From the NCBI GenBank assembly GCA_000701725.1, contig JNJQ01000006.1, positions 62,001-126,000 on the forward strand: 64,000 bases of DNA, in the 5' to 3' direction. The stretch's first letter is position 1; each line of letters begins with the position of its first letter. Both the position numbers and the translations under genes were made by a program. Shown piece after piece: positions 1 to 64,000 of this stretch. The DNA is from Erysipelotrichaceae bacterium NK3D112. Lineage in GTDB: Bacteria > Bacillota_I > Bacilli_A > Erysipelotrichales > Erysipelotrichaceae. Below the pieces are notes generated by a model. The model had not been told where the DNA came from. It worked only from the letters and a program-made list of their open reading frames with translations, and ran no database searches.

Positions 1-89
1 TATATGGGTGTGTCAGGGAAGCACGGTATTTTAATATTCTGTTAAACTGAGATCGTGTTCAGAATGCAAGGTCAAAGTGAGTGATACTT

Positions 90-98
90 TGATATAAT
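90..98 (+). promoter_or_regulatory. Extended -10 promoter element of the first gene
   Basis: TGaTATAAT lies just upstream of the ribosome binding site GGAGG (104-108). No good -35 is visible at 16-18 bp, so an extended -10 promoter is inferred. Confidence 0.5.
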
Positions 99-115
99 CA
101 TCTGGAGGTGTGCAC

Positions 116-1981
116 ATGAAAAGATGGATATCAGCCTGTATGGCTCTGGCGATGATTGCGGCCGGAACAGACAGCTTATATATAGAAACAAAAGCAGACT
201 CCGAAGAAGTGAGAATTCTCTTCACGCATGATCTGCGTGACCATATTGAAGAAGTGAAAACCCTGAATGAGGAAAACGCGGTTGTCTACAGCGGCGGTTA
301 TGAATATCTCGCGACGGCACTGGATGAATACCGCACGGAACAGACAGTTCTGCTGGATGCGGGCAACTTCTCAGCCGGTACAATGTACGCGTCGCTCAAT
401 TCAACAAAAGCGCCTGATCTGACCCTGATGAGCCGGATGGGCTATGACGCGGTTGGTGTGGGTCTTGACGATTTCACCTATGGCGTAGGAATGTTCGGGG
501 AAATGCTGAGTGCAGCGCAAAGCCATCCGTCCCTGCTTCTCTCCAATTTCACTTCAGGCGCAGGCAATGCGGCCTTTGAGGAAGGCTGGAGTGCGGCGGA
601 AGGCAGCGCATATACATTGATTGAATCCGGCGGATATCAGATCGGCGTGTTCGCGCTTTGTGAGCCTGATGAGGCCTTCGGGGAAGGCGCACCGATCGTC
701 ATCACTGATCCGCTTGCAGCTGCAGCAGAGGCAGCCGAAGCGCTGAAACAGCAGGGGGCGGATTACATCATCTGCCTTTACAGCACGGATGAGGATGACT
801 TTGAAGAGCTATGCAATGCGGCATCCATCGACCTGATTATTGCCGGGGGAAATCACACGGCGACAGAGAAATACCGCAAGCAGGGAAACACCCTGATTGT
901 GTCAAGCGATCCTTACGGAACATCCTTCGGTGTTCTTGATATTGATCCCTCATCAAAGAATGTGAAGAACTTTGAGATCGTACCGGTATCCTCATCGCTG
1001 TATGAGGCTTCCTACGGTATCAGTGAAACAATGAGCGCATATCAGTCTGAAATCAGTGAGACTGTCATGCGCAGATTCAGCCTGAATCAGAACCCGGTCT
1101 TCCGGGCAGGCTATTCCCTGACCACTTACGGACGTACCCAGTCGGGAAAAGCCTATGCGGAAGCGGCGGATCTTCTGACGGATTCGATGATCGAAGCCTA
1201 TGACGCACCGGAATCCGATGAGGCAAAGGCAGTCAGCATCATCACCGAAGGCATGGCGACAGGAACCATCCTGGAGGGCAATGTCAGCGCCAATGATCTG
1301 TTCTCAATGGCTTACAAAGGCATGGGAACAGACGGCATTCCGGGATACAATCTCTTGCATGTCTATATGCGGGGCAGCGATCTGATGACATTGTGTGAGA
1401 TGGATCTGATTCTCCACGATGACAATTCTTTGGAAAAATTCCATTTCGGCAGAATGTATTATGAATATTCCATGAACCGTCCGGTGACCAACCGGGTCAT
1501 CGACGTCTTTACGGAAGAAGCTGACGGCTATTACATCGCCGCCACAGCTGACAGACTGTATCCGGTCATCACCACATCGGATATTCTCGCATCCATTCCG
1601 CAGATGCTCATCGACAGCGGCGTGAGCGGGGAATGCAATGTCTATGATGAAACCGGTACTCCGGTAAGCGACTTTGATGTCATGACCATCCGCAACGGGG
1701 ACGGGGCGGCGGTCAAGCTCTGGTCGGCCATTTCCTACTATGCGGCGCATTTTGAAAGAGGAAGGGACGGCATTGACGATCTTCCCGAAACATATAAAAA
1801 AGCAAGGAAGCAGCGCACAAAAACATCGTCGCTGAATGTGATCAAACTGTTCAAGCATGCCAACCGGGCAACCTTTGATTTCTATGCGAAGGCGGTTGCT
1901 ATACCGGTTGCCGTACTGGTTGGTCTGAACGTGCTGGTGTGGCTGATCAATCTCAAAAAAAAGAAAGAAACGAACGCCTGA
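116..1981 (+). CDS. Membrane-anchored 5'-nucleotidase-like protein with altered metal site
   Basis: The protein has 621 residues. The ATG at 116 is chosen because GGAGG ends 7 nt before it; an in-frame GTG at 110 would overlap that site. Residues 1-27 form a signal peptide. The next region follows the UshA/5'-nucleotidase order: a metallophosphatase-like domain, then a C-terminal nucleotidase domain. A hydrophobic segment near residues 588-612 followed by KKKK should anchor it facing outward. The metal-binding motifs are all changed: the usual D-x-H is D39-L-R, the GD of the second motif is GN, and GNH(D/E) is GLDD. One GGNHT remnant of GHSHT remains. The fold is therefore recognisable, but normal dinuclear-metal hydrolysis is doubtful. 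It may be a binding protein or a pseudo-enzyme. Confidence 0.75.
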   Translation: MKRWISACMALAMIAAGTDSLYIETKADSEEVRILFTHDLRDHIEEVKTLNEENAVVYSGGYEYLATALDEYRTEQTVLLDAGNFSAGTMYASLNSTKAPDLTLMSRMGYDAVGVGLDDFTYGVGMFGEMLSAAQSHPSLLLSNFTSGAGNAAFEEGWSAAEGSAYTLIESGGYQIGVFALCEPDEAFGEGAPIVITDPLAAAAEAAEALKQQGADYIICLYSTDEDDFEELCNAASIDLIIAGGNHTATEKYRKQGNTLIVSSDPYGTSFGVLDIDPSSKNVKNFEIVPVSSSLYEASYGISETMSAYQSEISETVMRRFSLNQNPVFRAGYSLTTYGRTQSGKAYAEAADLLTDSMIEAYDAPESDEAKAVSIITEGMATGTILEGNVSANDLFSMAYKGMGTDGIPGYNLLHVYMRGSDLMTLCEMDLILHDDNSLEKFHFGRMYYEYSMNRPVTNRVIDVFTEEADGYYIAATADRLYPVITTSDILASIPQMLIDSGVSGECNVYDETGTPVSDFDVMTIRNGDGAAVKLWSAISYYAAHFERGRDGIDDLPETYKKARKQRTKTSSLNVIKLFKHANRATFDFYAKAVAIPVAVLVGLNVLVWLINLKKKKETNA

Positions 1982-2001
1982 CGCATGCGTCATGCTATAC
2001 T
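1979..2001 (+). promoter_or_regulatory. 14-bp palindrome plus extended -10 upstream of telA
   Basis: TGACGCATGCGTCA (1979-1992) is a perfect palindrome that begins at the stop codon of the preceding gene. It directly abuts TGcTATACT (-10 at 1996-2001). Its position in the -35/spacer region suits an operator, but the binding protein is unknown. Confidence 0.5.
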
Positions 2002-2039
2002 GATTCTGAAGACAATCATAGAAAAGTAAGGAGTTTATC

Positions 2040-3254
2040 ATGAGCGAAATGAACAATAATCAACAGGAAACTCAGGCACAGGTTCAGGAAGAACCCACCA
2101 TCACGCTGACACTGACTCCCGATGAAGTCGCGGCTGAGAACGAGAAAAAACTGAACGAGCTTGAACAGAAACAGGAAGCGGTACCGGAAAAGGATCCCCT
2201 TGAGGAGATGGCACTGAGCCCGGCTGAGCGCAAGACCATCGATGACTTCTCCAAGAAGATCGACATCACCGAATCCAATACCATTCTTCAGTATGGCTCC
2301 GCAGCCCAGAAGAAAGTTACAGATTTCTCCAACACAGCGCTGCAGAATGTCCGTACAAAAGACCTCGGAGAGATCGGTTCCCTGTTAAGCAATCTGGTTG
2401 TCGAACTGAAGACCACCGATGATTCCCAGGACAATAAGGGTTTCTTCAGCGGCCTCTTCGGCAAGGGCAAGGACAAGGTTACAGAGTACAAGGCAAAGTA
2501 TGACAAGGCGGAAGTCAATGTTGAAAAGATTGCCGGTATCCTGGAAGATCATCAGATCACCCTGCTGAAAGATATCGCTCTGCTTGATGAACTGTATGAG
2601 CGCAACGCCACAAACACAAAGGAACTGTCCATGTACATCCTGGCCGGCAAGAAGAAGCTCAAGGATGTCCGTGAGAATGAACTTCCCGCGCTGATCAAAA
2701 AGGCAAAGGAATCCAACCTGCCCGAAGATGCGCAGGCTGCCAATGATCTCGAACAGGCATGCGTCAGATTTGAGAAGAAACTCTATGACCTGGAACTGAC
2801 AAGACAGGTTTCCATCCAGATGGGACCGCAGATCCGTCTGGTTCAGAACAATGACACACTGATGACCGAGAAGATTCAGAGCACCCTGGTCAACACCATC
2901 CCGCTCTGGAAGAACCAGATTGTTCTCTCACTCGGTATTGAGCATTCGAAGCAGGCGATGGAAGCGGAGCGCGAAGTCACCAACATGACCAACGATCTGC
3001 TCAAGAAAAATGCGGAAACCCTGCATCAGGCAACCATCGATGTGGCAAAGGAAAGCGAAAGAGGCATCGTCGATATCGAAACTCTCCAGCATACCAACGA
3101 GCAGCTCATCTCCACTCTTGATGAAGTTCTGCAGATCCAGAAGGAAGGCCACGAGAAGCGTGAGGCTGCCGAGCTCGAACTCAGAAGAATCGAGAACCAG
3201 CTCACCAGCAAGCTTCTGGAAATCAACAACGAAAGAGACATCACAAAACGTTAA
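2040..3254 (+). CDS. telA: TelA-family toxic anion resistance protein
   Basis: The protein has 404 residues, typical for the TelA/KlaA family (PF05816). It has an acidic, low-complexity N-terminus (about 1-60) followed by a long, mostly helical, charged body with coiled-coil character and no membrane segment. A TAAGGAG site lies about 6 nt before the ATG. The family is linked to tellurite and cell-envelope antibiotic resistance, but its biochemical role is not established. It has its own promoter and a strong terminator, so it is probably monocistronic. The identification rests on overall sequence character and length; the function in this organism is inferred. Confidence 0.8.
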   Translation: MSEMNNNQQETQAQVQEEPTITLTLTPDEVAAENEKKLNELEQKQEAVPEKDPLEEMALSPAERKTIDDFSKKIDITESNTILQYGSAAQKKVTDFSNTALQNVRTKDLGEIGSLLSNLVVELKTTDDSQDNKGFFSGLFGKGKDKVTEYKAKYDKAEVNVEKIAGILEDHQITLLKDIALLDELYERNATNTKELSMYILAGKKKLKDVRENELPALIKKAKESNLPEDAQAANDLEQACVRFEKKLYDLELTRQVSIQMGPQIRLVQNNDTLMTEKIQSTLVNTIPLWKNQIVLSLGIEHSKQAMEAEREVTNMTNDLLKKNAETLHQATIDVAKESERGIVDIETLQHTNEQLISTLDEVLQIQKEGHEKREAAELELRRIENQLTSKLLEINNERDITKR

Positions 3255-3264
3255 ACAAATGAAT

Positions 3265-3299
3265 ATCAGCCTGCGGAATTTTTCCGCAGGCTGATTGCT
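3265..3299 (+). terminator. Rho-independent terminator after telA
   Basis: A 14-bp perfect stem (3265-3278 with 3282-3295) closes a 3-nt loop. The T-tract after it is weak. Confidence 0.75.
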
Positions 3300-3317
3300 T
3301 TAAAAGGAAATACAGAA

Positions 3318-3731
3318 ATGAAATACAAAAATATTATTCTTGTTCTGATCATGCATGCGGTTTCGTGGGTCATCGGAACGGCTGTATCCGAAACAGCTCT
3401 TATTCCGGGGGAGACCGTAAAACTGACTGTGACCGGGCTGATCATTCTTGCCGTATACGCGGCGGGCATCTTATATATCGCGCTTCAGAGTGAGAAAAAT
3501 GAACTGACCTTCATTGAGATCTGGAAGATCTGTCTGCTTGCGGTGTTCGCTCTGGTCCGTTTCACAAACGGTTCTCACGGTGTATTTGCAGCATTTGTGT
3601 TCCTGGGTCCGTTCCGTCCGCTGATCACGGTAAATCTGAAACGGGCGTTTCTGATGACAGCCGGACTTCTCATCGCTGAAACAGTGACAGAGATGTTTCT
3701 GCTTAACCGCAATAACAGCAAACCCGCATAG
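3318..3731 (+). CDS. Small integral membrane protein, function unknown
   Basis: The protein has 137 residues and is dominated by hydrophobic stretches at about 5-25, 37-57, 68-88 and 104-124, so three or four membrane segments are likely. AAAAGGAAA precedes the ATG. There are few charged residues outside the loops. I recognise no family. It stands between telA and a methyltransferase, all on the same strand, with about 70 bp to the next gene. A phosphate-starvation or holin-like role cannot be argued from the sequence. It is a real gene by ribosome site, start and membrane pattern, but the function is open. Confidence 0.6.
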   Translation: MKYKNIILVLIMHAVSWVIGTAVSETALIPGETVKLTVTGLIILAVYAAGILYIALQSEKNELTFIEIWKICLLAVFALVRFTNGSHGVFAAFVFLGPFRPLITVNLKRAFLMTAGLLIAETVTEMFLLNRNNSKPA

Positions 3732-3800
3732 AAAAAGAAGCCTGAAACATGAGATGTGTTCCGGGCTGATTTATTTAAGAGACGCATAAAGGATATACAT

Positions 3801-4598
3801 ATGGAAATTATTGACAAACGGATCGATGGCGGAAAGGCCTTTGATTGGGGGAGAACCTCCGCAGATTATGCAAAGTACAGAGATATTTACCCGGAAGAGT
3901 TCTATCAGAGGATTGTGAACAGAGGACTTTGTACTGAGGGACAGAATGTGCTGGATCTTGGCACCGGCACCGGGGTACTGCCGCGCAATATGTTTCGCTT
4001 TGGCGCAAAGTGGACCGGCATTGATATCTCGGAAGAACAGATTGAACAGGCAAAACAGATGGCACGGGCGGAGAATATGCAGATTGATTTTCAGGCTGCC
4101 GCGGCCGAAGAAATCCGGTTTGCGGACGAATCCTTCGATATCGTGACCGCTTGTCAGTGCTTCTGGTATTTTGACCACGCAAAGCTCAGCCCCATCCTGG
4201 CGCGGATTCTGAAACCGGAAGGAAAGCTGGTTGTGCTGTTTATGGCCTGGCTGCCGTATGAGGATACAATCGCAAAGGCAAGTGAGGACCTGGTTCTGAA
4301 ATACAATCCAAAATGGACAGGATACGGTGAAACAAAGCATCCGATTCATATACGGCAGGCGGTATTGGATTATTTCGAACCTGTAGAACATGAAGAATAC
4401 GATCTCTCTGTCCCGTTTACAAGGGAAAGCTGGCACGGAAGGATGCGTGCATGCCGGGGCGTCGGTGCTTCTTTGAATGCGGAAGAACTGGCAGGATGGG
4501 AAACAGAACACCGTGAGCTTCTTGGGACAATTGCACCGGAAGAGTTCTCGATTCATCATTACGCCGCAATTGCCGTTCTGAAGAAAAGAGCTCTCTGA
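3801..4598 (+). CDS. Class I SAM-dependent methyltransferase
   Basis: The protein has 265 residues. The start at 3801 is preferred because AAAGGA lies about 8 nt upstream; an earlier in-frame start at 3756 has no such site. Motif I is VLDLGTGTG, followed by an acidic residue in the second strand (TGIDIS). The post-motif segment FDIVTACQCFWYFD is typical of the UbiE/Methyltransf_11 group. The C-terminal third is less conserved and probably sets the substrate. No neighbour points to a pathway, so the methyl acceptor is unknown. It could act on a small metabolite or lipid rather than on RNA. Confidence 0.8.
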   Translation: MEIIDKRIDGGKAFDWGRTSADYAKYRDIYPEEFYQRIVNRGLCTEGQNVLDLGTGTGVLPRNMFRFGAKWTGIDISEEQIEQAKQMARAENMQIDFQAAAAEEIRFADESFDIVTACQCFWYFDHAKLSPILARILKPEGKLVVLFMAWLPYEDTIAKASEDLVLKYNPKWTGYGETKHPIHIRQAVLDYFEPVEHEEYDLSVPFTRESWHGRMRACRGVGASLNAEELAGWETEHRELLGTIAPEEFSIHHYAAIAVLKKRAL

Positions 4599-4642
4599 AA
4601 AATGCTGCTTACTGAAGCAGTCTGTTTCTGTGACTGCGGAAC

Positions 4643-4667
4643 AAAAAAAGAACGGTTGACCCGTTCT
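4643..4667 (-). terminator. Terminator of the cold-shock gene
   Basis: A 7-bp stem (4649-4655 with 4661-4667) is followed on the minus strand by a run of seven T. It may also stop readthrough from the methyltransferase gene. Confidence 0.75.
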
Positions 4668-4690
4668 GTTTGCCACATTATTAGTACTGA

Positions 4691-4891
4691 TTAAAGTTTT
4701 ACAACATTACCAGCCTGAGGACCGCGGTCGCTCTCGGTAATGTCAAATGTGACAGCCTGTCCCTCATCAAGAGTTTTGAAGCCTTCACCCTGAATTGCGG
4801 AGTAATGAACGAATACGTCTTTTCCTTCGTCAGTTGTGATGAATCCATAGCCCTTTTCAGCGTTGAACCACTTAACCTTTCCCGTTGCCAT
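4691..4891 (-). CDS. Cold-shock protein, CspA/CspB family
   Basis: The 66-residue protein is a single cold-shock domain. It shows the RNP1-like KGYGFIT and RNP2-like VFVHY motifs that bind single-stranded RNA or DNA, plus the conserved start GKVKWFN. It is an RNA chaperone that melts secondary structure and acts in the cytoplasm. It is divergent from metG and has its own promoter about 60-90 bp upstream, leaving a leader that could be temperature-responsive. The AAAGGGAG ribosome site sits about 13 nt from the ATG, which is rather long. Several Csp paralogues are usual in Bacillota, so the exact orthologue cannot be named. Confidence 0.95.
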
Positions 4892-4952
4892 TATTAGAAT
4901 GATACTCCCTTTCTATGTATTTCCGAGTTAAAGCGAGCTCGTATACATAATC

Positions 4953-4981
4953 ATCATATCCTTCCATGCCGTGAAATACAA
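4953..4981 (-). promoter_or_regulatory. Promoter of the cold-shock gene
   Basis: On the minus strand TTGTAT (4976-4981) is spaced 17 bp from TATGAT (4953-4958). A leader of about 55 nt follows. Confidence 0.55.
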
Positions 4982-5088
4982 GAAAAAACTGGGTTTGACA
5001 TAAGCGCCGGTAATGGTTCGAATGATGACAAAAACGGAATTTTATGGCTTGAAAACTGCCTGTTTTACAGCTGAAATCATGATTTGTC

Positions 5089-5117
5089 TTTGCAAAAATA
5101 TACGGCTGAAATATAAT
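5089..5117 (+). promoter_or_regulatory. Promoter of the metG T-box transcript
   Basis: TTTGCA (5089-5094), 17 bp, TATAAT (5112-5117), immediately upstream of the T-box leader. The 4892-5088 stretch otherwise holds only the cold-shock leader and promoter; I see no gene in it. Confidence 0.6.
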
Positions 5118-5124
5118 AGATAAA

Positions 5125-5356
5125 GCGAAAGGCGATGACGGGAAGAGTAGTCCCGGGACAAGGATTTCAGAAAGCAGGCGGATGATGCGAGCCTGTATCC
5201 ATAACCGCGATGAAGATGGCCCCTGAGCCTGCTGTCTGAACAGTGCAGTAGGACAGCACGGAGACGTCCGTTATAACGTTTGAGAGGTTCTCCGTCAGGA
5301 GAACAAGAAAAAGGTGGTAACGCGTGCAAGACGTCCTTTCATTCGGGATGTCTTTT
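5125..5356 (+). promoter_or_regulatory. T-box riboswitch upstream of metG
   Basis: The leader has the hallmarks of a T-box. The stem I start reads GATGACGGGAAGAGTAG (about 5134-5150), an apical-loop motif resembling GGNTGNTGNGAGCC lies at 5180-5194, and the T-box core AAGGTGGTAACGCG is at 5311-5324. A terminator stem AGACGTCC/GGGATGTCT is followed by six T (5328-5356). An AUG at 5210-5212 is the likely methionine specifier; another lies at 5216-5218. The UGGU of the core can pair with the ACCA end of uncharged tRNA-Met, which has discriminator A. Uncharged tRNA is expected to promote antitermination. Confidence 0.9.
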
Positions 5357-5377
5357 TTATTCAAGGAGGTGCACACG

Positions 5378-7318
5378 ATGGAAAACAAAGGTCCTTATTA
5401 CATTACGACGGCGATTGCCTACGCAGCCGGAAAACCGCATATCGGCAACGTCTATGAAATCGTTCTGGCGGATGCGATTGCCCGTTACAAGAGATATGAC
5501 GGCTATGATGTCCGCTTCCAGACCGGTACCGATGAACACGGCCAGAAGGTTGAGCAGAGAGCGGAAGCTGCCGGCAAGACACCGAAGCAGTTCGTTGACG
5601 AGATTTCAGCTGTGATCAAAGAGCAGTTTGACTGCATGAACATTTCCTATGACAAGTTCATCCGCACAACCGATGACTATCATGAGAAGCAGATTCAGAA
5701 GATCTTCAAGAGACTCTATGATCAGGGCGATATCTACAAGGGAAAATACGAAGGTCTTTACTGTCAGGAGTGCGAAGCATTCTATACCAAGAGCCAGCTG
5801 ACCGAAGACGGCAGATGCCCGATCTGCGGCGGTGAGGTTCATCCGATGGACGAGGAAGCCTACTTCTTCAGAATGTCCAAATATGCGGACAGACTGATCA
5901 AATATATCGAGGATCATCCTCATTTCATTCAGCCGGAAAGCAGAAAGAATGAGATGCTGAACAACTTCCTGAGACCGGGTCTGCAGGATCTGTGCGTTTC
6001 CCGTACTTCCTTCAAGTGGGGCATTCCGGTTGACTTCGATCCCAAACATGTCGTCTACGTCTGGATTGACGCATTAAGCAACTATATCACCGGCCTTGGC
6101 TATGACGCGGACGGCAACAGTAGTGAATTATATAAGAAGTACTGGCCTGCGGATCTGCACCTGATCGGCAAGGACATTGTCCGCTTCCATACCATCTACT
6201 GGCCGATCATGTTAATGGCGCTGAATGAACCGCTTCCCAAGCAGGTCTTCGGCCACCCGTGGCTGCTCACCGGCGATTCCAAGATGTCCAAGTCCAAGGG
6301 CAACGTGATCTATGCGGATGATCTGGTCAGCCTGTTCGGGGTTGACGCGGTCAGATTCATCATGCTGCACGAGATGCCTTTCGCGCAGGATGGTCATGTC
6401 ACATATGACCTGATGATCGAAAGAATCAACAGCGATCTGGCAAACAACCTGGGCAACCTGGTCAACAGAACCCTGTCCATGCAGAACAAATACTTCAACG
6501 GCATCGTCGCCAACCCGCGCGAGGATATGCCGCTGGATGATGAGCTCAAGGAATACGCGCTCAACACCGTCACCAAGGTCAATGCGCATATGGATGAGCT
6601 GAGAGTGGCAGATGCCATCCAGGATATCCTGGATCTCTTCTCCCGCTGCAACAAGTACATTGATGAGACAATGCCCTGGGCGCTTGCCAAGGATCCGGAT
6701 CAGATCGGCAGACTGGCAACAGTTCTTTACAACCTGCTCGAATGCGTCCGTTTCGGCGGCGTTCTGTTAAGACCGTTCCTGCCGGATACAGCCGACAAGA
6801 TTCTCTGGTCTCTCAACACCATGGAAAAGGATACCGACTCCATCAAGGAATTCGGCATGCTGGAAACAGATATCCGCGTCACCGAGAAGCCGGAAATCCT
6901 CTTCGCAAGACTGAATGAAAAGGAAGTCATGGCGAAGGTTGCGGAAATCCAGAAGGTCTATCAGGCGGTCAAGAAGAAGGCGGCTGAAAAGAAGGCTGAA
7001 ATCGAACCGGCTGATTTCGACAAGATCGAACTCAGAGTCGGCAAGGTTCTCTCCTGTGAAAGACATCCGGCGGCGGACAAGCTGTTCGTGCTGAAGGTTG
7101 ATCTTGGCCAGGGAGATGTCAGACAGATCGTTTCCGGTCTGGCCCAGAGCTACACACCGGGTCAGGTCATGGGCAAGAATGTCGTCGTCATCACCAACCT
7201 CAAACCGGCAGTCATCAGAGGCATCGAGTCAAAGGGCATGCTGCTGGCAGGCAAGGATGAAAGACAGATCGCAGTAGTTGAAGTCAACGGACTTGAGCCC
7301 GGCACAAGAATTTCCTGA
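5378..7318 (+). CDS. metG: Methionyl-tRNA synthetase
   Basis: The protein has 646 residues and charges tRNA-Met with methionine using ATP. The start at 5378 follows AAGGAGGT by 7 nt. Order of features: the HIGH-type motif PHIGN (20-24), a zinc knuckle with CQEC near 128 and CPIC near 148, KMSKS near residue 302, the anticodon-binding helical domain, then a C-terminal EMAP/Trbp111-like tRNA-binding domain from about 546 that mediates dimerisation. This is the full-length form with a C-terminal extension, as in Bacillus. Expression is controlled by the T-box directly upstream. It is followed by its own terminator. Confidence 0.98.
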   Translation: MENKGPYYITTAIAYAAGKPHIGNVYEIVLADAIARYKRYDGYDVRFQTGTDEHGQKVEQRAEAAGKTPKQFVDEISAVIKEQFDCMNISYDKFIRTTDDYHEKQIQKIFKRLYDQGDIYKGKYEGLYCQECEAFYTKSQLTEDGRCPICGGEVHPMDEEAYFFRMSKYADRLIKYIEDHPHFIQPESRKNEMLNNFLRPGLQDLCVSRTSFKWGIPVDFDPKHVVYVWIDALSNYITGLGYDADGNSSELYKKYWPADLHLIGKDIVRFHTIYWPIMLMALNEPLPKQVFGHPWLLTGDSKMSKSKGNVIYADDLVSLFGVDAVRFIMLHEMPFAQDGHVTYDLMIERINSDLANNLGNLVNRTLSMQNKYFNGIVANPREDMPLDDELKEYALNTVTKVNAHMDELRVADAIQDILDLFSRCNKYIDETMPWALAKDPDQIGRLATVLYNLLECVRFGGVLLRPFLPDTADKILWSLNTMEKDTDSIKEFGMLETDIRVTEKPEILFARLNEKEVMAKVAEIQKVYQAVKKKAAEKKAEIEPADFDKIELRVGKVLSCERHPAADKLFVLKVDLGQGDVRQIVSGLAQSYTPGQVMGKNVVVITNLKPAVIRGIESKGMLLAGKDERQIAVVEVNGLEPGTRIS

Positions 7319-7322
7319 TATT

Positions 7323-7349
7323 GAAAAGCCGCATCGCGGCTTTTTCAAA
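7323..7349 (+). terminator. Terminator after metG
   Basis: Stem AAAAGCCGC (7324-7332) with GCGGCTTTT (7336-7344), 3-nt loop, T-rich downstream arm. Confidence 0.85.
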
Positions 7350-7364
7350 TGCCGCGAGGTTGTG

Positions 7365-7370
7365 TATACT
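7365..7370 (+). promoter_or_regulatory. -10 element of the NAD kinase gene
   Basis: TATACT preceded by TG lies 20 nt before the ATG, with a ribosome site between. No clear -35 is visible. Confidence 0.4.
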
Positions 7371-7389
7371 TATAGCAGTGAGGAAAGTT

Positions 7390-8175
7390 ATGAAAAAATT
7401 TAAGGTCACAGCGAGACCGGACGAACTGTCCGAAAAGCTGAAGCAGCGCACCATTGCGGATCTTACCGCCAACGGTTATGAATATGATGAGCTCTATCCC
7501 GACTACTGCTTTGTCATCGGCGGCGACGGAACATTCATCTATGCGGTTCATGAAATCATGCGCGCACACACGATCTCGCTGCGGGATATGAAATTCTACG
7601 GAATCCATACCGGGACCCTTGGCTTTTATACAGATTACCGCGATTCGGAATATGATGAATTCATTCAAACCTTCCTCGAAGGCAGATGCACCGAAGTGAA
7701 ATATCCGCTTCTGCAGGTTAATTATGCGGGAATCAAGCATAATGCGATCAATGAAATCCGGGTGGAAAACGCTGCGCGCACGCAGGTCATCGATGTTTAT
7801 GTCAACGGGCAGAAGTTTGAAACCTTCCGCGGAACCGGTCTCTGTGTGTGCACACAGCTGGGTTCCACCGCATATAACCGCTCGCTTGGCGGCGCGGTGA
7901 TCCAGGAAGGGCTTGATCTGATTGAACTGACCGAAATGGCAGGTATTCACCATTCCAAATTCCGTTCTCTGGAAGCGCCGATTGTCCTCAAAGGCGACAC
8001 CGAACTGGAATTCCGTTCCGCCTCGTTCAATGGAGCCGTGATCGGCTGCGATGCGGATGTCTATCATATTGACGATGTGAATTCGATTAAGATCTACATT
8101 GCGAAAACAACTGCTGTCCATATGCTCAGGGGCAGACAGGTATCCTATTTTGACAGGCTTAAGAGTCTGTTCTGA
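7390..8175 (+). CDS. nadK: NAD kinase
   Basis: The protein has 261 residues and phosphorylates NAD to NADP in the cytoplasm. The ATG at 7390 follows GAGGAAAG; the longer frame from 7321 would run through the metG terminator. Key motifs are GGDG in VIGGDGTF (about 43-49), the INEIRVE motif, and the TAYNRSLGG loop that binds the nucleotide. The length is normal for the short bacterial form. The next gene starts only 23 bp downstream, so the PTS-like membrane protein is probably cotranscribed. That is an unusual partner for NAD kinase. Confidence 0.95.
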   Translation: MKKFKVTARPDELSEKLKQRTIADLTANGYEYDELYPDYCFVIGGDGTFIYAVHEIMRAHTISLRDMKFYGIHTGTLGFYTDYRDSEYDEFIQTFLEGRCTEVKYPLLQVNYAGIKHNAINEIRVENAARTQVIDVYVNGQKFETFRGTGLCVCTQLGSTAYNRSLGGAVIQEGLDLIELTEMAGIHHSKFRSLEAPIVLKGDTELEFRSASFNGAVIGCDADVYHIDDVNSIKIYIAKTTAVHMLRGRQVSYFDRLKSLF

Positions 8176-8198
8176 GCTGAGTGATCCGAGGTAAGACA

Positions 8199-9758
8199 AT
8201 GCGAAACTGGCGTTCCTATTACGAAATACTGAGATTCCCGTTGGAAGTGATTTTTGTCGCTGTTTTCATCAGTGGCCTGGGAAATCTTCTGACCAATCCG
8301 GCGCTCGGTATTTCCGCATATATCACGAATGACTATGTCAGGGCGGCGGCAGAGATGCTGCTGCAGGCAGGCCGTTTCATCATTGTCTACTTCCCGTTCA
8401 TATTCATGATCCGTCTTGTCACAAGAAGATCCGGAAGCGGCACCACGATCATTTCGGCGATTGCCGGCTATGCCATCTTCCTGTATGCGACTGTATTCTT
8501 CGCAAGTTCGGAACTGCCCGTAACCGCTTATTCAAGCGTGCTCGGCATCAGCGTTTCACACTCCTCCATCGCTTTGTTCAACAAGGCTGTTCATTATCCT
8601 CTGCAGACCGGCATCATCGGTGCTGTCATTGTGGCATCGATCACCAACTGGTCATACAACCGCTCACGCCGCCGCAATGAGGACGGCATCTTCGGATTTG
8701 TATCCAAAGAGGCATCGGTCGCCATCAGAACATTGTTCTTCTGCGGCGTGGCAGGCATTGCCATCAGCTATGTCTGGCCCTTTGCGGTGAATTTCATGCA
8801 GAGAATCATCCGCTTCATCACCGTTGACACATCAAACCCGGTCAATCTGGGTTTGTACGGAATCATGAACAGACTGCTTGGTGTAATGAACCTCGGCACA
8901 TGGATCCGCGCACCGTTCTGGTTTGCGAATAACGGCGGCTCATGGGTCAACATGGCCGGTGTTTCCATCGCAGGTGATGTGAATATCTGGACCGCCCAGC
9001 TGCAGGCAAATGCGCTGGTCGGCATGGCAGGCCGTTTCTTCACACCGTATTACATTCTGAATATCTTCGCTGTGCCGGGCATGATCTGGGCAATGTACTC
9101 AATGCAGACGGATGCCATTCAGCGCAGAAAGCGCAGAATCTTCTGCCTGATCGCGACTGCCGCAAGTCTCTTCAGCGGCATTCTGCTTCCGCTGGAACTG
9201 ATGACTGCGATTCTCTGTCCGCTGCTGTTTGTGTTCCATCTCGGCTATACCGGCCTGCTCTATGCGGTCTGCCAGAGTCTTCATATCTATCTCGGCTACA
9301 ACAATACCGATACCGCGGTCATGAGCGCCTTCCCGGGAAGCCTTCCGGAATATCTGAATTATATGCAGTATCCGTCGCTTTCCAAAACACTCATGTACAT
9401 CGCCATCATCGGCGCGGTGTCCATGGTGATCTACTTCCTGGTGACAAGGCTTTATTTCAAGCGCATGGCAGTGGATCTGTTTGATTCCGGCAATAAGGAG
9501 CGTCTGATCAAGGGCACCATCAAGGCGGTCGGCGGCATTGAGAATATCAAGATGACCCAGTCGGGCATCTCCTCCATGACCATCGGGGTCTATGATCCCA
9601 ACAAGGTTGACATGAACCGCATGAAGAAACTCGGCACTTACAGGATTTACGAATCCAGAGCCGGTTATGTGATCTGCTTCGGCGCGGGCAGCACGATGAT
9701 CCGCCGCGGCATTACGGATGCCATGCGTGAAGGCATCCGCTCCGTCAATACAAACTGA
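8199..9758 (+). CDS. PTS EIICB-like membrane protein lacking the phospho-cysteine
   Basis: The protein has 519 residues. The ATG at 8199 has GAGGT 6 nt upstream. The first 430 residues carry about ten membrane segments in the glucose-family EIIC pattern, including an FFTPYYILNIFAVPG stretch matching the conserved PAA loop. The substrate motif G-I-T-E-P-I-E is GILLPLE here, so the acidic residue is lost. The C-terminal domain (about 438-510) aligns with EIIB: GGIENIK is present, but the phosphorylated Cys of CxTRLR is Gly455 and the TRLR is SSMT. It cannot accept phosphate in the known way. It may be a sensor, a facilitator or a regulator. It is cotranscribed with nadK and ends at a good terminator. 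Confidence 0.75.
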   Translation: MRNWRSYYEILRFPLEVIFVAVFISGLGNLLTNPALGISAYITNDYVRAAAEMLLQAGRFIIVYFPFIFMIRLVTRRSGSGTTIISAIAGYAIFLYATVFFASSELPVTAYSSVLGISVSHSSIALFNKAVHYPLQTGIIGAVIVASITNWSYNRSRRRNEDGIFGFVSKEASVAIRTLFFCGVAGIAISYVWPFAVNFMQRIIRFITVDTSNPVNLGLYGIMNRLLGVMNLGTWIRAPFWFANNGGSWVNMAGVSIAGDVNIWTAQLQANALVGMAGRFFTPYYILNIFAVPGMIWAMYSMQTDAIQRRKRRIFCLIATAASLFSGILLPLELMTAILCPLLFVFHLGYTGLLYAVCQSLHIYLGYNNTDTAVMSAFPGSLPEYLNYMQYPSLSKTLMYIAIIGAVSMVIYFLVTRLYFKRMAVDLFDSGNKERLIKGTIKAVGGIENIKMTQSGISSMTIGVYDPNKVDMNRMKKLGTYRIYESRAGYVICFGAGSTMIRRGITDAMREGIRSVNTN

Positions 9759-9782
9759 GAAATATACACAATGAATCTTCAC

Positions 9783-9807
9783 ACCGGTCTGAAAAGGCCG
9801 GTTTTTC
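9783..9807 (+). terminator. Terminator after the PTS-like gene
   Basis: A 7-bp stem (9783-9789 with 9796-9802) is followed by TTTTTC. Confidence 0.8.
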
Positions 9808-9851
9808 TGTCCGTGCAAGGCATACCTTCTGCGTAGGGTAAGGACGGATTA

Positions 9852-9860
9852 TGGTATAAT
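9852..9860 (+). promoter_or_regulatory. Extended -10 promoter of mutS
   Basis: TGgTATAAT, with no convincing -35. The start codon follows 23 nt after the -10 with GAGGG between. Confidence 0.6.
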
Positions 9861-9883
9861 ATACGGGCTTTTCGAGGGATAAT

Positions 9884-12409
9884 ATGGCTGAAAAATACTC
9901 ACCGATGATCGAGCATTATCTGAAAATACATGAACAGTACCCGGATGTGCTGCTTTTTTACCGTGTCGGGGATTTCTATGAGATGTTCTTTGATGACGCC
10001 AAAACAGCGAGCAGGGAACTTGATCTGATCCTGACCGGAAAGGCGGGAGGCGTAGCGGAAAGAATTCCGATGTGCGGGGTTCCCCATCATGCCGTATCCT
10101 CCTATGTGCAGAGACTGGTCCAGAGAGGATACAAGATCGCGATCTGTGAACAGCTTTCCGACCCGAAGGAATCCACCGGTCTTGTGGACAGGGATGTGGT
10201 CCGCGTGATCACGCCCGGTACTGTCATGGAGGAGATCTCCGATGAGAAGAGCTCGGTGTATCTGGCAGCCGCGACGGATTATGGCTATGGCTATTCCCTG
10301 GCCATTACGGAAATGAGCACCGGCGAGAACTATATCGAGGACATTGCTCACAAGGACAGCACCTTTGTGCAGACCATCCTGCGCTCCAATGTGCGCGAGG
10401 TTGTACTGCCGAGGGATTTCCGGGAAAAGATCATCCGCATGTTAAGGGAGTACCAGGTTGTCATCTCCTATTGTGATGAGACCTCCATCCGCCAGGATTA
10501 CATTCCTCTGACGGACGGCATCATCCGTGATTATGATCTGCAGTCCTACGGCCGTATGCTCAATTATCTGGAAGTCACCCAGAAACATCTGCTGGCCCAT
10601 CTGCAGCCCGCCAGAATTGAGAAGGAAGAGGAAATCCTCTACATGGATTATTCGACCAGAATCAATCTGGAGCTGATCACGCCGCTTCATGACACCGGCA
10701 AGGCAGTCACATTATGGACATTCCTTGACCGCTGCCGTTCGGCCATGGGCTCCAGAGAACTCAGACGCTGGATTGAAAAACCGCTTGTTTCCCGGGAAAT
10801 GATTGAAAAGCGCTTCGGACGGACCGAATGGCTGATGAAGCACTTCATGCAGAGACAGCAGATGCGCGATGCGATGGGAGAGATCTATGATCTTCAAAGA
10901 CTGATCGCACGCTGCGCAATGAATACCGCCAATGCGGTGGACTGCCAGCGGTTAAGCAAAACCCTCGCCCAGGCGCCGGCGATTCTTTCGGCGGTGGACA
11001 GCGATGAATTCAAAGAGTTCTCATCCGCGGATCCGCTCAGCGCGTTATACGAAAAGCTCAAGGATGCCTTTGTGGAAAATCCTCCGGTGTTAAGCAGCGA
11101 TGGCGGAATGTTCCGCGACGGTTATAACAAGGAGCTCGATGAGGCAAGAGAGATCCAGCGCAACGGAAGAGCGTTCATCGCTTCACTCGAAGCGAAGGAA
11201 CGGGAGCGCACCGGCATCAAGACGCTCAAGATCGGATACAACAAGGTATTCGGATATTATATTGAAATCTCAAAGGCGGCCGCGGCCCAGGTGAAGGATG
11301 AGTGGGGCTATGTCAGAAAACAGACTCTGACCAATGCGGAACGTTTCATCTCCTCCGAACTGAAAGAAAAGGAAGATGCCATTCTCCATGCCCAGGAGAA
11401 CGCGGTCCGTATCGAGAAGCAGCTGTTTGCGGAAATGCTTGATGAGATCCGCACCTATCTGCCAAGACTGCAGAAACTGGCCAGAATCCTGGCTGAAATT
11501 GACTGCTATGGCGCTCTGGCTGAGGTTTCTTCGGCAAACCGCTATGTGCGGCCGCAGTTCACGGACAATGAGCTTGAGATTGTCCAGGGCAGACATCCGA
11601 TCCTGGACGAGCTGATGAAGGATCCCCGCTATGTGGCCAATTCCATCAAAATGGACCGTGAGAAGGATATCCTTCTGATCACCGGCCCCAACATGGGCGG
11701 TAAATCCACCTATATGCGCCAGACCGCGCTGATTGTGATCATGGCCCAGATCGGCTGCTTTGTGCCGGCAAAAACATGCCGGATGCCGGTTTTCGACAAG
11801 ATCTTCACGCGAATCGGTGCCAGCGATGACATCCTTTCCGGACAGTCGACCTTCATGGTGGAAATGAATGAGGCAAACCGCGCCCTTCAGGAGGCAACCG
11901 AAAACTCACTGATTCTCTTTGATGAGATCGGCAGAGGAACCAGCACATACGACGGTATGGCGCTTGCCCAGGCGATGATTGAATACATCGCGGCATGTGT
12001 GCATGCGAAAACCATGTTCTCCACCCACTACCATGAACTGACCTCACTGGCTGATTCGATCGGCACCGTGAGAAATGTCCATGTGGCGGTCAAAGAGGAG
12101 AATGACAAGGTCACCTTCCTGTACAAGATCAAGGAGGGACCTGCCGGCCATTCCTACGGTATCAACGTGGCCAGACTTGCGGGTCTGCCAGATTCCGTGC
12201 TTGAAAGGGCAAAGGGACTTCAGAAAGAACTCGAATCCAAACGGCGGGTGGTTCAGCAGAGCTATCAGCTGATTGAAATGAAAAAAGAGGACAAGACTGC
12301 AGACGCGATCCGCGAGAAACTCAAAGCGGTGAATCCGGATGACATGTCTCCGCGCGAGGCGTGGGCGATGCTGTGTGATCTCAGTGATCTTGTCAAAAAA
12401 GATTCGTGA
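9884..12409 (+). CDS. mutS: DNA mismatch repair protein MutS
   Basis: The protein has 841 residues and recognises mismatches and small loops. The mismatch-wedge F31-Y32-E33 sits in GDFYE near the N-terminus. Connector, lever and clamp domains follow, then the ABC-type ATPase with Walker A GPNMGGKST (about 600-608), the Walker B segment LILFDEIGRGTST, and an STHYHEL switch. The length and motifs are those of bacterial MutS1. A mutL gene, often adjacent, is not found downstream; uvrA follows instead from its own promoter. The GAGGG ribosome site lies 6 nt before the ATG. Confidence 0.98.
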   Translation: MAEKYSPMIEHYLKIHEQYPDVLLFYRVGDFYEMFFDDAKTASRELDLILTGKAGGVAERIPMCGVPHHAVSSYVQRLVQRGYKIAICEQLSDPKESTGLVDRDVVRVITPGTVMEEISDEKSSVYLAAATDYGYGYSLAITEMSTGENYIEDIAHKDSTFVQTILRSNVREVVLPRDFREKIIRMLREYQVVISYCDETSIRQDYIPLTDGIIRDYDLQSYGRMLNYLEVTQKHLLAHLQPARIEKEEEILYMDYSTRINLELITPLHDTGKAVTLWTFLDRCRSAMGSRELRRWIEKPLVSREMIEKRFGRTEWLMKHFMQRQQMRDAMGEIYDLQRLIARCAMNTANAVDCQRLSKTLAQAPAILSAVDSDEFKEFSSADPLSALYEKLKDAFVENPPVLSSDGGMFRDGYNKELDEAREIQRNGRAFIASLEAKERERTGIKTLKIGYNKVFGYYIEISKAAAAQVKDEWGYVRKQTLTNAERFISSELKEKEDAILHAQENAVRIEKQLFAEMLDEIRTYLPRLQKLARILAEIDCYGALAEVSSANRYVRPQFTDNELEIVQGRHPILDELMKDPRYVANSIKMDREKDILLITGPNMGGKSTYMRQTALIVIMAQIGCFVPAKTCRMPVFDKIFTRIGASDDILSGQSTFMVEMNEANRALQEATENSLILFDEIGRGTSTYDGMALAQAMIEYIAACVHAKTMFSTHYHELTSLADSIGTVRNVHVAVKEENDKVTFLYKIKEGPAGHSYGINVARLAGLPDSVLERAKGLQKELESKRRVVQQSYQLIEMKKEDKTADAIREKLKAVNPDDMSPREAWAMLCDLSDLVKKDS

Positions 12410-12452
12410 TACATCATATTTAAAAAAATGCGTCGTTTGTAGCATTATATAC

Positions 12453-12480
12453 TTGTATACGCAACGGCTTATGCTATAAT
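12453..12480 (+). promoter_or_regulatory. Promoter of uvrA
   Basis: TTGTAT (12453-12458), 16 bp, TATAAT (12475-12480) with an extended TGc. Predicted transcription start is near 12487. No clear LexA/DinR box is visible. Confidence 0.7.
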
Positions 12481-12492
12481 ATCGAAACAATC

Positions 12493-12528
12493 ATAAGGAA
12501 TATCGGCTGTGAGAGTGATATTCCTTAT
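12493..12528 (+). promoter_or_regulatory. Hairpin at the 5' end of the uvrA mRNA
   Basis: ATAAGGAATATC (12493-12504) pairs perfectly with GATATTCCTTAT (12517-12528) around a 12-nt loop. It starts about 6 nt after the predicted transcription start and ends 6 nt before AAAGGAGG. It is followed by CTGTTT, too weak for a strong terminator. It could protect the mRNA 5' end or affect translation. Confidence 0.55.
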
Positions 12529-12550
12529 CTGTTTAAAGGAGGCTCTGAAT

Positions 12551-15406
12551 ATGGAACCGGATAAACTGATCATTCGCGGAGCGAAGGAAAACAACCTGAA
12601 AAATATCTCCCTTGAAATTCCCAAAAACAAGCTGGTTGTCATGACCGGCCTTTCCGGCAGCGGCAAGACGTCGCTTGCCTTTGATACGATCTACGCGGAG
12701 GGACAGCGCCGCTATGTGGAATCTCTTTCCGCATATGCCAGACAGTTCCTCGGCGGTGTGGAAAAACCGGATGTGGAACTGATCGAAGGACTTTCCCCGG
12801 CGATTTCCATCGATCAGAAAACAACTTCAAACAACCCCAGATCAACCGTCGGCACTGTCACGGAGATCTATGACTATCTGCGTCTGCTTTACGCCAGAAC
12901 CGGAACTCCCTACTGTCCCAATCACAACATTCCGATCACCGGACAGACCATCCAGGAGATGACCGACACGGTCATGGCGCTTGATGACAGAACAAGGCTG
13001 ACCATTATGGCGCCGCTTGTTTCAAATAAAAAGGGCACCTTCAAGGATACCTTTGCGAAACTGCTCAAGGACGGCTATATCCGCGTGCGTGTGGACGGGG
13101 AAATCCGCATGCTCGAAGATGAGATCGAACTCGACAAGAACAAACGTCACGATGTGGATGTCATCATTGACCGCATCGTGAAAACCGAAGACAGCCGCTC
13201 ACGTGTCAATGACTCCATTGAAACCGCGCTCAACCTGGCCGATGGCAAGGCACTGGTACTGGCGGGAGATCAGGAGCTTTCCTTCTCCAGTCATTTCGCC
13301 TGCCGCATCTGCGGATTCAGTGTGCCTTCCCTGGAGCCGAGACTGTTCTCATTCAACGCCCCGCTTGGCGCCTGCGATATGTGCCACGGACTTGGCATCA
13401 CGGAAGAGGTGGATGTGGACAATCTGATTCCCGACCGTTCCAAATCCATCCGTGAAGGCGCCATCCGCTACTATAAGAACATCGTCGATACGGACAATAT
13501 CGAATGGCAGACCTTTGCCATTCTGTTAAAGGAATACAAGATCTCCGAAGACACGCCGATCAAAGACCTGACAAAGAAACAGCTCAATGCGATCCTTTAC
13601 GGCAGCGATCATCCGATCAAATACTCAATCACATCGTCCGGCGGCAACCAGTACACCCGCAACGATTATATTGAAGGCGTCAAAAGCCTGATCGAACGGC
13701 GCTACGTCGAAACATCCTCCGCCATGTCCAAGGACTGGTACCATTCCTTTATGATTGAATCGGAATGCCCCAAGTGCCAGGGCAAGAGACTGAATGAGAA
13801 GGTTCTCTCCGTCAGAGTCGGCGATTCCAACATCAATGATTTCACCAGAAGAAGCGTGGTCAATGCGCTTGAGTGGGTGAATGCGCTTGAACTGGATACG
13901 GAAAAGACAAAGATCGCCGATATGGTGCTCAAGGAAATCCGCAGCCGCCTGCAGTTCCTCAAGGATGTCGGTCTGGAATATCTCACCCTGGACCGTCTGG
14001 CCGGAACCCTTTCCGGCGGTGAGGCGCAGCGCATCCGTCTGGCCACCCAGATCGGCTCACACCTTTCCGGTGTTCTCTATGTTCTGGATGAGCCGAGCAT
14101 CGGTCTGCACCAGAGAGACAATTCCAAACTGATCGCAACCCTGAAAAACATGAGAGATCTCGGCAACTCGCTGATCGTGGTCGAGCATGATGAGGAAACC
14201 ATGATGAGCTCCGACTGGATCGTAGATATCGGTCCTGGAGCCGGTGTGCATGGCGGTGAAGTGATCGCCAACGGCACTCCCGAAGAAGTCATGGCCAACG
14301 AGAAATCCATCACCGGTCAGTATCTGAGCGGCAGAAAGATTATCGAAACACCGAAAATGCGCCGCAAGGGCAACGGTCTGAGTGTTGAAATCAGAGGCGC
14401 GACGGAACACAACCTGAAAAACATCAATGTGAAGTTCCCGCTTGGCAAACTGATCCTTGTCACCGGTGTCTCAGGCTCCGGCAAGAGCACCCTGGTCAAT
14501 GAGGTGTTCATGAAATCGGTATTGCATAGTCTGGGAAGACAGAAAATCAGACCCGGCAAATGCAAGTCGGTGAAAGGCCTGGAAAACATTGACAAGTGCG
14601 TTCAGATCGACCAGGATCCGATCGGCCGCACCCCGCGTTCCAACCCGGCGACCTATACCGGCGTCTTTGATGATATCCGCGATGTGTTTGCCAAAACACC
14701 GGAAGCCCGCATGCGCGGCTATGACAAGGGAAGATTCTCCTTCAATGTCAAAGGCGGCAGATGTGAAGCGTGCTGGGGAGATGGCGTCAAGGTCATTTCC
14801 ATGAACTTCCTGCCAGATGTCTATGTGCCATGTGAAGTATGCCATGGCAAGCGATACAACGAGGAAACCCTGCAGTGCACTTACAAGGGAAAGAATATCT
14901 ATGACGTGCTGGAGATGCCGGTGGAGGAGGCGCTTGTCTTCTTTGCCAACCATCCCAAGATTGCCAAAAAACTGCAGACCCTCAATGATGTGGGCCTGGG
15001 TTATATCAAACTCGGACAGTCCTCCACAACCCTTTCCGGTGGAGAGGCACAGCGTGTCAAGCTGGCCAGTGAGCTGCAGAAGAAGGCCACCGGCAAAACC
15101 CTGTATATTCTCGATGAGCCGACCACCGGTCTGCACACTGATGATGTCAAACGCCTGATCCAGGTGCTGCAGAGAATTGTCGACAACGGCGACACGGTCA
15201 TTGTCATCGAGCACAATCTCGATGTGATCAAGAGCGCCGACTGGGTCATTGACCTCGGTCCGGAAGGCGGTGACGGCGGCGGCACCATCGTTGCCCAGGG
15301 CACCCCGGAAAAGATCGCTTCAATCCCTGAAAGCTGGACCGGCCAGTATCTGAAAAAGGCTCTTTCCTGGACGGAAGAGCACATGAATGCCGTATCGGCT
15401 GAATGA
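12551..15406 (+). CDS. uvrA: Excinuclease ABC subunit A
   Basis: The protein has 951 residues and is the damage-sensing ATPase of nucleotide excision repair, which loads UvrB. The ATG at 12551 follows AAAGGAGG by about 8 nt; an upstream in-frame GTG at 12509 lies inside the leader hairpin and is rejected. Two ABC modules are visible: Walker A GLSGSGKT (33-40) and GVSGSGKST (about 639), with LSGGEAQR in each half. Zinc modules are CRICG...CDMCHG near 251-280 and CEACWGDG...CEVCHG near 738-765. uvrB is not adjacent. The gene has its own promoter and a strong terminator. Confidence 0.98.
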
Positions 15407-15416
15407 TCATCCACTT

Positions 15417-15448
15417 AAGCACCGGAGAGAAATCTCCGGTGCTTTTCC
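15417..15448 (+). terminator. Terminator after uvrA
   Basis: A 12-bp perfect stem (15417-15428 with 15433-15444) with a GAAA tetraloop, then CTTTTCC. Confidence 0.85.
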
Positions 15449-15505
15449 ATGAGCAAAAGACTTCATGAAAATCTTTTTCATACAGGCGAATTCCAAAGTC
15501 TCTCA

Positions 15506-15514
15506 TGGTATACT
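15506..15514 (+). promoter_or_regulatory. Extended -10 promoter of the hprK operon
   Basis: TGgTATACT lies 29 nt before the hprK ATG, with no clear -35. Confidence 0.5.
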
Positions 15515-15543
15515 TATCGTAACTTCACGGAGGTATTTTCATT

Positions 15544-16491
15544 ATGTCAGAAAAGAAATATGACAAGAAGGTTACGATCCGCGAAATCGTCCAATTCTTC
15601 AAATTTGAACAGCTGACCGGCAATGACGCATCACTGGACCGCTGGACAGTTGTACCTGATATTAACCGCCCCGGTTTTGAACTGTGCGGTTTCTATAAAA
15701 TGAGTGAACCGAGACGAATCGTTCTGATCGGCAACAAGGAGTCCGAATTTATCCGGACAATGAGTGAGGAAGACCAGCGGGCAAGATTTCCGATGTTAAT
15801 GGATGGACTGACTCCCGCAATCATCATCACAAGATCCAATCCGCTTCCGCCCATTCTGGCGGAGCTGGCACAGAAGAACAACTTTCCGATTCTGCGCACA
15901 TCCATTGAAACATACCGCACGGTAACGGATGTCATCACTTACCTGGATGAGAAACTCGCCCCTGAGGACACGATGAGCGGCGTGCTCATGAGCGTCTATG
16001 GCAAGGGTGTATTGTTAACCGGTGAAAGCGGCATGGGTAAATCCGAAACCGCGCTGGAACTGATCAAGAACGGCCAGGTCCTGATTTCCGATGACCGCGT
16101 CGATGTTCAGCATATCCACAACAGTGTGTACGGCCATTCCCCGGAAATCACCAAGGGACTGATGGAAATCCGCGGTATCGGCATCATCGATGTGGAAAAG
16201 ATGTTCGGTGCCTCGGCTTTGATGGATTCCACCAAAATCGATCTGGTGATCCATCTGGAGCCTTATGAATACCAGAGCGGGTTCAACCGCATCGGCGATG
16301 AGGCGGAACGCTTCACAAACATTCTCAATGTGCTTGTTCCGACCATCACGCTTCCGATCAGCGCAGGCCGCAACGTCGCGGTTCTGGTTGAATCGGCTGT
16401 CACAAACTTCAGACTGCAGGGGGCAGGCTACAACAGTGCCGAAGAGCTCCGCCGCAGATTCAGAGAATATGCGGGAAGAGAGGATAACTGA
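15544..16491 (+). CDS. hprK: HPr kinase/phosphorylase
   Basis: The protein has 315 residues. It phosphorylates HPr on Ser46 and reverses the reaction to PPi, so it links glycolytic state to catabolite control. The N-terminal domain is followed by Walker A GESGMGKSE (about 160-168), then DDRV, and the family signature EIRGIGIIDVEKMFG that holds the phosphorylase function. The ATG at 15544 has ACGGAGGT upstream. It leads an operon whose next gene overlaps closely (2-nt gap). In Bacillus the same position is occupied by lgt and the pyrophosphatase gene ppaX, which fits the fused gene found here. Confidence 0.97.
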   Translation: MSEKKYDKKVTIREIVQFFKFEQLTGNDASLDRWTVVPDINRPGFELCGFYKMSEPRRIVLIGNKESEFIRTMSEEDQRARFPMLMDGLTPAIIITRSNPLPPILAELAQKNNFPILRTSIETYRTVTDVITYLDEKLAPEDTMSGVLMSVYGKGVLLTGESGMGKSETALELIKNGQVLISDDRVDVQHIHNSVYGHSPEITKGLMEIRGIGIIDVEKMFGASALMDSTKIDLVIHLEPYEYQSGFNRIGDEAERFTNILNVLVPTITLPISAGRNVAVLVESAVTNFRLQGAGYNSAEELRRRFREYAGREDN

Positions 16492-16493
16492 GT

Positions 16494-17840
16494 ATGCGGT
16501 TTTTTCCTGACAGCTATACATTCCTGAGCATCGGGTCATTCGCCCTGCGCTGGTATGCGATCACCCTGATCGCGGGTGTGATCGCGGCATATCTGCTGAC
16601 CTCAAAGGGCATGAAATCACATGGCTATGATGTCGACACCGTCGATGAAATGCTGGTTCTGTGCATGATCGGGGGCGTGCTGGGAGGCAGAATCTTCTGG
16701 GTGCTGGAAAATCTTCCGGAATACCTGAAATACATTCCGTATATCTTCGCATTAAGCGATGGCGGATTTGATATTCTGGGAACGATCGTCGGCATCAGTG
16801 CGATGATGTTCTTCTACTGCACGCGCAGACACATGTCCACATTGCGCACAATGGATGTCGTCATGCCCTCACTTCTGCTGTTTGCGGTGATTGCCCGGTT
16901 CGGCAGATCCTTCGCCGATGTGGCGATCTGGTTTGCCAACGGCATTGACCTGATCGGCTTCCTGGTGCTCTACTTCTTTGTGCGTCCTTATCACGAGGGC
17001 AGAAGACGCGGCGACGTCGCGGCGATCGGCTTCATGTTCATCGCTCTTTCCAGACTGATCTGCATGGTGCTGCGCTGGGATCCGACCGCAAAGGGTGTCA
17101 TGATTCCGGCTGTCTGTGTCGAACTGTTCGGTATTGCCCTCTACTATGTCGTGCACAAAAGAAGACCGACCAAACCGATTGTGCTGTTTGATCTGGACGG
17201 AACCATCATGGATACAAGATCGATGGTCATCCAGTGCTTCAAATATCTGTATATGAGATACAACGATCCGCTGAACTTCACCAAGGACAAGCGCAATCTC
17301 GTATTCCGCCTTCCTCTGAAAGAGGCGATGGAAAAGCTTTTCCCGGATCAGGATGCGGACCAGCTGTGCGATGAATACAGAAAGTATCAGAGCTCCTTCT
17401 CATGGAGTGATTCCGTATCGCTGTTCCCCAATGTGAAAACCACACTGGATGAACTGTGGCAGAACGGATACGTGCTCGGCATTGTATCAACCAGAATGAC
17501 CTCCTCATGCGAGTCATGGCTGCGCCAGCTGGATCTGTCCCATTGTTTCGGAACCATTCTCGGCCGTGATCTTTATACCGATCTCAAACCGCAGCCGGGC
17601 GGAATCCTGTATGCCGGCAGAAAACTCAAGCGCGGACATGATTCCTGCGTTTATGTCGGGGACGGGCTGAATGATATCCGTGCCGCCAAGGCAGCCGGTG
17701 TCTACTCGGTCGCATTTATCAGCGATCCCTCCAAACGGGAAGCGATTGAGGAACTGAATCCGAACCGGATCATCACCGATATGAGTGAACTGAAAGAACT
17801 GCTCAATGAAAATCATGAATGGGCAGATGAGAACTGCTAG
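16494..17840 (+). CDS. Lgt-like membrane domain fused to a HAD phosphatase (probable PpaX type)
   Basis: The protein has 448 residues in two parts. Residues 1-222 resemble prolipoprotein diacylglyceryl transferase: the RWYA start, IGGVLGGRIFWV, about six membrane segments. The Lgt core is damaged: GGLSxHGG is GGFDILG (90-96), GRxGNFxNxE is ARFGRSFADVA (134-144), the HPxQLYE segment is missing, and the late Glu is gone. Residues 228-448 are an intact HAD domain: FDLDGT (D233, D235), a motif II Ser/Thr in VSTR, and GDGLND near the end. In Bacillus hprK-lgt-ppaX are neighbours, so this looks like a fusion of that order. I infer a membrane-tethered phosphatase, perhaps a pyrophosphatase that removes PPi made by HprK; the lipid transferase activity is probably lost. 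The ribosome site GAGAGGA lies within the end of hprK. Confidence 0.8.
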   Translation: MRFFPDSYTFLSIGSFALRWYAITLIAGVIAAYLLTSKGMKSHGYDVDTVDEMLVLCMIGGVLGGRIFWVLENLPEYLKYIPYIFALSDGGFDILGTIVGISAMMFFYCTRRHMSTLRTMDVVMPSLLLFAVIARFGRSFADVAIWFANGIDLIGFLVLYFFVRPYHEGRRRGDVAAIGFMFIALSRLICMVLRWDPTAKGVMIPAVCVELFGIALYYVVHKRRPTKPIVLFDLDGTIMDTRSMVIQCFKYLYMRYNDPLNFTKDKRNLVFRLPLKEAMEKLFPDQDADQLCDEYRKYQSSFSWSDSVSLFPNVKTTLDELWQNGYVLGIVSTRMTSSCESWLRQLDLSHCFGTILGRDLYTDLKPQPGGILYAGRKLKRGHDSCVYVGDGLNDIRAAKAAGVYSVAFISDPSKREAIEELNPNRIITDMSELKELLNENHEWADENC

Positions 17841-17848
17841 GAGGTTTT

Positions 17849-18112
17849 ATGAGCAGAATTGATTACAGGGAAGCGGTCCTGTTCCGCAAGAAAGAATACA
17901 ACCGCAACGGCTGGAACGAGCTGGTCATCAAAGCGTCCGATCTGATTGCATTAAGCGGTGAGAAGGATGTGCATGCGGTTTGCGAAGGCATGCTGAAGAA
18001 TATGCTGGAAGGCGACAGAATCGTGAACGGATCAGCCGATCATCCTTCAAAGGATCTCGAAATTGCCTATTATTGTGACAATCTGAGCGAAAGCCGCAGA
18101 CGGCTGTATTGA
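17849..18112 (+). CDS. Small soluble protein of unknown function in the hprK operon
   Basis: The protein has 87 residues. TAGGAGGT precedes the ATG and the gene is tightly packed between the Lgt-like/HAD fusion (8-bp gap) and the Cof HAD gene (1-bp gap), so it is a real operon member. The sequence is mixed alpha/beta in look, charged, with no membrane segment, no Cys pair and no motif that I recognise. Its context suggests a link to the phosphatases or HPr kinase beside it, but nothing in the sequence proves that. Confidence 0.65.
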   Translation: MSRIDYREAVLFRKKEYNRNGWNELVIKASDLIALSGEKDVHAVCEGMLKNMLEGDRIVNGSADHPSKDLEIAYYCDNLSESRRRLY

Positions 18113-18113
18113 T

Positions 18114-18884
18114 ATGAAAAAATATTTCTTCTTCGATATTGACGGAACTCTCACCAACATCCATACCGGAAAGCTTGTGGAAAGCGGACTGGAAACATTG
18201 AGAAAACTGGAAGAGAACGGTCACTTTGTGGCAATCGCCACTGGCAGGGCATATTACAAAACCGTCAAGGCTGCCCATGATGCAGGTGTGCACAACTTCG
18301 TGGCCAACGGCGGAGCGGCTCTGGTCATCAATGATCAGTTGGTCAAAAACAGTCCGCTGGACAGGGATAAGGCCCTTCAGGTGATTCATGAGGCGGACGA
18401 GCTCGGCTATGGAATCCTTGTGGCAGTCAATGACAGCATCGATGTTGTCATGCGTGATCACCGCTTTCTCGAACAATTCGGTGAAAGAAGGGAACCGACC
18501 AATTATATTTATCAGCCGGAAATGGAATATGATGATCTGAAAGATATCTACAAGATCTACATCTCCATTCCGGAGAGCGAGGAATACCGCCTGAAAAACA
18601 GGGATATCCTCGGTCATATCCGCATGGGTGCCGACTATTTCTGGTATCAGCACGATTCCAAGGATCAGGGCATCCGCGATATGATGGAATACCTTGGCGC
18701 TGACATCAAGGATGTCGTGGTCTTCGGTGACGGTGAAAATGATATGGTCATGTTCCGCAAGGAATGGACATCCATCGCCATGGGCAACGGAGACAAGCGC
18801 CTGCTTGAGCTGGCGGACTATATCACGGATGCGGCGGAAGATGACGGCATCCGCAACGCCTGCAAACATTACGGATGGATCTGA
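18114..18884 (+). CDS. Cof-type HAD-IIB family hydrolase
   Basis: The protein has 256 residues. Motif I is FFDIDGTLT (D8 and D10), the cap is of the C2 type, and motif IV is VFGDGENDMVMF. These are features of the Cof/YidA subfamily, which dephosphorylates sugar phosphates, flavin precursors and similar small molecules. The substrate cannot be read from the sequence. It starts one base after the stop of the small unknown gene and ends the hprK operon with a terminator. Two HAD phosphatases therefore sit in one HPr-kinase operon. Confidence 0.88.
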   Translation: MKKYFFFDIDGTLTNIHTGKLVESGLETLRKLEENGHFVAIATGRAYYKTVKAAHDAGVHNFVANGGAALVINDQLVKNSPLDRDKALQVIHEADELGYGILVAVNDSIDVVMRDHRFLEQFGERREPTNYIYQPEMEYDDLKDIYKIYISIPESEEYRLKNRDILGHIRMGADYFWYQHDSKDQGIRDMMEYLGADIKDVVVFGDGENDMVMFRKEWTSIAMGNGDKRLLELADYITDAAEDDGIRNACKHYGWI

Positions 18885-18911
18885 ACCGGTGAAAAACCAC
18901 CGGTTTTTTAA
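18884..18911 (+). terminator. Terminator of the hprK operon
   Basis: AACCGGTG (18884-18891) pairs with CACCGGTT (18898-18905), followed by TTTTT. The stem starts at the last base of the stop codon. Confidence 0.85.
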
Positions 18912-18948
18912 TTTCGTGAGGCTTTCACATATGGCACGCCCGGATGCG

Positions 18949-18977
18949 TTGTGATATGAAAGACACGATGATAAAAT
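18949..18977 (+). promoter_or_regulatory. Promoter of the rapZ operon
   Basis: TTGTGA (18949-18954), 17 bp, TAAAAT (18972-18977). Confidence 0.55.
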
Positions 18978-19005
18978 AGATAAATACGAAGAGAAGGTGA
19001 ACGTT

Positions 19006-19887
19006 ATGGCAAAGAACGTTATAGCAAAGAATAAACGCGTGATTCTCGTCAGCGGTATGAGCGGTGCGGGCAAATCCACTGCAACCAGGTTTCTTGAGGA
19101 TATGGGCTACCATGTCATTGATAACTTCCCGGTTCAGCTGGTCACCCTGCTTGTCGATATGATTGAGACAAGCACGGATCCCCGTTACAGCTATCTCGCG
19201 CTTTCCACAACCGCCCAGGACTTTGCGGCTTTCCTGCGCGGACTGAAAGGACAGAATATCGAGGTTCAGGTGCTGTTTCTTGAAGCCAGCGATTCCGTCC
19301 TTCTCCACAGATACAAGAGCACCAGGCGCATGCATCCGCTGCTGCTGATCAACACCGCAAACACCCTCGAGGAGGCGATCGCGGTCGAGCGGCAGATGTT
19401 TGCCAGAAATATCAACAACTCCTTTATCACCATTGACACTTCATTCCTGTCCGAAAAGGAATTCAGAAGGAAGATTGAACAGTATTTTTCCAAATCATCC
19501 GTTCCGACCTTTTCGCTTTCCTTTGTGTCATTCGGATACAAATTCGGCGTTCCGATGGATGCGGATCTGATGGTGGATGTCCGTTTCCTCCCGAACCCGT
19601 TCTGGGTTGTTGCTTTAAGACCGTTCTCCGGCAATGACAAGGAAGTCTATGACTATGTCATGGAAAAGCAGGAGACAAAAGAATTTCTTGACCGTCTGCT
19701 CGCCTTTACAGACTATGCCTTTGCGCAATATGTCAAAGAGGGCAAGAACCACTTCACGGTAGCGATCGGCTGCACCGGCGGACAGCACCGCAGTGTTGCC
19801 ATCACAAACTTCCTGTACGATCATTACAAGACACAGTACAACTGCTATAAGGAACACCGTGACGAGAAGGAGTGGATCCGTGAATAA
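19006..19887 (+). CDS. rapZ: RNase adapter/nucleotide-binding protein RapZ (YvcJ)
   Basis: The protein has 293 residues. The ATG at 19006 is preferred to GTG at 18997 because GAGAAGG lies 8 nt upstream. Walker A is GMSGAGKST (about 17-25). The C-terminal half holds GCTGGQHRSV, the family's conserved small-molecule binding patch. In Gram-negatives RapZ binds glucosamine-6-phosphate and targets a small RNA; in Bacillus YvcJ hydrolyses GTP and its role is less clear. It leads the conserved rapZ-yvcK-whiA cluster, overlapping yvcK by 8 bp. Confidence 0.95.
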   Translation: MAKNVIAKNKRVILVSGMSGAGKSTATRFLEDMGYHVIDNFPVQLVTLLVDMIETSTDPRYSYLALSTTAQDFAAFLRGLKGQNIEVQVLFLEASDSVLLHRYKSTRRMHPLLLINTANTLEEAIAVERQMFARNINNSFITIDTSFLSEKEFRRKIEQYFSKSSVPTFSLSFVSFGYKFGVPMDADLMVDVRFLPNPFWVVALRPFSGNDKEVYDYVMEKQETKEFLDRLLAFTDYAFAQYVKEGKNHFTVAIGCTGGQHRSVAITNFLYDHYKTQYNCYKEHRDEKEWIRE

Positions 19888-20833
19888 GCCGAAAAACGTC
19901 GTGATTATCGGCGGCGGCCACGGACAGTCCGCGATCTGCCGCGGAATCAAGAATATCGAAAACCTGAAAATCAGCGCCATTGTCACGGTGGCGGATGACG
20001 GCGGCAGCACCGGCCGGCTCAGAAAAAGGTTTCATATTCCCGCAATGGGCGATATCCGCAATGTTATGATCGCGCTGGCGGAGAGCGAATCCCTCATGGG
20101 CAATCTCATGGATTATCGCTTTGAGGATACGGATGGCGATGAGTCTGATGTCGGCGGACATAACCTCGGCAATCTGATTCTGACCGCTTTGACCCAGCAG
20201 TGCGGATCATTCATGGAAGCGGTGCAGACCATCGGCAAGGTTCTCAATGTCAAAGGCAATATCATTCCTGCCACAACCCAGGTGATCACCCTGTATGCGA
20301 TGATGGATGACGGTGTCATTGTCAAAGGGGAAGCGAACATTCCCGCCCGTCACAACCGTATCCGCAAGGTTTTTTACCAGGAGCCTGTGCACGCTGTGCC
20401 GGAAGCGGTGGCAGCTTTGAAAAATGCGGATCTGATCATCTACGGCATCGGATCCGTCTACACAAGCATTCTGCCCAATATCATCATTGATGAGATGAGA
20501 GATGCGCTCAATGCTTCAAAAGCGAAGAAAGTATACTTCTGCAATGCCATGACCCAGCCGGGAGAAACCGACGGCTTCTCGCTGGAAGACCATGTGGAAG
20601 CTCTGCAGAGCCATGGCGCGCCGGTGGATGAGGTTGTATTTGCCTCGGACAGCCTTCCGGAAAAACTGATTGCCAGGTATGCGGAAGAGGGAAGTATCCC
20701 GGTTATAGAAAATACATGCAGTCATTCTTATAAAGTGCGGCATGAAAATCTTCTGAATTTCAGCTCCAATCTGATCCGTCACGACTCTCTGAAAATCGAG
20801 CGGGCTGTGAGAAAGCTGGTGGAGGAACTTTAA
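19880..20833 (+). CDS. yvcK: YvcK/GlmR gluconeogenesis factor (CofD-like)
   Basis: The protein has 317 residues. It starts at GTG 19880, with AAGGAG 7 nt upstream, inside the end of rapZ. The fold is that of the CofD/YvcK family: GGGHGQS near residue 12 and VTVADDGGSTGRLR, an NDxx-type UDP-sugar binding loop. In Bacillus this protein binds UDP-GlcNAc and is needed for growth on gluconeogenic carbon and for peptidoglycan precursor supply. GGGHGQS differs from the common GGGTGLS. The stop codon overlaps the whiA start as TAATG. Confidence 0.92.
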   Translation: MNKPKNVVIIGGGHGQSAICRGIKNIENLKISAIVTVADDGGSTGRLRKRFHIPAMGDIRNVMIALAESESLMGNLMDYRFEDTDGDESDVGGHNLGNLILTALTQQCGSFMEAVQTIGKVLNVKGNIIPATTQVITLYAMMDDGVIVKGEANIPARHNRIRKVFYQEPVHAVPEAVAALKNADLIIYGIGSVYTSILPNIIIDEMRDALNASKAKKVYFCNAMTQPGETDGFSLEDHVEALQSHGAPVDEVVFASDSLPEKLIARYAEEGSIPVIENTCSHSYKVRHENLLNFSSNLIRHDSLKIERAVRKLVEEL

Positions 20834-21864
20834 TGTCATTTGCGTCAGATGTGAAAAATGAAGTTGCGTCGAAAGTGATGAGCGGCAACGATGCCAGAGC
20901 GGAACTGTCCGCCCTGATCCAGATGTGCTCCTCGCTTTCACTTTCCAGCACAAGAGGACTGACCCTTCTGGTCACGGTGGAAAACGCCGCGGTTGCCAGA
21001 AGAATCTATACCCTCGTCAGAGAACGGTACGAAACGGATATCGAGCTCTATGTCAAAAAGAAAATGAACCTGCGGAAAAACCGCATCTACGGTATGCGCA
21101 TTCTGACAGGAGCCTCCGAGATTCTCAAGGACCTCGGCATCTATTCCTCAAGAGGACTCAGGGAAGCACCTCTTGCAAAGATCGTGCAGACCGACAACAG
21201 TGCGCGGGCATATCTTGCCGGGGCATTTCTGGCCAGCGGAAGCGTGAATTCTCCCGATACCACGAGCTATCATCTTGAGATCACCGTGAACAATCCGGAA
21301 CATGCGGAATTTCTGATTTCGCTTCTGGAGCGCTTCGGTATCAGCGGCAAGCTGACAGCCCGCAGACAAAAATATATTGTGTATGTGAAAGCGGCCGAGA
21401 AGATCGCCGATTTTCTGAGAATCATCGAAGCCGATCAGGCTCTGCTGACATTCGAAAACGTGAGAATCTCACGTGATTTCCTCAATTCAATCACCCGTCT
21501 GAACAATATGGACGTGGCCAATGAAATGAAGACACAGGCAGCCGCGGGAGGCCAGATGGCGGATATCCAGATCCTTGAGGAAGCGGACAGGATTGACCGT
21601 CTGGATGCCAGACTCAGGGATGTGATTGAGCTGCGGAAGGAATTCCCCGAAGCCTCTTTGCAGGAACTTGCCGATATCTATGAGAAGCGTTCCGGAGTCA
21701 AGGTTTCAAAATCCGGAATCAAACACCGCTTTGTCAAAATCCATGAACTTGCCGAGCAGGTTCTGAACCAGAACAGGGAAATTGAGCAGCGCAGAAACAC
21801 CCCGCGCGGCTTAACAAACAGGAGAGATTATGATTGTAAAAGCCAATTCGGAACAGACAAATGA
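20833..21864 (+). CDS. whiA: WhiA family DNA-binding protein
   Basis: The protein has 343 residues. It has the WhiA layout: an N-terminal LAGLIDADG-homing-endonuclease-like region with AYLAGAFLASGSV, then a C-terminal helix-turn-helix including LQELADIYEKRSGVKVSKSGI. In actinomycetes it controls sporulation; in Bacillota it affects division and chromosome segregation. It is translationally coupled to yvcK (1-bp overlap). Its last 35 bases overlap the following acetyltransferase gene, which is a larger overlap than the others in this operon, so the last few residues may vary in relatives. Confidence 0.95.
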   Translation: MSFASDVKNEVASKVMSGNDARAELSALIQMCSSLSLSSTRGLTLLVTVENAAVARRIYTLVRERYETDIELYVKKKMNLRKNRIYGMRILTGASEILKDLGIYSSRGLREAPLAKIVQTDNSARAYLAGAFLASGSVNSPDTTSYHLEITVNNPEHAEFLISLLERFGISGKLTARRQKYIVYVKAAEKIADFLRIIEADQALLTFENVRISRDFLNSITRLNNMDVANEMKTQAAAGGQMADIQILEEADRIDRLDARLRDVIELRKEFPEASLQELADIYEKRSGVKVSKSGIKHRFVKIHELAEQVLNQNREIEQRRNTPRGLTNRRDYDCKSQFGTDK

Positions 21865-22744
21865 AATCAGGAAGCTCTGGCTGACCTGCTTTCCCAAGGA
21901 AGATCCGCGATATATCGATTATTATTTCAAAAACATCTACACACCGGAAAACTGCTATGTCAATGTGGTGGACAACAAAGTTGTTTCCGCTCTGATGCGC
22001 AATCCGCATGCGCTCATGTTCAACGGCCGTGTTCTGCAGGCCTCGATGATCATCGGCGTGGCAACTCTTCCCCAATACAGAAAAAAGGGATATATGAAAG
22101 AACTCATGAATGTCGTTCTGGATGCCTGCGAACACAGTGAGCTGATCACCATGATCCAGGCGGAGGATCCGGCGATTTATGAGCAGTTCGGCTTCCGCAC
22201 CGTTTACCGCAGACAGGATTATACGATTGAAAGAAAAGACGTCAAACGGATCACGAATTTCGGCTGTGCCTATGAGCCGACCCCGATCGATCTGCTCAAG
22301 GTCTATTCCGCCTTCATCCGCAGATTCAACGGTTTCTATCCCCGTGATCTGGAATATTTCAAGAGATACAAGAAGGAGATCACCGCGGTCGGCGGCAAGA
22401 TCGTCGCCTATTATGATTCCAAGGATCAGATCCGCGGTTATGCGGTGATGATTCCGCAGGGAAATGAACTCAGAGTGGAAGAGATTGTATATCTGGATTC
22501 CATGTCTCTGGTGAAGCTGTGCAATGCGGCGCTGCAGGAGAGAAGGATTGTCCACCTGCTCGTTTCGGAAGCGGAGAATCTTTCCCTTGTCTTCCCCGAA
22601 GCCCGTCACAAGACATACGGATCCACGATGTGCAGACTCAACGACGCGAATCTGTTCATGCGTGTATACAACCGCCGTGTCATCACTGTGGAGGATGCCT
22701 TCGGGATCAGCCGCAGACCTTTGAATCTCAATGAATTCGCCTGA
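21830..22744 (+). CDS. Eis-like GNAT N-acetyltransferase
   Basis: The protein has 304 residues. The N-terminal half is a GNAT domain with the acetyl-CoA loop in GVATLPQYRKKGYM (RxxGxM pattern) followed by EQFGFR; a second GNAT-like half and a C-terminal domain follow, as in the Eis/DUF4081 group. A CAGGAGA site precedes the ATG, which lies within whiA. Acetylation substrate is unknown; Eis relatives modify amines including aminoglycosides. Placed last in the rapZ-yvcK-whiA operon. Confidence 0.8.
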   Translation: MIVKANSEQTNEIRKLWLTCFPKEDPRYIDYYFKNIYTPENCYVNVVDNKVVSALMRNPHALMFNGRVLQASMIIGVATLPQYRKKGYMKELMNVVLDACEHSELITMIQAEDPAIYEQFGFRTVYRRQDYTIERKDVKRITNFGCAYEPTPIDLLKVYSAFIRRFNGFYPRDLEYFKRYKKEITAVGGKIVAYYDSKDQIRGYAVMIPQGNELRVEEIVYLDSMSLVKLCNAALQERRIVHLLVSEAENLSLVFPEARHKTYGSTMCRLNDANLFMRVYNRRVITVEDAFGISRRPLNLNEFA

Positions 22745-22767
22745 TTTTAAACGATCACCGTCTGTCT

Positions 22768-22795
22768 AAGGAGGAGCGGATGTTTCCTCCTTTTC
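22768..22795 (+). terminator. Terminator of the rapZ-yvcK-whiA operon
   Basis: AAGGAGGA (22768-22775) pairs with TCCTCCTT (22785-22792), then TTC. The region 22796-22977 between it and the gapA promoter holds nothing else that I can identify. Confidence 0.7.
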
Positions 22796-22977
22796 TGATG
22801 CTGTTATTCATATAAGAAACAGTTTTTACACATGCATGGTCATATTTTTTTCCGTGGTAATCACTGACAGTATGAGCATTGAAAAGTATTTGTGAATATT
22901 TGGACTTCCTACAAAAAATGTCATGTGAAAACAATGTAAAAACCGTCCTAAAAAGAGCAGGAAGGCCTTGATCACAA

Positions 22978-23007
22978 TTGACTTATGGGCATGTAAAATC
23001 ATATAAT
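22978..23007 (+). promoter_or_regulatory. Promoter of gapA
   Basis: TTGACT (22978-22983), 18 bp, TATAAT (23002-23007). No clear cre site was found. Confidence 0.7.
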
Positions 23008-23042
23008 TTCAATAGCAACATAAGGAGGTCTATAAAGACAAT

Positions 23043-24083
23043 ATGACAGATGTAAGAGTTGCAATTAATGGTTTCGGCCGTATCGGCCGTCTTGCTTTCA
23101 GACAGATGTTCGGTGCAGAAGGCTATGAAGTCGTCGCTATCAACGACCTGACAAAGCCTTCCATGCTGGCTCACCTGCTGAAGTATGACACAGCTCAGGG
23201 CGGCTACTGTGGAAAGATCGGTGAAAACCTCCACACAGTTTCAGCTGATGATGAAGCTAACACAATTACAGTTGATGGCAAGACACTGCAGATCTACAAG
23301 GAAGCAGATGCCAACAACCTGCCTTGGGGCGAACTGAAGATCGACGTTGTTCTCGAGTGCACAGGCTTCTACACAAGCAAGGCTAAGGCTTCTGCTCACA
23401 TCAACGCAGGCGCTCGTAAGGTTGTCATTTCCGCTCCTGCAGGAAACGACCTGCCGACAATCGTTTACAATGTTAACCATGAAACACTGACAGCTGAAGA
23501 CACAGTCATCTCCGCAGCTTCATGCACAACAAACTGCCTCGCTCCGATGACAAAGGCTCTGAACGACTATGCTCCGATTCAGTCCGGTATCATGACAACT
23601 GTTCATGCTTACACAGGCGACCAGATGATTCTCGACGGCCCGCAGAGAAAGGGTGACGTTCAGAGAGCAAGAGCTGGTGCAGCTAACATCGTTCCGAACA
23701 GCACAGGTGCTGCTAAGGCTATCGGTCTCGTAATCCCTGAACTCAACGGCAAGCTCATTGGCGCAGCTCAGAGAGTTCCGACTCCTACAGGATCCACAAC
23801 AATTCTCCATGCAGTCGTTAAGGGCGAAGACGTTACTGTTGAAGGCATCAACGCTGCTATGAAGGCACAGGCTAACGAGTCCTTCGGTTACACAACTGAG
23901 AAGCTCGTTTCCTCCGACATCATCGGTATGAAGTATGGTTCACTCTTCGATGCCAACCAGACAATGGTTTCCAAGATCGCTGACGGCGAATACCTGGTTC
24001 AGGTTGTTTCCTGGTATGACAACGAGAACTCCTACACATCCCAGATGGTTCGTACAATCAAGTACTTCTCCAACGTTAAGTAA
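23043..24083 (+). CDS. gapA: Glyceraldehyde-3-phosphate dehydrogenase, type I
   Basis: The protein has 346 residues. It oxidises glyceraldehyde-3-phosphate with NAD and phosphate in glycolysis. The Rossmann start is [11 protein letters not shown], and the catalytic Cys161 lies in [15 protein letters not shown] near the end is typical. The AAGGAGGT ribosome site is 13 nt from the ATG, longer than usual. Codon use differs from the neighbours: threonine is almost always ACA, alanine often GCT, as in tuf and unlike the GC-rich third positions around it. This fits very high expression. It is monocistronic, with a strong promoter and terminator. Confidence 0.98.
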
Positions 24084-24100
24084 GAGTTACTGATCATTCG

Positions 24101-24132
24101 AAAAGAGTCATGCAGTGCATGGCTCTTTTTTT
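24101..24132 (+). terminator. Terminator after gapA
   Basis: An 11-bp stem (24103-24113 with 24117-24127), 3-nt loop, long T-tract. Confidence 0.9.
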
Positions 24133-24147
24133 GACGTTTCGGGCATA

Positions 24148-24175
24148 AGAAAATCCCGCCGTTTCTGACGGGATT
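24148..24175 (-). terminator. Terminator of the propeller/SpoIIE gene
   Basis: AATCCCG (24152-24158) with CGGGATT (24169-24175), followed on the minus strand by TTTTC. Confidence 0.7.
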
Positions 24176-24178
24176 GTT

Positions 24179-27100
24179 TTAATGCTTACCTTTGTATTCC
24201 AGACACAGCATGGTCAGATCGTCGAACTGCTCGGCGTCTTTGACAAAGTCATTGACCGCTTCATTGACATTGGCGAGGATCTGCTCCGGTGATGCTTCGG
24301 GATCCTTGTTCAGCGCCTTGAGCAGGTTGTCATTCTGGAACATGGCGTTCTGCGCGTTGGTGGCTTCGGGAACACCGTCGGTATAGACGAAGATCCTGTC
24401 ACCCGGTTCCAGCTGAACCTCATATTCCTTATATCTGACGCCCTTCATTCCGCCGATCACGAATCCGTGCTTATCCTTTAACATGGAGAACTGACCGTTC
24501 TTCATGATGTACGGATATTCATGGCCGGCGTTGGCAGCGGTGAGCTTTCCGGTGCTGATTTCCAGAATGCCCAGCCATACCGTGACAAACATCTCGATCG
24601 GGTTGTTGTCGCTCAGCGTCTCGTTGGCATTGCTGAGGATCTCAGCAGGGGAGATGCCGGTGTTTGCATAACTTTGCACAATGATCTTGGACATCATCAT
24701 AAACAGCGCAGCCGGAATGCCCTTGCCGGAGACATCCGCGATGACCAGACACAGATGATCATCATCGATCAGGAAGTAATCATAGAAGTCGCCGCCGACT
24801 TCTCTTGCCGGATTCATGAGTGCGTAGATATTGAACTCATTGCGGTCGGGGTAAGGCGGGAACTGATGCGGCAGCAGACTCTGCTGAATGCCGCTGGCCG
24901 TATCAAGCTCTGACTTGATCCTCTCTTTTTCCGATTCCTCGCGGTGTTTCTTTTCCAGTCTTGCGACCGTGTAGCGCACATACGAATTCACACCGGCAAT
25001 GATCATACCCAGCATGCCGAGACCGAAAACGATATAGAACCAGATGTTTTCGGTGAACGATTTGGTCTTGGTGATGCGTATGGACATGACTTTGTTGCCG
25101 CCGCCCATCTGATCAATCATCTGAATGACAAAGCTGTAATCCCCGCCGCTCAGGTTGGTATAGGTGATGGGACCGAGCTCACTGCGTTTGACCGTGATGA
25201 AGCGGTTGTCGAAGCCTTTGAGGCGGTATGTGACCTGCGGGTCCATCAGGGAATAGTTGAACACATGGGGATGAATCACGAGCTTGCGCACGGATGAATC
25301 AACCGTGAAGCCGCCGTCCGCATCCGGATAAATGCGTTTTTCATCCGCGTCGATAAACGGAACAGAAGCCTTCAGGTTTGAGATGTTGACATAAGGTGTG
25401 TTGATATTCACACGTGCAACACCGGTGGAGCCGGCGATGTAGAGATCGCCTTCTTCTGTAAGGTGGCTGTATGAGTTGGCGGTGGCGATGCATGGCAGAC
25501 CGTTGGAGATACCGTAATACATCGGGTTGATGGCCTTGCCGTTAAGAAGGGATGTGGCGGAAGCGACATAGATGCCGTTACTGGAAAGAATCCACATCAT
25601 GTCATCTTTGTTCCGGTATATATCAAAGTTGTTTGAATAAGGGAATGTCGAGACGGTATGCAGCTCATAATCGGAAGACAGCCATGCCAGGGAGTTTCCG
25701 GTAACCACCCAGTAGACATCATGCAGCTCATCGTATTTGATCCGCATGACTGCTTCGGAGGTGAGACCTTCCGCTGCGCCGATGTGTCTGGCTGTTCCGT
25801 CCTGGCTCAGGATGAAGATTCCTCCGCCGTCGGAACCGAGCAGGATATCTCCGTTTTTACCGGTTTCAACACTCAGTGTTTCTGTATTGGTGATGCCGTT
25901 TTCCTCGTTGTATCCGGCAATGACCTTTCCGTCTTTGATCACATTGACGCCGCCTGTCACTGCAACGATATAAGAGCCGTCATCCCGTTCAACCACGCGG
26001 CGGGTATTGTTGGAATAAAGACCGTCCTCGTCGGAATAGATTGTCACTTCGCCATGGTCATAACAGACCGTGCCAAGCAGACGCCAGCAGCTGAACCAGA
26101 GCCGGTCTTTGCTGTCTTTCATGATGGAGCGGATGCGCACATTGTGGAAAATATTGAGCAGGTTCACAGGCAAATCCGAATACAGTGTGCCATTTGCGAA
26201 TGCGGCCTTTGAGACCGGGATTGTTTCCGCCAGCGAGCCGTCACTGTTCAGCACGATCAGACCGGTGTCCGTGGCGATGAAGAGCTGATCATCCAGAATG
26301 CAGGTGGCGTTGACCACGCCGGTTTCCAGATTGTATTTGGCGTTGATATCGGAGAACTGGTTCGGGCAGATTTTCATGACACCCTGGCGGGTGGAGGCGA
26401 ACCAGAGATTTCCCTCATAGTCGTTGGTGACTTTACAGATGGAGTTGTTCATCGGCACATTCTCAAGCACATGAACAGTACCGTTATCCATGATGCCGAT
26501 GCCGTTTCTGCAGCAGAACCAGAGCCGGTTGTTGATGTAATTGATCGAAAGCACCTGATAAAGAGGACCGAGGTTAACCAATTCGTACGAATTGTCTGTG
26601 TTTTCAATTTCCTTGTGCAGCATGATTCCGGTATCTGTTTCGCAATAGATATAGCCGGGCTTTTCTGGATCCGGATAAAGCGCTGTGATACTTCCGATTC
26701 TGTTATTTTCATGGCTGAGGAAATTGCAGACTTTTCCGTTTTCCAGAACAAATCCGTCACCGGCATTGGTGATGCCGTAAATCTTTCCGTCCTTGCCGGG
26801 GTAGAGCGCCTGGATGAATGCTTTGTCAAGGCCGGGATCGTCCATGAGCGTGGCGTTGAAGTCCTGATCCAGAACGGTCAGTCCGCCGGTTGTGCCGATA
26901 TAGATTCTTCCTTCTTTATCTTCCGTGATTGCTCTGACGGAGGCGGAACCGAGTCCGTCCGCGGGTTTCCATTGACGCAGATAATCATCTTTCATCAGGA
27001 AGAGGCCGCTTTCGTTTGTGCCGATCCAAAGACGCCCCTTGGAATCGTTGTGCAGACATTTCACGCTGGTGATGCCGGATGTGGAATCCATTCTTTCGAA

Positions 27101-27418
27101 TGTGTTGCCGTCATAGCGGACCAGACCCGCATAGCTGCCGATCCATAAAAAGCCGTCATCCGACTGGACGATATCATTTGCCTCGGAAGTGGGCAGGCCG
27201 TTGGAGTTGTCATAAAGCGTTGCGGAGAAACCGTCTTTGTAGCCGATCAGCTCACTGGTCAGCTGAGTGTTCTGGGTGTTTCCTTCCTCGATTTCCCAAT
27301 CGTCCGCGTGAACAACTGAGACGCATTGTGAAAACAGGACGCATAAAAGGCTCATGCACAGAATCAATCCGGCAAGCTTTGTTCCTCTGCTCCTGTCTTT
27401 TCTGAAAAATGTGTTCAT
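24179..27418 (-). CDS. Two-component-type propeller sensor with SpoIIE/RsbU phosphatase output
   Basis: The protein has 1079 residues from the ATG at 27418; a longer frame to 27466 exists, but this start gives a proper signal peptide (about 1-39). Next come repeated Reg_prop blades (motifs like DGFLWIGSYAG, KGRLWIGTNESG, EGNLWFAS) forming an outer beta-propeller to about residue 670, a Y_Y_Y-type domain, one membrane segment near 785-805, a short coiled coil, and a PP2C-like SpoIIE domain with GGDFYDYF and ADVSGKG. Histidine kinase and HTH parts usual for this architecture are absent. It should sense an outside ligand and dephosphorylate a cytoplasmic Ser/Thr target such as an anti-sigma antagonist. 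No such partner is in this window. Confidence 0.88.
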   Translation of the reverse strand: MNTFFRKDRSRGTKLAGLILCMSLLCVLFSQCVSVVHADDWEIEEGNTQNTQLTSELIGYKDGFSATLYDNSNGLPTSEANDIVQSDDGFLWIGSYAGLVRYDGNTFERMDSTSGITSVKCLHNDSKGRLWIGTNESGLFLMKDDYLRQWKPADGLGSASVRAITEDKEGRIYIGTTGGLTVLDQDFNATLMDDPGLDKAFIQALYPGKDGKIYGITNAGDGFVLENGKVCNFLSHENNRIGSITALYPDPEKPGYIYCETDTGIMLHKEIENTDNSYELVNLGPLYQVLSINYINNRLWFCCRNGIGIMDNGTVHVLENVPMNNSICKVTNDYEGNLWFASTRQGVMKICPNQFSDINAKYNLETGVVNATCILDDQLFIATDTGLIVLNSDGSLAETIPVSKAAFANGTLYSDLPVNLLNIFHNVRIRSIMKDSKDRLWFSCWRLLGTVCYDHGEVTIYSDEDGLYSNNTRRVVERDDGSYIVAVTGGVNVIKDGKVIAGYNEENGITNTETLSVETGKNGDILLGSDGGGIFILSQDGTARHIGAAEGLTSEAVMRIKYDELHDVYWVVTGNSLAWLSSDYELHTVSTFPYSNNFDIYRNKDDMMWILSSNGIYVASATSLLNGKAINPMYYGISNGLPCIATANSYSHLTEEGDLYIAGSTGVARVNINTPYVNISNLKASVPFIDADEKRIYPDADGGFTVDSSVRKLVIHPHVFNYSLMDPQVTYRLKGFDNRFITVKRSELGPITYTNLSGGDYSFVIQMIDQMGGGNKVMSIRITKTKSFTENIWFYIVFGLGMLGMIIAGVNSYVRYTVARLEKKHREESEKERIKSELDTASGIQQSLLPHQFPPYPDRNEFNIYALMNPAREVGGDFYDYFLIDDDHLCLVIADVSGKGIPAALFMMMSKIIVQSYANTGISPAEILSNANETLSDNNPIEMFVTVWLGILEISTGKLTAANAGHEYPYIMKNGQFSMLKDKHGFVIGGMKGVRYKEYEVQLEPGDRIFVYTDGVPEATNAQNAMFQNDNLLKALNKDPEASPEQILANVNEAVNDFVKDAEQFDDLTMLCLEYKGKH

Positions 27419-27525
27419 AATGCTCTTTCTGTCTCTGATGATTTTTAATATCATATCGTCTGGCACCGATATTTTAAACTGTTTTTACCGCCGAAGTTAT
27501 TAACAAGAGAAACCGGAAATCATCT

Positions 27526-28065
27526 TCATGATAATTCCCTGAATACGGCGGTTTTCGCGAAGGGCCCCCAGTGTTCCAGGATCAGCTCACGGTATTCATC
27601 CGCGCTGACAATGCCGTTGCACGAAAGCAGTTCATAATCCACGTGATAAATGTAATAGCCTGTCCCGGTGGACACAAAGCCATTGCGCAGGTAGAAATCC
27701 TTCCGTTTGCGGCGCTCTTCATAATTGTCCGCATCCGGATCAACAATTTCGATATCGATGACAATCTTGTAATCCCTGAATTCCTTCTGGATCAGCCGTA
27801 GAATTTCGGATCCGTAACCGCGGTCACGCAGATTTTCCGATACTGCCAGATAACTCAGATACACAACGTTTTTATGAATGAACACATAGCTTAAGCCGAC
27901 GAAGAGCTGATCATCATAATAAACATGCATCTGCCGGCTTTCATCGAGCTGCGCGACAATCCGATGCCACGGAATCCGTTCATCATCGGGAAAGCTTGAA
28001 TCATATAACTCTTTTATAGTCTGGTAATCCTTGTTGTTTTTACAGAATATTACAGCTGTTAACAT
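27526..28065 (-). CDS. GNAT family acetyltransferase
   Basis: The protein has 179 residues with the GNAT core: a beta-strand LSYLAVSENLRDRGYG carrying the acetyl-CoA loop (RDRGYGS), then FYLRNGF near the end. A GCAGGAGA site sits before the ATG. It is transcribed divergently from the PcrA gene, with about 65 bp between. The substrate is unknown; proteins of this type acetylate small amines or protein N-termini. About 107 bp separate it from the propeller sensor on the same strand, so cotranscription is possible but not shown. Confidence 0.85.
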   Translation of the reverse strand: MLTAVIFCKNNKDYQTIKELYDSSFPDDERIPWHRIVAQLDESRQMHVYYDDQLFVGLSYVFIHKNVVYLSYLAVSENLRDRGYGSEILRLIQKEFRDYKIVIDIEIVDPDADNYEERRKRKDFYLRNGFVSTGTGYYIYHVDYELLSCNGIVSADEYRELILEHWGPFAKTAVFRELS

Positions 28066-28116
28066 AAGTTCTCCTGCTGAATCAATTATACCAAAGCGGG
28101 TGAGTGTAATTTCCGA

Positions 28117-28122
28117 TATAAT
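28117..28122 (+). promoter_or_regulatory. -10 element right before the pcrA start
   Basis: TATAAT ends 8 nt before ATG 28131. No -35 and no Shine-Dalgarno site are visible, so the leader may be only 0-2 nt. Confidence 0.4.
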
Positions 28123-28130
28123 TGATGCAT

Positions 28131-30302
28131 ATGATGGAAGATGTGCTTGAAGGACTCAATGAGGAACAGATTGACGCCGTAACCAGTACGGAAGGTTTTA
28201 TCCGTGTGATCGCCGGCGCCGGCAGCGGCAAGACGCGTGCTCTGACACGCCGTTTTGCGTATCTTGTCAATGAGCTCGGCATCCGTCCGGGCAATATCCT
28301 CTGCGTCACCTTTACCAACAAGGCGGCCAATGAGATGCGCCAGAGAATTCACCAATTGACCGGTGACAATGACACCGGCTATATCAACACATTCCACGGT
28401 TTCTGCGTGTCTGTATTACAGGAGGATTCCCATGCGGTTTCCTATCCGAAGAGCTTTATGGTTCTCGACAATTCGGATATCGATGCAATGCTCAGCATCA
28501 TCTATGAAGAGCGCGGCCTGACCTTAAGGGATATGACCTACGCCAACGCGAGGGATTATTTTGAAATGCGCAAAGGCTTATATGAACCGGATTATTATCT
28601 GCATATGATCCAGATGTCGCTCGAGGATCTTCATCAGAAGTATCTGGAAGCCGACAATGTGCAGGATATTCTTTTCTATGGCTATCTTTACCAGGAAAAG
28701 AAATGCTTCGGGCTGGATTACAATGATCTGATTTTCTTTACGCTATATATCTTTAAACAGAACGAGGAGATCAGACTCAAATGGCAGAAGCGTCTGGAAT
28801 ACATCATGATCGATGAATTCCAGGATATCGACCCGCCGCAGTATGAGCTCATGGAACAATTGTGCGGATATCATGGAAATCTGTTTGTGGTCGGTGATCC
28901 CGATCAGACGATTTACACATGGAGAGGGGCAAATGTGCGCTTCCTGCTTGATTTTGATCAGCGTTTCGTCGGCACAAAGACCATCATGATGATGAAGAAC
29001 TACCGTTCCTCACCCGAGATTGTGAACTGTGCCAATTCATTGATTGACAAAAACAGGCGAAGAATCAAAAAGGAACTGATCTCCATGTGTGACAGCTCAC
29101 AGCCTTCCCGCTATCATCATGCGCCAAGCGCTGAAAAAGAAGCGCTCTGGATGGCGGAAGAGATTGAACGTCTTCATGAGAGCGGCATTGATTACCGCGA
29201 TATCACCATTCTTTACCGTGCCCACTATATCACAAGGTCCATCGAGGATGTGTTCCTGAAGAAGGAAATCCCGTATACGATCTACAGCGGCGTGCAGTTC
29301 TTCGGCCGTGCCGAGATCAAGGACGCCCTGAGCTATCTGCGCATGATTGCCATGAAGGATGATCTTTCCTTTATGAGAATCGTCAACCTGCCGAGAAGAA
29401 ACATGGGTGAGCGCAGAATCGCGTGGCTTCAGAAGGAATCGGCTGAGAAGGGCATCTCATTATATGAGGCGCTGAAACAGGGAATCGATGATCCGGTCTT
29501 TGCCAATACAAAGGCGCGGAAATTCATTGACCTGATTGAAAAGTACAGCAGATCTCTTTCCGAGAAACCCGTATCCGTACTGCTCGGTGAGATTCTTGAT
29601 GAAAGCGGCTATGAAATGATGTTACGGACAGAGGGTTCCCAGACAAGACTGGACAATCTGGCCGAACTGAAACAGTCCGTTCATGAATATGAGGTCAGCT
29701 GCGGAGAGGAGACAGACCTCACCAGCTATCTGAATCACATTGCGCTGTTTACCAATCAGGATGTCGCTGAATATAAGGATCAGGTCAGAATGATGACCAT
29801 CCATACAGCCAAAGGTCTTGAATTCCCCTATGTGTTCTTATGCGGTATGAACGAAGGCATCCTTCCCAGCCGCAAGACAAATACGGAAATGCAGATGGAG
29901 GAGGAAAGAAGACTCGCCTTTGTGGCAATGACCAGAGCGGAAAAGGGACTGTATCTCTCCGATGCGGAAGGGCAGAACTTCGACCGTTCCTCCCGCTATG
30001 TATCCAGATTCATCCTGGATATTGATAAGGAGCTGCTGGTCTATGACAATGAGCTCAAGGCGGATCTGGTGAAGGAAAGCAGAAGCTATATCGAGCGCAG
30101 TGAGAGAAATGTCCTGCCGGATGCGGAGGATCTTCCTTTCAGAGAAGGCGACAGAGTGGAACATCGCGTGTTCGGTCCGGGTACTGTGGAAAAGATCGAT
30201 TACCAGGAGGAGGCGGTCTTTGTGAAATTTGATTCCATGGCCACTTCCAGAGGCATCTCGCTCAGGGCTGCGTCGAAGCTGAAGAAGATTCTGGTATCGT
30301 AA
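28131..30302 (+). CDS. pcrA: UvrD/PcrA-type ATP-dependent DNA helicase
   Basis: The protein has 723 residues. It unwinds DNA 3' to 5' in repair and rolling-circle replication. Motifs: Walker A AGAGSGKT (about 28-35), IDEFQDIDPPQYEL near 228, GDPDQTIYTWRGA, VTVMTIHTAKGLEF-type motif V, and a C-terminal Tudor-like tail with EHRVFGPGTV. The start is uncertain: TTG 28122, ATG 28125, 28131 and 28134 are in frame. A TATAAT ends 8 nt before 28131 and there is no Shine-Dalgarno site, so 28131 is chosen as a likely leaderless start. Confidence 0.92.
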   Translation: MMEDVLEGLNEEQIDAVTSTEGFIRVIAGAGSGKTRALTRRFAYLVNELGIRPGNILCVTFTNKAANEMRQRIHQLTGDNDTGYINTFHGFCVSVLQEDSHAVSYPKSFMVLDNSDIDAMLSIIYEERGLTLRDMTYANARDYFEMRKGLYEPDYYLHMIQMSLEDLHQKYLEADNVQDILFYGYLYQEKKCFGLDYNDLIFFTLYIFKQNEEIRLKWQKRLEYIMIDEFQDIDPPQYELMEQLCGYHGNLFVVGDPDQTIYTWRGANVRFLLDFDQRFVGTKTIMMMKNYRSSPEIVNCANSLIDKNRRRIKKELISMCDSSQPSRYHHAPSAEKEALWMAEEIERLHESGIDYRDITILYRAHYITRSIEDVFLKKEIPYTIYSGVQFFGRAEIKDALSYLRMIAMKDDLSFMRIVNLPRRNMGERRIAWLQKESAEKGISLYEALKQGIDDPVFANTKARKFIDLIEKYSRSLSEKPVSVLLGEILDESGYEMMLRTEGSQTRLDNLAELKQSVHEYEVSCGEETDLTSYLNHIALFTNQDVAEYKDQVRMMTIHTAKGLEFPYVFLCGMNEGILPSRKTNTEMQMEEERRLAFVAMTRAEKGLYLSDAEGQNFDRSSRYVSRFILDIDKELLVYDNELKADLVKESRSYIERSERNVLPDAEDLPFREGDRVEHRVFGPGTVEKIDYQEEAVFVKFDSMATSRGISLRAASKLKKILVS

Positions 30303-30311
30303 AACATGTTT

Positions 30312-30338
30312 TTAGCAAACATATATGAGAATTGCTAA
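30312..30338 (+). promoter_or_regulatory. CIRCE-like inverted repeat, degenerate
   Basis: TTAGCAAAC, 9 nt, AATTGCTAA. The 9-9-9 geometry matches CIRCE and each arm agrees at seven of nine positions. It lies 89 bp upstream of the good CIRCE. Confidence 0.4.
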
Positions 30339-30346
30339 TAATAAAT

Positions 30347-30372
30347 AAGCCTTTAAACAAAGGCTTTTTTGA
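30347..30372 (+). terminator. Terminator after pcrA
   Basis: AAGCCTTT (30347-30354) with AAAGGCTT (30359-30366), 4-nt loop, then TTTT. Confidence 0.85.
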
Positions 30373-30400
30373 TATATCTGATATATTTCTTGAAAAAAAT

Positions 30401-30442
30401 TTAGCACTTAAGTGTTGACAGTGCTAAAAATCTGAGTATAAC
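30401..30442 (+). promoter_or_regulatory. CIRCE operator overlapping the hsp20 promoter
   Basis: TTAGCACTT, 9 nt, CAGTGCTAA (30401-30427) is a near-consensus CIRCE, the HrcA binding site. The -35 TTGACA (30415-30420) lies inside it and TATAAC (30437-30442) is the -10 at 16 bp. Bound HrcA would block RNA polymerase until heat shock. Confidence 0.92.
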
Positions 30443-30495
30443 TATAGTTGTAAGGTGAAAGACCTGATAGAAAGATTAAAAAGAGGTGACTTAAG

Positions 30496-30915
30496 ATGAA
30501 GTACACAGTAAGCAGAAACAATGATTTATTTGATGATATTTTCGATAACATGTTCAGAACACCGACATACTCAAACAACGCTGTCATGAAGACAGATGTC
30601 CATGAGAAGGACGGCAAGTATATCCTGGATGTTGAAATCCCGGGATACAAAAAGGAAGATGTCAAGATCAGCCTGTTCAACGGCACTCTGACAATCAACG
30701 CTGAACACAACGAGACAAATGAGGAAAAGGATGCCAAGGGCAGAATCCTCAGACAGGAACGCTACAGCGGCACATGCACAAGAAGCTTCTATGTCGGCGA
30801 TACGATCAAGGACACAGACGTCAAGGCTTCCTTCGAAAATGGTATTCTGAGAATTGAGATCCCGACAGAACAGAAGAAGGAAGAAGAAACAAAGAAATTC
30901 ATTGATATCCTCTAA
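30496..30915 (+). CDS. Small heat-shock protein, Hsp20 family
   Basis: The protein has 139 residues and an alpha-crystallin domain in the middle (about 30-125). It has the typical DVHEKDGKYILDVEIPGYKKEDV start and the FENGILRIEIP motif near the C-terminus, preceding a charged tail. It holds unfolding proteins in a refoldable state. AAGAGGTGA precedes the ATG. It is controlled by the CIRCE/HrcA site directly upstream, which is usual for groESL and dnaK but less common for hsp20. Thr codons are mostly ACA, as in the other highly expressed genes here. Confidence 0.95.
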   Translation: MKYTVSRNNDLFDDIFDNMFRTPTYSNNAVMKTDVHEKDGKYILDVEIPGYKKEDVKISLFNGTLTINAEHNETNEEKDAKGRILRQERYSGTCTRSFYVGDTIKDTDVKASFENGILRIEIPTEQKKEEETKKFIDIL

Positions 30916-31024
30916 GGGATATAAAAACGGAATGAGCCCGGGTTTCACATGACTCATCCCGACAGCACATCTGTTCATTGACAGATGTTTCCGATAACCA
31001 TGGATTTCCATGGATGAAAATGAC

Positions 31025-31055
31025 AGCGGCTGCCATGATGAGACAGCCGCTTTTC
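31025..31055. terminator. Terminator shared by hsp20 and the DUF4097 gene
   Basis: AGCGGCTG (31025-31032) with CAGCCGCT (31044-31051), then TTTTC on the plus strand. Upstream between 30931 and 31013 there are three further hairpin-forming repeats. Confidence 0.6.
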
Positions 31056-31061
31056 TGTTGC

Positions 31062-32264
31062 TCAGTGAAGATCGATATCACCGGATGTTGTTTTCAGATA
31101 AACAGAAGCCAGACCTTCCCCGACGATCCATTCTTTGGAAGAGCGCTTGAATCTGCGCAGGTCCGTGCCGTTGGAGAGATCTCCGCTCAGCGTACGCAGA
31201 TCGGCAGTATAATCCGTGTCTCCGATTCTGGCACAGATATCCCCGCTGGTGCTGAGGACATTGATGCTTTCAATCCGTCCGTCAGAGCGAAGATCAACAT
31301 CGCCGCTGATCGTGGTGAGCTCAATCTGCGGACATACCAGGGAGGCGTCGATATCTCCGGAAATCGCTTCGAAGCGGACTCTTTCCGCGCGGTGCTCTCT
31401 GACATCAATGTCACCGGAAGCGGTTTTAGCTTCCACATTGCCGGTGGATCTTTTCAGACTGAAGTCGCCGTTGTATGTGCTGAGTTCAATAAAATCCGAA
31501 CGGGTGGTATCGATGTCGATATCGCCTGATTTGGTATCCAGAGAAAGTGATCTGATCTCGCAGTCATCCAGCTCCCAGTCGCCGGACATGGTTTTTCCCT
31601 CAAGGCAGCGCAGTGTGATTCCGTTTGCCTGCACATCGCCGGAGAGCAGACTGATCCGGATTTCCTCGATTTCCTCCGGCACCTTGATATAAAGATGCGC
31701 GCTGTCATCTGCCTCAAAGGTGAGATTTCTTTCTTCATTGATCACTTTCAGTGTTGCAAGGGTTGATGAGAACAGACTGCGGGTCGGACGGAACTGGTAT
31801 TCCAGTCTGCTTCCCTGTTCCAGGAAAACATCCAGAGCGCCTTTGCGGGTTCCTCTGATCCGCAGGGTTGTGCCGGGCCTGACATCAACAGTTCCTTCGG
31901 AATCAGCGCTGTGATCATCATTGGTATACGCTTCGATGTTTTTGAGGGCGGTATTGACGGAATCAGAAACGAGTGAGGAAACACTTCTGATTGTGCTGGA
32001 AAGGGATGAGGAAAGAGAGTCAAGACTGTCTCTGAATTCATCTTCCTTCTGGCTGCGTCCCATGATTTCGGGATTCATCATGCGGATGTTTTCCGCCACC
32101 TCATCCACGGTTCCGAGATTTTCTATGATTTCCGCTTCGCTCTGTCCGTTTTCGATGCCTTCATTGAAATGACTTTCAAACGCATCGCAGATATCATTCA
32201 CAAATTCAGCGGGGCAGCCGCGCAGTTTCGCTTTCAGTGCGCGCAGATATTCTTCTTTTGTCAT
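31062..32264 (-). CDS. HAAS-domain (DUF1700-like) plus DUF4097 beta-repeat protein
   Basis: The protein has 400 residues. The ATG overlaps the padR stop as ATGA. Residues 1-75 form a helical HAAS/DUF1700-like domain (EEYLRALKAKL, GQSEAEIIENLGTVDEVA) that usually pairs with a PadR regulator. The rest is a DUF4097-type beta-strand repeat: about nine copies of an SGD motif spaced near 20 residues (TMSGDWEL, TKSGDIDI, TASGDIDV, AISGDIDA and others), giving a right-handed or sheet-like stack. No membrane segment or signal peptide is seen, which is odd since many HAAS proteins are membrane proteins. It is probably a sensor or anti-regulator for the PadR encoded with it. Confidence 0.82.
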   Translation of the reverse strand: MTKEEYLRALKAKLRGCPAEFVNDICDAFESHFNEGIENGQSEAEIIENLGTVDEVAENIRMMNPEIMGRSQKEDEFRDSLDSLSSSLSSTIRSVSSLVSDSVNTALKNIEAYTNDDHSADSEGTVDVRPGTTLRIRGTRKGALDVFLEQGSRLEYQFRPTRSLFSSTLATLKVINEERNLTFEADDSAHLYIKVPEEIEEIRISLLSGDVQANGITLRCLEGKTMSGDWELDDCEIRSLSLDTKSGDIDIDTTRSDFIELSTYNGDFSLKRSTGNVEAKTASGDIDVREHRAERVRFEAISGDIDASLVCPQIELTTISGDVDLRSDGRIESINVLSTSGDICARIGDTDYTADLRTLSGDLSNGTDLRRFKRSSKEWIVGEGLASVYLKTTSGDIDLH

Positions 32265-32563
32265 ATGAGTTTCTCCACTTTCTTTACAAACTGAATCCAT
32301 TCTTCCTTCTGGTTTTTCTGATACTCTTTTCCTTCATCGGTCAGATGGTAATATTTCCTGGCCGGTCCGGAGGATGATTCTTTCAGATATGTTTCGAGAT
32401 ACCCGTTATCCTTCAGACGTTTGAGGATCAGATAGAGAGTGCCTGCGGTTACGGACATTTCCTGGGAAATGGTTTCGGTCAGCTCATATCCGTAACGGTC
32501 CGAGTCCTGCAATTGTGACAGCACACAAAGTTCCAGGACACCTTTTTTGAATTGAGCGTCCAT
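32261..32563 (-). CDS. PadR family transcriptional regulator
   Basis: The protein has 100 residues. AGGAGGAATC precedes the ATG at 32563. The winged-helix order is QFKKGVLELCVLSQL, YGYELTE, and the recognition region TAGTLYLILKRL, followed by a short C-terminal helix as in PadR subfamily 2. Such proteins repress their own operon or envelope-stress exporters and respond to small molecules. It overlaps the DUF4097 gene by 4 bp, so the two are translated together. This padR-HAAS pairing is common in Bacillota. Confidence 0.92.
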   Translation of the reverse strand: MDAQFKKGVLELCVLSQLQDSDRYGYELTETISQEMSVTAGTLYLILKRLKDNGYLETYLKESSSGPARKYYHLTDEGKEYQKNQKEEWIQFVKKVEKLI

Positions 32564-32585
32564 CGTTGATTCCTCCTGCATCTGT

Positions 32586-32614
32586 AATGTAGCACATACT
32601 ATTATGCATTGCAA
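32586..32614 (-). promoter_or_regulatory. padR promoter with ATGT/ACAT repeat
   Basis: On the minus strand TTGCAA (32609-32614), 17 bp, TACATT (32586-32591). ATGT-AGC-ACAT (32587-32597) overlaps the -10; ATGT/ACAT halves are typical of PadR operators, though the usual spacing is wider. Confidence 0.45.
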
Positions 32615-32662
32615 TATACTAAGTGAAGAATTATATAAAAGATTCATGCACATCACTCTCAA

Positions 32663-32700
32663 AGAAAACATGCAGGTTTTCCATAAAGGAGAACCTGCAT
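32663..32700 (-). terminator. Terminator after asnA
   Basis: ATGCAGGTT (32670-32678) with AACCTGCAT (32692-32700), followed on the minus strand by GTTTTCTTT. Confidence 0.75.
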
Positions 32701-32706
32701 CATTTT

Positions 32707-33717
32707 TTAAAGCAGAGGCATATTGTTTTCTGCACAGATTTCAAGCATCTTCTCGGGCCAGATGGAAGCCTGGACCTCGCCGATGTGCGCCTTGTTGAGC
32801 AGTAACATGCACAGTCTTGACTGGCCGATACCGCCGCCGATGGAATACGGCAGCTCACAGTTTGTGATCATCTTGTGGTAGGGCAGAATCAGTCTGCCTT
32901 CGCAATGGGAAGCGCGGCACTGGCTGACGATGGAATTCTCGTCAACACGGATACCCATGGATGAGATTTCCAGCGCTCTTTCCAGGGACGGCAGCCAGAA
33001 CAGCAGATCGCCGTTGAGATCCCAGTCATCATAGTCCGGGGCACGGCCGTCGTGCGGTCTTCCGCTGCGCTTCAGCGGGTGTCCGATCTGCTTGATGAAG
33101 ACACATCCTTTTTCCTTGACGATCAGATCCTCACGCTGCTTGGGCTTGAGATCCGGATACATGTCCTCAAGCTCCTGGGCGGTGATGAAGAAGACATCAT
33201 CTGCCAGATGGCATACCGCCTGGGGATATTTGTACCATACCTCATGTTCCATATGCTTGATGACCTTGAAGATATTGCGGACGGTCTTTTCAAGCATTTC
33301 ATCGGTTCTTTCGGACTTGTCAATCACCATTTCCCAGTCCCACTGGTCCACATAGATGGAATGGAGATTGTCCACCAGCTCATCCCTGCGGATGGCATTC
33401 ATATTTGTATACAGTCCTTCGCCATGACCGAAGCCGTACTTCTTAAGGGCAAAACGCTTCCACTTGGCGAGTGACTGAACCACTTCGATTCTTTCGCCGG
33501 TCAGTTCCTGAATGTCAAAGGTGACCGGTCTTTCAATGCCGTTGAGGTTGTCATTGAGGCCGGAGCTTCTGGTGACAAACAGCGGCGCGCTGATTCTGGA
33601 AAGACCCAGCTCTCTGCCGAGTTCCTTCTGGAATGTATCGCGGATGTATTTGATCGCTTCCTGGGTTTCACGAACGCTCAGAACCGGATCATAGTTGACG
33701 GGAATCTGTACTTCCAT
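32707..33717 (-). CDS. asnA: Aspartate-ammonia ligase (asparagine synthetase A)
   Basis: The protein has 336 residues. It makes asparagine from aspartate, ammonia and ATP, and belongs to the class II tRNA-synthetase fold family. The start at 33717 is chosen because TGAGGTAAG lies 6-8 nt upstream. Conserved pieces include [21 protein letters not shown], the [12 protein letters not shown] core and [12 protein letters not shown] at the end. It stands alone with its own terminator. The ammonia-dependent form means the organism can make asparagine without the glutamine-dependent AsnB in ammonia-rich habitats. Confidence 0.96.
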
Positions 33718-33834
33718 GATTCTTACCTCACATATGCGCACTATTGTATCACAAACATGAAAACTTGGAACTCCATTAATTCAACGATTCAGCGCAGTAA
33801 AGCGAAATATGTACAAAAAATCGGATCAAAGATA

Positions 33835-33863
33835 TTGAAAAGCCAATTAAATTGTATACAATT
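33835..33863 (+). promoter_or_regulatory. Promoter and 14-bp palindrome upstream of the TrxR-like/ohrR operon
   Basis: TTGAAA (33835-33840), 16 bp, TACAAT (33857-33862). The perfect palindrome AATTGTATACAATT (33850-33863) covers the -10. It resembles the TACAATT/AATTGTA sites of OhrR, and the operon encodes an OhrR-like regulator, so autoregulation is likely. Confidence 0.65.
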
Positions 33864-33887
33864 GAATTGACAAAGGAGATAACAAAC

Positions 33888-34763
33888 ATGACACGTTATG
33901 ATATCGCAATCATCGGAACCGGCCCTGCCGGTCTCGAAGCGGCAATTACAGCCAAAGTCAGAAACAAGAACATCATTCTTTTCGGCAACAAAGAGCTCTC
34001 CAATAAAATGCAGGTGGTTGACCATCCGATTCTCAACTACCTCGGTCTGCCGTCCGTAACCGGCAAGGAAATGGCCGCAGCCTTCACAAAACAGCTTGAA
34101 GAACTCGATATTAAAATCACGGAAGAGAAGGTCACTTCCGTATATGCAATGGGAAACTATTTCGCTCTGCAGCTCGGCAACAATGAGATGGTTGAAGCGG
34201 ACACCGTGATTCTTGCCAGCGGCGTGGTTGCCGGCAAGCCTTATCCGGGAGAAGAGAAGTTCCTCGGCAGAGGTGTGAGCTATTGCGCCACATGCGATGC
34301 GCCTTTATATAAAGGAAAAGTCGTCGCTGTCATCGGCGGCGGCGCGGATGAGGAAGCGGAAGCTGACTTCCTTGGCGAAGTATGCGAAAAGGTTTATTAC
34401 CTGCCTCTGTATAAGGAAGAGCCTCATTTCACCCATGACAACATCATCGTTGTCCGTGAAAAGCCGGTTGAAATCACAGGCGCCATGAAAGTGAACAAAC
34501 TCGTGAGCGACCAGAATGAATATGATGTTGCATGCGTCTTCATTCTCAGAGCCGCCCAGTTCCCGGGTCAGCTTGTTCCGGGTCTTGAGGTTGAAGGCAA
34601 TGCCGTCAAGGTTGATCTGCAGATGAGAACCAACCTTCCGGGACTCTTTGCGGCAGGCGATATCGCCGGACAGCCGTATCAGTACATCAAATCAGCGGGC
34701 CAGGGCAACGTCGCGGCGTTATCAGCTGTCAACTATCTCGCTGAAAAGCAAAGGAAGCAGTGA
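33888..34763 (+). CDS. Thioredoxin-reductase-like flavoprotein without NADPH motif
   Basis: The protein has 291 residues. AAAGGAGAT precedes the ATG at 33888. FAD binding: IGTGPAGLEAA at the start and GLFAAGDI near the end. The redox pair CATC is in SYCATCDAP, as in TrxB. The second Rossmann motif is IGGGADEE, but the NADPH-specific HRRxxxR that normally follows is replaced by YYLPLYKE. TrxB usually has about 310 residues. The loss of that motif recalls ferredoxin-dependent flavin thioredoxin reductases (FFTR) of anaerobes, so the electron donor may not be NADPH. It is in an operon with an OhrR-like peroxide sensor and a Mn-type exporter. Confidence 0.8.
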   Translation: MTRYDIAIIGTGPAGLEAAITAKVRNKNIILFGNKELSNKMQVVDHPILNYLGLPSVTGKEMAAAFTKQLEELDIKITEEKVTSVYAMGNYFALQLGNNEMVEADTVILASGVVAGKPYPGEEKFLGRGVSYCATCDAPLYKGKVVAVIGGGADEEAEADFLGEVCEKVYYLPLYKEEPHFTHDNIIVVREKPVEITGAMKVNKLVSDQNEYDVACVFILRAAQFPGQLVPGLEVEGNAVKVDLQMRTNLPGLFAAGDIAGQPYQYIKSAGQGNVAALSAVNYLAEKQRKQ

Positions 34764-34764
34764 A

Positions 34765-35211
34765 ATGAGTGAGAAGTACGATTGTCTGCGGCTTGATCAT
34801 CAGCTCTGTTTTCCTCTCTATGCGGCAGCCCGCAAGGTGACCGGAAGATACACACCGTATTTCCGGGAGCTGGGTATCACCTATACCCAGTACATCGTGT
34901 TCATGGCACTGTGGCAGGAGGACAACCAGACGGTATCTGAAATCTGTTCAAAACTCTACCTGGATTCCGGCACCCTGACTCCATTATTGAAAAAGATGGA
35001 AGAAAAGGGATGGCTGAGCAGAACCAGATCCAAAGAAGATGAAAGAGTTGTCAGAATTGCCCTGACAGAAAAAGGCTGGGCTTTGCGGGAAGACTGTCTT
35101 AAAATACCCTTTGCGGTCGGCTCATGCATCCACCTTTCCGAAGAGGACGCGGCGAATCTGCACCGCATCCTGCATCTGCTTCTGGAGGAAGCAATTTATG
35201 ACAGCGAATAA
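34765..35211 (+). CDS. ohrR: MarR/OhrR-family organic peroxide regulator
   Basis: The protein has 148 residues. AAGGAAG precedes the ATG one base after the upstream stop codon. OhrR features: a Cys in the N-terminal LDHQLCFPLYAA segment, which is the peroxide-sensing cysteine of this subfamily, then LGITYTQYIVFMALW, the recognition helix LDSGTLTPLLKKME, and the wing DERVVRIALTEKG. It should repress its operon through the palindrome at 33850 and let go when the Cys is oxidised. No ohr gene is present. Only this Cys and one near residue 60 are seen in the relevant part, plus another later. Confidence 0.85.
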   Translation: MSEKYDCLRLDHQLCFPLYAAARKVTGRYTPYFRELGITYTQYIVFMALWQEDNQTVSEICSKLYLDSGTLTPLLKKMEEKGWLSRTRSKEDERVVRIALTEKGWALREDCLKIPFAVGSCIHLSEEDAANLHRILHLLLEEAIYDSE

Positions 35212-36325
35212 CGAACCAATATCAAGAGACGCCATTATCGTGCGCACCAGCCTGATCGGCATCGGCGCGAACATATTCCTGGCGGCATTCAAGGCAATGG
35301 CCGGTATTCTTGCCGGTTCCATCGCGGTCGTTCTTGACGCGGTGAACAACCTGTCCGATGCCATGTCCAGTTTAATCACCATCATCGGCACAAAGCTTGC
35401 CTCACGCAAGCCGGATGCCAAGCATCCTTACGGCTATGGAAGAATCGAATATCTCAGCGCAACGCTGATTTCGGTCATCGTTCTGTATGCCGGTGTGACA
35501 TCCCTTGTTGAATCGGTCAAGAAAATCATCAAACCGGAAGTTCCCGATTATTCGGTGCTTTCCCTGGTCATTATCGCCGCCGGCGTGATTGTGAAAATCC
35601 TGCTTGGCCGTTATGTCAAAAGCGTCGGTGAAAAGGTGAATTCCGATTCGCTGATCAACAGCGGCGAGGACGCCACCCTTGACTCAATCATCTCCGCATC
35701 CACTCTGGCAGCGGCCTTCATCTTCATGTGGACGGACATCTCGCTTGAGGCATATCTTGGCGCCATCATCTCCATCGTGATTATCAAGAGCGGCATCGAA
35801 ATGCTCAGCGCCATGATCAGCCGGATGCTTGGCGAGAGAGTGGATTCCGAACTTGCCAAGGAAATCAAGGCAACCGTGTGCAGTGTGGAAGGTGCCAGAG
35901 GCGCATATGATCTCTTCCTGCATGATTACGGTCCCGACCGGATGATGGGAAGCGTGCATGTGGAAGTTCCGGACACAATGACGGCGGATCAGCTGGACAT
36001 CATGACCAGAAAGATCCAGAACGCGGTGCTTGAAAAGCACAATGTGCTGATGACAGCGGTCGGCTTCTATTCCCACAACACAAAAAATGATGAAGCTGCC
36101 GAGATCTATGAGAACGTCCGCAAAATCGCGGCTGAGCATGAACATGTGCTTCAGATCCATGGTTTCTACTGCAATATCGAAACAAAAAAGATCCGCTTCG
36201 ATGCGGTCATCGGTTTCAAGGCTCCGGACAGAAATGCCGTATGGCATGCCCTGACCCGGGAGGTTGCGGAAGCTTATCCCGATTACAATGTCGTCATCGC
36301 CATGGACAGCGACACATCTGATTAA
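35198..36325 (+). CDS. Cation diffusion facilitator, probable Mn exporter
   Basis: The protein has 375 residues. The ATG overlaps the end of ohrR by 14 bp and TCTGGAGGAAG precedes it. Six membrane segments are followed by a cytoplasmic CDF domain (from about 210). Metal site residues: N-x-x-x-D in VNNLSD of TM2 and D-x-x-x-D in DATLD of TM5. This N/D set, with no His, is the pattern of Mn-exporting CDF proteins such as MntE. A long tail from about 290 has another ferredoxin-like part. Being in a peroxide-regulated operon fits control of Mn in oxidative stress. Confidence 0.85.
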   Translation: MTANNEPISRDAIIVRTSLIGIGANIFLAAFKAMAGILAGSIAVVLDAVNNLSDAMSSLITIIGTKLASRKPDAKHPYGYGRIEYLSATLISVIVLYAGVTSLVESVKKIIKPEVPDYSVLSLVIIAAGVIVKILLGRYVKSVGEKVNSDSLINSGEDATLDSIISASTLAAAFIFMWTDISLEAYLGAIISIVIIKSGIEMLSAMISRMLGERVDSELAKEIKATVCSVEGARGAYDLFLHDYGPDRMMGSVHVEVPDTMTADQLDIMTRKIQNAVLEKHNVLMTAVGFYSHNTKNDEAAEIYENVRKIAAEHEHVLQIHGFYCNIETKKIRFDAVIGFKAPDRNAVWHALTREVAEAYPDYNVVIAMDSDTSD

Positions 36326-36335
36326 CAGGAAAACA

Positions 36336-36369
36336 GAATTCACGGCACAGCTGTGGATTCTTTTTTTTT
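36336..36369 (+). terminator. Terminator after the cation exporter gene
   Basis: An 8-bp stem (36336-36343 with 36353-36360) with a run of nine T. Confidence 0.88.
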
Positions 36370-36424
36370 CAGCTCATCCGGCAGACAATGAAATTAAAAA
36401 ATTGAAAGAGTCAAAGAAGAATAT

Positions 36425-36454
36425 GAAAAATGCCGCCTGTCATTCAGGCGGCAT
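36425..36454 (-). terminator. Terminator of the CapA-like gene
   Basis: ATGCCGCCTG (36430-36439) with CAGGCGGCAT (36445-36454), T-tract on the minus strand. Confidence 0.88.
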
Positions 36455-36462
36455 GCACGATT

Positions 36463-37695
36463 CTAGAGACCGATTTCAAAGGAATCATCATAGGCGTGAA
36501 CGACATCGTCGATCATGTGCTGATAGAATTCCTGATAGCCCGGGAATACGGAATCATCGAGATCCTTGTACCAGTAGTTTTTGAATGTTTCGTAATATTC
36601 GGTCCAAGTGTACAGCAGATCAATCTTCACATCATCAATTGAAGTGGAGACGGAACCGTCGGGATTGATGGTTTTGTTCAGGACAAGGGATGCCCCGATA
36701 CCTGTGCTGACATCATCATAGGTGGTGTAATCCGGGAAAAGCTGACCGTTGATCATATTGCCCAGAGCATAGAAACAGATGGTCTTTCCGTCATTGAGCC
36801 ATTCCACCGGCTGAATGTTATGGGCATGGTTGCCGATGATGACATCCGCACCTGCGTCGGCCAGCTGCTGAGCCAGTCTCAGCTGTTCCTCATCCGGATT
36901 GTGGGTGTATTCTGTTCCCCAATGAATGGACACAATCACAAAGTCGGCTTCCTTGTCGGCTTCTGCGACAAGCGAGAGCATTTCATTCTCATAGCCGCGG
37001 TACTGGTTGACCATGTATTCGCGTCCAGGCGGGCAGAGGTTGCCGTTCATATCATAGGTCCATGCGGTAAAGGCATAGGTGATTCCGTTGATTTCGTGAA
37101 TGATGGAGGCATCATGATCCTCCTGCGAGACATAGATTCCGTCGGTGACAACCTCCGGATGCGCCTTCCAGAAGGCATCGGAGCCTTCCACGCCGGCTTC
37201 TCCTTTATCAAGGGAGTGGTTGTTTGCGGTTGATACCAGGTTGAATCCCTTTTCGATCATGTATTCGCCGAAGGACTGCGGACAGTTGAAATGAGGGAAC
37301 GGTGTGATGCCGAGCTCATCTCCGCCAAGGATGCATTCCTGGTTGTAAAAGGCAAGGTCATAGTTGGCGGCGATATCGGTGATGCCGTCCATCATCGGAT
37401 GCCAGTCATAGCTGCCGTCCTCAAGCCTTGCGTCATCGGAAACACCAACCTGGACCAATGCGTCGCCGATCATAAACAGCGAAGCGGTATGGACTTCCGG
37501 TTCAGGTTCAGGTGTTTTCAGAGGAAGTTCCTCTCTGCTTGTTTCCGGGGATGCGGTTTCCTTCTGTGTTTCTTCATGAACATTCTGTTTCGGCCGCATT
37601 ACTGCCCATACTCCGGTGAGTGCAAGCGCGCAGACAAGCGTTATCAATGTATAGAGAATCGATTTTCTCAGATGCCGTTTTCTTCTTTTTGCCAT
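36463..37695 (-). CDS. CapA-like (poly-gamma-glutamate type) membrane-anchored protein
   Basis: The protein has 410 residues. A basic N-terminus and a single membrane segment (about 14-33) are followed by a low-complexity Glu/Pro/Thr linker and a PGA_cap/CapA domain. It shows FMIGDALV, YNQECILGG, TANNHSLDKG, VSIHWGTEY and IGNHAHNIQPVE, the metallophosphatase-like motifs of CapA. CapA proteins take part in polyglutamate or envelope polymer export, but no capBC are nearby, so the substrate is unknown. The start codon follows a TGgTAAAAT -10 box by exactly 6 nt and lacks a Shine-Dalgarno site, suggesting a leaderless mRNA. Confidence 0.85.
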   Translation of the reverse strand: MAKRRKRHLRKSILYTLITLVCALALTGVWAVMRPKQNVHEETQKETASPETSREELPLKTPEPEPEVHTASLFMIGDALVQVGVSDDARLEDGSYDWHPMMDGITDIAANYDLAFYNQECILGGDELGITPFPHFNCPQSFGEYMIEKGFNLVSTANNHSLDKGEAGVEGSDAFWKAHPEVVTDGIYVSQEDHDASIIHEINGITYAFTAWTYDMNGNLCPPGREYMVNQYRGYENEMLSLVAEADKEADFVIVSIHWGTEYTHNPDEEQLRLAQQLADAGADVIIGNHAHNIQPVEWLNDGKTICFYALGNMINGQLFPDYTTYDDVSTGIGASLVLNKTINPDGSVSTSIDDVKIDLLYTWTEYYETFKNYWYKDLDDSVFPGYQEFYQHMIDDVVHAYDDSFEIGL

Positions 37696-37701
37696 GATTG
37701 T

Positions 37702-37710
37702 ATTTTACCA
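37702..37710 (-). promoter_or_regulatory. Extended -10 of the CapA-like gene, leaderless arrangement
   Basis: On the minus strand TGgTAAAAT is followed by ACAATC and then the ATG, so the predicted transcription start is the A of the start codon. Confidence 0.6.
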
Positions 37711-37713
37711 CTG

Positions 37714-37739
37714 AAAAAGCTCTCAGAAATGAGAGCTTT
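37714..37739 (-). terminator. Terminator of the ABC exporter operon
   Basis: A 10-bp stem (37716-37725 with 37730-37739), then TTTTT on the minus strand. The stop codon TAA (37738-37740) lies in the first arm. Confidence 0.85.
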
Positions 37740-39603
37740 AAGCGGCAGCCTGTTCAAACTGCGAGTTGTAGAGTTTTGCGTAGAAGCCTCCCTTTTCCAG
37801 AAGCTCCTCATGATGACCGATCTCCACGATATCGCCATGGTCCATGACGATGATCATGTCCGCGTTGCGGATGGTGGAAAGACGGTGGGCGATGACGAAG
37901 GAGGTTCTTCCCTTCATCAGTTTTTCCATGCCTTTCTGGATCAGAATTTCCGTTCTGGTGTCGACCGAGGATGTGGCCTCATCCAGAATCAGAATCTTCG
38001 GATCGGACAGGAAGGCGCGGGCGATGGTCAGCAGCTGTTTCTGACCCTGTGAGATATTGGTGGATTCCTCGTTGATCACGGTCTGATAGCCGTCCTCAAG
38101 GGTGCGGATGAAGTGATCCACATAGGCTTCCTCGGCAGCTTTGACAACCTCCTCATCACTGGCGTCGGTTCTGCCATAGCGGATATTGTCCATGATCGTG
38201 CCGGAATGGAGCCATGCGTCCTGCAATACCATGCCGAAGCAGTCCCGAAGATCCTTTCTGGTCAGATCGGTTGTCTTTTTGCCGTCGATATAGATATGAC
38301 CGCTGTTGAGATCATAGAAGCGCATGAGCAGCTTGACAATGGTTGTCTTGCCGGCACCGGTGGGACCGACGATGGCAACCTGGGAACCTCTTGCGATATA
38401 AGCCGAGAAGTCATGGATGATGACCTTGTCGGGGTTGTATCCGAAGACCACATTCTCAAATGTGACATTGCCCTTGATGCGGATGTTTCCTTCCTCATCG
38501 CGGATATTGATCGGATTCTCACAGTCCGGAGTTTCCTCTTCCTCTTCAAGGAATTCGAAGACTCTCTCCGCGGCAGCCGCGGTGGCCTGCAGAATGTTCA
38601 TGATCTGGGCGGTCTGGGTGATCGGCTGATTGAAGTTTCTGACATACTGGATGAAAGCCTGGATGTCACCGATCGCAAGACCGTTGTGAATGGCCAGATA
38701 GCCACCGAGCACACAGCAGCCGACATAGCCGACATTGCCGATGAAATTGGTGATCGGCTGCATCATGCCGGACATGAACTGGGCTTTCCATGCGGCATCG
38801 TAAAGCTTGTTGTTGAGCTCATGGAATTCCCTGACCGATCTTTCCTCGCCATTGAATGCCTTCATGACAATATGGCCGCCATACATTTCCTCGATGTGTC
38901 CGTTCACATTTCCGAGTGTGCTCTGCTGGGCTTTGAAGTACTTCTGCGAATGGGTTACCACAAAGGCCGCGCAGATGCCGGAAAGGGGCACAACGACAAG
39001 CGCCATGATGGTCAATTGCCATGAGATGGAAAGCATCATGTACAGAACGCCGCAGATGGTGACCAGTGAGGTGAACACCTGCTGGATGGACTGGTTGAGC
39101 GACTGGGAAACGACCGCGACGTCATTGGTGATTCTGGAAAGCACTTCGCCATGGGTCTGGGTATCGAAGTATTTCAGCGGCATGCGGTTGATCTTTTCGG
39201 AGATCTCCTTTCTTAACCGGTAGGTGATGCTCTGGGTGACCCCCGCCATCAGCCAGCCCTGGAAATAATTGAAGATGACCGAACAGATATAGATGCCAAG
39301 CAGTGTTTTGAGAATATTGCCGATTTTCGCGAAATCGATGGAACCGGTGCCGGAGTATTTGGCAACCAGTCCCTCGGCAAGGGTGGTAGTGGCGGAACCG
39401 AGGATTCTCGGTCCGATGATGCCGAATATGGTGGAGCCCACGGCAAACAGAACGATAATGATGATCTGCGCGTAATAGGGACGCATATAGCGGATCAGCT
39501 TGGCGATGGTGCCCTTGAAGTTTTTGGCCTTGTCGCCGGCCACCATGCCTCGGCCCGGTCCGCCCGGTCCTCTTTGCACGCGGGGATTTCTTCTTTCACT
39601 CAT
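37738..39603 (-). CDS. ABC exporter subunit with canonical ATPase site
   Basis: The protein has 621 residues: six membrane segments (about 30-330) and an ATPase. Walker A is GPTGAGKTT, Walker B LILDEATSSVD has the catalytic Glu, and the signature is ISQGQ instead of LSGGQ. Together with the upstream protein it forms a heterodimer in which this subunit's Walker motifs pair with the partner's VSGGQ to give the one competent site. Its ATG overlaps the partner's stop codon by 4 bp. The N-terminal 25 residues are Gly/Pro/Arg rich. Multidrug or lipid export is typical of the family; the substrate is unknown. Confidence 0.9.
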   Translation of the reverse strand: MSERRNPRVQRGPGGPGRGMVAGDKAKNFKGTIAKLIRYMRPYYAQIIIIVLFAVGSTIFGIIGPRILGSATTTLAEGLVAKYSGTGSIDFAKIGNILKTLLGIYICSVIFNYFQGWLMAGVTQSITYRLRKEISEKINRMPLKYFDTQTHGEVLSRITNDVAVVSQSLNQSIQQVFTSLVTICGVLYMMLSISWQLTIMALVVVPLSGICAAFVVTHSQKYFKAQQSTLGNVNGHIEEMYGGHIVMKAFNGEERSVREFHELNNKLYDAAWKAQFMSGMMQPITNFIGNVGYVGCCVLGGYLAIHNGLAIGDIQAFIQYVRNFNQPITQTAQIMNILQATAAAAERVFEFLEEEEETPDCENPINIRDEEGNIRIKGNVTFENVVFGYNPDKVIIHDFSAYIARGSQVAIVGPTGAGKTTIVKLLMRFYDLNSGHIYIDGKKTTDLTRKDLRDCFGMVLQDAWLHSGTIMDNIRYGRTDASDEEVVKAAEEAYVDHFIRTLEDGYQTVINEESTNISQGQKQLLTIARAFLSDPKILILDEATSSVDTRTEILIQKGMEKLMKGRTSFVIAHRLSTIRNADMIIVMDHGDIVEIGHHEELLEKGGFYAKLYNSQFEQAAA

Positions 39604-41759
39604 ACGCCGAGTTCCTCCTGGCTGAGCTGTGAGTATGCAATTTCCTGATATACCTCACAGTTTTTCATCAGCTCCGCGTGTTTTCCCTGACCGGCAATTC
39701 TGCCCTGGTCAAGGACGATGATTCTGTCCGCGTGCATGATCGTGCTGATGCGCTGGGCAACGATGAAGACGGTTGCCTTTGTTTCACGGATCATCCGGTT
39801 CAGCGCCTCACGCAGTTTCGCGTCGGTCTGGTAATCCAGCGCGCTGAATGTGTCATCGAAGATATAGACTCTGGCATCCTTGGTCAATGCGCGGGCAATC
39901 GAAAGACGCTGTTTCTGTCCGCCGGAGACATTGGTGCCGCCCTGGGAGATGGGCTCTTCAATGCCGTGTTCCATGCGGTCGACAAACTCGGCAGCCTGGG
40001 AAACCTCAAGCGCTCTGCGCATGGTCTGCTCGGAAGCATTCTCATCGGCATATTTCAGGTTGGATTCCACGGTTCCCGAGAACAGGATGCCCTTCTGGGG
40101 CACATAGCCGATCAAAGAACGCAGGTCTTTCTGGCTGAATTCACGGATATCCGTGCCGCCATAGCGGACAGCGCCTTCGGTGACATCGAAGAAACGCGGA
40201 AGCAGATTGATCAGTGTGGATTTGCCGCTGCCGGTGGAGCCGATGAAGGCCACGGTCTCACCGGGTTCAGCCGTGAAGCTGATATCTTCCAGCACGTTCA
40301 TCTCCGCCTTGGGATAGCGGAAATTCACATGGTCAAAGGTGATTGTCTGAGCGCCCTGGGGCAGGGGTTTGGGATTCTCCGGATCATGGATGGAAGGCTC
40401 TGTTTCCAGCACTTCGAAGATACGTCTTGCCGAAACGGCGGAGCGGGGAATCATGATGAAGATCATTGCCACGATCATGAAGGAAATCAGCACGTGGGTG
40501 GAGTATTGCAGGAAAGCCATCATATCGCCGATCTGCATTGCGCCGATATCGATCTGGTTGGCTCCGATCCAGATGATCAGGATGGAGACGGTGCTCATGA
40601 TGAATGTCATGACCGGAGAAATGACCGCCATGACACGATTCAGATAGATATTGAGCTTTGTGAGATCGGAGTTGGCCTCATCAAAGCGTTCTTCTTCTGT
40701 TTTCTGGTTGTTGAAGGCGCGGATGACAAGCATGCCTTCAAGCTGTTCACGGGTGACCAGGTTCAGCCGGTCAACCATCTTCTGAACAATACGGAATTTG
40801 GGAATGGTGACGGAATAGGTGATGATCATCAGCCCGATCATCAGCAGAACCGCCCATCCCAGCACTGCGGCAAGGCTCTTGTATCTCAGCACTTTAAATA
40901 AGGAAGTGAGTCCCATCATCGGCGCGAAGAGCACAATCCTCAACATCATCGTGATGATCTGCTGTACCTGCTGCACATCATTGGTGGTGCGGGTGATCAG
41001 CGATGCGGTGGAGAACTTCGAGAATTCCTCGGAAGAGAATGATTCCACTCTTGCAAAGATGTCATCGCGCATATTGCGGCAGGCGCCGGTCGCGGTTCTT
41101 GCGGCAAGGAATGAGGAGGCCATCGCGGCAAGAGAAGCGCATAAGGCGATTCCCAGCATGAGCAGTCCCTCGTGCAGGATGAAGTCATTCTGCATCTTTT
41201 CGGTGTTGAGGCCGATCAGATTGTATTCATTCCTGACCATCATGATCTTCAGGGCTTTCAGGTTGTCTTCTGTATAGCCTTCGAGCTGCTGATCCGCCAT
41301 CTTCATGATGTCCTGCGCCATCGCGGGATTGACTTCCAGAGCGCTCCACAGCTGAGCCGGATCCGTTTCGCCGGACGGATTCATATTCAGCACGGAAGCG
41401 ATCATGAATGTTTTTTCGACAGACGCGGAAGATGTTTCGGACCCTTCCTTCTGAATCCATACCGGACTGCCGTTTGCGTCAGCGGGATAACCCGGATCAG
41501 AGGTGTTCACCAGCTGATAAGTGTTTTCAAACTCATTGGTTTCGCTCTCACTCATGAAGTATTTCATGTGCGAGGCGGTCTCTTCACTGATTGTTCCGGG
41601 CTGCGGGCTTGTGATGCCTCCGTACTGGATGCCGTAGGTGACAATCCGCGACATATAGTCGGGCAGGGCAAGGTCAAACTGGACCTGTGCGAACACAAGC
41701 GCAACAATTGCAATCACCGACAGCCAGAATGGTTTCAGGTAGCGCATTGCTTTGATCAT
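39600..41759 (-). CDS. ABC exporter subunit with degenerate ATPase site and long outer loop
   Basis: The protein has 719 residues. TM1 (about 10-30) is followed by an insertion of about 160 residues before TM2 (about 205-225), so a large extracellular domain is predicted; such exporters usually have a loop of under 20 residues there. Walker A is GSTGSGKST and the signature VSGGQ is good, but Walker B ends FDDTFSALD, with Asp in place of the catalytic Glu. This is the degenerate half of a heterodimeric exporter with the 621-residue partner. The ribosome site AAAGG is weak and 11 nt away. No regulator sits in the operon; the neighbour is a divergent sce7726 gene. Confidence 0.9.
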   Translation of the reverse strand: MIKAMRYLKPFWLSVIAIVALVFAQVQFDLALPDYMSRIVTYGIQYGGITSPQPGTISEETASHMKYFMSESETNEFENTYQLVNTSDPGYPADANGSPVWIQKEGSETSSASVEKTFMIASVLNMNPSGETDPAQLWSALEVNPAMAQDIMKMADQQLEGYTEDNLKALKIMMVRNEYNLIGLNTEKMQNDFILHEGLLMLGIALCASLAAMASSFLAARTATGACRNMRDDIFARVESFSSEEFSKFSTASLITRTTNDVQQVQQIITMMLRIVLFAPMMGLTSLFKVLRYKSLAAVLGWAVLLMIGLMIITYSVTIPKFRIVQKMVDRLNLVTREQLEGMLVIRAFNNQKTEEERFDEANSDLTKLNIYLNRVMAVISPVMTFIMSTVSILIIWIGANQIDIGAMQIGDMMAFLQYSTHVLISFMIVAMIFIMIPRSAVSARRIFEVLETEPSIHDPENPKPLPQGAQTITFDHVNFRYPKAEMNVLEDISFTAEPGETVAFIGSTGSGKSTLINLLPRFFDVTEGAVRYGGTDIREFSQKDLRSLIGYVPQKGILFSGTVESNLKYADENASEQTMRRALEVSQAAEFVDRMEHGIEEPISQGGTNVSGGQKQRLSIARALTKDARVYIFDDTFSALDYQTDAKLREALNRMIRETKATVFIVAQRISTIMHADRIIVLDQGRIAGQGKHAELMKNCEVYQEIAYSQLSQEELGV

Positions 41760-41831
41760 ATTGATATGAGCCTTTCTGTAATCTTGTTACCTTGCAATAT
41801 TAGCTCAAACTGGCATTGAAAGGAAGGCACA

Positions 41832-41840
41832 TGCTAACAT
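41832..41840 (+). promoter_or_regulatory. Extended -10 of the sce7726 gene, leaderless arrangement
   Basis: TGcTAACAT is followed by GAGATC and then ATG 41847; no Shine-Dalgarno site is close enough. Confidence 0.5.
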
Positions 41841-41846
41841 GAGATC

Positions 41847-42446
41847 ATGACACTTTGTGACAGGGATATCCGCGGACCGCTGTTTGACTTTCTGGAGCAG
41901 GAATACGGCGTGATCCGCATCATCGAGGAGAAGCAGACAGGCAGGGCGAGAGCGGATGTCGTCATGGTTCTGTATGACAGACTTTGCGGTATCGAAATCA
42001 AAAGTGACGCGGACACATACGTCTGTCTGAAAAACCAGGTGAAATACTACAACCAGTATTTTGATCTGAATTATGTCGTGTGCGGAACCAGTCACGCCGC
42101 CCATATCGATGAACATGTGCCCTCCTTCTGGGGCATCATCACGGCGGAGGCGGAAAACGGCACAATCGATTTTTATATCAAACGCAGGCCGCTTCCCAAT
42201 CCGAAAATGAAGCCGGAAAAGAAAATCACGCTTTTATGGAGACCGGAGCTGGCCGAAATCCAGCGGAAATACCATCTGCCTGCTTACCGGCAGAAATCCA
42301 AGCAGTTTGTGCAGGCAAAGATTCTGGAAAAACTGGATGCGCAGGATCTTCACACCGAGATCTCGGCCGCATTGTTTGAACGGGACTATACGCTGATTCA
42401 GGATCAGCTGGATGAATACAGAAAAGAACACGGGAGAGGAAGATGA
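41847..42446 (+). CDS. sce7726 family PD-(D/E)XK nuclease-like protein
   Basis: The protein has 199 residues. The start TLCDRDIRGPLFDFL and the core RADVVMVL...GIEIKSDADTY carry the D-(x)n-E-x-K pattern of PD-(D/E)XK nucleases; sce7726 proteins are this type. The partner function of sce7726 proteins is not well known; they may be restriction-like or defence-linked. The Glu and Lys of the active-site EIK are present, so the nuclease may be active. The last four bases overlap the start of the MocR-like gene (ATGA), so the two are translated together. The start codon is exactly 6 nt after a -10 box. Confidence 0.78.
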   Translation: MTLCDRDIRGPLFDFLEQEYGVIRIIEEKQTGRARADVVMVLYDRLCGIEIKSDADTYVCLKNQVKYYNQYFDLNYVVCGTSHAAHIDEHVPSFWGIITAEAENGTIDFYIKRRPLPNPKMKPEKKITLLWRPELAEIQRKYHLPAYRQKSKQFVQAKILEKLDAQDLHTEISAALFERDYTLIQDQLDEYRKEHGRGR

Positions 42447-43513
42447 AAAAGGAACAGCCCAAATATCTCTCATTGTATGAGGAAATCCGTGAGGCAATCG
42501 TGAACGGCTCCTTTCCTTACGGCTCAAAGATACCCTCCAAGCGTCTGATGGCCCAGGAAAAGGGACTCAGCCTGATCAGTGTGGAACATGCCTATGAGCT
42601 GCTCAATGAGGAAGGCTATATCGAGGCGAGAATGCGCAGCGGCTATTATGTCATCTACCGCGAGAATGATCTGATCCATGTGGAAAAGACTAAGGCGGTG
42701 AATGAGAAAAAGACACAGACGGATGAATATGTCTTCCCCGTTTCCGTGTATATGTCAGCGATGCGCGGAGTGCTGGCAGAAAAAGGGGATCAGCTGCTGG
42801 TCAGAACCGAAGGAAGGGGAAGCCAGGAAATCCGCAGCGCCATCGCTTCCTATCTCAACCGCTCCCGCGGCATGCGCGTCAAGCCGGACCAGGTTGTCAT
42901 CGGTTCCGGTTCGGAATATCTATACTCCCTGATCGTGCAGCTGCTTGGCAGAGACCGTCTCTATGCCGTGGAGGATCCGTGCTATGACAATATCATCCGC
43001 ATGTATGAGCACAACGATGTGAAAACCGATCATCTGAAACTCGGCGCCAACGGCATCCGCAGCGATGAGCTTTCCCGCACAAAGGCATCCGTTCTTCATG
43101 TGACGCCTTATCACAGCTATCCGAGCGGCCGCAGCACCGACGCCTCCAAGCGCATGGAATACATCCGCTGGGCGGAAAAACATAACGCATTCATCGTTGA
43201 GGATGATTATGAATCCGAGTTTTCGCCATTGCTGAAAGTGCAGCAGACGCTGTTTTCCATCGAGCCGGTGAAACATGTGATTTATCTGAATACTTTCACC
43301 CGCACGATCGCTCCCTCGATCAGGGTCGGCTATATGATTCTGCCTGAGGCATATACGGAAGAATTTCTGGAAAAAATGTCTTCCTCCTCATGCACGGTTT
43401 CCGCGCTTTCGCAGTATGTGATCGCCCGTCTGCTCAATGACGGAAGCTTTGAGAGACACATAAACAGAGTCAGAAGAAAACTGCGCCGGAACATGCAGTA
43501 CGAAACCGAATAA
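42443..43513 (+). CDS. Truncated MocR/GntR-like regulator with Arg at the PLP lysine position
   Basis: The protein has 356 residues; MocR/PdxR proteins usually have about 450-480. The N-terminal winged helix (YLSLYEEIREAIVNGSF, SVEHAYELLNEEG) is intact. The aminotransferase-like part follows, with GSGSEYLYSL and EDDYESEF, but the lysine that binds PLP, normally in the S-K-(S/T)-L motif, is Arg287 in TFTRTIAPSIRVGY. It ends soon after ERHINRVRRKL and lacks the last 90-100 residues. I found no continuation in other frames; AT-rich DNA follows. It may be a decaying gene or a regulator that no longer uses PLP. It is fused in translation to the sce7726 gene. Confidence 0.8.
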   Translation: MKKEQPKYLSLYEEIREAIVNGSFPYGSKIPSKRLMAQEKGLSLISVEHAYELLNEEGYIEARMRSGYYVIYRENDLIHVEKTKAVNEKKTQTDEYVFPVSVYMSAMRGVLAEKGDQLLVRTEGRGSQEIRSAIASYLNRSRGMRVKPDQVVIGSGSEYLYSLIVQLLGRDRLYAVEDPCYDNIIRMYEHNDVKTDHLKLGANGIRSDELSRTKASVLHVTPYHSYPSGRSTDASKRMEYIRWAEKHNAFIVEDDYESEFSPLLKVQQTLFSIEPVKHVIYLNTFTRTIAPSIRVGYMILPEAYTEEFLEKMSSSSCTVSALSQYVIARLLNDGSFERHINRVRRKLRRNMQYETE

Positions 43514-43518
43514 GTACC

Positions 43519-43546
43519 TTTACTTTCATAGATTATTTGTTAATAT
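43519..43546 (+). promoter_or_regulatory. Promoter of the purine operon
   Basis: TTTACT (43519-43524), 16 bp, TAATAT (43541-43546); predicted transcription start is near 43553. Confidence 0.55.
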
Positions 43547-43552
43547 ATGTGT

Positions 43553-43740
43553 GCACTTCAGTTTGGTAACGGAAACCCCGTCGGGTTGAAAGGATGGAGC
43601 TATGGCGTCTGTTGTTGTGACTCTCCGAACAAAAGAAGGAACAAAGTGCTGCCGGAAGGATATCCGCGCAGTCGGCTTTTTAACAGCGAAATCAGAAAAG
43701 AAATGATCAGCCTTTGGATTACCCGGAGGCTGTTTTTTAT
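43553..43740 (+). promoter_or_regulatory. Structured leader RNA of the purine operon, class unknown
   Basis: About 200 nt precede purE. I see a closing helix CUUC-A-GUUUGG (43556-43566) with CCGAAC-AAAA-GAAG (43625-43638), an inner hairpin AACCC/GGGUU (43574-43587), a hairpin CUGCCGGA/UCCG-C-GCAG (43649-43671) followed by CGGCUUUUU, and a full terminator (43708-43738). It does not match purine, ZTP, PRPP/ykkC or preQ1 riboswitch consensus motifs that I know. It is a candidate attenuator or riboswitch for the pur genes. Confidence 0.55.
43708..43738 (+). terminator. Regulatory terminator just before purE
   Basis: A stem of up to 10 bp (CAGCCTTTGG with CCCGGAGGCTG) is followed by six T, 15 nt before the purE ATG. 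Its place upstream of the first gene suggests attenuation. Confidence 0.8.
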
Positions 43741-43752
43741 ACAGGAGGAGAT

Positions 43753-44250
43753 ATGAAAAAAGCTGCAGTAATCATGGGCTCGGACAGTGATCTGCCCGTA
43801 ATGTCCAAAGCATTCACCGTCTTGGAAGAGTATGGTATTCCTTTCGAAGCACATGTATATTCCGCCCACCGCACACCTCTGGAAGCGGCCGAATTTGCTG
43901 AAAACGCAAAGGAAAACGGATTCGGAGTGATCATTGCCGGCGCAGGCATGGCGGCAGCTCTGGCAGGCGTGCTGGCGGCGCATACAACACTGCCGGTCAT
44001 CGGCGTACCGCTCAAATCAGCTGTGCTCGAAGGTACTGATGCCCTGCTGGCAACCGTCATGATGCCTTCCGGCATTCCGGTGGCCACCGTTGCCATTGAC
44101 GGCGCCAAAAACGCGGCATACCTGGCAGCTGAGATTCTCGCTCTTGGCGATGATGAGCTGGCGGAAAAGATCGCGGCAGACAGAAAAAAGCAGAAAGAGA
44201 CCGTTCTGAAAAAGGACGCGGCTCTTCAGGAAAAGCTTCAGAATAAATAA
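43753..44250 (+). CDS. purE: N5-carboxyaminoimidazole ribonucleotide mutase, class I PurE
   Basis: The protein has 165 residues. It converts N5-CAIR to CAIR in purine synthesis. The ATG at 43753 has GGAGGAG upstream. The class I signature MGSDSDLPVM and SAHRTPLEA, plus GAGMAAAL, are present. It is the first gene of a seven-gene purine operon and lies directly after an attenuator-like terminator. No purK is adjacent. purC, purF, purB and purA are not in this window. Confidence 0.97.
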   Translation: MKKAAVIMGSDSDLPVMSKAFTVLEEYGIPFEAHVYSAHRTPLEAAEFAENAKENGFGVIIAGAGMAAALAGVLAAHTTLPVIGVPLKSAVLEGTDALLATVMMPSGIPVATVAIDGAKNAAYLAAEILALGDDELAEKIAADRKKQKETVLKKDAALQEKLQNK

Positions 44251-44267
44251 GGATAAAGGAGAAGCAC

Positions 44268-45314
44268 ATGGAAAAGAGCTACAGTGACAGCTACAAAGCG
44301 GCCGGCGTCGATGTGACAGCCGGATACCGTTCGGTCGAACTGATCAAATCCCATGTCGCCCGGACAACAACCCCACAGGTACTGGATTCAATCGGCGGTT
44401 TCGGCGGCATGTACGCACCGGATATGAAAGGGATGGAAAGACCTGTCTTCGTCTCCGGCACAGACGGTGTGGGCACCAAGGTCAAACTGGCCTTCATGCT
44501 CGACAAGCATGACACAGTCGGCATTGACTGCGTCGCAATGTGTGTCAATGACATCATCTGCACCGGCGCAAAGCCGATGTTCTTCCTTGATTACATCGCC
44601 TGCGGAAAGAACATTCCGGAAAAGATCGAACAGATCGTCAAGGGCGTTGCGGAAGGATGCGTGCAGTCAGGCGCCGCATTGATCGGCGGGGAAACCGCGG
44701 AACATCCGGGCCTGATGGCTGAGGATGAATACGATCTGGCCGGATTCTCGGTCGGCATCATCGATGAGAAGAAGATTCTTGACAAGGCCAATGTCAAGGC
44801 CGGCAACGCGATCATCGCACTGCCTTCCTCCGGTGTGCATTCCAACGGATTCTCACTGGTCAGAAAAGTGTTTGACATTGAAAATACCGATTCTCTTTAC
44901 AGATATGAGGAAAGACTCGGAAAGCCGCTTGGCGAAGTGCTGCTGACTCCGACAAAGATCTATGTGAAACCGGTGCTCGCACTGCTTGAAAAGGTTCAGG
45001 TCAACGCGATTGCCCATATCACCGGCGGCGGTTTCTACGAAAACATGCCCAGAGCCTTTGAGGAAAATCTCAGCGCCCGCGTGCACAAGGGCACCTGGAA
45101 TATTCCGGAAGTCTTCAAACTGATTGAGGAAGTCGGAAACATTCCCGAACATGACATGTACAACACCTTCAATATGGGTGTGGGCATGATCGCGATCGTT
45201 GAGCAGAAAGATGCGGAAACAGCTGTGAACCTCTTAAGGGAAAACGGCATTGAGGCTTCCGTCATCGGCGAAATGATTGAAGGCGACCACTCGGTCATCA
45301 TCGAGGAAAACTGA
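44268..45314 (+). CDS. purM: Phosphoribosylformylglycinamidine cyclo-ligase
   Basis: The protein has 348 residues. It closes the AIR imidazole ring with ATP. AAAGGAG precedes the ATG, 17 bp after purE. Typical pieces: SGTDGVGTKVKLA, the GGETAEHPG motif that binds the substrate, and ALPSSGVHSNGF. It has normal length for PurM. It is the second gene of the purine operon and purN follows after only 2 bp. Confidence 0.97.
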   Translation: MEKSYSDSYKAAGVDVTAGYRSVELIKSHVARTTTPQVLDSIGGFGGMYAPDMKGMERPVFVSGTDGVGTKVKLAFMLDKHDTVGIDCVAMCVNDIICTGAKPMFFLDYIACGKNIPEKIEQIVKGVAEGCVQSGAALIGGETAEHPGLMAEDEYDLAGFSVGIIDEKKILDKANVKAGNAIIALPSSGVHSNGFSLVRKVFDIENTDSLYRYEERLGKPLGEVLLTPTKIYVKPVLALLEKVQVNAIAHITGGGFYENMPRAFEENLSARVHKGTWNIPEVFKLIEEVGNIPEHDMYNTFNMGVGMIAIVEQKDAETAVNLLRENGIEASVIGEMIEGDHSVIIEEN

Positions 45315-45316
45315 AC

Positions 45317-45919
45317 ATGACGGATATCGCTGTACTGGTATCCGGCGGCGGAACCAACCTGCAGGCCCTGATCGATGCGGAAAAGGCGGGAAAGATCCCG
45401 CACGGAAAAATCAGACTTGTGCTGGCTTCCAATCCGAAGGCATATGCTTTGGAAAGAGCGGCGGCCGCAGGCATTGAAAGCGCGGTTGTCTCCAGAAAGA
45501 ACTACGCTTCCCAGCAGGAATATGATCAGGCGATTGTCGATGTGCTCAAAGCCCATGACATTGACATGGTCATCCTGGCCGGTTTCCTGAGCATTCTCGG
45601 CGAAACCGTGATCCGCGCCTATCCGGATCGCATTATCAACATCCATCCGTCTCTGATTCCTTCCTTCTGCGGCAAAGGCTTCTACGGACTCAAAGTCCAT
45701 GAGGCTGCCCTGGAAAAAGGCGTCAAGGTGACCGGCGCGACCGTCCATCTGGTCAATGAGATTCCCGACGGCGGCCGCATCCTGCTTCAGAAGGCGGTTT
45801 ACATCGAAGACGGCGACACACCCGAAGTATTGCAGAGAAGAGTTATGGAACAGGCTGAATGGATCCTTCTGCCCCAGGCGGCGGAAATGGTCGCAGCACA
45901 GCTCAGTGAGGAGGAATAA
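45317..45919 (+). CDS. purN: Phosphoribosylglycinamide formyltransferase
   Basis: The protein has 200 residues. It transfers a formyl group from 10-formyl-THF to GAR. VSGGGTNLQALIDA at the start and NIHPSLIPSF (Asn/His/Ser region) with GATVHLVNE are the folate and substrate motifs. The active Asn and His pair is in place. Close spacing to purM and to the PurO-like gene (5 bp) shows it is part of one transcript. Confidence 0.96.
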   Translation: MTDIAVLVSGGGTNLQALIDAEKAGKIPHGKIRLVLASNPKAYALERAAAAGIESAVVSRKNYASQQEYDQAIVDVLKAHDIDMVILAGFLSILGETVIRAYPDRIINIHPSLIPSFCGKGFYGLKVHEAALEKGVKVTGATVHLVNEIPDGGRILLQKAVYIEDGDTPEVLQRRVMEQAEWILLPQAAEMVAAQLSEEE

Positions 45920-45924
45920 AGATT

Positions 45925-46635
45925 ATGAAAGCAGTCAACTTATTTGATTATCTTGCCAACAACGAATATCCCGGCCGCGGTATCGCAATCGGAAGAACCC
46001 CGTGCGGAAAGAAGATGAGAATCGCCTACTTCATCATGGGCAGAAGCGAAAACAGCAGAAACAGAGTCTTCGTCACAGATGGCGAGGGCATCCGCACACA
46101 GGCGTTTGATCCTTCCAAAATGCAGGATCCTTCCCTGATCATCTATGCCCCGGTCAGAGTTCTGAACGGCACAACCATCGTCACAAACGGCGATCAGACT
46201 GATACCATCTATGATTTCATGGCAGAGGGCAAGAGCTTCGAGGATGCCCTGAGAACAAGAACATACGAGCCGGACGGACCCAACTGGACACCCCGCATTT
46301 CCGCAGTTGTGAAGGGCGACTCCTATCAGATGTCCATCCTCAAGAGTGCGGACGGCAATCCCGAAAGTACCCACAGACAGTTCTTCGATTTCACCAATGA
46401 GCTCAACGGCTGCGGCCATATCATCCACACCTACCGTGAAAACGGCAATCCGATTCCTTCCTTCGAAGGCGAGCCGGTTTTATGGGAAATGGAAAAGATG
46501 CCCTTTGATGAATGGAGCGACAATGTCTGGAAGGCACTGAACAAAGACAACAAGGTTTCCCTGTTCACAAGAGCGATTGACATCGAAACAGGCGAAACAA
46601 AGACAAGAATCTATAACAAGCATGAGGAGGAATAA
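45925..46635 (+). CDS. PurO-type IMP cyclohydrolase
   Basis: The protein has 236 residues. It matches the archaeal-type IMP cyclohydrolase family (PF07826): YPGRGIAIG, YFIMGRSENSRNRVF, DPSLIIYAP, VTNGDQTDTI and EPDGPNWTPRISA. It should catalyse the last step to IMP, closing FAICAR. It replaces the N-terminal domain of bacterial PurH, since the next gene codes for the formyltransferase only. AGGAGG is present upstream within purN. This split arrangement is known in some Bacillota and archaea. Confidence 0.85.
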   Translation: MKAVNLFDYLANNEYPGRGIAIGRTPCGKKMRIAYFIMGRSENSRNRVFVTDGEGIRTQAFDPSKMQDPSLIIYAPVRVLNGTTIVTNGDQTDTIYDFMAEGKSFEDALRTRTYEPDGPNWTPRISAVVKGDSYQMSILKSADGNPESTHRQFFDFTNELNGCGHIIHTYRENGNPIPSFEGEPVLWEMEKMPFDEWSDNVWKALNKDNKVSLFTRAIDIETGETKTRIYNKHEEE

Positions 46636-46638
46636 AAC

Positions 46639-47814
46639 ATGGCTAAGGAACTCGAACTGAAATACGGCTGCAACCCCAATCAGAAACCGTCCAGAATTTT
46701 CATCGAAGAGGGTGAACTCCCTGTTACTGTTCTCAACGGACGTCCCGGTTATATCAACTTCATGGACGCGCTCAACAGCTGGCAGCTGGTCAAGGAACTC
46801 AAGGAAGCCACCGGTCTGCCCAGTGCCGCAAGTTTCAAGCATGTATCCCCGGCAGGCGCTGCTGTCGGTCTGCCTCTGACTGAGGTTGAAAGAAAGATCT
46901 ACTTCACCGGCGACCAGGAGCTTTCCCCGATTGCCTGCGCATATGCAAGAGCACGCGGTGCCGACCGCATGAGCTCCTATGGCGATTGGGCAGCGCTTTC
47001 CGATATCTGCGATGCCGACACAGCCAATCTGATCAAGAAGGAAGTCTCCGACGGTGTCATCGCGCCGGGCTATACAGAAGAAGCGCTTGAAATCCTGAGA
47101 TCCAAGAGAAAGGGCAGCTACAACGTTGTTCAGATCGATCCTGACTATGTACCGGATCCGATTGAAAGAAAGCAGGTCTTCGGCATCACATTCGAACAGG
47201 GCAGAAACAACATCAAGATTGATGACTCCCTCTTCACAAACATCGTGACCGCTAACAAGGACCTTCCCGAGGAAGCTGTCCGCGACCTCAAGATCGCGCT
47301 GATCACCCTGAAATACACACAGTCCAACTCCGTTGCCTATGCCAAGGGCGGCCAGGCCATCGGTATCGGTGCCGGCCAGCAGAGCCGCGTCCACTGCACA
47401 CGTCTTGCCGGAAACAAGGCTGACAACTGGTGGATGAGACAGAACCCGAAGGTTCTCGCGCTGCCGTTCAGAGATGATATCCGCAGAGCTGACCGCGACA
47501 ATACCATCGATGTCTACATCGGTGAGGAATATGAGGATGTGCTCAGAGACGGCACATGGCAGAACCTCTTCACCGAAAAGCCTGAACCGCTCACAGTTGA
47601 GGAAAAGAAGGAATGGCTGGCAAAGAACACCGGCGTATCACTGGGTTCCGACGCCTTCTTCCCGTTTGGCGACAATATCGAAAGAGCGCACAAGAGCGGC
47701 GTCTGCTATATTGCCGAGCCGGGCGGATCCATCCGTGATGACAATGTCATCGAAACCTGCGACAGATACGGTATGACCATGGTCTTCAACGGCATCCGTC
47801 TGTTCCATCATTGA
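46639..47814 (+). CDS. Stand-alone AICAR transformylase (PurH C-terminal domain type)
   Basis: The protein has 391 residues and corresponds to the C-terminal AICARFT half of PurH; the N-terminal MGS-like cyclohydrolase half is missing. Core pieces are [28 protein letters not shown] (with the key Lys-His), [11 protein letters not shown] and QQSRVHCTR. It formylates AICAR with 10-formyl-THF to FAICAR, which the PurO-like neighbour then cyclises. AGGAGG overlaps the end of the preceding gene. About 391 residues is the length of the single-domain form seen in several anaerobes. Confidence 0.92.
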
Positions 47815-47838
47815 TCTTCCCGTTTGAAAGGAGTTCTC

Positions 47839-49107
47839 ATGAAAGTACTCGTAGTCGGTTCCGGCGGCCGTGAACACGCGGTCATCCGGAAACTGAAAGA
47901 AAATACTGAAATCACCGAAATCATCTGCGCGCCGGGCAACGGCGGCATCGCCGCAGACGCAAGATGCGTGAATGTCGGCGCCACTGATCTTGAGGGCATG
48001 CTGAAGCTGGCCCTTGAGGAACAGGTTGATTTCTGTGTGGTCACACCCGATGATCCGCTGGCTCTGGGTATGGTGGACATGCTCGAAAAGCATGGCATTG
48101 CGTGCTTCGGACCAACCCACGATGCGGCAGTCATCGAGGCTTCCAAGGTGTTCTCCAAGAATCTCATGAAGGCTTACGGCATTCCGACCGCTGCCTATGA
48201 GGTTTTTGACAAGCCGGAAGAAGCGATGAAATACATCCGTTACAGAAATTCATATCCCGCCGTCATCAAGGCGGACGGACTTGCCCTGGGCAAAGGCGTG
48301 CTGATCGCTGCCGATGAAAAGGAAGCTGAGGCAGCCGTTCAGGAAATCATGGTTGACCAGGCCTTCGGCGCCTCCGGAAACAGAGTTGTCGTGGAGGAAT
48401 TCATGACCGGTCCGGAAGTCTCCGTGCTCGCCTTCACAGACGGCAATGTCATCAGACCGATGATCTCTTCCATGGACCACAAGCGTGCCCTTGACAATGA
48501 TGAAGGTCTCAACACCGGCGGAATGGGAACGATCGCTCCCTCTCCCTACTTCACAGCGGAAATCGCTGACACCTGCATGAAGGAAATCTTTGAGCCGACC
48601 ATGCAGGCGATGAATGCGGAAGGCAGAACATTCAAAGGATGTCTGTACTTTGGATTGATGCTGACACCGAAGGGACCGCGCGTGGTTGAATACAACTGCC
48701 GTTTCGGCGATCCCGAGACACAGGTTGTGCTGCCCTTACTGAAGAGCGATCTCTTCACAATCATGAAGGCATGCCATGACGGAACACTCGCGGATGTGGA
48801 GATCGAATGGTCAAAGCAGGCGGCTGCCTGTGTGATCGAAGCTTCCGGCGGCTATCCGCAGAAGTATGTCAAAGGCTATGAGATTCATGGCCTTGATGAA
48901 AACGGACAGCACGAGGGCGTCACCGTATTCCATGCCGGCACAAAACTCGTCGACGGAAAATATCTGACCAACGGCGGAAGAGTGCTCGGCATCACGTCCG
49001 TGGCGGATACGCTTGGAGAGGCGCTTGACAATTCCTATGCGGCAGTGAAGGAAATCGGTTTCCAGGATATGCACTACCGCACAGATATCGGCAGAAAGCT
49101 GAGGTAA
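47839..49107 (+). CDS. purD: Phosphoribosylamine-glycine ligase
   Basis: The protein has 422 residues. It ligates glycine to phosphoribosylamine. The ATG at 47839 has AAAGGAG 9 nt upstream, so it is preferred to a start at 47824. The ATP-grasp fold is seen in VGSGGREHAV, IKADGLALGKGV, GGMGTIAPSPY and VEYNCRFGDPETQ. It follows the AICAR transformylase by 24 bp in the operon. Confidence 0.97.
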   Translation: MKVLVVGSGGREHAVIRKLKENTEITEIICAPGNGGIAADARCVNVGATDLEGMLKLALEEQVDFCVVTPDDPLALGMVDMLEKHGIACFGPTHDAAVIEASKVFSKNLMKAYGIPTAAYEVFDKPEEAMKYIRYRNSYPAVIKADGLALGKGVLIAADEKEAEAAVQEIMVDQAFGASGNRVVVEEFMTGPEVSVLAFTDGNVIRPMISSMDHKRALDNDEGLNTGGMGTIAPSPYFTAEIADTCMKEIFEPTMQAMNAEGRTFKGCLYFGLMLTPKGPRVVEYNCRFGDPETQVVLPLLKSDLFTIMKACHDGTLADVEIEWSKQAAACVIEASGGYPQKYVKGYEIHGLDENGQHEGVTVFHAGTKLVDGKYLTNGGRVLGITSVADTLGEALDNSYAAVKEIGFQDMHYRTDIGRKLR

Positions 49108-49111
49108 TCAA

Positions 49112-52100
49112 ATGACAGTCTACCGTTGTTTTGTCGAAAAAAGAAAACCGTTTGCGGTTGAGGCGGCCCACACACTGGCTGACCTGAGAGAAGCGCTGCG
49201 CTCGGACAAAATCGAAAGCGTACGCATTCTCAACCGCTACGATATTGAAAATATTGACGAGGAGGATTATCTTTCCGCCCGTTACACCATTCTTTCCGAG
49301 CCGCAGGTCGATGACCTCTATGAGGAAACCGCACCCGCTGCGGCAGAAGATGAATGGGTTTTCGCGGTGGAATATCTTCCCGGCCAGTTTGATCAGAGAG
49401 CGGATTCCTGCGCCCAGTGCATCCAGCTGTCCACGATGAAGACAAGACCCGATGTGGCAAGTGCCAGAGTCTATTACATCAAGGGCGAGCTCGACGAAGC
49501 TGACAAGGCGAAAATCCGTGAAACACTGATCAACCCGGTTGAATCCAGAGAAGCTTCCCTGGCCAAACCGGAAACCATTCTGCAGAAATATCCCAAGCCG
49601 GATCTGCCCGAAGTGCTGGAAGGCTTCACTGCGCTTAGTGAAACAGAGCTCAATGACTTCCTTTCACGGTACGGTCTGGCGATGGACCTGGCGGATATCT
49701 GCTTCCTGCAGAAATACTTCAAAGATGAAGAGAAGCGTGATCCGACCATCACGGAAATCAGAGTCATCGACACCTACTGGTCCGACCACTGCCGTCACAC
49801 AACATTCAATACGATTATCAACAACATTGATATCGAACCCGACTTCGTGCGCGAGACATATGAGGAATATCTGAAACTCAGAGAGGAAATCTATGCCGGA
49901 CGCAAGGCGAAGCCGCTGACATTAATGGATCTTGGCACCATCGGCGCGAAGATTCTCAAAAAGCGCGGCCAGCTCAAGGACCTCGATGAATCCGAGGAGA
50001 TCAACGCCTGCTCGGTAAAGATCACCGTCGATGTCGAAGGCGAAAAGCAGGACTGGCTGCTCATGTTCAAAAACGAGACACACAACCACCCGACGGAAAT
50101 CGAACCGTTCGGCGGTGCGGCGACATGTCTTGGCGGCGCCATCCGCGACCCGCTTTCCGGACGCAGCTATGTCTATCAGGCAATGCGCATCACCGGTGCG
50201 GCGGATCCGCTGACACCGCTTGAGGATACCCTCAAGGGCAAACTGCCCCAGCGCAGAATCGTCACAACCGCAGCCAACGGCTACAGCTCCTACGGCAACC
50301 AGATCGGTCTGGCGACCGGCCTTGTGCGTGAGCTTTACCATCCCGGCTATGTGGCCAAGCGTATGGAAGTCGGCGCAGTCATTGCGGCTGCCCCGGCTGA
50401 AAATGTCATCCGCGAAGTACCGCAGCCCGGCGATATTGTCATCCTGTTGGGCGGCAGAACCGGCCGTGACGGATGCGGCGGCGCAACCGGCAGCTCCAAA
50501 GCGCACAGCGTTGAATCACTGGAAAGCTGCGGCGCGGAAGTGCAGAAGGGAAACGCGCCGGAAGAAAGAAAACTGCAGAGACTCTTCCGCAATCCGGAAG
50601 CCACCCGTCTCATCATCCGCTGCAACGACTTCGGCGCCGGCGGTGTGTCCGTAGCGATCGGCGAACTCGCGGACGGTCTGATGATCAACCTGGACAAGGT
50701 TCCGAAGAAATACGAAGGCCTCAACGGCACCGAACTGGCGATCTCCGAATCTCAGGAGCGCATGGCTGTCGTTGTGCGCGAAAAGGATGTGAAGAGATTC
50801 ATTGAACTGGCTGACAGCGAAAACCTCGAATCAACGGTGGTCGCGGTTGTCAGTGAGAATCCGAGAATGATCATGACCCTTGAAGGCCATGAAATCGTCA
50901 ACATCTCCCGTGAATTCCTCAATTCCAACGGCGCCAGCCGTTATACCGACATTGAAGTCGGCGCGCTTTGCGAAGAGGAAGCGAAAGACTGCGGCGCATC
51001 TCTGAATGAAAAGATGGAGGCGCTGGCAGGCGATCTCAACATCTGCTCGCAGAAAGGTCTTTCCGAACGCTTTGACTCCACCATCGGCGCAGGCACCATC
51101 CTGATGCCTTTCGGCGGAAAGTATCAGCTGACTCCGACCCAGGCAATGGCGGCCAGAATTCCGGTTCTGGGCAAAGAGACAAACACCGCCTCACTGATGG
51201 GCTGGGGCTTTGACCCGTATCTCTCCAGCGCTTCCCCTTACCATGGCGCAATGGCTGCGGTTATCATGTCCGCAGCAAGCATCATCGCCGCAGGCGGAAG
51301 TCTTGAACACACATGGCTTTCCTTCCAGGAGTATTTCGGAAGAGTCAACCACGAGCCGGCAAGATGGGGCAAACCGTTTGCCGCATTGCTGGGTGCCCTT
51401 AAGGCACAGGTTGAGCTTGGAATCGCCGCGATCGGCGGAAAGGATTCCATGAGCGGAACCTTCGAGGATATCGATGTGCCTCCGACCCTGATCTCATTTG
51501 CGGTTTCCACCGCGGATGCCGATAAGGTCCTGAGCCCCGAATTCAAGGGTGCCGGACACAATCTCTATGTTCTGGCTCCGAAGTATGATGAAAAGAAGCT
51601 GCCTGACTTCGCAAGTGTCAGAAGCGTCTTTGCCCGTATGGAAGAGCTGATCAGAGAAGGCAGGGTTCTCTCTGTCTGGACACTGGAAAGAGGCGGCATT
51701 GCCGAAGGCCTGCTCAAGTGCGCACTCGGCAACCGCATCGGTGTGCAGCTGAAGAATACAGACAATCTGTTTGAAAAGTGCTATGGCGCCTTCCTGTTTG
51801 AAACAGCAGAGGAAATCGATGATGCATGTCTGATCGGCACCACCATTGATGAATATGTGCTGAAGACTGATGCGGAATGCGTCGATCTGAAACAGATCCA
51901 GAAGATCTATGAGGACAAGCTGCAGCCTGTCTTCCCGTATACCCATGTGGAAAGCGGAACAAAGATCATCAACAGTGACTGCACAGAGCGCGGCGTCATG
52001 CATGCGTCCTACACATGTGAAAAGCCGCATGTGCTGATTCCGGTCTTCCCGGGCACCAACTGCGAATATGACACAGCCCGCTCCTTTGAAAGAGCAGGTG

Positions 52101-52822
52101 CGGAGGCGGAGATCTTCGTCATCCGCAACCTCACCGGAAAAGACATCGAGGAAAGCGCGGAAGGATTCGCCAAGGCGATTGCCCGCAGCCAGATCATTGC
52201 GGTTCCTGGCGGATTCTCCGGCGGCGATGAACCGGACGGCTCCGGCAAATTCATCACAGCCTTCTTCCGCAACCCGAAGGTCAAGGCGGCTGTCACGGAA
52301 CTTCTCGATGAAAGAGAAGGTCTCATGCTCGGCATCTGCAACGGTTTCCAGGCTCTGATCAAACTCGGTCTTGTACCGTACGGCAAGATCATCGACACCG
52401 ATGAGAACTGCCCGACCCTGACCTTCAACACAATCGGCAGACATCAGTCGATGCTGGTCAGAACCAGAATCGCCTCCGTGAAATCACCGTGGCTGAGATA
52501 TGCGCAGACCGGCGAGATTGATACCGTTGCCATCTCCCATGGCGAAGGCAGATTCGTGGCAAATGATGAAGTCATGAAGCAGCTGATCGAAAACGGCCAG
52601 ATCGCCACCCAGTATGTGGATTTCGAAGGCAATCCGACCAGCGACATTCACTTCAACCCCAACAACTCCTACAACGCGGTGGAAGGCATCCTTTCACCGG
52701 ATGGAAGAATTCTCGGCAAGATGGGACATTCCGAACGTTCAGGTGAGAACCTCTACGCAAACATCCCTGATCTTTCCACCCAGGAATATATCTTCCGCGG
52801 AGCTGTGGATTATTTCAGGTAA
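49112..52822 (+). CDS. purL: Phosphoribosylformylglycinamidine synthase, large single-chain form
   Basis: The protein has 1236 residues. This is the long PurL with a glutaminase fused at the C-terminus, the form common in Gram-negatives and clostridia, not the PurSQL three-subunit type of Bacillus. The N-terminal PurS-like part is followed by two AIRS-like ATP domains (FKNETHNHPTEIEPFGGAAT, SDHCRHTTF near 228), then a class I glutamine amidotransferase from about residue 974 with PGTNCEYDTA and the nucleophile Cys in GICNGFQ (about 1075), followed by HGEGRF. It ends the operon; a terminator is 20 bp downstream. Confidence 0.97.
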   Translation: MTVYRCFVEKRKPFAVEAAHTLADLREALRSDKIESVRILNRYDIENIDEEDYLSARYTILSEPQVDDLYEETAPAAAEDEWVFAVEYLPGQFDQRADSCAQCIQLSTMKTRPDVASARVYYIKGELDEADKAKIRETLINPVESREASLAKPETILQKYPKPDLPEVLEGFTALSETELNDFLSRYGLAMDLADICFLQKYFKDEEKRDPTITEIRVIDTYWSDHCRHTTFNTIINNIDIEPDFVRETYEEYLKLREEIYAGRKAKPLTLMDLGTIGAKILKKRGQLKDLDESEEINACSVKITVDVEGEKQDWLLMFKNETHNHPTEIEPFGGAATCLGGAIRDPLSGRSYVYQAMRITGAADPLTPLEDTLKGKLPQRRIVTTAANGYSSYGNQIGLATGLVRELYHPGYVAKRMEVGAVIAAAPAENVIREVPQPGDIVILLGGRTGRDGCGGATGSSKAHSVESLESCGAEVQKGNAPEERKLQRLFRNPEATRLIIRCNDFGAGGVSVAIGELADGLMINLDKVPKKYEGLNGTELAISESQERMAVVVREKDVKRFIELADSENLESTVVAVVSENPRMIMTLEGHEIVNISREFLNSNGASRYTDIEVGALCEEEAKDCGASLNEKMEALAGDLNICSQKGLSERFDSTIGAGTILMPFGGKYQLTPTQAMAARIPVLGKETNTASLMGWGFDPYLSSASPYHGAMAAVIMSAASIIAAGGSLEHTWLSFQEYFGRVNHEPARWGKPFAALLGALKAQVELGIAAIGGKDSMSGTFEDIDVPPTLISFAVSTADADKVLSPEFKGAGHNLYVLAPKYDEKKLPDFASVRSVFARMEELIREGRVLSVWTLERGGIAEGLLKCALGNRIGVQLKNTDNLFEKCYGAFLFETAEEIDDACLIGTTIDEYVLKTDAECVDLKQIQKIYEDKLQPVFPYTHVESGTKIINSDCTERGVMHASYTCEKPHVLIPVFPGTNCEYDTARSFERAGAEAEIFVIRNLTGKDIEESAEGFAKAIARSQIIAVPGGFSGGDEPDGSGKFITAFFRNPKVKAAVTELLDEREGLMLGICNGFQALIKLGLVPYGKIIDTDENCPTLTFNTIGRHQSMLVRTRIASVKSPWLRYAQTGEIDTVAISHGEGRFVANDEVMKQLIENGQIATQYVDFEGNPTSDIHFNPNNSYNAVEGILSPDGRILGKMGHSERSGENLYANIPDLSTQEYIFRGAVDYFR

Positions 52823-52842
52823 TTGAAAAAAGGATGTAACAG

Positions 52843-52870
52843 ACAGCCGGCTGAAATGCCGGCTGTTTTA
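52843..52870 (+). terminator. Terminator of the purine operon
   Basis: ACAGCCGG (52843-52850) with CCGGCTGT (52859-52866), then TTTAT. Confidence 0.85.
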
Positions 52871-52885
52871 TATGCAAAGGCAGTG

Positions 52886-52891
52886 TATACT
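52886..52891 (+). promoter_or_regulatory. -10 of the L,D-transpeptidase gene, leaderless arrangement
   Basis: TATACT is followed by TTCATT and then ATG 52898, with no Shine-Dalgarno site. Confidence 0.5.
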
Positions 52892-52897
52892 TTCATT

Positions 52898-54064
52898 ATG
52901 AAAAAGAGATGGATTATCGTTTCGCTGGTTGCGGCAGCGGCTGCCGGTTATGGCGGAATGAAAATGTATGCGGATTATCAGGAACAGGAAGAGCTGAAAC
53001 GCAGACAGGCCGCCTATGACAAAGCCATGGAAGGTCTGAAGGTGGATATCGATGCGGATATGCTGATGCGGGAGTACGGCGATCCGTTCGACCTGAACAG
53101 CCTGGTGAAGAAACACACCGGCAATATTGAGTTCACCGGCGAAGTGGACCCGATGAAAACTGGGGATCATGAAGTGAAGATCCGCCTTTCGGACCAGGAT
53201 TCCTACGGTGTGAAAGTGGAACGGGAATTCCTTTACAACATTATTGTGGAGGATACCAAAGCGCCGCAGATTGAGCTGGCGGAAGAAACCTGCGTGATCA
53301 CCGAAGGGGATGGTTTTGATCCTGCCGGCAATGTTGTTTCCGTTGCGGATCCGGTTGACGGGGAGCTTCCGTATGATGAAACGGCGGAAAGCGGTGCCTG
53401 GCGTTTTGAAGGTGAGTATGATCCGGATACGCCCGGCGAATACACCATCACAGTCAAAGCGGCCGATATCAACGGCAATCAGACAGAGGCACAGTTCACC
53501 CTGATTGTTGAGGAAAAACCTGTCGTGTATGAACCGCCGGCTCCGGCTGCGGCTTCAGGCGGGGGCAATCCGTACTATATCCGTATCAACCGCGCCTTGA
53601 ACACGGTCACTGTCTACGCATTGAATGATGCGGGGGATTATGAGCCTTACACCGCGTTTATCTGTTCCACCGGCGGCGCGACGCCCCTTGGCACTTACAC
53701 AACCTTCGGCAAGTCGAGATGGAGACTTCTGTACGGTCCGTGCTACGGCCAGTACGCAACCGACATTGTCGGGGATATTCTCTTCCATTCAGTGCCGTAT
53801 TACACCCAGTATGAGGGCGATCTGGAATATAACGAGTACAACAAGCTCGGCACATCCGCCTCGATGGGCTGCGTCAGACTGTGCGTGCGGGATGCGATGT
53901 GGATTTACAACAACTGTCCGATCGGGACGGTCGTCGAATTCTATGATGACTATGAAAGCTATGGCCCGCTGGGCAGGCCGGGATCAATCTGGATTGATCC
54001 GGAGAGTGAAAACCGCGGATGGGATCCGACCGATCCTTCTCCGTCCAATCCATGGAATCAATGA
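52898..54064 (+). CDS. L,D-transpeptidase (YkuD) with Ig-like repeat region
   Basis: The protein has 388 residues. A short basic N-terminus and membrane segment (about 5-24) are followed by a linker, an Ig/DUF5011-like region (VEDTKAPQIEL, DPVDGELP, YDPDTPGEYTITVKAAD) and a YkuD domain from about 225. The catalytic site is HSVPYY with SMGCVRL, which has Cys and His as expected. It should form 3-3 cross-links in peptidoglycan or attach proteins, outside the membrane. The start lies exactly 6 nt after a -10 box and has no Shine-Dalgarno, so leaderless translation is likely. It follows purL but is separated by a terminator. Confidence 0.9.
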   Translation: MKKRWIIVSLVAAAAAGYGGMKMYADYQEQEELKRRQAAYDKAMEGLKVDIDADMLMREYGDPFDLNSLVKKHTGNIEFTGEVDPMKTGDHEVKIRLSDQDSYGVKVEREFLYNIIVEDTKAPQIELAEETCVITEGDGFDPAGNVVSVADPVDGELPYDETAESGAWRFEGEYDPDTPGEYTITVKAADINGNQTEAQFTLIVEEKPVVYEPPAPAAASGGGNPYYIRINRALNTVTVYALNDAGDYEPYTAFICSTGGATPLGTYTTFGKSRWRLLYGPCYGQYATDIVGDILFHSVPYYTQYEGDLEYNEYNKLGTSASMGCVRLCVRDAMWIYNNCPIGTVVEFYDDYESYGPLGRPGSIWIDPESENRGWDPTDPSPSNPWNQ

Positions 54065-54068
54065 AAAG

Positions 54069-54093
54069 AACCGGTGAGCGTCACCGGTTTTTG
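54069..54093 (+). terminator. Terminator of the L,D-transpeptidase gene
   Basis: AACCGGTGA (54069-54077) with TCACCGGTT (54081-54089), then TTT. Confidence 0.85.
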
Positions 54094-54097
54094 CATG

Positions 54098-54128
54098 AAA
54101 AAACAGGAAGCTTATTCCGCTTCCTGTT
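54098..54128 (-). terminator. Terminator of the zinc-ribbon gene
   Basis: AACAGGAAGC (54102-54111) with GCTTCCTGTT (54119-54128), six T on the minus strand. The stop codon (54112-54114) is in the loop. Confidence 0.85.
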
Positions 54129-55014
54129 CACCGATCCACTGCAGCTGATATTCGCCGGTGCACTCGAGCACACCGCCGTCGCGTAAATCAATGTGTTCCT
54201 CGTTTTCGTAGTAATCCTTGATCCTGCCCATCGGGTCCTTGATATGAAGTCCGGCATCCTTGATCGCCTTGACTTTGTAAATACCCGGACGCAGGCTCTT
54301 GGGAATGTCATAGACACCCGGGGTGATTCTGACCTGGTTGTCATTGGTGATATAAATCAGATGCTTGTCCTTGTTGTGGCGGGCGGCGTTGACCTTCTGG
54401 TAGAAGCGCTCCCTCATAAAGAACAGATCCGCATTTTCAACCGAGTAGGTGAACGTCTTGGTCGGTGTCGCAACCACAACCTGGTCGGTTGAACCGGTGT
54501 TGCGCTTTGTATAGCCGAGTCTGTGGCAGTTGACGATATACGGTGAAAGGAAGTAGAGAGCGGCTTCAGTTTCATATAATTTGCCGGAAATCACTTCGCT
54601 TGGCTCACCTGCCGCCGCATCGCGGATGTTGTTGATGGAGCCTTTCATGACCGCCTGGATGGAGCGGACAGCCGGAGTATCCGGAATCATTGACTTGGCA
54701 ACCGTGTATGTCGCATCCACGACATTGATGCAGTGCTCGCCGGCATGCATGAGAATTGCCGGGAAGGGGTAGTGTTTTGCCAATGCTTCATTGGCATCGT
54801 TGTTTTCCAGATATGCGTCCATGATCATATCCTTCATATTCGGCTGGGCTGTGACCAGCGTCTGGAAAAGATCATATTTCAAAGGCAGATTGTATTTCTG
54901 GACAATCCGCTTGCAGTCTTTGCATATATGGTGCCCGTCAGGCAGTGTTTCCAGGCGCTTGAACATGCCGCGTCCTTCGCCAAGACAGAAATCGCATACT
55001 TTTTTCTTAGCCAT
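54112..55014 (-). CDS. Zinc-ribbon protein of unknown function
   Basis: The protein has 300 residues. GAGGAGG lies about 6 nt before the ATG. The N-terminus has a four-Cys zinc ribbon, C-D-F-C (about 7-10) and C-K-D-C (about 34-37), as in DUF4428-like proteins. The rest is a soluble mixed alpha/beta protein: a helical region near 45-130, a GSTDQVVVATPTKTFTYS segment near 175-195 that may be a PH/DUF-type beta domain, and beta-rich end pieces with VRITPGVYDIP and GVLECTGEYQLQW. No membrane segment. I do not recognise a function. It is divergent from rpsL. Confidence 0.7.
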   Translation of the reverse strand: MAKKKVCDFCLGEGRGMFKRLETLPDGHHICKDCKRIVQKYNLPLKYDLFQTLVTAQPNMKDMIMDAYLENNDANEALAKHYPFPAILMHAGEHCINVVDATYTVAKSMIPDTPAVRSIQAVMKGSINNIRDAAAGEPSEVISGKLYETEAALYFLSPYIVNCHRLGYTKRNTGSTDQVVVATPTKTFTYSVENADLFFMRERFYQKVNAARHNKDKHLIYITNDNQVRITPGVYDIPKSLRPGIYKVKAIKDAGLHIKDPMGRIKDYYENEEHIDLRDGGVLECTGEYQLQWIGEQEAE

Positions 55015-55154
55015 AAGCACCTCCTCGTGTATCTATTATAGCGAACCAGTCAATCTAAGGGAAAGAAAAGATTCAATATGCACCTGTTGAAAGGCCTTTG
55101 CCATACGGTTGTATTTCCAATTAAAAAATGCTTTGAAAACACGTGAAAAACTGT

Positions 55155-55183
55155 TTGACATTGGTACTCTGTGCATTTATTAT
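55155..55183 (+). promoter_or_regulatory. Promoter of the str operon
   Basis: TTGACA (55155-55160), 17 bp, TATTAT (55178-55183). Confidence 0.8.
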
Positions 55184-55202
55184 GTATTAGCTTGACCAAA
55201 GA

Positions 55203-55256
55203 AGGCTTTGTAATGCTTGCAAAGCCTAAAAAAAGTCCAAGGTCCGGCACACTTGG
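55203..55256 (+). promoter_or_regulatory. Hairpins in the rpsL leader
   Basis: AGGCTTTG (55203-55210) pairs with CAAAGCCT (55220-55227); CCAAG (55237-55241) pairs with CTTGG (55252-55256). The first hairpin is followed by A, not T, so it is not a terminator. It could serve autoregulation. Confidence 0.5.
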
Positions 55257-55291
55257 TAATGTGTGCACAAAAGAGAAAGGAGATTACTCAA

Positions 55292-55705
55292 ATGCCTACA
55301 ATAAACCAGTTGGTACGCAAAGGCCGTACCGATAAAGTTTACAAGAGCAAGTCCCCTGCGTTAAACAGAGGCTTCAACTCACTTCGCAACCGTCCGACAA
55401 AGATCAGCAGCCCTCAGAAGAGAGGCGTCTGCACCCGTGTCGGCACCATGACTCCGAAAAAGCCGAACTCTGCTCTCCGTAAGTATGCCCGTGTACGTCT
55501 GTCCAACGGTATGGAAGTCACAGCATATATCCCGGGCGTCGGCCACAACCTTCAGGAACACTCTGTCGTTATGATCAGAGGCGGCCGTGTCAAGGACCTC
55601 CCTGGTGTACGTTATCACATCATCCGCGGTACACTCGACTGCGCAGGTGTTGCAAACCGTGGCCAGAGCCGTTCCCTCTACGGTGCAAAGAGACCCAAGA
55701 AGTAA
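55292..55705 (+). CDS. rpsL: 30S ribosomal protein S12
   Basis: The protein has 137 residues. It lines the decoding site of the 30S subunit. The ATG at 55292 follows AAAGGAG. Conserved blocks are [11 protein letters not shown] at the start, [17 protein letters not shown] and [13 protein letters not shown]. The lysines usually changed in streptomycin resistance are unchanged. It is the first gene of rpsL-rpsG-fusA-tuf with a long leader of about 100 nt. Confidence 0.98.
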
Positions 55706-55708
55706 TAG

Positions 55709-56194
<486 letters not shown>

Positions 56195-56239
56195 TTTCAA
56201 TCCGCATCAACTCATCTATATATAGGAAAGGAGCGATTT

Positions 56240-58312
56240 ATGCCTAGAGAGTTCCCTTTAGACAAGGTTCGTAATATCGGAATCATGGCTCATATCGATG
56301 CCGGCAAGACAACGACAACAGAGCGTATCCTTTATTACACAGGCAAGATATACAAGATCGGTGAAACACATGACGGTGCTTCACAGATGGACTGGATGGC
56401 ACAGGAACAGGAACGTGGTATCACGATCACTTCCGCTGCCACAACCTGTCATTGGAAAGATTGCCAGATCAACATTATCGACACCCCGGGCCACGTTGAC
56501 TTCACTGCTGAAGTTGAGCGTTCCCTCAGAGTTCTCGATGGAGCTGTTACTGTACTTGATTCCAAGGCAGGTGTCGAACCGCAGACAGAAACAGTCTGGA
56601 GACAGGCGACTGAATATAAAGTTCCCCGTATCGTATTCTCCAACAAGATGGATGCGACCGGTGCTGACTTCGATATGTCAGTAGCTTCCATCGGAAACAG
56701 ACTCGGTGCCAAGGCGGCTGCGATCCAGATGCCGATCGGCGCTGAACAGAGTTTCCGCGGAATCATCGACCTCGTCACCATGAAGCAGTACATGTACCAG
56801 AATGACCTCGGTACAGATATCAAGATCACAGACATTGATGAGCAGTATCTCGACAAGGCGACAGATATGCGTCAGACAATGCTGGAGATGATCGCTGACT
56901 ACGATGAAGAAGTCATGATGAAGGTTCTGGAAGGCGAGGAACCGACTGTTGAAGAAATCAAGAGAGCGATCAGAGCAGGCGTTCTGACCTCCGAATTCTT
57001 CCCGGTTATGTGCGGTTCCGCATATAAGAACAAGGGTGTTCAGCTGATGCTGGACGCGGTTGTCGAATACCTTCCGGCACCGACTGATGTGCCTTCCATC
57101 AAGGGCCACCTTGATGACGGCACGGAAGATGAGCGTCATCCTTCCGATGAAGAGCCCTTCGCAGCGCTTGCCTTCAAGGTTGCGACAGACCCGTTCGTCG
57201 GCAGACTGACATACTTCCGCGTATACTCCGGTATCGCAACAGCAGGAAGCTACATCCTCAACGCTTCCAAGAACAAGAGAGAAAGATTCGGCCGTCTGGT
57301 CCGCATGCATGCGAACCACCGTGCTGATGTCGATGAGGTCTACGCAGGCGATATCGCCGGTGCGGTAGGTCTCAAGAATACAACAACCGGTGATACACTC
57401 TGCGATGAGAATCATCCGATTATCCTTGAATCCATGGTATTCCCGGAACCGGTTATCCAGATGTCCGTTGAGCCCAAGACAAAGGCCGATGCCCAGAAGA
57501 TGGACAACGCCCTGGCAAAACTGGCAGAAGAAGACCCGACATTCCGTACATACACAGATGAAGAAACAGGCCAGACAATCATTGCCGGTGTCGGTGAGCT
57601 TCAGCTGGATATCATCATGGACCGTATGAAGAGAGAGTTCAAAGTCGAAGCCACAGCCGGTGCGCCTCAGGTTGCATACCGTGAGACAATCCGCAAGGAA
57701 GGCGAGGCAGAAGGACGCTTCATCCGTCAGTCCGGCGGTCACGGTCAGTATGGTGACGTATGGATCAGATTCATCCCGAACCCGGGCAAAGGCTTCGAGT
57801 TTGAGGATCAGACAATCGGCGGATCCGTTCCGAAGGAATTCATCAGACCGACACAGGCAGGTCTCGAAGAGGCTCTGAACAACGGTCTGGTAGCCGGATA
57901 TCCGGTTGTTGACATCAAGGCAATTCTGTTCGACGGAAGCTACCACGATGTAGACTCCAGCGAACAGGCTTACAAGATCGCTGCATCCCTCGCGCTCAAG
58001 GAAGCCGCAAAGGTCTGCGATCCCGCTATTCTCGAACCGATTATGGCTGTTGATATCACTGCTCCGTCTGAATACCTCGGTGCCGTCATGGGTGACGTTA
58101 CAAAGCGCCGCGGACAGATCCGTGATCAGGAAGAAACAGGCAACGCGATCAAGGTCAAGGCGTACATCCCGCTGGCATCCATGTTCGGTTATGTTACAGA
58201 CCTGCGTTCATTCACACAGGGCCGCGGAACATACATGATGACAATGGATCATTACGAGGAAGTACCTAAGAATATCGCGAAGGAAATTATTGAGAAAAAC
58301 GGCAGTAAGTAA
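56240..58312 (+). CDS. fusA: Elongation factor G
   Basis: The protein has 690 residues. This GTPase drives translocation on the ribosome. G motifs: [13 protein letters not shown] (17-29), [20 protein letters not shown]. Five domains follow in normal order, ending before residue 690. AAAGGAG precedes the ATG. It is 45 bp after rpsG. A single canonical copy; the second fusA-like copy of some species is not seen here. Confidence 0.98.
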
Positions 58313-58380
58313 TTATTGCATAAAGGTATCAAGTCCGCTAAAATTAATGCAGACTGAATAAATCAGGAGGAAAACTAAAA

Positions 58381-59574
58381 ATGGCAAAGGAAAAATTTGA
58401 CCGATCACTCGAACATGTCAATATTGGCACAATCGGTCACGTAGACCACGGCAAAACAACTCTGACAGCAGCGATCACAAAGTATCTTGCTGAGCATCCT
58501 GAAGCAGGTAAGGCTGTTTTCGAAGCTTATGACAAGATCGACGGCGCTCCTGAAGAGAAGGCTCGTGGTATCACAATCAACACTGCACACGTTGAATACC
58601 AGACTCTGACAAGACACTACGCACACGTAGACTGCCCAGGCCACGCTGACTACATCAAGAACATGATCACCGGTGCTGCTCAGATGGACGGCGCAATCCT
58701 CGTTGTTGCTGCATCCGACGGACCGATGCCCCAGACACGTGAGCACATCCTGCTCGCTCGTCAGGTCGGCGTTCCCAAGATGGTTGTATATCTGAACAAG
58801 TGCGACCAGGTTGACGACGATGAGCTGATCGACCTCGTTGAAATGGAAGTCCGCGAACTGCTCGACTCCTATGATTTCGACGGCGACAACACACCGATCA
58901 TCCGCGGTTCCGCATACGGCGCTCTGAACGGAGATCCGAAGTGGACTCCTTCCATCAAGGAACTCCTCGACGCTGTTGACACGTGGATCCCGACTCCTCC
59001 GCATGAATTCGACAAGCCGTTCCTGATGGCTGTTGAAGACGTCTTCACAATCACAGGTCGTGGTACTGTTGCTACTGGCCGTGTTGAGCGTGGCAGACTG
59101 AACCTCAACGACCAGGTTGAAATCGTTGGTCTCAGAGAGACACGTTCCACAGTCGTTACAGGTATCGAAATGTTCCGTAAGATGCTTGAATTCGCTCAGG
59201 CTGGCGACAACATCGGTGCTCTGCTCCGTGGTGTCAACCGTGACGAAATCGAGCGTGGACAGGTTCTCGCTAAGCCGGGTTCCGTTACTCCGCACACAAA
59301 GTTCGTTGCTCAGGTTTACGTTCTGAAGAAGGATGAAGGCGGACGTCACACACCGTTCGTTTCCAACTACCGTCCTCAGTTCTACTTCCGTACAACTGAC
59401 GTTACAGGCATCATCACTCTTCCGGAAGGAACAGAAATGTGCATGCCTGGTGACAACGTTGAAATGCACGTTGAACTGCTGAAGCCGATCGCTGTTGAAC
59501 AGGGAACACGTTTCTCCATTCGTGAAGGCGGCCGTACAGTAGGTTCCGGTAACGTTATCAAGATCGTTGAGTAA
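58381..59574 (+). CDS. tuf: Elongation factor Tu
   Basis: The protein has 397 residues. It brings aminoacyl-tRNA to the ribosome. G motifs: [38 protein letters not shown] precedes the ATG, 68 bp after fusA. Codon use is strongly biased to ACA/ACT, GCT/GCA and GTT, matching gapA and differing from most neighbours. It ends the str operon, followed by a terminator; rpsJ does not follow. Confidence 0.99.
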
Positions 59575-59602
59575 TTTCAACAAACTGAATTGAATTGATT
59601 AA

Positions 59603-59646
59603 GAAAAGATCTGCTGATCCCCATTCGGAAAAGCGGATCTTTTTTC
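59603..59646 (+). terminator. Terminator of the str operon
   Basis: A stem AAAAGATC-T-GCT with AGC-G-GATCTTTT around a long loop, then a T-tract. Confidence 0.8.
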
Positions 59647-59648
59647 TT

Positions 59649-59657
59649 TGCTATAAT
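59649..59657 (+). promoter_or_regulatory. Extended -10 promoter of the DUF4139 gene
   Basis: TGcTATAAT lies 26 nt before the ATG, with a GAAAGGCGG ribosome site between. Confidence 0.6.
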
Positions 59658-59682
59658 GGTTTTGAGAAAGGCGGTAAATATC

Positions 59683-61191
59683 ATGAACATTGAAACAGTA
59701 TTGAAGGAAGCTTTCATATACCGCAGCGGATGCACCGTCACAAGAAAGGGAACGGTTCATCTTGTGCCCGGTGAAAACCATGTGCGCATCGCGGGAATGA
59801 CCTCCTCAGCCTATACCGACACCATGCAGCTGAGAATCGATCCCTCTGTCAGGGCTTATGCGATTCATATCATCCAGAAGGATGAGGATGACAAAGAGGC
59901 AGCTCATATCGCAGACGAAATCAATGAGAAAAAAGAGCTGATCGCGGTTCTGAAGGAACAGGCGGAAATGTGGAAAGCCGGTGCTGAATTCGCGAAGTCC
60001 GCGAACGCATCGCTTTCGGATGTTGAGAGTTATATCAATTCTTATCCGCAGCGTGTGAAGGAAATCCACGCCGAAATCCGAGGGATCGAGAAAGAGATCA
60101 GAAAACTGAACAGACTGCTGAACAAGGCTTCCGACCGTGACGCGCGTCCCTTGATCAGCGCGGTCCTCAAAGCGCAGCAGGAAAAGGACTACCCGTTTGA
60201 ACTGGTTTATCAGGAAACATCCGCATTCTGGAACACGCAGTATGAAATCGATGCGGACACAAATGAAAACACCCTGGATGTCAGGGTCAGGGCGGAAGTC
60301 AGACAGAACACCGGTGAGGACTGGAATCAGGTGAAGCTCGCACTGCGTACCGGTCATCCGGTCAATTCCGCAAGTCTTCCCGTTCTTGATCCGGTATATC
60401 TGGATTTCAGACCGCCTGTGCATAAGCCGATCTATGGAGGCGCAATGCCCATGATGGCATCCATGAAAGCGGCAGCCAATACCGCGATGGAAGAAATGAT
60501 GATGGAGGACAGCGCAACCGCTGACACGGCACAGTTTGCCAGGATTGAAATGGACGAGGCGGAAGTCTCATCCGGCGATACAATGACTGAATATGTTCCC
60601 GCATCCCTTTATGACATCGCTTCCGGTGATGACGGTCTCACGATCGATCTGCAGTCATTCACCCTGAAAGCGGACTTTGTGACCAAAGCCGTGCCGAAAA
60701 AGGATATCCGCGCATATCTGCTCGCTGAAATCAAAACTTCCGATCTGCCGGCTGCCATCCATGGAAATGCGGCTGTTTATCTCGACGGCACCTATACCGG
60801 CACTTCCATCATTGCGCCGGATTACGGCAAAGAGACTTATGCCGTTGCCCTGGGCCTGCAGGAAGCCATTTCCCTGAGCCGCAAGGAAATCAAGAAAAAG
60901 TCTTCGGAGGCATTTATCCGCAACTCGCAGTCCGCAGTCTATGAGTGTGAAATCTGTGTATCCAACAACAGGGATGTTCCGGTGACGCTGAGCGTTAGTG
61001 ATCAGATTCCGGTTGCGTCTGATGCGGCAATCAGCGTTGAAGTGATTAGCGATGATCATGCCGTCCGCAAAGAAAAGACGGGTATGCTGGAATGGAAGCT
61101 TGAGCTGCAGCCCCAGCAGACAAAAACACTCCGCACCGAGTACAGAGTCACCTGGCCAAAGGATAAGCCGCTTCATCAGTCAACATACTGA
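59683..61191 (+). CDS. DUF4139 (MuiA-like) protein
   Basis: The protein has 502 residues. GAAAGGCGG precedes the ATG at 59683. An N-terminal DUF4140-like domain (IYRSGCTVTRKGTVHLVPG) is followed by a coiled coil (about 75-150) and a DUF4139 domain (from about 165) with EVRQNTGEDWNQVKLALRTG, ending with KTLRTEYRVTWP. The family is called mucoidy inhibitor-like from one bacterial study, but its function is unknown. A Met/Ala-rich stretch near 258-285 is likely a linker. No signal peptide is visible, so it should be in the cytoplasm, though many relatives are secreted. Confidence 0.8.
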   Translation: MNIETVLKEAFIYRSGCTVTRKGTVHLVPGENHVRIAGMTSSAYTDTMQLRIDPSVRAYAIHIIQKDEDDKEAAHIADEINEKKELIAVLKEQAEMWKAGAEFAKSANASLSDVESYINSYPQRVKEIHAEIRGIEKEIRKLNRLLNKASDRDARPLISAVLKAQQEKDYPFELVYQETSAFWNTQYEIDADTNENTLDVRVRAEVRQNTGEDWNQVKLALRTGHPVNSASLPVLDPVYLDFRPPVHKPIYGGAMPMMASMKAAANTAMEEMMMEDSATADTAQFARIEMDEAEVSSGDTMTEYVPASLYDIASGDDGLTIDLQSFTLKADFVTKAVPKKDIRAYLLAEIKTSDLPAAIHGNAAVYLDGTYTGTSIIAPDYGKETYAVALGLQEAISLSRKEIKKKSSEAFIRNSQSAVYECEICVSNNRDVPVTLSVSDQIPVASDAAISVEVISDDHAVRKEKTGMLEWKLELQPQQTKTLRTEYRVTWPKDKPLHQSTY

Positions 61192-61199
61192 ACCATACG

Positions 61200-61233
61200 G
61201 AAACAGCTGAAATTTGAGGCTGTTTCTTTTTTT
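61200..61233 (+). terminator. Terminator after the DUF4139 gene
   Basis: GAAACAGC (61200-61207) with GCTGTTTC (61219-61226), then seven T. Confidence 0.88.
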
Positions 61234-61249
61234 GACGGCTTTGCGGGAG

Positions 61250-61255
61250 TACAAT
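61250..61255 (+). promoter_or_regulatory. -10 of the DUF1887 gene, leaderless arrangement
   Basis: TACAAT is followed by CTAATC and then ATG 61262, with no Shine-Dalgarno. TTGACG at 61232 is only 12 bp upstream, too close for a normal -35. Confidence 0.45.
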
Positions 61256-61261
61256 CTAATC

Positions 61262-62371
61262 ATGAGAACACTGGTGGAACTATATGATGCCGAACAGATG
61301 CTGAATCTGATAGCGGCAACGCAGCTGGAATGTGATCTGGTTGTCTTTCTGTATACGGCGGATCAGAAACATCTGATCCATAACGAAGTGATCGAAAATC
61401 TGATCACGGCGCCGACCGAATACATGGAATACTCCCCGGCCAGTCTTGAATCACTTCTGGATCAGATTGAAGGGGATGAAATCTTCATTGATGTGCATGG
61501 CGGCGATGATCTGGCCATTTCGATTGTTTCCGCGGCAGCGGAGAGAAACGGATACTATATCTGCTACTCAGGCATGTCAACCGATCAGTTCTATATTCTT
61601 CATGACGGCACAACCTCCATGCAGAAACTGAAGGTGCCAAGACTGAGCGTAAGACAGATTGTCGAGCTCTATGGCGGCAAGGTGCGCAATCTGCCCGAAT
61701 CATACTTTGACGATTACGGACGCAAGGCGGCAGAGGAATGTCTGGCTGAGCATCGCAGATCAGCGAAAAGATGGACCGCTTTTGCAAAAGCAATTGCTTC
61801 GGCAGGCAGCAGCCAGAAAGAAAACACCGTCTGGCGCACAGACACGAAGTTTTACCATGATTATGAGAACATCCTGGAAAACCTTCCCCATGTCTTTGAC
61901 TTCTGCGGAATCAGGGACGGCAGGTGCGAACTGGTTTTCCATGACCGGGCATATCAGCTTCTGGTCACGGATATCGGGGTGCCTTTTGAATATGAAACCT
62001 ACTACCAGATGGTTGATTCCAAAGCTTTTGACGATGTGGATCTGCGGGTCAATATCGACTGGAACGGCGGTGACTTTGTCAGCGGTGATCCCAACAGTGA
62101 GCTCGATGTCGTTGCCAGTCTCAAAGGCAGACTGATCTCCATTTCCTGCAAAGCCGGAAAGTATGATCAGCAGGCCATTTATGAGGTCAAGGCAAACGCG
62201 GACAAATTCGGCGGCATCACATCTGTTCCGGTTCTGTGCGCGGATATTGATATGGAACGGCCGGAATATGTGGAAAAGGCCAATGAGCTCAATGTGCTTC
62301 TGATTGAGCATAAGGAAATGAAAAAGAAGAAAGCGGCGCAGATGATTCTGAAATGGATGGAGACCCATTGA
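61262..62371 (+). CDS. DUF1887/Card1-like CARF-nuclease family protein without CRISPR
   Basis: The protein has 369 residues, the usual length for DUF1887/Card1. The N-terminal Rossmann-like half corresponds to a CARF domain; where many relatives have a TGGTK loop this one has HGGDD (79-83). A linker and helical part precede a PD-(D/E)XK nuclease-like domain with SELDVVASL (E280, D282) and ISCKAG (K297); the position of the usual Glu in ExK is Ser295. Card1 is activated by cyclic oligoadenylate made by type III CRISPR systems, but no cas gene or array is in this window. It starts exactly 6 nt after a -10 box without a ribosome site. It is cotranscribed with gtrA and a peptidase gene. The altered loop leaves ligand binding uncertain. 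Confidence 0.78.
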   Translation: MRTLVELYDAEQMLNLIAATQLECDLVVFLYTADQKHLIHNEVIENLITAPTEYMEYSPASLESLLDQIEGDEIFIDVHGGDDLAISIVSAAAERNGYYICYSGMSTDQFYILHDGTTSMQKLKVPRLSVRQIVELYGGKVRNLPESYFDDYGRKAAEECLAEHRRSAKRWTAFAKAIASAGSSQKENTVWRTDTKFYHDYENILENLPHVFDFCGIRDGRCELVFHDRAYQLLVTDIGVPFEYETYYQMVDSKAFDDVDLRVNIDWNGGDFVSGDPNSELDVVASLKGRLISISCKAGKYDQQAIYEVKANADKFGGITSVPVLCADIDMERPEYVEKANELNVLLIEHKEMKKKKAAQMILKWMETH

Positions 62372-62775
62372 TGAAGCAGCTTCTGACGCGTTATAAAAGT
62401 GTTATTCTCTACATTGTTTTCGGCGTGCTGACCACCGCCGTCAACATCATCGCCTACTGGCTGCTGACAAGGATGTTTCACTGCCCGGTCAATGTGTCCA
62501 CCGTTATTGCCTGGGTGCTGTCGGTGCTGTTTGCCTATGTCACAAACAGGACATGGGTGTTTGAAAGCAGGGCGGAAAAGCCAAATGATGTGATCCGTGA
62601 GATCATCTCATTTTTCGCCGCAAGACTTTCCACCGGCGCTCTGGACTGGCTGATCATGTTCATCTTTGTCACAAAACTCGCTATGCCGGATATGGTGATC
62701 AAGATCGCTTCCAATGTGATTGTGATCATCCTGAATTATATATTGAGCAGATTTCTGGTCTTCAGAAAGGGGTAA
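62371..62775 (+). CDS. GtrA family membrane protein
   Basis: The protein has 134 residues. Four membrane segments in the GtrA order: VILYIVFGVLTTAVNIIAYWLL, VIAWVLSVLFAYVTNRTWVF, IISFFAARLSTGALDWLIMF, and a last one with NYILSRFLVF. GtrA proteins flip or transfer lipid-linked sugars in O-antigen or teichoic acid modification. The start overlaps the stop of the nuclease gene (TGATG), so the two are coupled. No glycosyltransferase partner is in the window. Confidence 0.9.
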   Translation: MKQLLTRYKSVILYIVFGVLTTAVNIIAYWLLTRMFHCPVNVSTVIAWVLSVLFAYVTNRTWVFESRAEKPNDVIREIISFFAARLSTGALDWLIMFIFVTKLAMPDMVIKIASNVIVIILNYILSRFLVFRKG

Positions 62776-62777
62776 AC

Positions 62778-63851
62778 ATGCTGAAAAGAGAACGTATGGA
62801 AAGAATCATGAGAGCGGCGCATCAGAACCAGCTTCTGGTCACCGATCCCTGTGCTGTGTTTTATCTGATCGGAGAGTGGATTTATCCGGGTGAAAGATTC
62901 CTCGGTCTGCTTCTGAGAAAGGAAGAAAAACCGGTGCTGATCATCAATTCGCTGTTCCATGCGGAAGAGGATGATCAGATTGAAACTGTATATTACAGCG
63001 ATACGGATGATATCACCGCATTGCTCGCCCGTTATGTGAAAAATGATGAAATCCTCGGCGTGGACAAGATACTTCCCGCCCGTTTCCTGATTCCGATGAT
63101 GGAAAGAAAGATTGCCTCGGGATTTGAGCTGGGATCGGAAGCGGTTGACTTCACCAGAGCCGTGAAGGATGAGGAGGAAATCGCCCTGATGCGAAAGTCT
63201 TCCGACATCAATGACCGCGCGATGGCACTGTTCAAACGGCTGATCCATGATGGCGTCACGGAGAGAGAAGTGGCGGCGCAGACCATGGAGATCTACCGCT
63301 CGCTCGGCGCTGAAGGCTTCTCTTTTGAACCGATCGTCGCGTTCGGAAAAAACGCGGCGGATCCTCATCATATGCCCGATGACACAGTCATTCAGGAAGG
63401 CGATGCCGTTCTGTTTGATGTGGGCTGCAGATATCACGGCTATTGTTCTGATATGACCAGAACCTTCTTCTATAAGAAAGGCCCTACTCCGGAAGCGGAG
63501 CGGATCTACAATCTGGTCAGAAGCGCCAATGAGGAAGCGGAAAAGATGCTCAAACCGGGCATTCCGTTCTGTGACGTAGATAAAAAGGCAAGAGACATCA
63601 TTACAGAGGGCGGCTATGGGGAATACTTTACCCACCGTCTGGGCCATTTCATCGGCGTGGAAGATCACGAATACGGCGATGTCAGCCAGGCCAACACAAG
63701 ACTGAGCGAAGCCGGAAACATCCATTCCATCGAGCCGGGCATTTATTTCCCGGAAATACTCGGGTGCAGAATCGAGGATCTGGTTCTCATAACAGAAGAC
63801 GGATATGAGGTATTGAACCGCTATCCGCATGATATTGAGATCATCGGTTAA
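62778..63851 (+). CDS. M24 family Xaa-Pro peptidase
   Basis: The protein has 357 residues. An N-terminal creatinase-like domain (1-125) is followed by the pita-bread metallopeptidase domain. Metal ligands are seen in VLFDVGCRYHGYCSDMTRTF (two Asp), THRLGHFIG (His), SIEPGIYF (Glu) and RIEDLV (Glu). It removes N-terminal residues next to proline or cleaves Xaa-Pro dipeptides. AAAGGGG is just upstream, 2 bp after gtrA. It is the last gene of the nuclease-gtrA operon. Confidence 0.93.
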   Translation: MLKRERMERIMRAAHQNQLLVTDPCAVFYLIGEWIYPGERFLGLLLRKEEKPVLIINSLFHAEEDDQIETVYYSDTDDITALLARYVKNDEILGVDKILPARFLIPMMERKIASGFELGSEAVDFTRAVKDEEEIALMRKSSDINDRAMALFKRLIHDGVTEREVAAQTMEIYRSLGAEGFSFEPIVAFGKNAADPHHMPDDTVIQEGDAVLFDVGCRYHGYCSDMTRTFFYKKGPTPEAERIYNLVRSANEEAEKMLKPGIPFCDVDKKARDIITEGGYGEYFTHRLGHFIGVEDHEYGDVSQANTRLSEAGNIHSIEPGIYFPEILGCRIEDLVLITEDGYEVLNRYPHDIEIIG

Positions 63852-63860
63852 AAAACCCAT

Positions 63861-63889
63861 TGACATCCGTGCAAAAGACAATTAATATT
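63861..63889 (+). promoter_or_regulatory. Strong promoter before the L10 leader
   Basis: TTGACA (63861-63866), 17 bp, TAATAT (63884-63889). Confidence 0.85.
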
Positions 63890-63907
63890 TCATATGTTGT
63901 TATCAAA

Positions 63908-63960
63908 TACCATAGACAGTAACGGCGGAAGCTTAATCAGGTTACCGAGGTAGGAGAAAG
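63908..63960 (+). promoter_or_regulatory. Ribosomal protein L10 leader (rplJL attenuator)
   Basis: Outer helix TACC (63908-63911) with GGTA (63949-63952), the conserved ATAGACAG kink-turn side, inner helix GTAAC (63919-63923) with GTTAC (63941-63945), and CCGAGG. This is the typical L10 leader that lets the L10(L12)4 complex repress rplJL. The rplJ gene itself must lie beyond the right edge; the last bases may begin a further hairpin. Confidence 0.85.
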
Positions 63961-64000
63961 TTATATCAAACATGACTTTTTTACGAGCCCTCGCATTCCG

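Follow-up and report, generated by a model that had tools for sequence, protein, structure and literature searches.

PpaX (YvoE) is the pyrophosphatase of the Bacillus hprK operon, in which it takes its place after hprK and lgt, and Lgt itself is a drug target. In the E. coli Lgt (PF01790; 5AZB), function is lost in mutants of H103, R143, N146, R239, Y235, and R246, and the enzyme also requires its head domain (PMC4728403, PMC13251419). R143 and R239 line the lipid site of this enzyme (PMC4728403), and glycerol-1-phosphate is a known by-product of Lgt (PMC4728403, PMC8048626). Here we describe a locus in which an Lgt-derived membrane part and a PpaX-like HAD phosphatase are joined in one protein directly behind hprK. 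The locus lies in the window, a 64,000-nucleotide stretch of DNA from the Erysipelotrichaceae genome G000 (3.15 Mb, 96% complete). Our literature searches on the Lgt::HAD fusion, on PpaX together with HprK and lgt, and on Erysipelothrix lgt, which covered mostly open-access papers, returned no description of this fusion.

An Lgt::HAD fusion in the hprK operon

All features of the operon lie on the forward strand. The hprK gene (15544-16491) encodes an HPr(Ser) kinase/phosphorylase of 315 aa that matched TIGR00679 with 338 bits, against a cut-off of 240, as well as the N- and C-terminal Pfam domains. Its stop codon is followed after 2 nt by an open reading frame of 448 aa (16494-17840). As the earlier note had claimed, this single uninterrupted frame combines an Lgt-like membrane part with an intact HAD domain. 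The membrane part comprises residues 1-222 (16494-17159); within it, residues 10-138 matched Pfam LGT with 87 bits (cut-off 24.9), a match that spans positions 3-130 of the 240 in the profile and hence only its first half. The HAD part comprises residues 226-448 (17169-17840), with a Pfam HAD_2 match of 135 bits at residues 230-407. AlphaFold2 modelled the whole protein with a pLDDT of 89.9 and a pTM of 0.83. The operon continues 8 nt after the stop of the fusion with an 87-aa open reading frame (17849-18112) that is conserved in the genus and has no Pfam or NCBIfam match; tblastn within the genus placed its homologues near the HAD gene or rapZ (L214, L215, L216, L218, L249). A separate gene for a Cof-type HAD-IIB hydrolase follows (18114-18884; TIGR00099, 125 bits with a cut-off of 137).

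The frame of the fusion is conserved in other assemblies at 97, 88, 83, 83, and 61% identity, so it does not stem from a sequencing frameshift in the window. The same fusion is encoded by 29 other genomes of the genus, which together with these assemblies rules out a frameshift or assembly artefact and also the idea that the fusion is unique to the window. In total, this short fusion was found in 30 of the 70 genus genomes, in one case split between two contigs. Rumen MAGs, RUG10685 (97% identical) for instance, and MAGs labelled Solobacterium are the closest named records, and Bulleidia extructa is one of the next relatives.

Fold and lost residues of the membrane part

Structure comparison of the whole model (VIA-align) listed HAD chains only, and the membrane part was therefore folded alone (pLDDT 86.3). 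The AlphaFold2 model predicted seven helices (residues 20-42, 47-72, 94-111, 116-139, 144-163, 174-193, and 203-222) in the seven-helix fold of Lgt, and the only significant match among solved structures was 5azb, the E. coli Lgt, at Z 17.2 across 216 residues, with the next match at 6.5. The even-numbered loops carry 12 Lys/Arg and the odd-numbered loops 6, which would fit a membrane part with its N-terminus outside and its C-terminus inside. A C-terminus inside places the HAD part in the cytoplasm; we infer both this orientation and the membrane location of the HAD part in the cell.

The window protein shares with E. coli Lgt the seven-helix body, the order of the helices, and the positions of R73, D129, and the two lipid-site arginines R143 and R239; Y26 is retained as well. 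It differs from the E. coli enzyme in its C-terminal HAD part, in the presence of another Lgt in the genome, and above all in its active site. H103 of the HGGL motif, a position at which Q, Y, or W would also have counted, is replaced by L, and the further changes are N146 to R, N149 to A, E202 to A, Y235 to I, and E243 to M. E151 and G154 are deleted, so that the GRxGNFxNxE signature with its N146 and E151 is absent. They fall within a missing stretch of 31 residues, made up of NFxNxEAxG and the head segment, which is lacking directly after 'RFGR', between G137-R138 and S139-F140 (16902-16913). In an alignment of 33 membrane parts, the degenerate sequences all share one boundary for this deletion, after 'RxG[RK]' (or RIAR) in every row from the genus, and N146 and E151 are absent from all 29 full-length genus fusions. 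The losses read earlier from this frame (the His loop, the N and E of GRxGNFxNxE, the HPxQLYE stretch, and the late Glu) were thus right, with the 31-residue deletion to be added to them. None of the Lgt catalytic residues was found displaced to a shifted position in the alignments.

Because several of the residues that E. coli Lgt needs are gone, as is the head, diacylglyceryl transfer by the window fusion is very unlikely. The full-length Lgt equivalog model TIGR00544 gave it 70.2 bits, below the cut-off of 118.9, compared with 218.5 bits for an intact fusion (L167). Annotating such frames as Lgt, as a passed Pfam cut-off would suggest, would be wrong for catalysis, which is of consequence for an enzyme that serves as a drug target.

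History of the fusion and a second Lgt

Outgroup genomes from families f13 and f18 (L241, L242) encode HprK, Lgt, and the HAD by three separate genes, and in the sister family f2 hprK and lgt stand together unfused. Within the family of the window, an intact Lgt::HAD fusion of about 485-500 aa occurs in 77 of the 89 genomes sampled outside the genus, each at least 95% complete, where it is mostly the sole Lgt; the genomes are mostly MAGs, in which contig ends can hide genes. The HAD tree and synteny make the window protein a member of this group: like the fusions of Holdemania, Erysipelothrix, and Holdemanella, it is the same gene in the same place after hprK and carries an orthologous HAD. 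Unlike it, the intact fusions are longer, are mostly the only Lgt of their genome, and have a complete Lgt active site, in which only His103 is often Gln. R143, N146, N149, E151, E202, Y235, R239, E243, and R246 are conserved in all 72 intact fusions sampled. Position 103 is Q in 42 of these 72 sequences, H in 25, and Y in 5, with the remaining active site complete; in E. coli, H103Q fails to complement (PMC4728403).

The genome of the window holds a second, stand-alone Lgt of 256 aa (G000:C5:97641-98354), which answers the question in the earlier note of whether another lgt is present. This Lgt belongs to the same Pfam family as the window fusion and is full length, but it differs from the fusion in standing alone, in its signature residues, and in its place on a separate branch of the Lgt-domain tree (SH-aLRT 97). 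Its signature, GRIGCFFAGCCYG, replaces GRxGNFxNxExxG and has cysteines for N146 and E151 (N146C, E151C). A separate strong Lgt match was present in all 30 fusion-bearing genomes of the genus, and every one of these sequences that was read is of the Cys type. The Lgt of Leptospira, which likewise carries the N146C change, is partly functional in E. coli (PMC13251419). We infer that the Cys-type Lgt took over lipidation. Two genus genomes whose HAD has lost its membrane part, G166 and G173, hold a second divergent Lgt homologue of about 233 aa (L217, L219), which is of the Cys type in L217.

Several genomes combine these elements in other ways. G040, G058, and G091 have an intact fusion together with a Cys-type Lgt, the state to be expected before decay. 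In G053, a degenerate fusion is accompanied by a Cys-type Lgt, and G003, which also has a Cys-type Lgt elsewhere in its genome, is a further case: with the window's genus, these make three lineages in which a dead or unrecognisable fused membrane part occurs beside a Cys-type Lgt. The post-hprK protein of G003 (L291:2905-4143) is 413 aa long, and its seven hydrophobic segments, fused to a HAD, are unmatched to Lgt. No HAD was found after hprK in the DNA read from G039 and G089, and G016 and G056 are near-complete family genomes (98-99%) without an Lgt or HprK match.

In many of the other genomes of the genus, the HAD is a solo protein. At all 18 loci examined, such a solo HAD follows hprK within about 55 bases and lacks the membrane part. 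In the HAD tree, the HADs of the genus form one clade (SH-aLRT 96) that lies within the fused clade. Solo HADs occupy two places in this genus clade, which implies at least two losses of the membrane part. In the Lgt-domain tree, the degenerate clade has a long branch that does not fall among the intact fusions. We do not adopt the origin outside the fused clade that this tree draws for the degenerate domain, given the long branch and the disagreement of the HAD tree; since the HAD tree nests the degenerate clade, we read the Lgt-tree placement as an artefact of fast evolution.

Together, these data suggest a history in which lgt and a ppaX-like HAD gene, adjacent in the operon after hprK, would have been fused in an ancestor of the family. 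Most of the family has kept the fusion as its sole Lgt, while the genus of the window holds a second, Cys-type Lgt and its fused Lgt has lost one 31-residue catalytic and head segment together with its other catalytic residues. Living relatives show all of the steps, from an intact sole Lgt through an intact and then a dead fusion beside a Cys-type Lgt to loss of the membrane part, and the case is one of stepwise change from a membrane enzyme to a pseudoenzyme. We are highly confident of this evolutionary part of the explanation, namely a dead Lgt that has retained its fold in a genome with another Lgt.

Constraint on the membrane part and possible roles of the phosphatase

Where it is kept, the membrane part is under purifying selection. 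Pairwise Nei-Gojobori estimates of dN/dS for the pseudo-Lgt part were 0.03-0.14 in close pairs, values that reject a pseudogene. The 29 full-length genus fusions contain no frameshifts or stops and are nearly constant in length (most 447-448 aa), and in the pair G000/G184 the pseudo-Lgt parts are 85% identical, compared with 81% for the Cys-type Lgts of the same genomes. The degenerate set has also gained conserved residues that the intact set lacks: W69 and D89 (97% each), Y80 and Y83 (86%), an arginine, R138, at the place of N146 (83%), and E72 (72%). R66, G90, G91, D121, R135 (equivalent to R143), and R172-G173 are conserved in both sets. This shift in conservation would fit a changed role better than simple decay.

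These patterns make it improbable that the membrane part is a functionless relic on its way out, tolerated by the HAD part. Such a relic might be suspected from its loss at least twice in the genus and from its rate, since it evolves faster than the HAD part (e.g., dN 0.168 versus 0.077), the reverse of most intact fusions, in which the Lgt part is the slower one. However, the low dN/dS, the open frames of near-constant length, a level of conservation equal to that of the Cys-type Lgt, and the newly conserved residues all argue against it, as does the retention of a hydrophobic multi-helix part in three lineages after the Lgt residues were lost.

The same residues raise the alternative that the Lgt fold was reused after catalysis ended, as a transmembrane receptor for phosphatidylglycerol or an extracytoplasmic ligand, which would control the fused phosphatase beside HPr kinase from across the membrane. 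R143 persists in 28 of the 29 genus fusions (28 of 30 in the degenerate set) and R239 in 22 of the 30 degenerate forms even though the other catalytic residues are gone, and the newly conserved acidic and aromatic positions of the outer loop that joins helices 2 and 3, with the arginine at the N146 position, would suit a binding site. R239 has nevertheless disappeared from about a quarter of the sequences, and the conserved residues may merely hold helices together. We consider such a sensor quite unlikely; if it were real, it would link membrane lipid state to carbon catabolite control.

The earlier note had proposed that the lipid transferase was turned into a membrane anchor or a ligand-binding domain for the phosphatase. 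This is a fair reading of the present protein because the membrane part is under purifying selection, and the catalytic residues of the Lgt are lost while the seven helices and the HAD motifs are kept. The proposal does not hold for the origin of the fusion, which was not made for anchoring: it is old in the family, where it has a complete active site, and the Lgt residues were lost only later, in lineages that hold a Cys-type Lgt. We think it somewhat probable that the pseudo-Lgt tethers a PpaX-like phosphatase to the membrane. The seven-helix body would have been kept because of some remaining service to the HAD, most likely that of holding it at the cytoplasmic face of the membrane, with the C-terminus inside, and the putative lipid pocket around R143 and R239 may be vestigial or reused. 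Against an anchor, the membrane part is dispensable, having been lost at least twice while hprK and the HAD stayed together.

The motifs of the HAD part are intact (FDLDGT, the motif II S/T, KP, and GDGLND), and D233, D235, T237, K365, D390, and D394 are invariant in 49 HAD sequences. Its fold, a Rossmann fold with a cap, matched phosphatases of HAD subfamily I with Z up to 25.3, and the subfamily signature (DxDGT, S/T, K, GDxxxD) is present. PpaX was the best NCBIfam model for every HAD tested. On this model (NF009804), the separate HADs of the outgroups scored 227 and 251 bits, intact fusions 178-191, solo HADs of the genus 130-140, and the window HAD 114, below the equivalog cut-off of 218; we therefore call it PpaX-like rather than PpaX. 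The window HAD shares with PpaX (YvoE) the top NCBIfam model, the subfamily I fold, and the operon place with hprK and lgt, the fusion lying directly after hprK. It differs in being fused to an Lgt part, in its score below the cut-off, and in that its activity is a prediction.

The genome encodes HprK and an HPr with a Ser46-type site. The removal at the membrane of the PPi produced by HprK, which the earlier note had put forward as one possible HAD reaction, is not supported as stated: the PpaX score is below the cut-off, about half of the genus keeps hprK and the HAD without the membrane part, and lgt and the HAD are also paired or fused where HprK is not detectable. The genome also encodes two CBS-type DHH-DHHA2 proteins that have a family II pyrophosphatase architecture, so the window fusion is not necessarily required for PPi removal; a membrane pyrophosphatase was not found in this genome. 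The two proteins (L264 and L265; 558 and 545 aa) are of the CBS-DRTGG type, an architecture of regulated family II pyrophosphatases. In the explanation that we favour, the HAD most likely clears a small phosphorylated product, for which PPi from the phosphorylase reaction of HprK would be the leading candidate. This unproven substrate is the weak point of the explanation.

The HAD could instead serve Lgt rather than HprK, by dephosphorylating, in intact fusions, sn-glycerol-1-phosphate, the leaving group of the Lgt reaction, or another product of lipid turnover, and have outlived its partner in the genus, which we regard as unlikely. Lgt and this HAD are found paired more widely than is either combination with HprK, and this leaves room for such a role in lipoprotein synthesis (e.g., on glycerol-1-phosphate). 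Lgt::HAD fusions outside the family were found next to hprK in f11 and f21 (L279, L280) and also in f6 and f8 (L281-L283, L286), whose relatives have lgt and HAD as separate, overlapping neighbours (L284, L285, L287, L288); no HprK match was found in the f8 genomes tested or in the f6 genomes G289 and G321. On the other hand, glycerol-1-phosphate is described as leaving Lgt by a periplasmic exit (PMC8048626), whereas the HAD is predicted to be cytoplasmic. In the genus, moreover, an intact HAD has remained beside hprK despite the loss of the Lgt residues or of the entire Lgt part, and the 3.7-kb locus of the Cys-type lgt showed no neighbouring HAD gene.

The fused state requires five changes on the Lgt tree, at least four of them forced by well supported branches, as would be expected if Lgt and HAD belong together. 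This points to fusion or fission on several occasions and to a link between the two, and the recurrence of the pairing across the class raises the question of whether PpaX-like phosphatases serve HprK or lipoprotein biosynthesis. A different outcome was seen at a locus of G037 (L244), and also in G081, where hprK is followed by a 365-aa Lgt with a C-terminal extension unrecognised as HAD; there, it is apparently the HAD, not the Lgt, that decayed.

What the first reader, a model, noticed from the sequence alone, without database searches (positions are those of the whole stretch)
43547..43752. Structured leader RNA with attenuator before the purine operon that fits no class I know
Between a promoter and purE lie about 200 nt with a long closing helix (43556-43566 with 43625-43638), inner hairpins, a hairpin with a T-tract (43649-43681) and a full terminator 15 nt before the ATG. 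That is the build of a riboswitch-type attenuator on a de novo purine operon. I could not match it to purine, ZTP, PRPP, preQ1 or THF consensus motifs by eye.
Basis: partly seen in the sequence, partly recalled or inferred. Interest (0 to 1): 0.7.

Follow-up and report, generated by a model that had tools for sequence, protein, structure and literature searches.

The report
Leader-peptide attenuator before a purine operon
The stretch before the purine-synthesis genes hides a tiny gene whose translation probably decides whether RNA polymerase stops at a terminator or goes on into the operon, a control scheme known for pyrimidine and amino-acid genes but, as far as I could find, not described for purine genes.

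Summary
The leader, its closing helix, inner hairpins, T-tract hairpin and terminator are real, and no Rfam family matches even at E 10. Such a uORF occurs in all 31 non-riboswitch purE leaders examined in this Erysipelotrichaceae genus; in 30 of 30 measured leaders it ends no more than 10 nt before the terminator, or inside or beyond it. The peptides drift but the frame stays open (28/28, versus 4 and 11 in the other frames). This is the geometry of ribosome-controlled attenuation (pyrBI-like). In 15 genomes the uORF start also lies in a conserved RNA element (43559-43635) with 90% synonymous identity versus 32-58% in purE, folding as a three-way junction over SD and AUG. It most likely gates uORF translation. 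Four relatives carry a PyrR-box-like hairpin over the uORF SD in the same place; three others carry a ZTP riboswitch instead. The ligand or factor is unknown, covariation is weak, no experiment exists. Verdict: new variant of a known kind (leader-peptide attenuation, on a purine operon); a riboswitch reading is neither shown nor excluded.

The parts
43519..43546 (+). likely sigma-70-type promoter (TTTACT, 16 nt, TAATAT); start point about 43552-43555
   Evidence: read from sequence; similar CTTTAC...TA-rich boxes stand before most of the relatives' leaders; not listed by the consensus scan
43559..43635 (+). conserved RNA element of the type-A leaders (P1, P2, SD, start-codon hairpin P3)
   Evidence: covariance model R3 99.4 bits here; single copy per genome, found only before purE; alignment of 13 distinct sequences
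43561..43566 (+). P1 5' strand GUUUGG, pairs with 43625-43630
   Evidence: 94.9% of cells paired, one pair with two-sided change
43574..43587 (+). P2 hairpin AACCC-CGUC-GGGUU
   Evidence: stem varies as ACCC/GGGU, GUCC/GGAC, GUCC/GGGC, UGUC/GACA among relatives
43589..43594 (+). Shine-Dalgarno of the uORF (AAAGGA), 7 nt before its ATG
   Evidence: sequence; AAGGA core kept in all 15 type-A leaders and an SD-like run in almost all the others
43597..43624 (+). P3 hairpin GAG-C-UAUGGC / GUUGUG-A-CUC that holds the uORF start codon
   Evidence: all 9 pairs standard in 13 of 13 sequences, but nearly invariant, so no covariation test; RNAalifold predicts it
43602..43706 (+). uORF, 34 codons: MASVVVTLRTKEGTKCCRKDIRAVGFLTAKSEKK*
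   Evidence: uORF with SD in 31 of 31 non-riboswitch leaders of the genus; frame open in 28/28 dereplicated leaders versus 4 and 11 in the other frames; product of shuffle probabilities 10^-11.6
43625..43630 (+). P1 3' strand CCGAAC (within uORF codons 8-10)
43644..43681 (+). T1: hairpin and T5 tract inside the uORF, a weak terminator or pause site
   Evidence: -13.8 kcal/mol; a T4+ run 15-52 nt before T2 in 23 of 28 leaders versus 9.5 expected
43708..43738 (+). T2: intrinsic terminator CAGCCTTTGG-ATTAC-CCGGAGGCTG TTTTTT; the uORF stop codon (43704-43706) is 1 nt upstream
43743..43752 (+). Shine-Dalgarno region of purE (AGGAGGAGAT)
   Evidence: sequence
43753..44250 (+). purE, first gene of the operon (purE, purM, purN, IMP cyclohydrolase, AICAR formyltransferase, purD, purL to 52822)
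   Evidence: TIGR01162 194 bits and other NCBIfam and Pfam matches

Best explanation
The leader is a translation-controlled transcription attenuator. A ribosome that translates the 34-codon uORF close behind RNA polymerase reaches the stop codon 1 nt before the terminator T2, covers T2's 5' arm (and runs through T1 on the way), and RNA polymerase reads into purE. When the uORF is not translated, or the ribosome lags, T1 and T2 form and transcription stops. Shown by comparison: the uORF, its fixed geometry to T2, and the RNA-level conservation around its start. Inferred: that translation antiterminates; that the conserved 5' element (P1/P2/P3) is the sensor that opens or closes the uORF start when purines are scarce or plentiful; the identity of the signal.
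For: uORF with SD in 31 of 31 non-ZTP purE leaders examined. In 30 of 30 measured leaders the uORF ends at -10 nt or later relative to T2's 5' arm, 19 of them between -10 and +1. Frame 0 is open in 28/28, frames 1 and 2 in 4 and 11; combined shuffle probability 10^-11.6. Codons past 12 drift evenly over codon positions, so it is the act of translation and not the peptide that is kept there. Published work shows that ribosomes suppress an intrinsic terminator a few nt past a stop codon, while amino-acid attenuators keep more than 20 bp of distance, and that the pyrBI terminator lies inside its leader gene (PMC4824070). The pyrB operons of G000 and three relatives, which lack PyrR, also have uORFs ending at or in a terminator, after a 43% T stretch. 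Gating at the start: synonymous identity of uORF codons 2-11 is 0.90 versus 0.32-0.58 in purE; the fold places the AUG in P3; in relatives G007, G022, G023 and G093 a PyrR-box-like hairpin encloses the uORF SD, and those genomes encode PyrR.
Against: No expression, ribosome-profiling or termination data exist for this lineage. RNA polymerases outpace ribosomes in many low-GC Gram-positive bacteria (PMC13323073), which would make coupling unreliable. Covariation in the 5' element is weak and P3 is invariant. Peptide constraint on VTLRT in L034 and L026, where only synonymous codons differ, hints that the peptide matters too. Only one relative (L041) has a PyrR match of note and it is below Rfam's gathering score (35.3 versus 54 bits).
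Confidence: 0.72

Rival explanations
1. A new riboswitch class: the three-way junction 43559-43635 binds a purine-related metabolite and controls the terminator directly, and the uORF is incidental.
For: Strong RNA-level conservation, three-way-junction fold, no Rfam match, before a purine operon; three leaders of the same genus carry a ZTP riboswitch in this position.
Against: No pairing links the element to T1 or T2 in a way that is kept in relatives. The uORF is kept in relatives that lack the element. Single copy per genome, one genus, one gene. A close precedent, ilvB-II in Corynebacterium, was taken for a riboswitch candidate and turned out to be best explained as a uORF attenuator (PMC10272879).
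Confidence: 0.08
2. NTP-sensing attenuation as in E. coli pyrBI: low ATP or GTP slows RNA polymerase before T2, the ribosome catches up and blocks the terminator; the 5' element only sets the initiation rate. (A sub-version of the best explanation: same attenuator, different sensor.)
For: Same uORF and terminator geometry as pyrBI; pyrB leaders of these genomes look pyrBI-like with T-rich stretches; a T-run sits at a steady distance before T2 in 23 of 28 purE leaders.
Against: No purine enrichment before T2 (0.569 versus 0.551 in purE, p = 0.51). The T-run would sense UTP rather than purines. It does not explain the RNA-level conservation at the uORF start.
Confidence: 0.25
3. An arrest peptide: the nascent chain M-A-S-x-V-(V/M)-T-L-(R/Q)-T stalls the ribosome early in the uORF in response to a metabolite, and the stall lets T1 and T2 form.
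For: VTLRT kept with synonymous changes in L034 (GTG ACT CTT CGT ACA) and as VTSLRT in L026, hence some peptide-level constraint.
Against: The motif is absent from at least 13 other uORF leaders; within type A, R and Q interchange; in type A the constraint is also at synonymous sites.
Confidence: 0.12
4. A protein site: an RNA-binding protein, as PyrR seems to do in the PyrR-carrying relatives, binds P2 and the SD region and represses uORF initiation. (A sub-version of the best explanation: same attenuator, protein as sensor.)
For: PyrR-box-like hairpins over the uORF SD in L038, L039, L041 and L042; the P2 of L018, L019 and L020, GUCCNGUCGGRC, resembles a shortened PyrR box UCCNGNGAGG.
Against: G000 and 10 of the other 12 type-A genomes tested encode no PyrR, and G000 has no RF00515 match; no other candidate protein is known.
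Confidence: 0.3

Closest known systems
pyrBI / pyrL leader of Escherichia coli (UTP-sensitive attenuation)
   Same: Leader ORF whose end overlaps or abuts the intrinsic terminator; nucleotide-synthesis operon; no antiterminator hairpin needed
   Different: Purine operon; stretch before the terminator is not rich in the sensed nucleotide; conserved structured element over the uORF start
Amino-acid leader-peptide attenuators (trp, his, ilv; ilvB-II of Corynebacterium)
   Same: uORF plus intrinsic terminator; single copy per genome; ilvB-II too was first taken for a structured-RNA candidate
   Different: No run of codons for one amino acid; stop codon is 1 nt from the terminator instead of more than 20 bp away
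PyrR binding site (RF00515)
   Same: In relatives G007, G022, G023 and G093 a PyrR-box-like hairpin sits in the corresponding place and pairs with the uORF SD
   Different: The window's element lacks UCCNGNGAGG, has no RF00515 match, and its genome encodes no PyrR
ZMP/ZTP riboswitch (RF01750)
   Same: Controls purE in other species of the same genus from the same position
   Different: No sequence or structure match here; no uORF was found in those leaders

Membership tests
Leader-peptide transcription attenuator (ribosome-controlled) | Short ORF with a ribosome-binding site between promoter and terminator | tested here: met
   43602-43706 with SD AAAGGA; 31 of 31 leaders; shuffle test 10^-11.6
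Leader-peptide transcription attenuator (ribosome-controlled) | ORF position such that the ribosome affects terminator folding | tested here: met
   Stop 1 nt before T2; -10 nt or later in 30 of 30
Leader-peptide transcription attenuator (ribosome-controlled) | uORF translation changes termination in the cell | not testable with these tools
   needs a reporter or ribosome profiling
pyrBI-type NTP-sensing attenuation | Stretch rich in the sensed nucleotide between leader start and terminator, with RNA polymerase pausing | tested here: not met
   No purine enrichment before T2 (p = 0.51), while the same genus's pyrB leaders are 43% T
Amino-acid codon-run attenuator | Run of codons for the regulating amino acid and mutually exclusive antiterminator | tested here: not met
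   No shared codon run in 31 peptides; stop codon 1 nt from the terminator
Metabolite riboswitch (any Rfam class) | Match to a known aptamer family | tested here: not met
   cmscan of 43500-43800, no match up to E 10
Metabolite riboswitch (new class) | Conserved fold supported by covariation | tested here: inconclusive
   3 two-sided pairs, 16 of 500 shuffles as high; P3 invariant
Metabolite riboswitch (new class) | Direct ligand binding | not testable with these tools
   needs in-line probing
PyrR binding site (RF00515) | UCCNGNGAGG loop, model match, and PyrR in the genome | tested here: not met
   G000 has no RF00515 match and no PyrR
ZMP/ZTP riboswitch (RF01750) | Model match | tested here: not met
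   an Rfam search does find it in L040, L043 and L045

The most novel reading that the evidence does not exclude
The element 43559-43635 is a new aptamer or protein-binding RNA that senses a purine-pathway signal and acts by opening or closing the start of a uORF, so that translation of the uORF and not the RNA fold itself decides transcription termination: a two-step switch (RNA sensor, then uORF, then terminator) in which different species of one genus appear to have exchanged the sensor (this element or a PyrR box) or replaced the whole system (ZTP riboswitch).
Probability: 0.33. Interest if true: 0.8.

Novelty: new variant of a known kind. Interest (0 to 1): 0.58.

Why it matters
Leader-peptide attenuation is textbook for amino-acid and pyrimidine genes; I found no report of it on a purine operon (open-access literature only). 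If the reading holds, it adds another purine-control scheme beside PurR and the known riboswitches, shows attenuation that depends on ribosomes tracking RNA polymerase in a Bacillota lineage, and offers a natural series of related species in which the sensor before one uORF differs. It also warns that a riboswitch-like leader with conserved sequence can be a uORF start.

Tried and rejected
Rfam at gathering and at E 10: nothing in the leader. Overall folding energy: not better than shuffles. PyrR site in the window's leader: rejected. Purine-rich pause stretch before T2: not supported. A helix GCACUU/AAGUGC between the leader's 5' end and 43643-43648: seen in G000 but not kept in L008 or L009. 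GUC/GAC pairing inside P3: broken in L017 and L021. Purifying selection on the C-terminal part of the peptide: not seen. Occurrence outside the genus: an order-wide model search of 294 genomes and a pattern scan of 84,980 species genomes gave only purE leaders of this Erysipelotrichaceae group plus chance hits. Purine bias of the window's genes as an indicator of coupling: inconclusive (0.52). Model R2 was built with P1 one column off and was not used.

Full report
The leader exists as described. Upstream of purE the window shows a promoter-like pair of boxes (43519-43546), a helix 43561-43566/43625-43630, a hairpin 43574-43587, a T-tract hairpin ending at 43681 and a terminator 43708-43738. 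The genes behind it are purE, purM, purN, an IMP cyclohydrolase, an AICAR formyltransferase, purD and purL. Rfam has no match for 43500-43800 even at E 10. The folding energy of the whole leader is ordinary (z -0.96), so stability alone proves nothing.

Relatives change the reading. A DNA search and then a covariance model found the core in 15 of 70 genomes of the same GTDB genus (14 besides the window's own), always before purE, one copy each. A scan of 84,980 species genomes gave 16 loci, 14 of them purE leaders from Erysipelotrichaceae MAGs (several from rumen sets, by their isolate names; two filed as Solobacterium) and two chance hits. The conserved core contains a Shine-Dalgarno sequence, an ATG and eleven codons. 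The frame that starts there, 43602-43706, encodes MASVVVTLRTKEGTKCCRKDIRAVGFLTAKSEKK and stops 1 nt before the terminator.

The uORF is not confined to the leaders with the conserved core. Of 22 further purE loci from genomes without a strong model match, 16 have a uORF, almost all with a clear SD, that ends near the terminator; three carry a ZTP riboswitch above Rfam's threshold, two look like degenerate ZTP leaders, and one (L044) I could not assign. In 30 measured uORF leaders the last base of the stop codon lies between 10 nt upstream of the terminator's 5' arm and well beyond it, never earlier; 19 of 30 lie between -10 and +1. With the first 11 codons held and the rest shuffled, the chance that all 28 dereplicated frames stay open to the terminator is about 10^-11.6; this treats the leaders as independent, which they are only in part, and the ATGs were picked for having an SD. 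The other two frames are open in 4 and 11 of 28. Beyond codon 12 the peptides diverge freely with changes spread evenly over codon positions. So translation up to the terminator is kept, while the peptide there is not.

That geometry has a known consequence. In E. coli an intrinsic terminator a few nt after a stop codon is repressed by the translating ribosome, and the effect fades with distance; amino-acid attenuators keep more than 20 bp between leader stop and terminator, whereas the pyrBI terminator lies inside its leader gene (PMC4824070). The purE leaders resemble pyrBI in this respect. The pyrB leaders of the window's genome and three relatives, all without PyrR, have the same build: uORFs of 20-30 codons ending at or in the terminator, after a stretch that is 43% T. 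The purE leaders do not show the mirror image: purine content before T2 is 0.569 versus 0.551 in purE (p = 0.51). Nucleotide-dependent pausing is therefore not supported for purE, although a T-run inside the uORF stands 15-52 nt before T2 in 23 of 28 leaders against 9.5 expected.

Something else must set the switch, and the start of the uORF is the best candidate. In the genomes with the core (12 distinct sequences compared), codons 2-11 are 90% identical at synonymous choices, against 32-58% in windows of purE from the same genomes. The region folds as a three-way junction: P1 between the 5' UTR and codons 8-10, hairpin P2, and P3 that holds the start codon. Covariation is modest: P2 and P1 have three two-sided changes, reached by 16 of 500 shuffles, and P3 cannot be tested because it does not vary (the MAFFT alignment misplaces P2 in four rows, which lowers the count; the stems read directly are). 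In four relatives that encode PyrR (G007, G022, G023, G093) the same place holds a PyrR-box-like hairpin, UCCUUUAA...YCCNGNGAGRC...AAAGG, whose closing stem contains the uORF's SD; RF00515 scores 35.3 bits in L041, below its cut-off of 54, and less in the others. In G007 and G022 the second weak RF00515 match is before a uracil/xanthine-type permease gene (named by eye from its sequence). By analogy I infer that the window's element closes or opens the uORF start in answer to a purine-pathway signal. This step is inference; the signal is unknown, and 11 of 13 tested genomes of this type, the window's included, lack PyrR.

Some peptide-level constraint cannot be dismissed: L034 and L026 keep V-T-(S)-L-R-T with only synonymous changes, so an arrest peptide is a live, though less likely, rival.

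[quoted passage not shown] Against the coupling model stands the report that RNA polymerases outpace ribosomes in many low-GC Gram-positive bacteria (PMC13323073); whether that holds in this lineage is not known.

The rivals that name an NTP-sensing or a protein sensor share the same attenuator with the best explanation and differ only in the sensor, so their confidences overlap with it.

Noticed in passing
L073, L074, L075, L076 (upstream of pyrB; L074 is the window's own genome): pyrB leaders carry uORFs of 20-30 codons that end at or in the terminator after a T-rich stretch (43% T): they look like pyrBI-type attenuators in Bacillota genomes that lack PyrR.
   Followed up: partly
L038, L039, L041, L042, about 155-200 nt upstream of purE: PyrR-box-like hairpin whose closing stem contains the uORF Shine-Dalgarno; suggests PyrR control of a purine operon through a uORF. 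RF00515 match is below the gathering score.
   Followed up: partly
L040:1395-1472, L043:2009-2087, L045:2011-2087: ZMP/ZTP riboswitches before purE in other species of the same genus; L046 and L047 carry what looks like a degenerate ZTP core just before purE, with no Rfam match above threshold.
   Followed up: partly
L031 and L036, purE start: The uORF stop overlaps the purE start codon (ATGA), so translational coupling may add to or replace attenuation there.
   Followed up: no
window 45925-47814: PurH function is split into an IMP cyclohydrolase-like protein (PF07826) and a separate AICAR formyltransferase (NF005492).
   Followed up: no
window 5126-5341: T-box leader (131.9 bits) before a methionyl-tRNA synthetase gene (5324-7318).
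   Followed up: no
window 42443-43513: MocR-like PdxR-family regulator gene ends a few nt before the purE promoter boxes, on the same strand.
   Followed up: no
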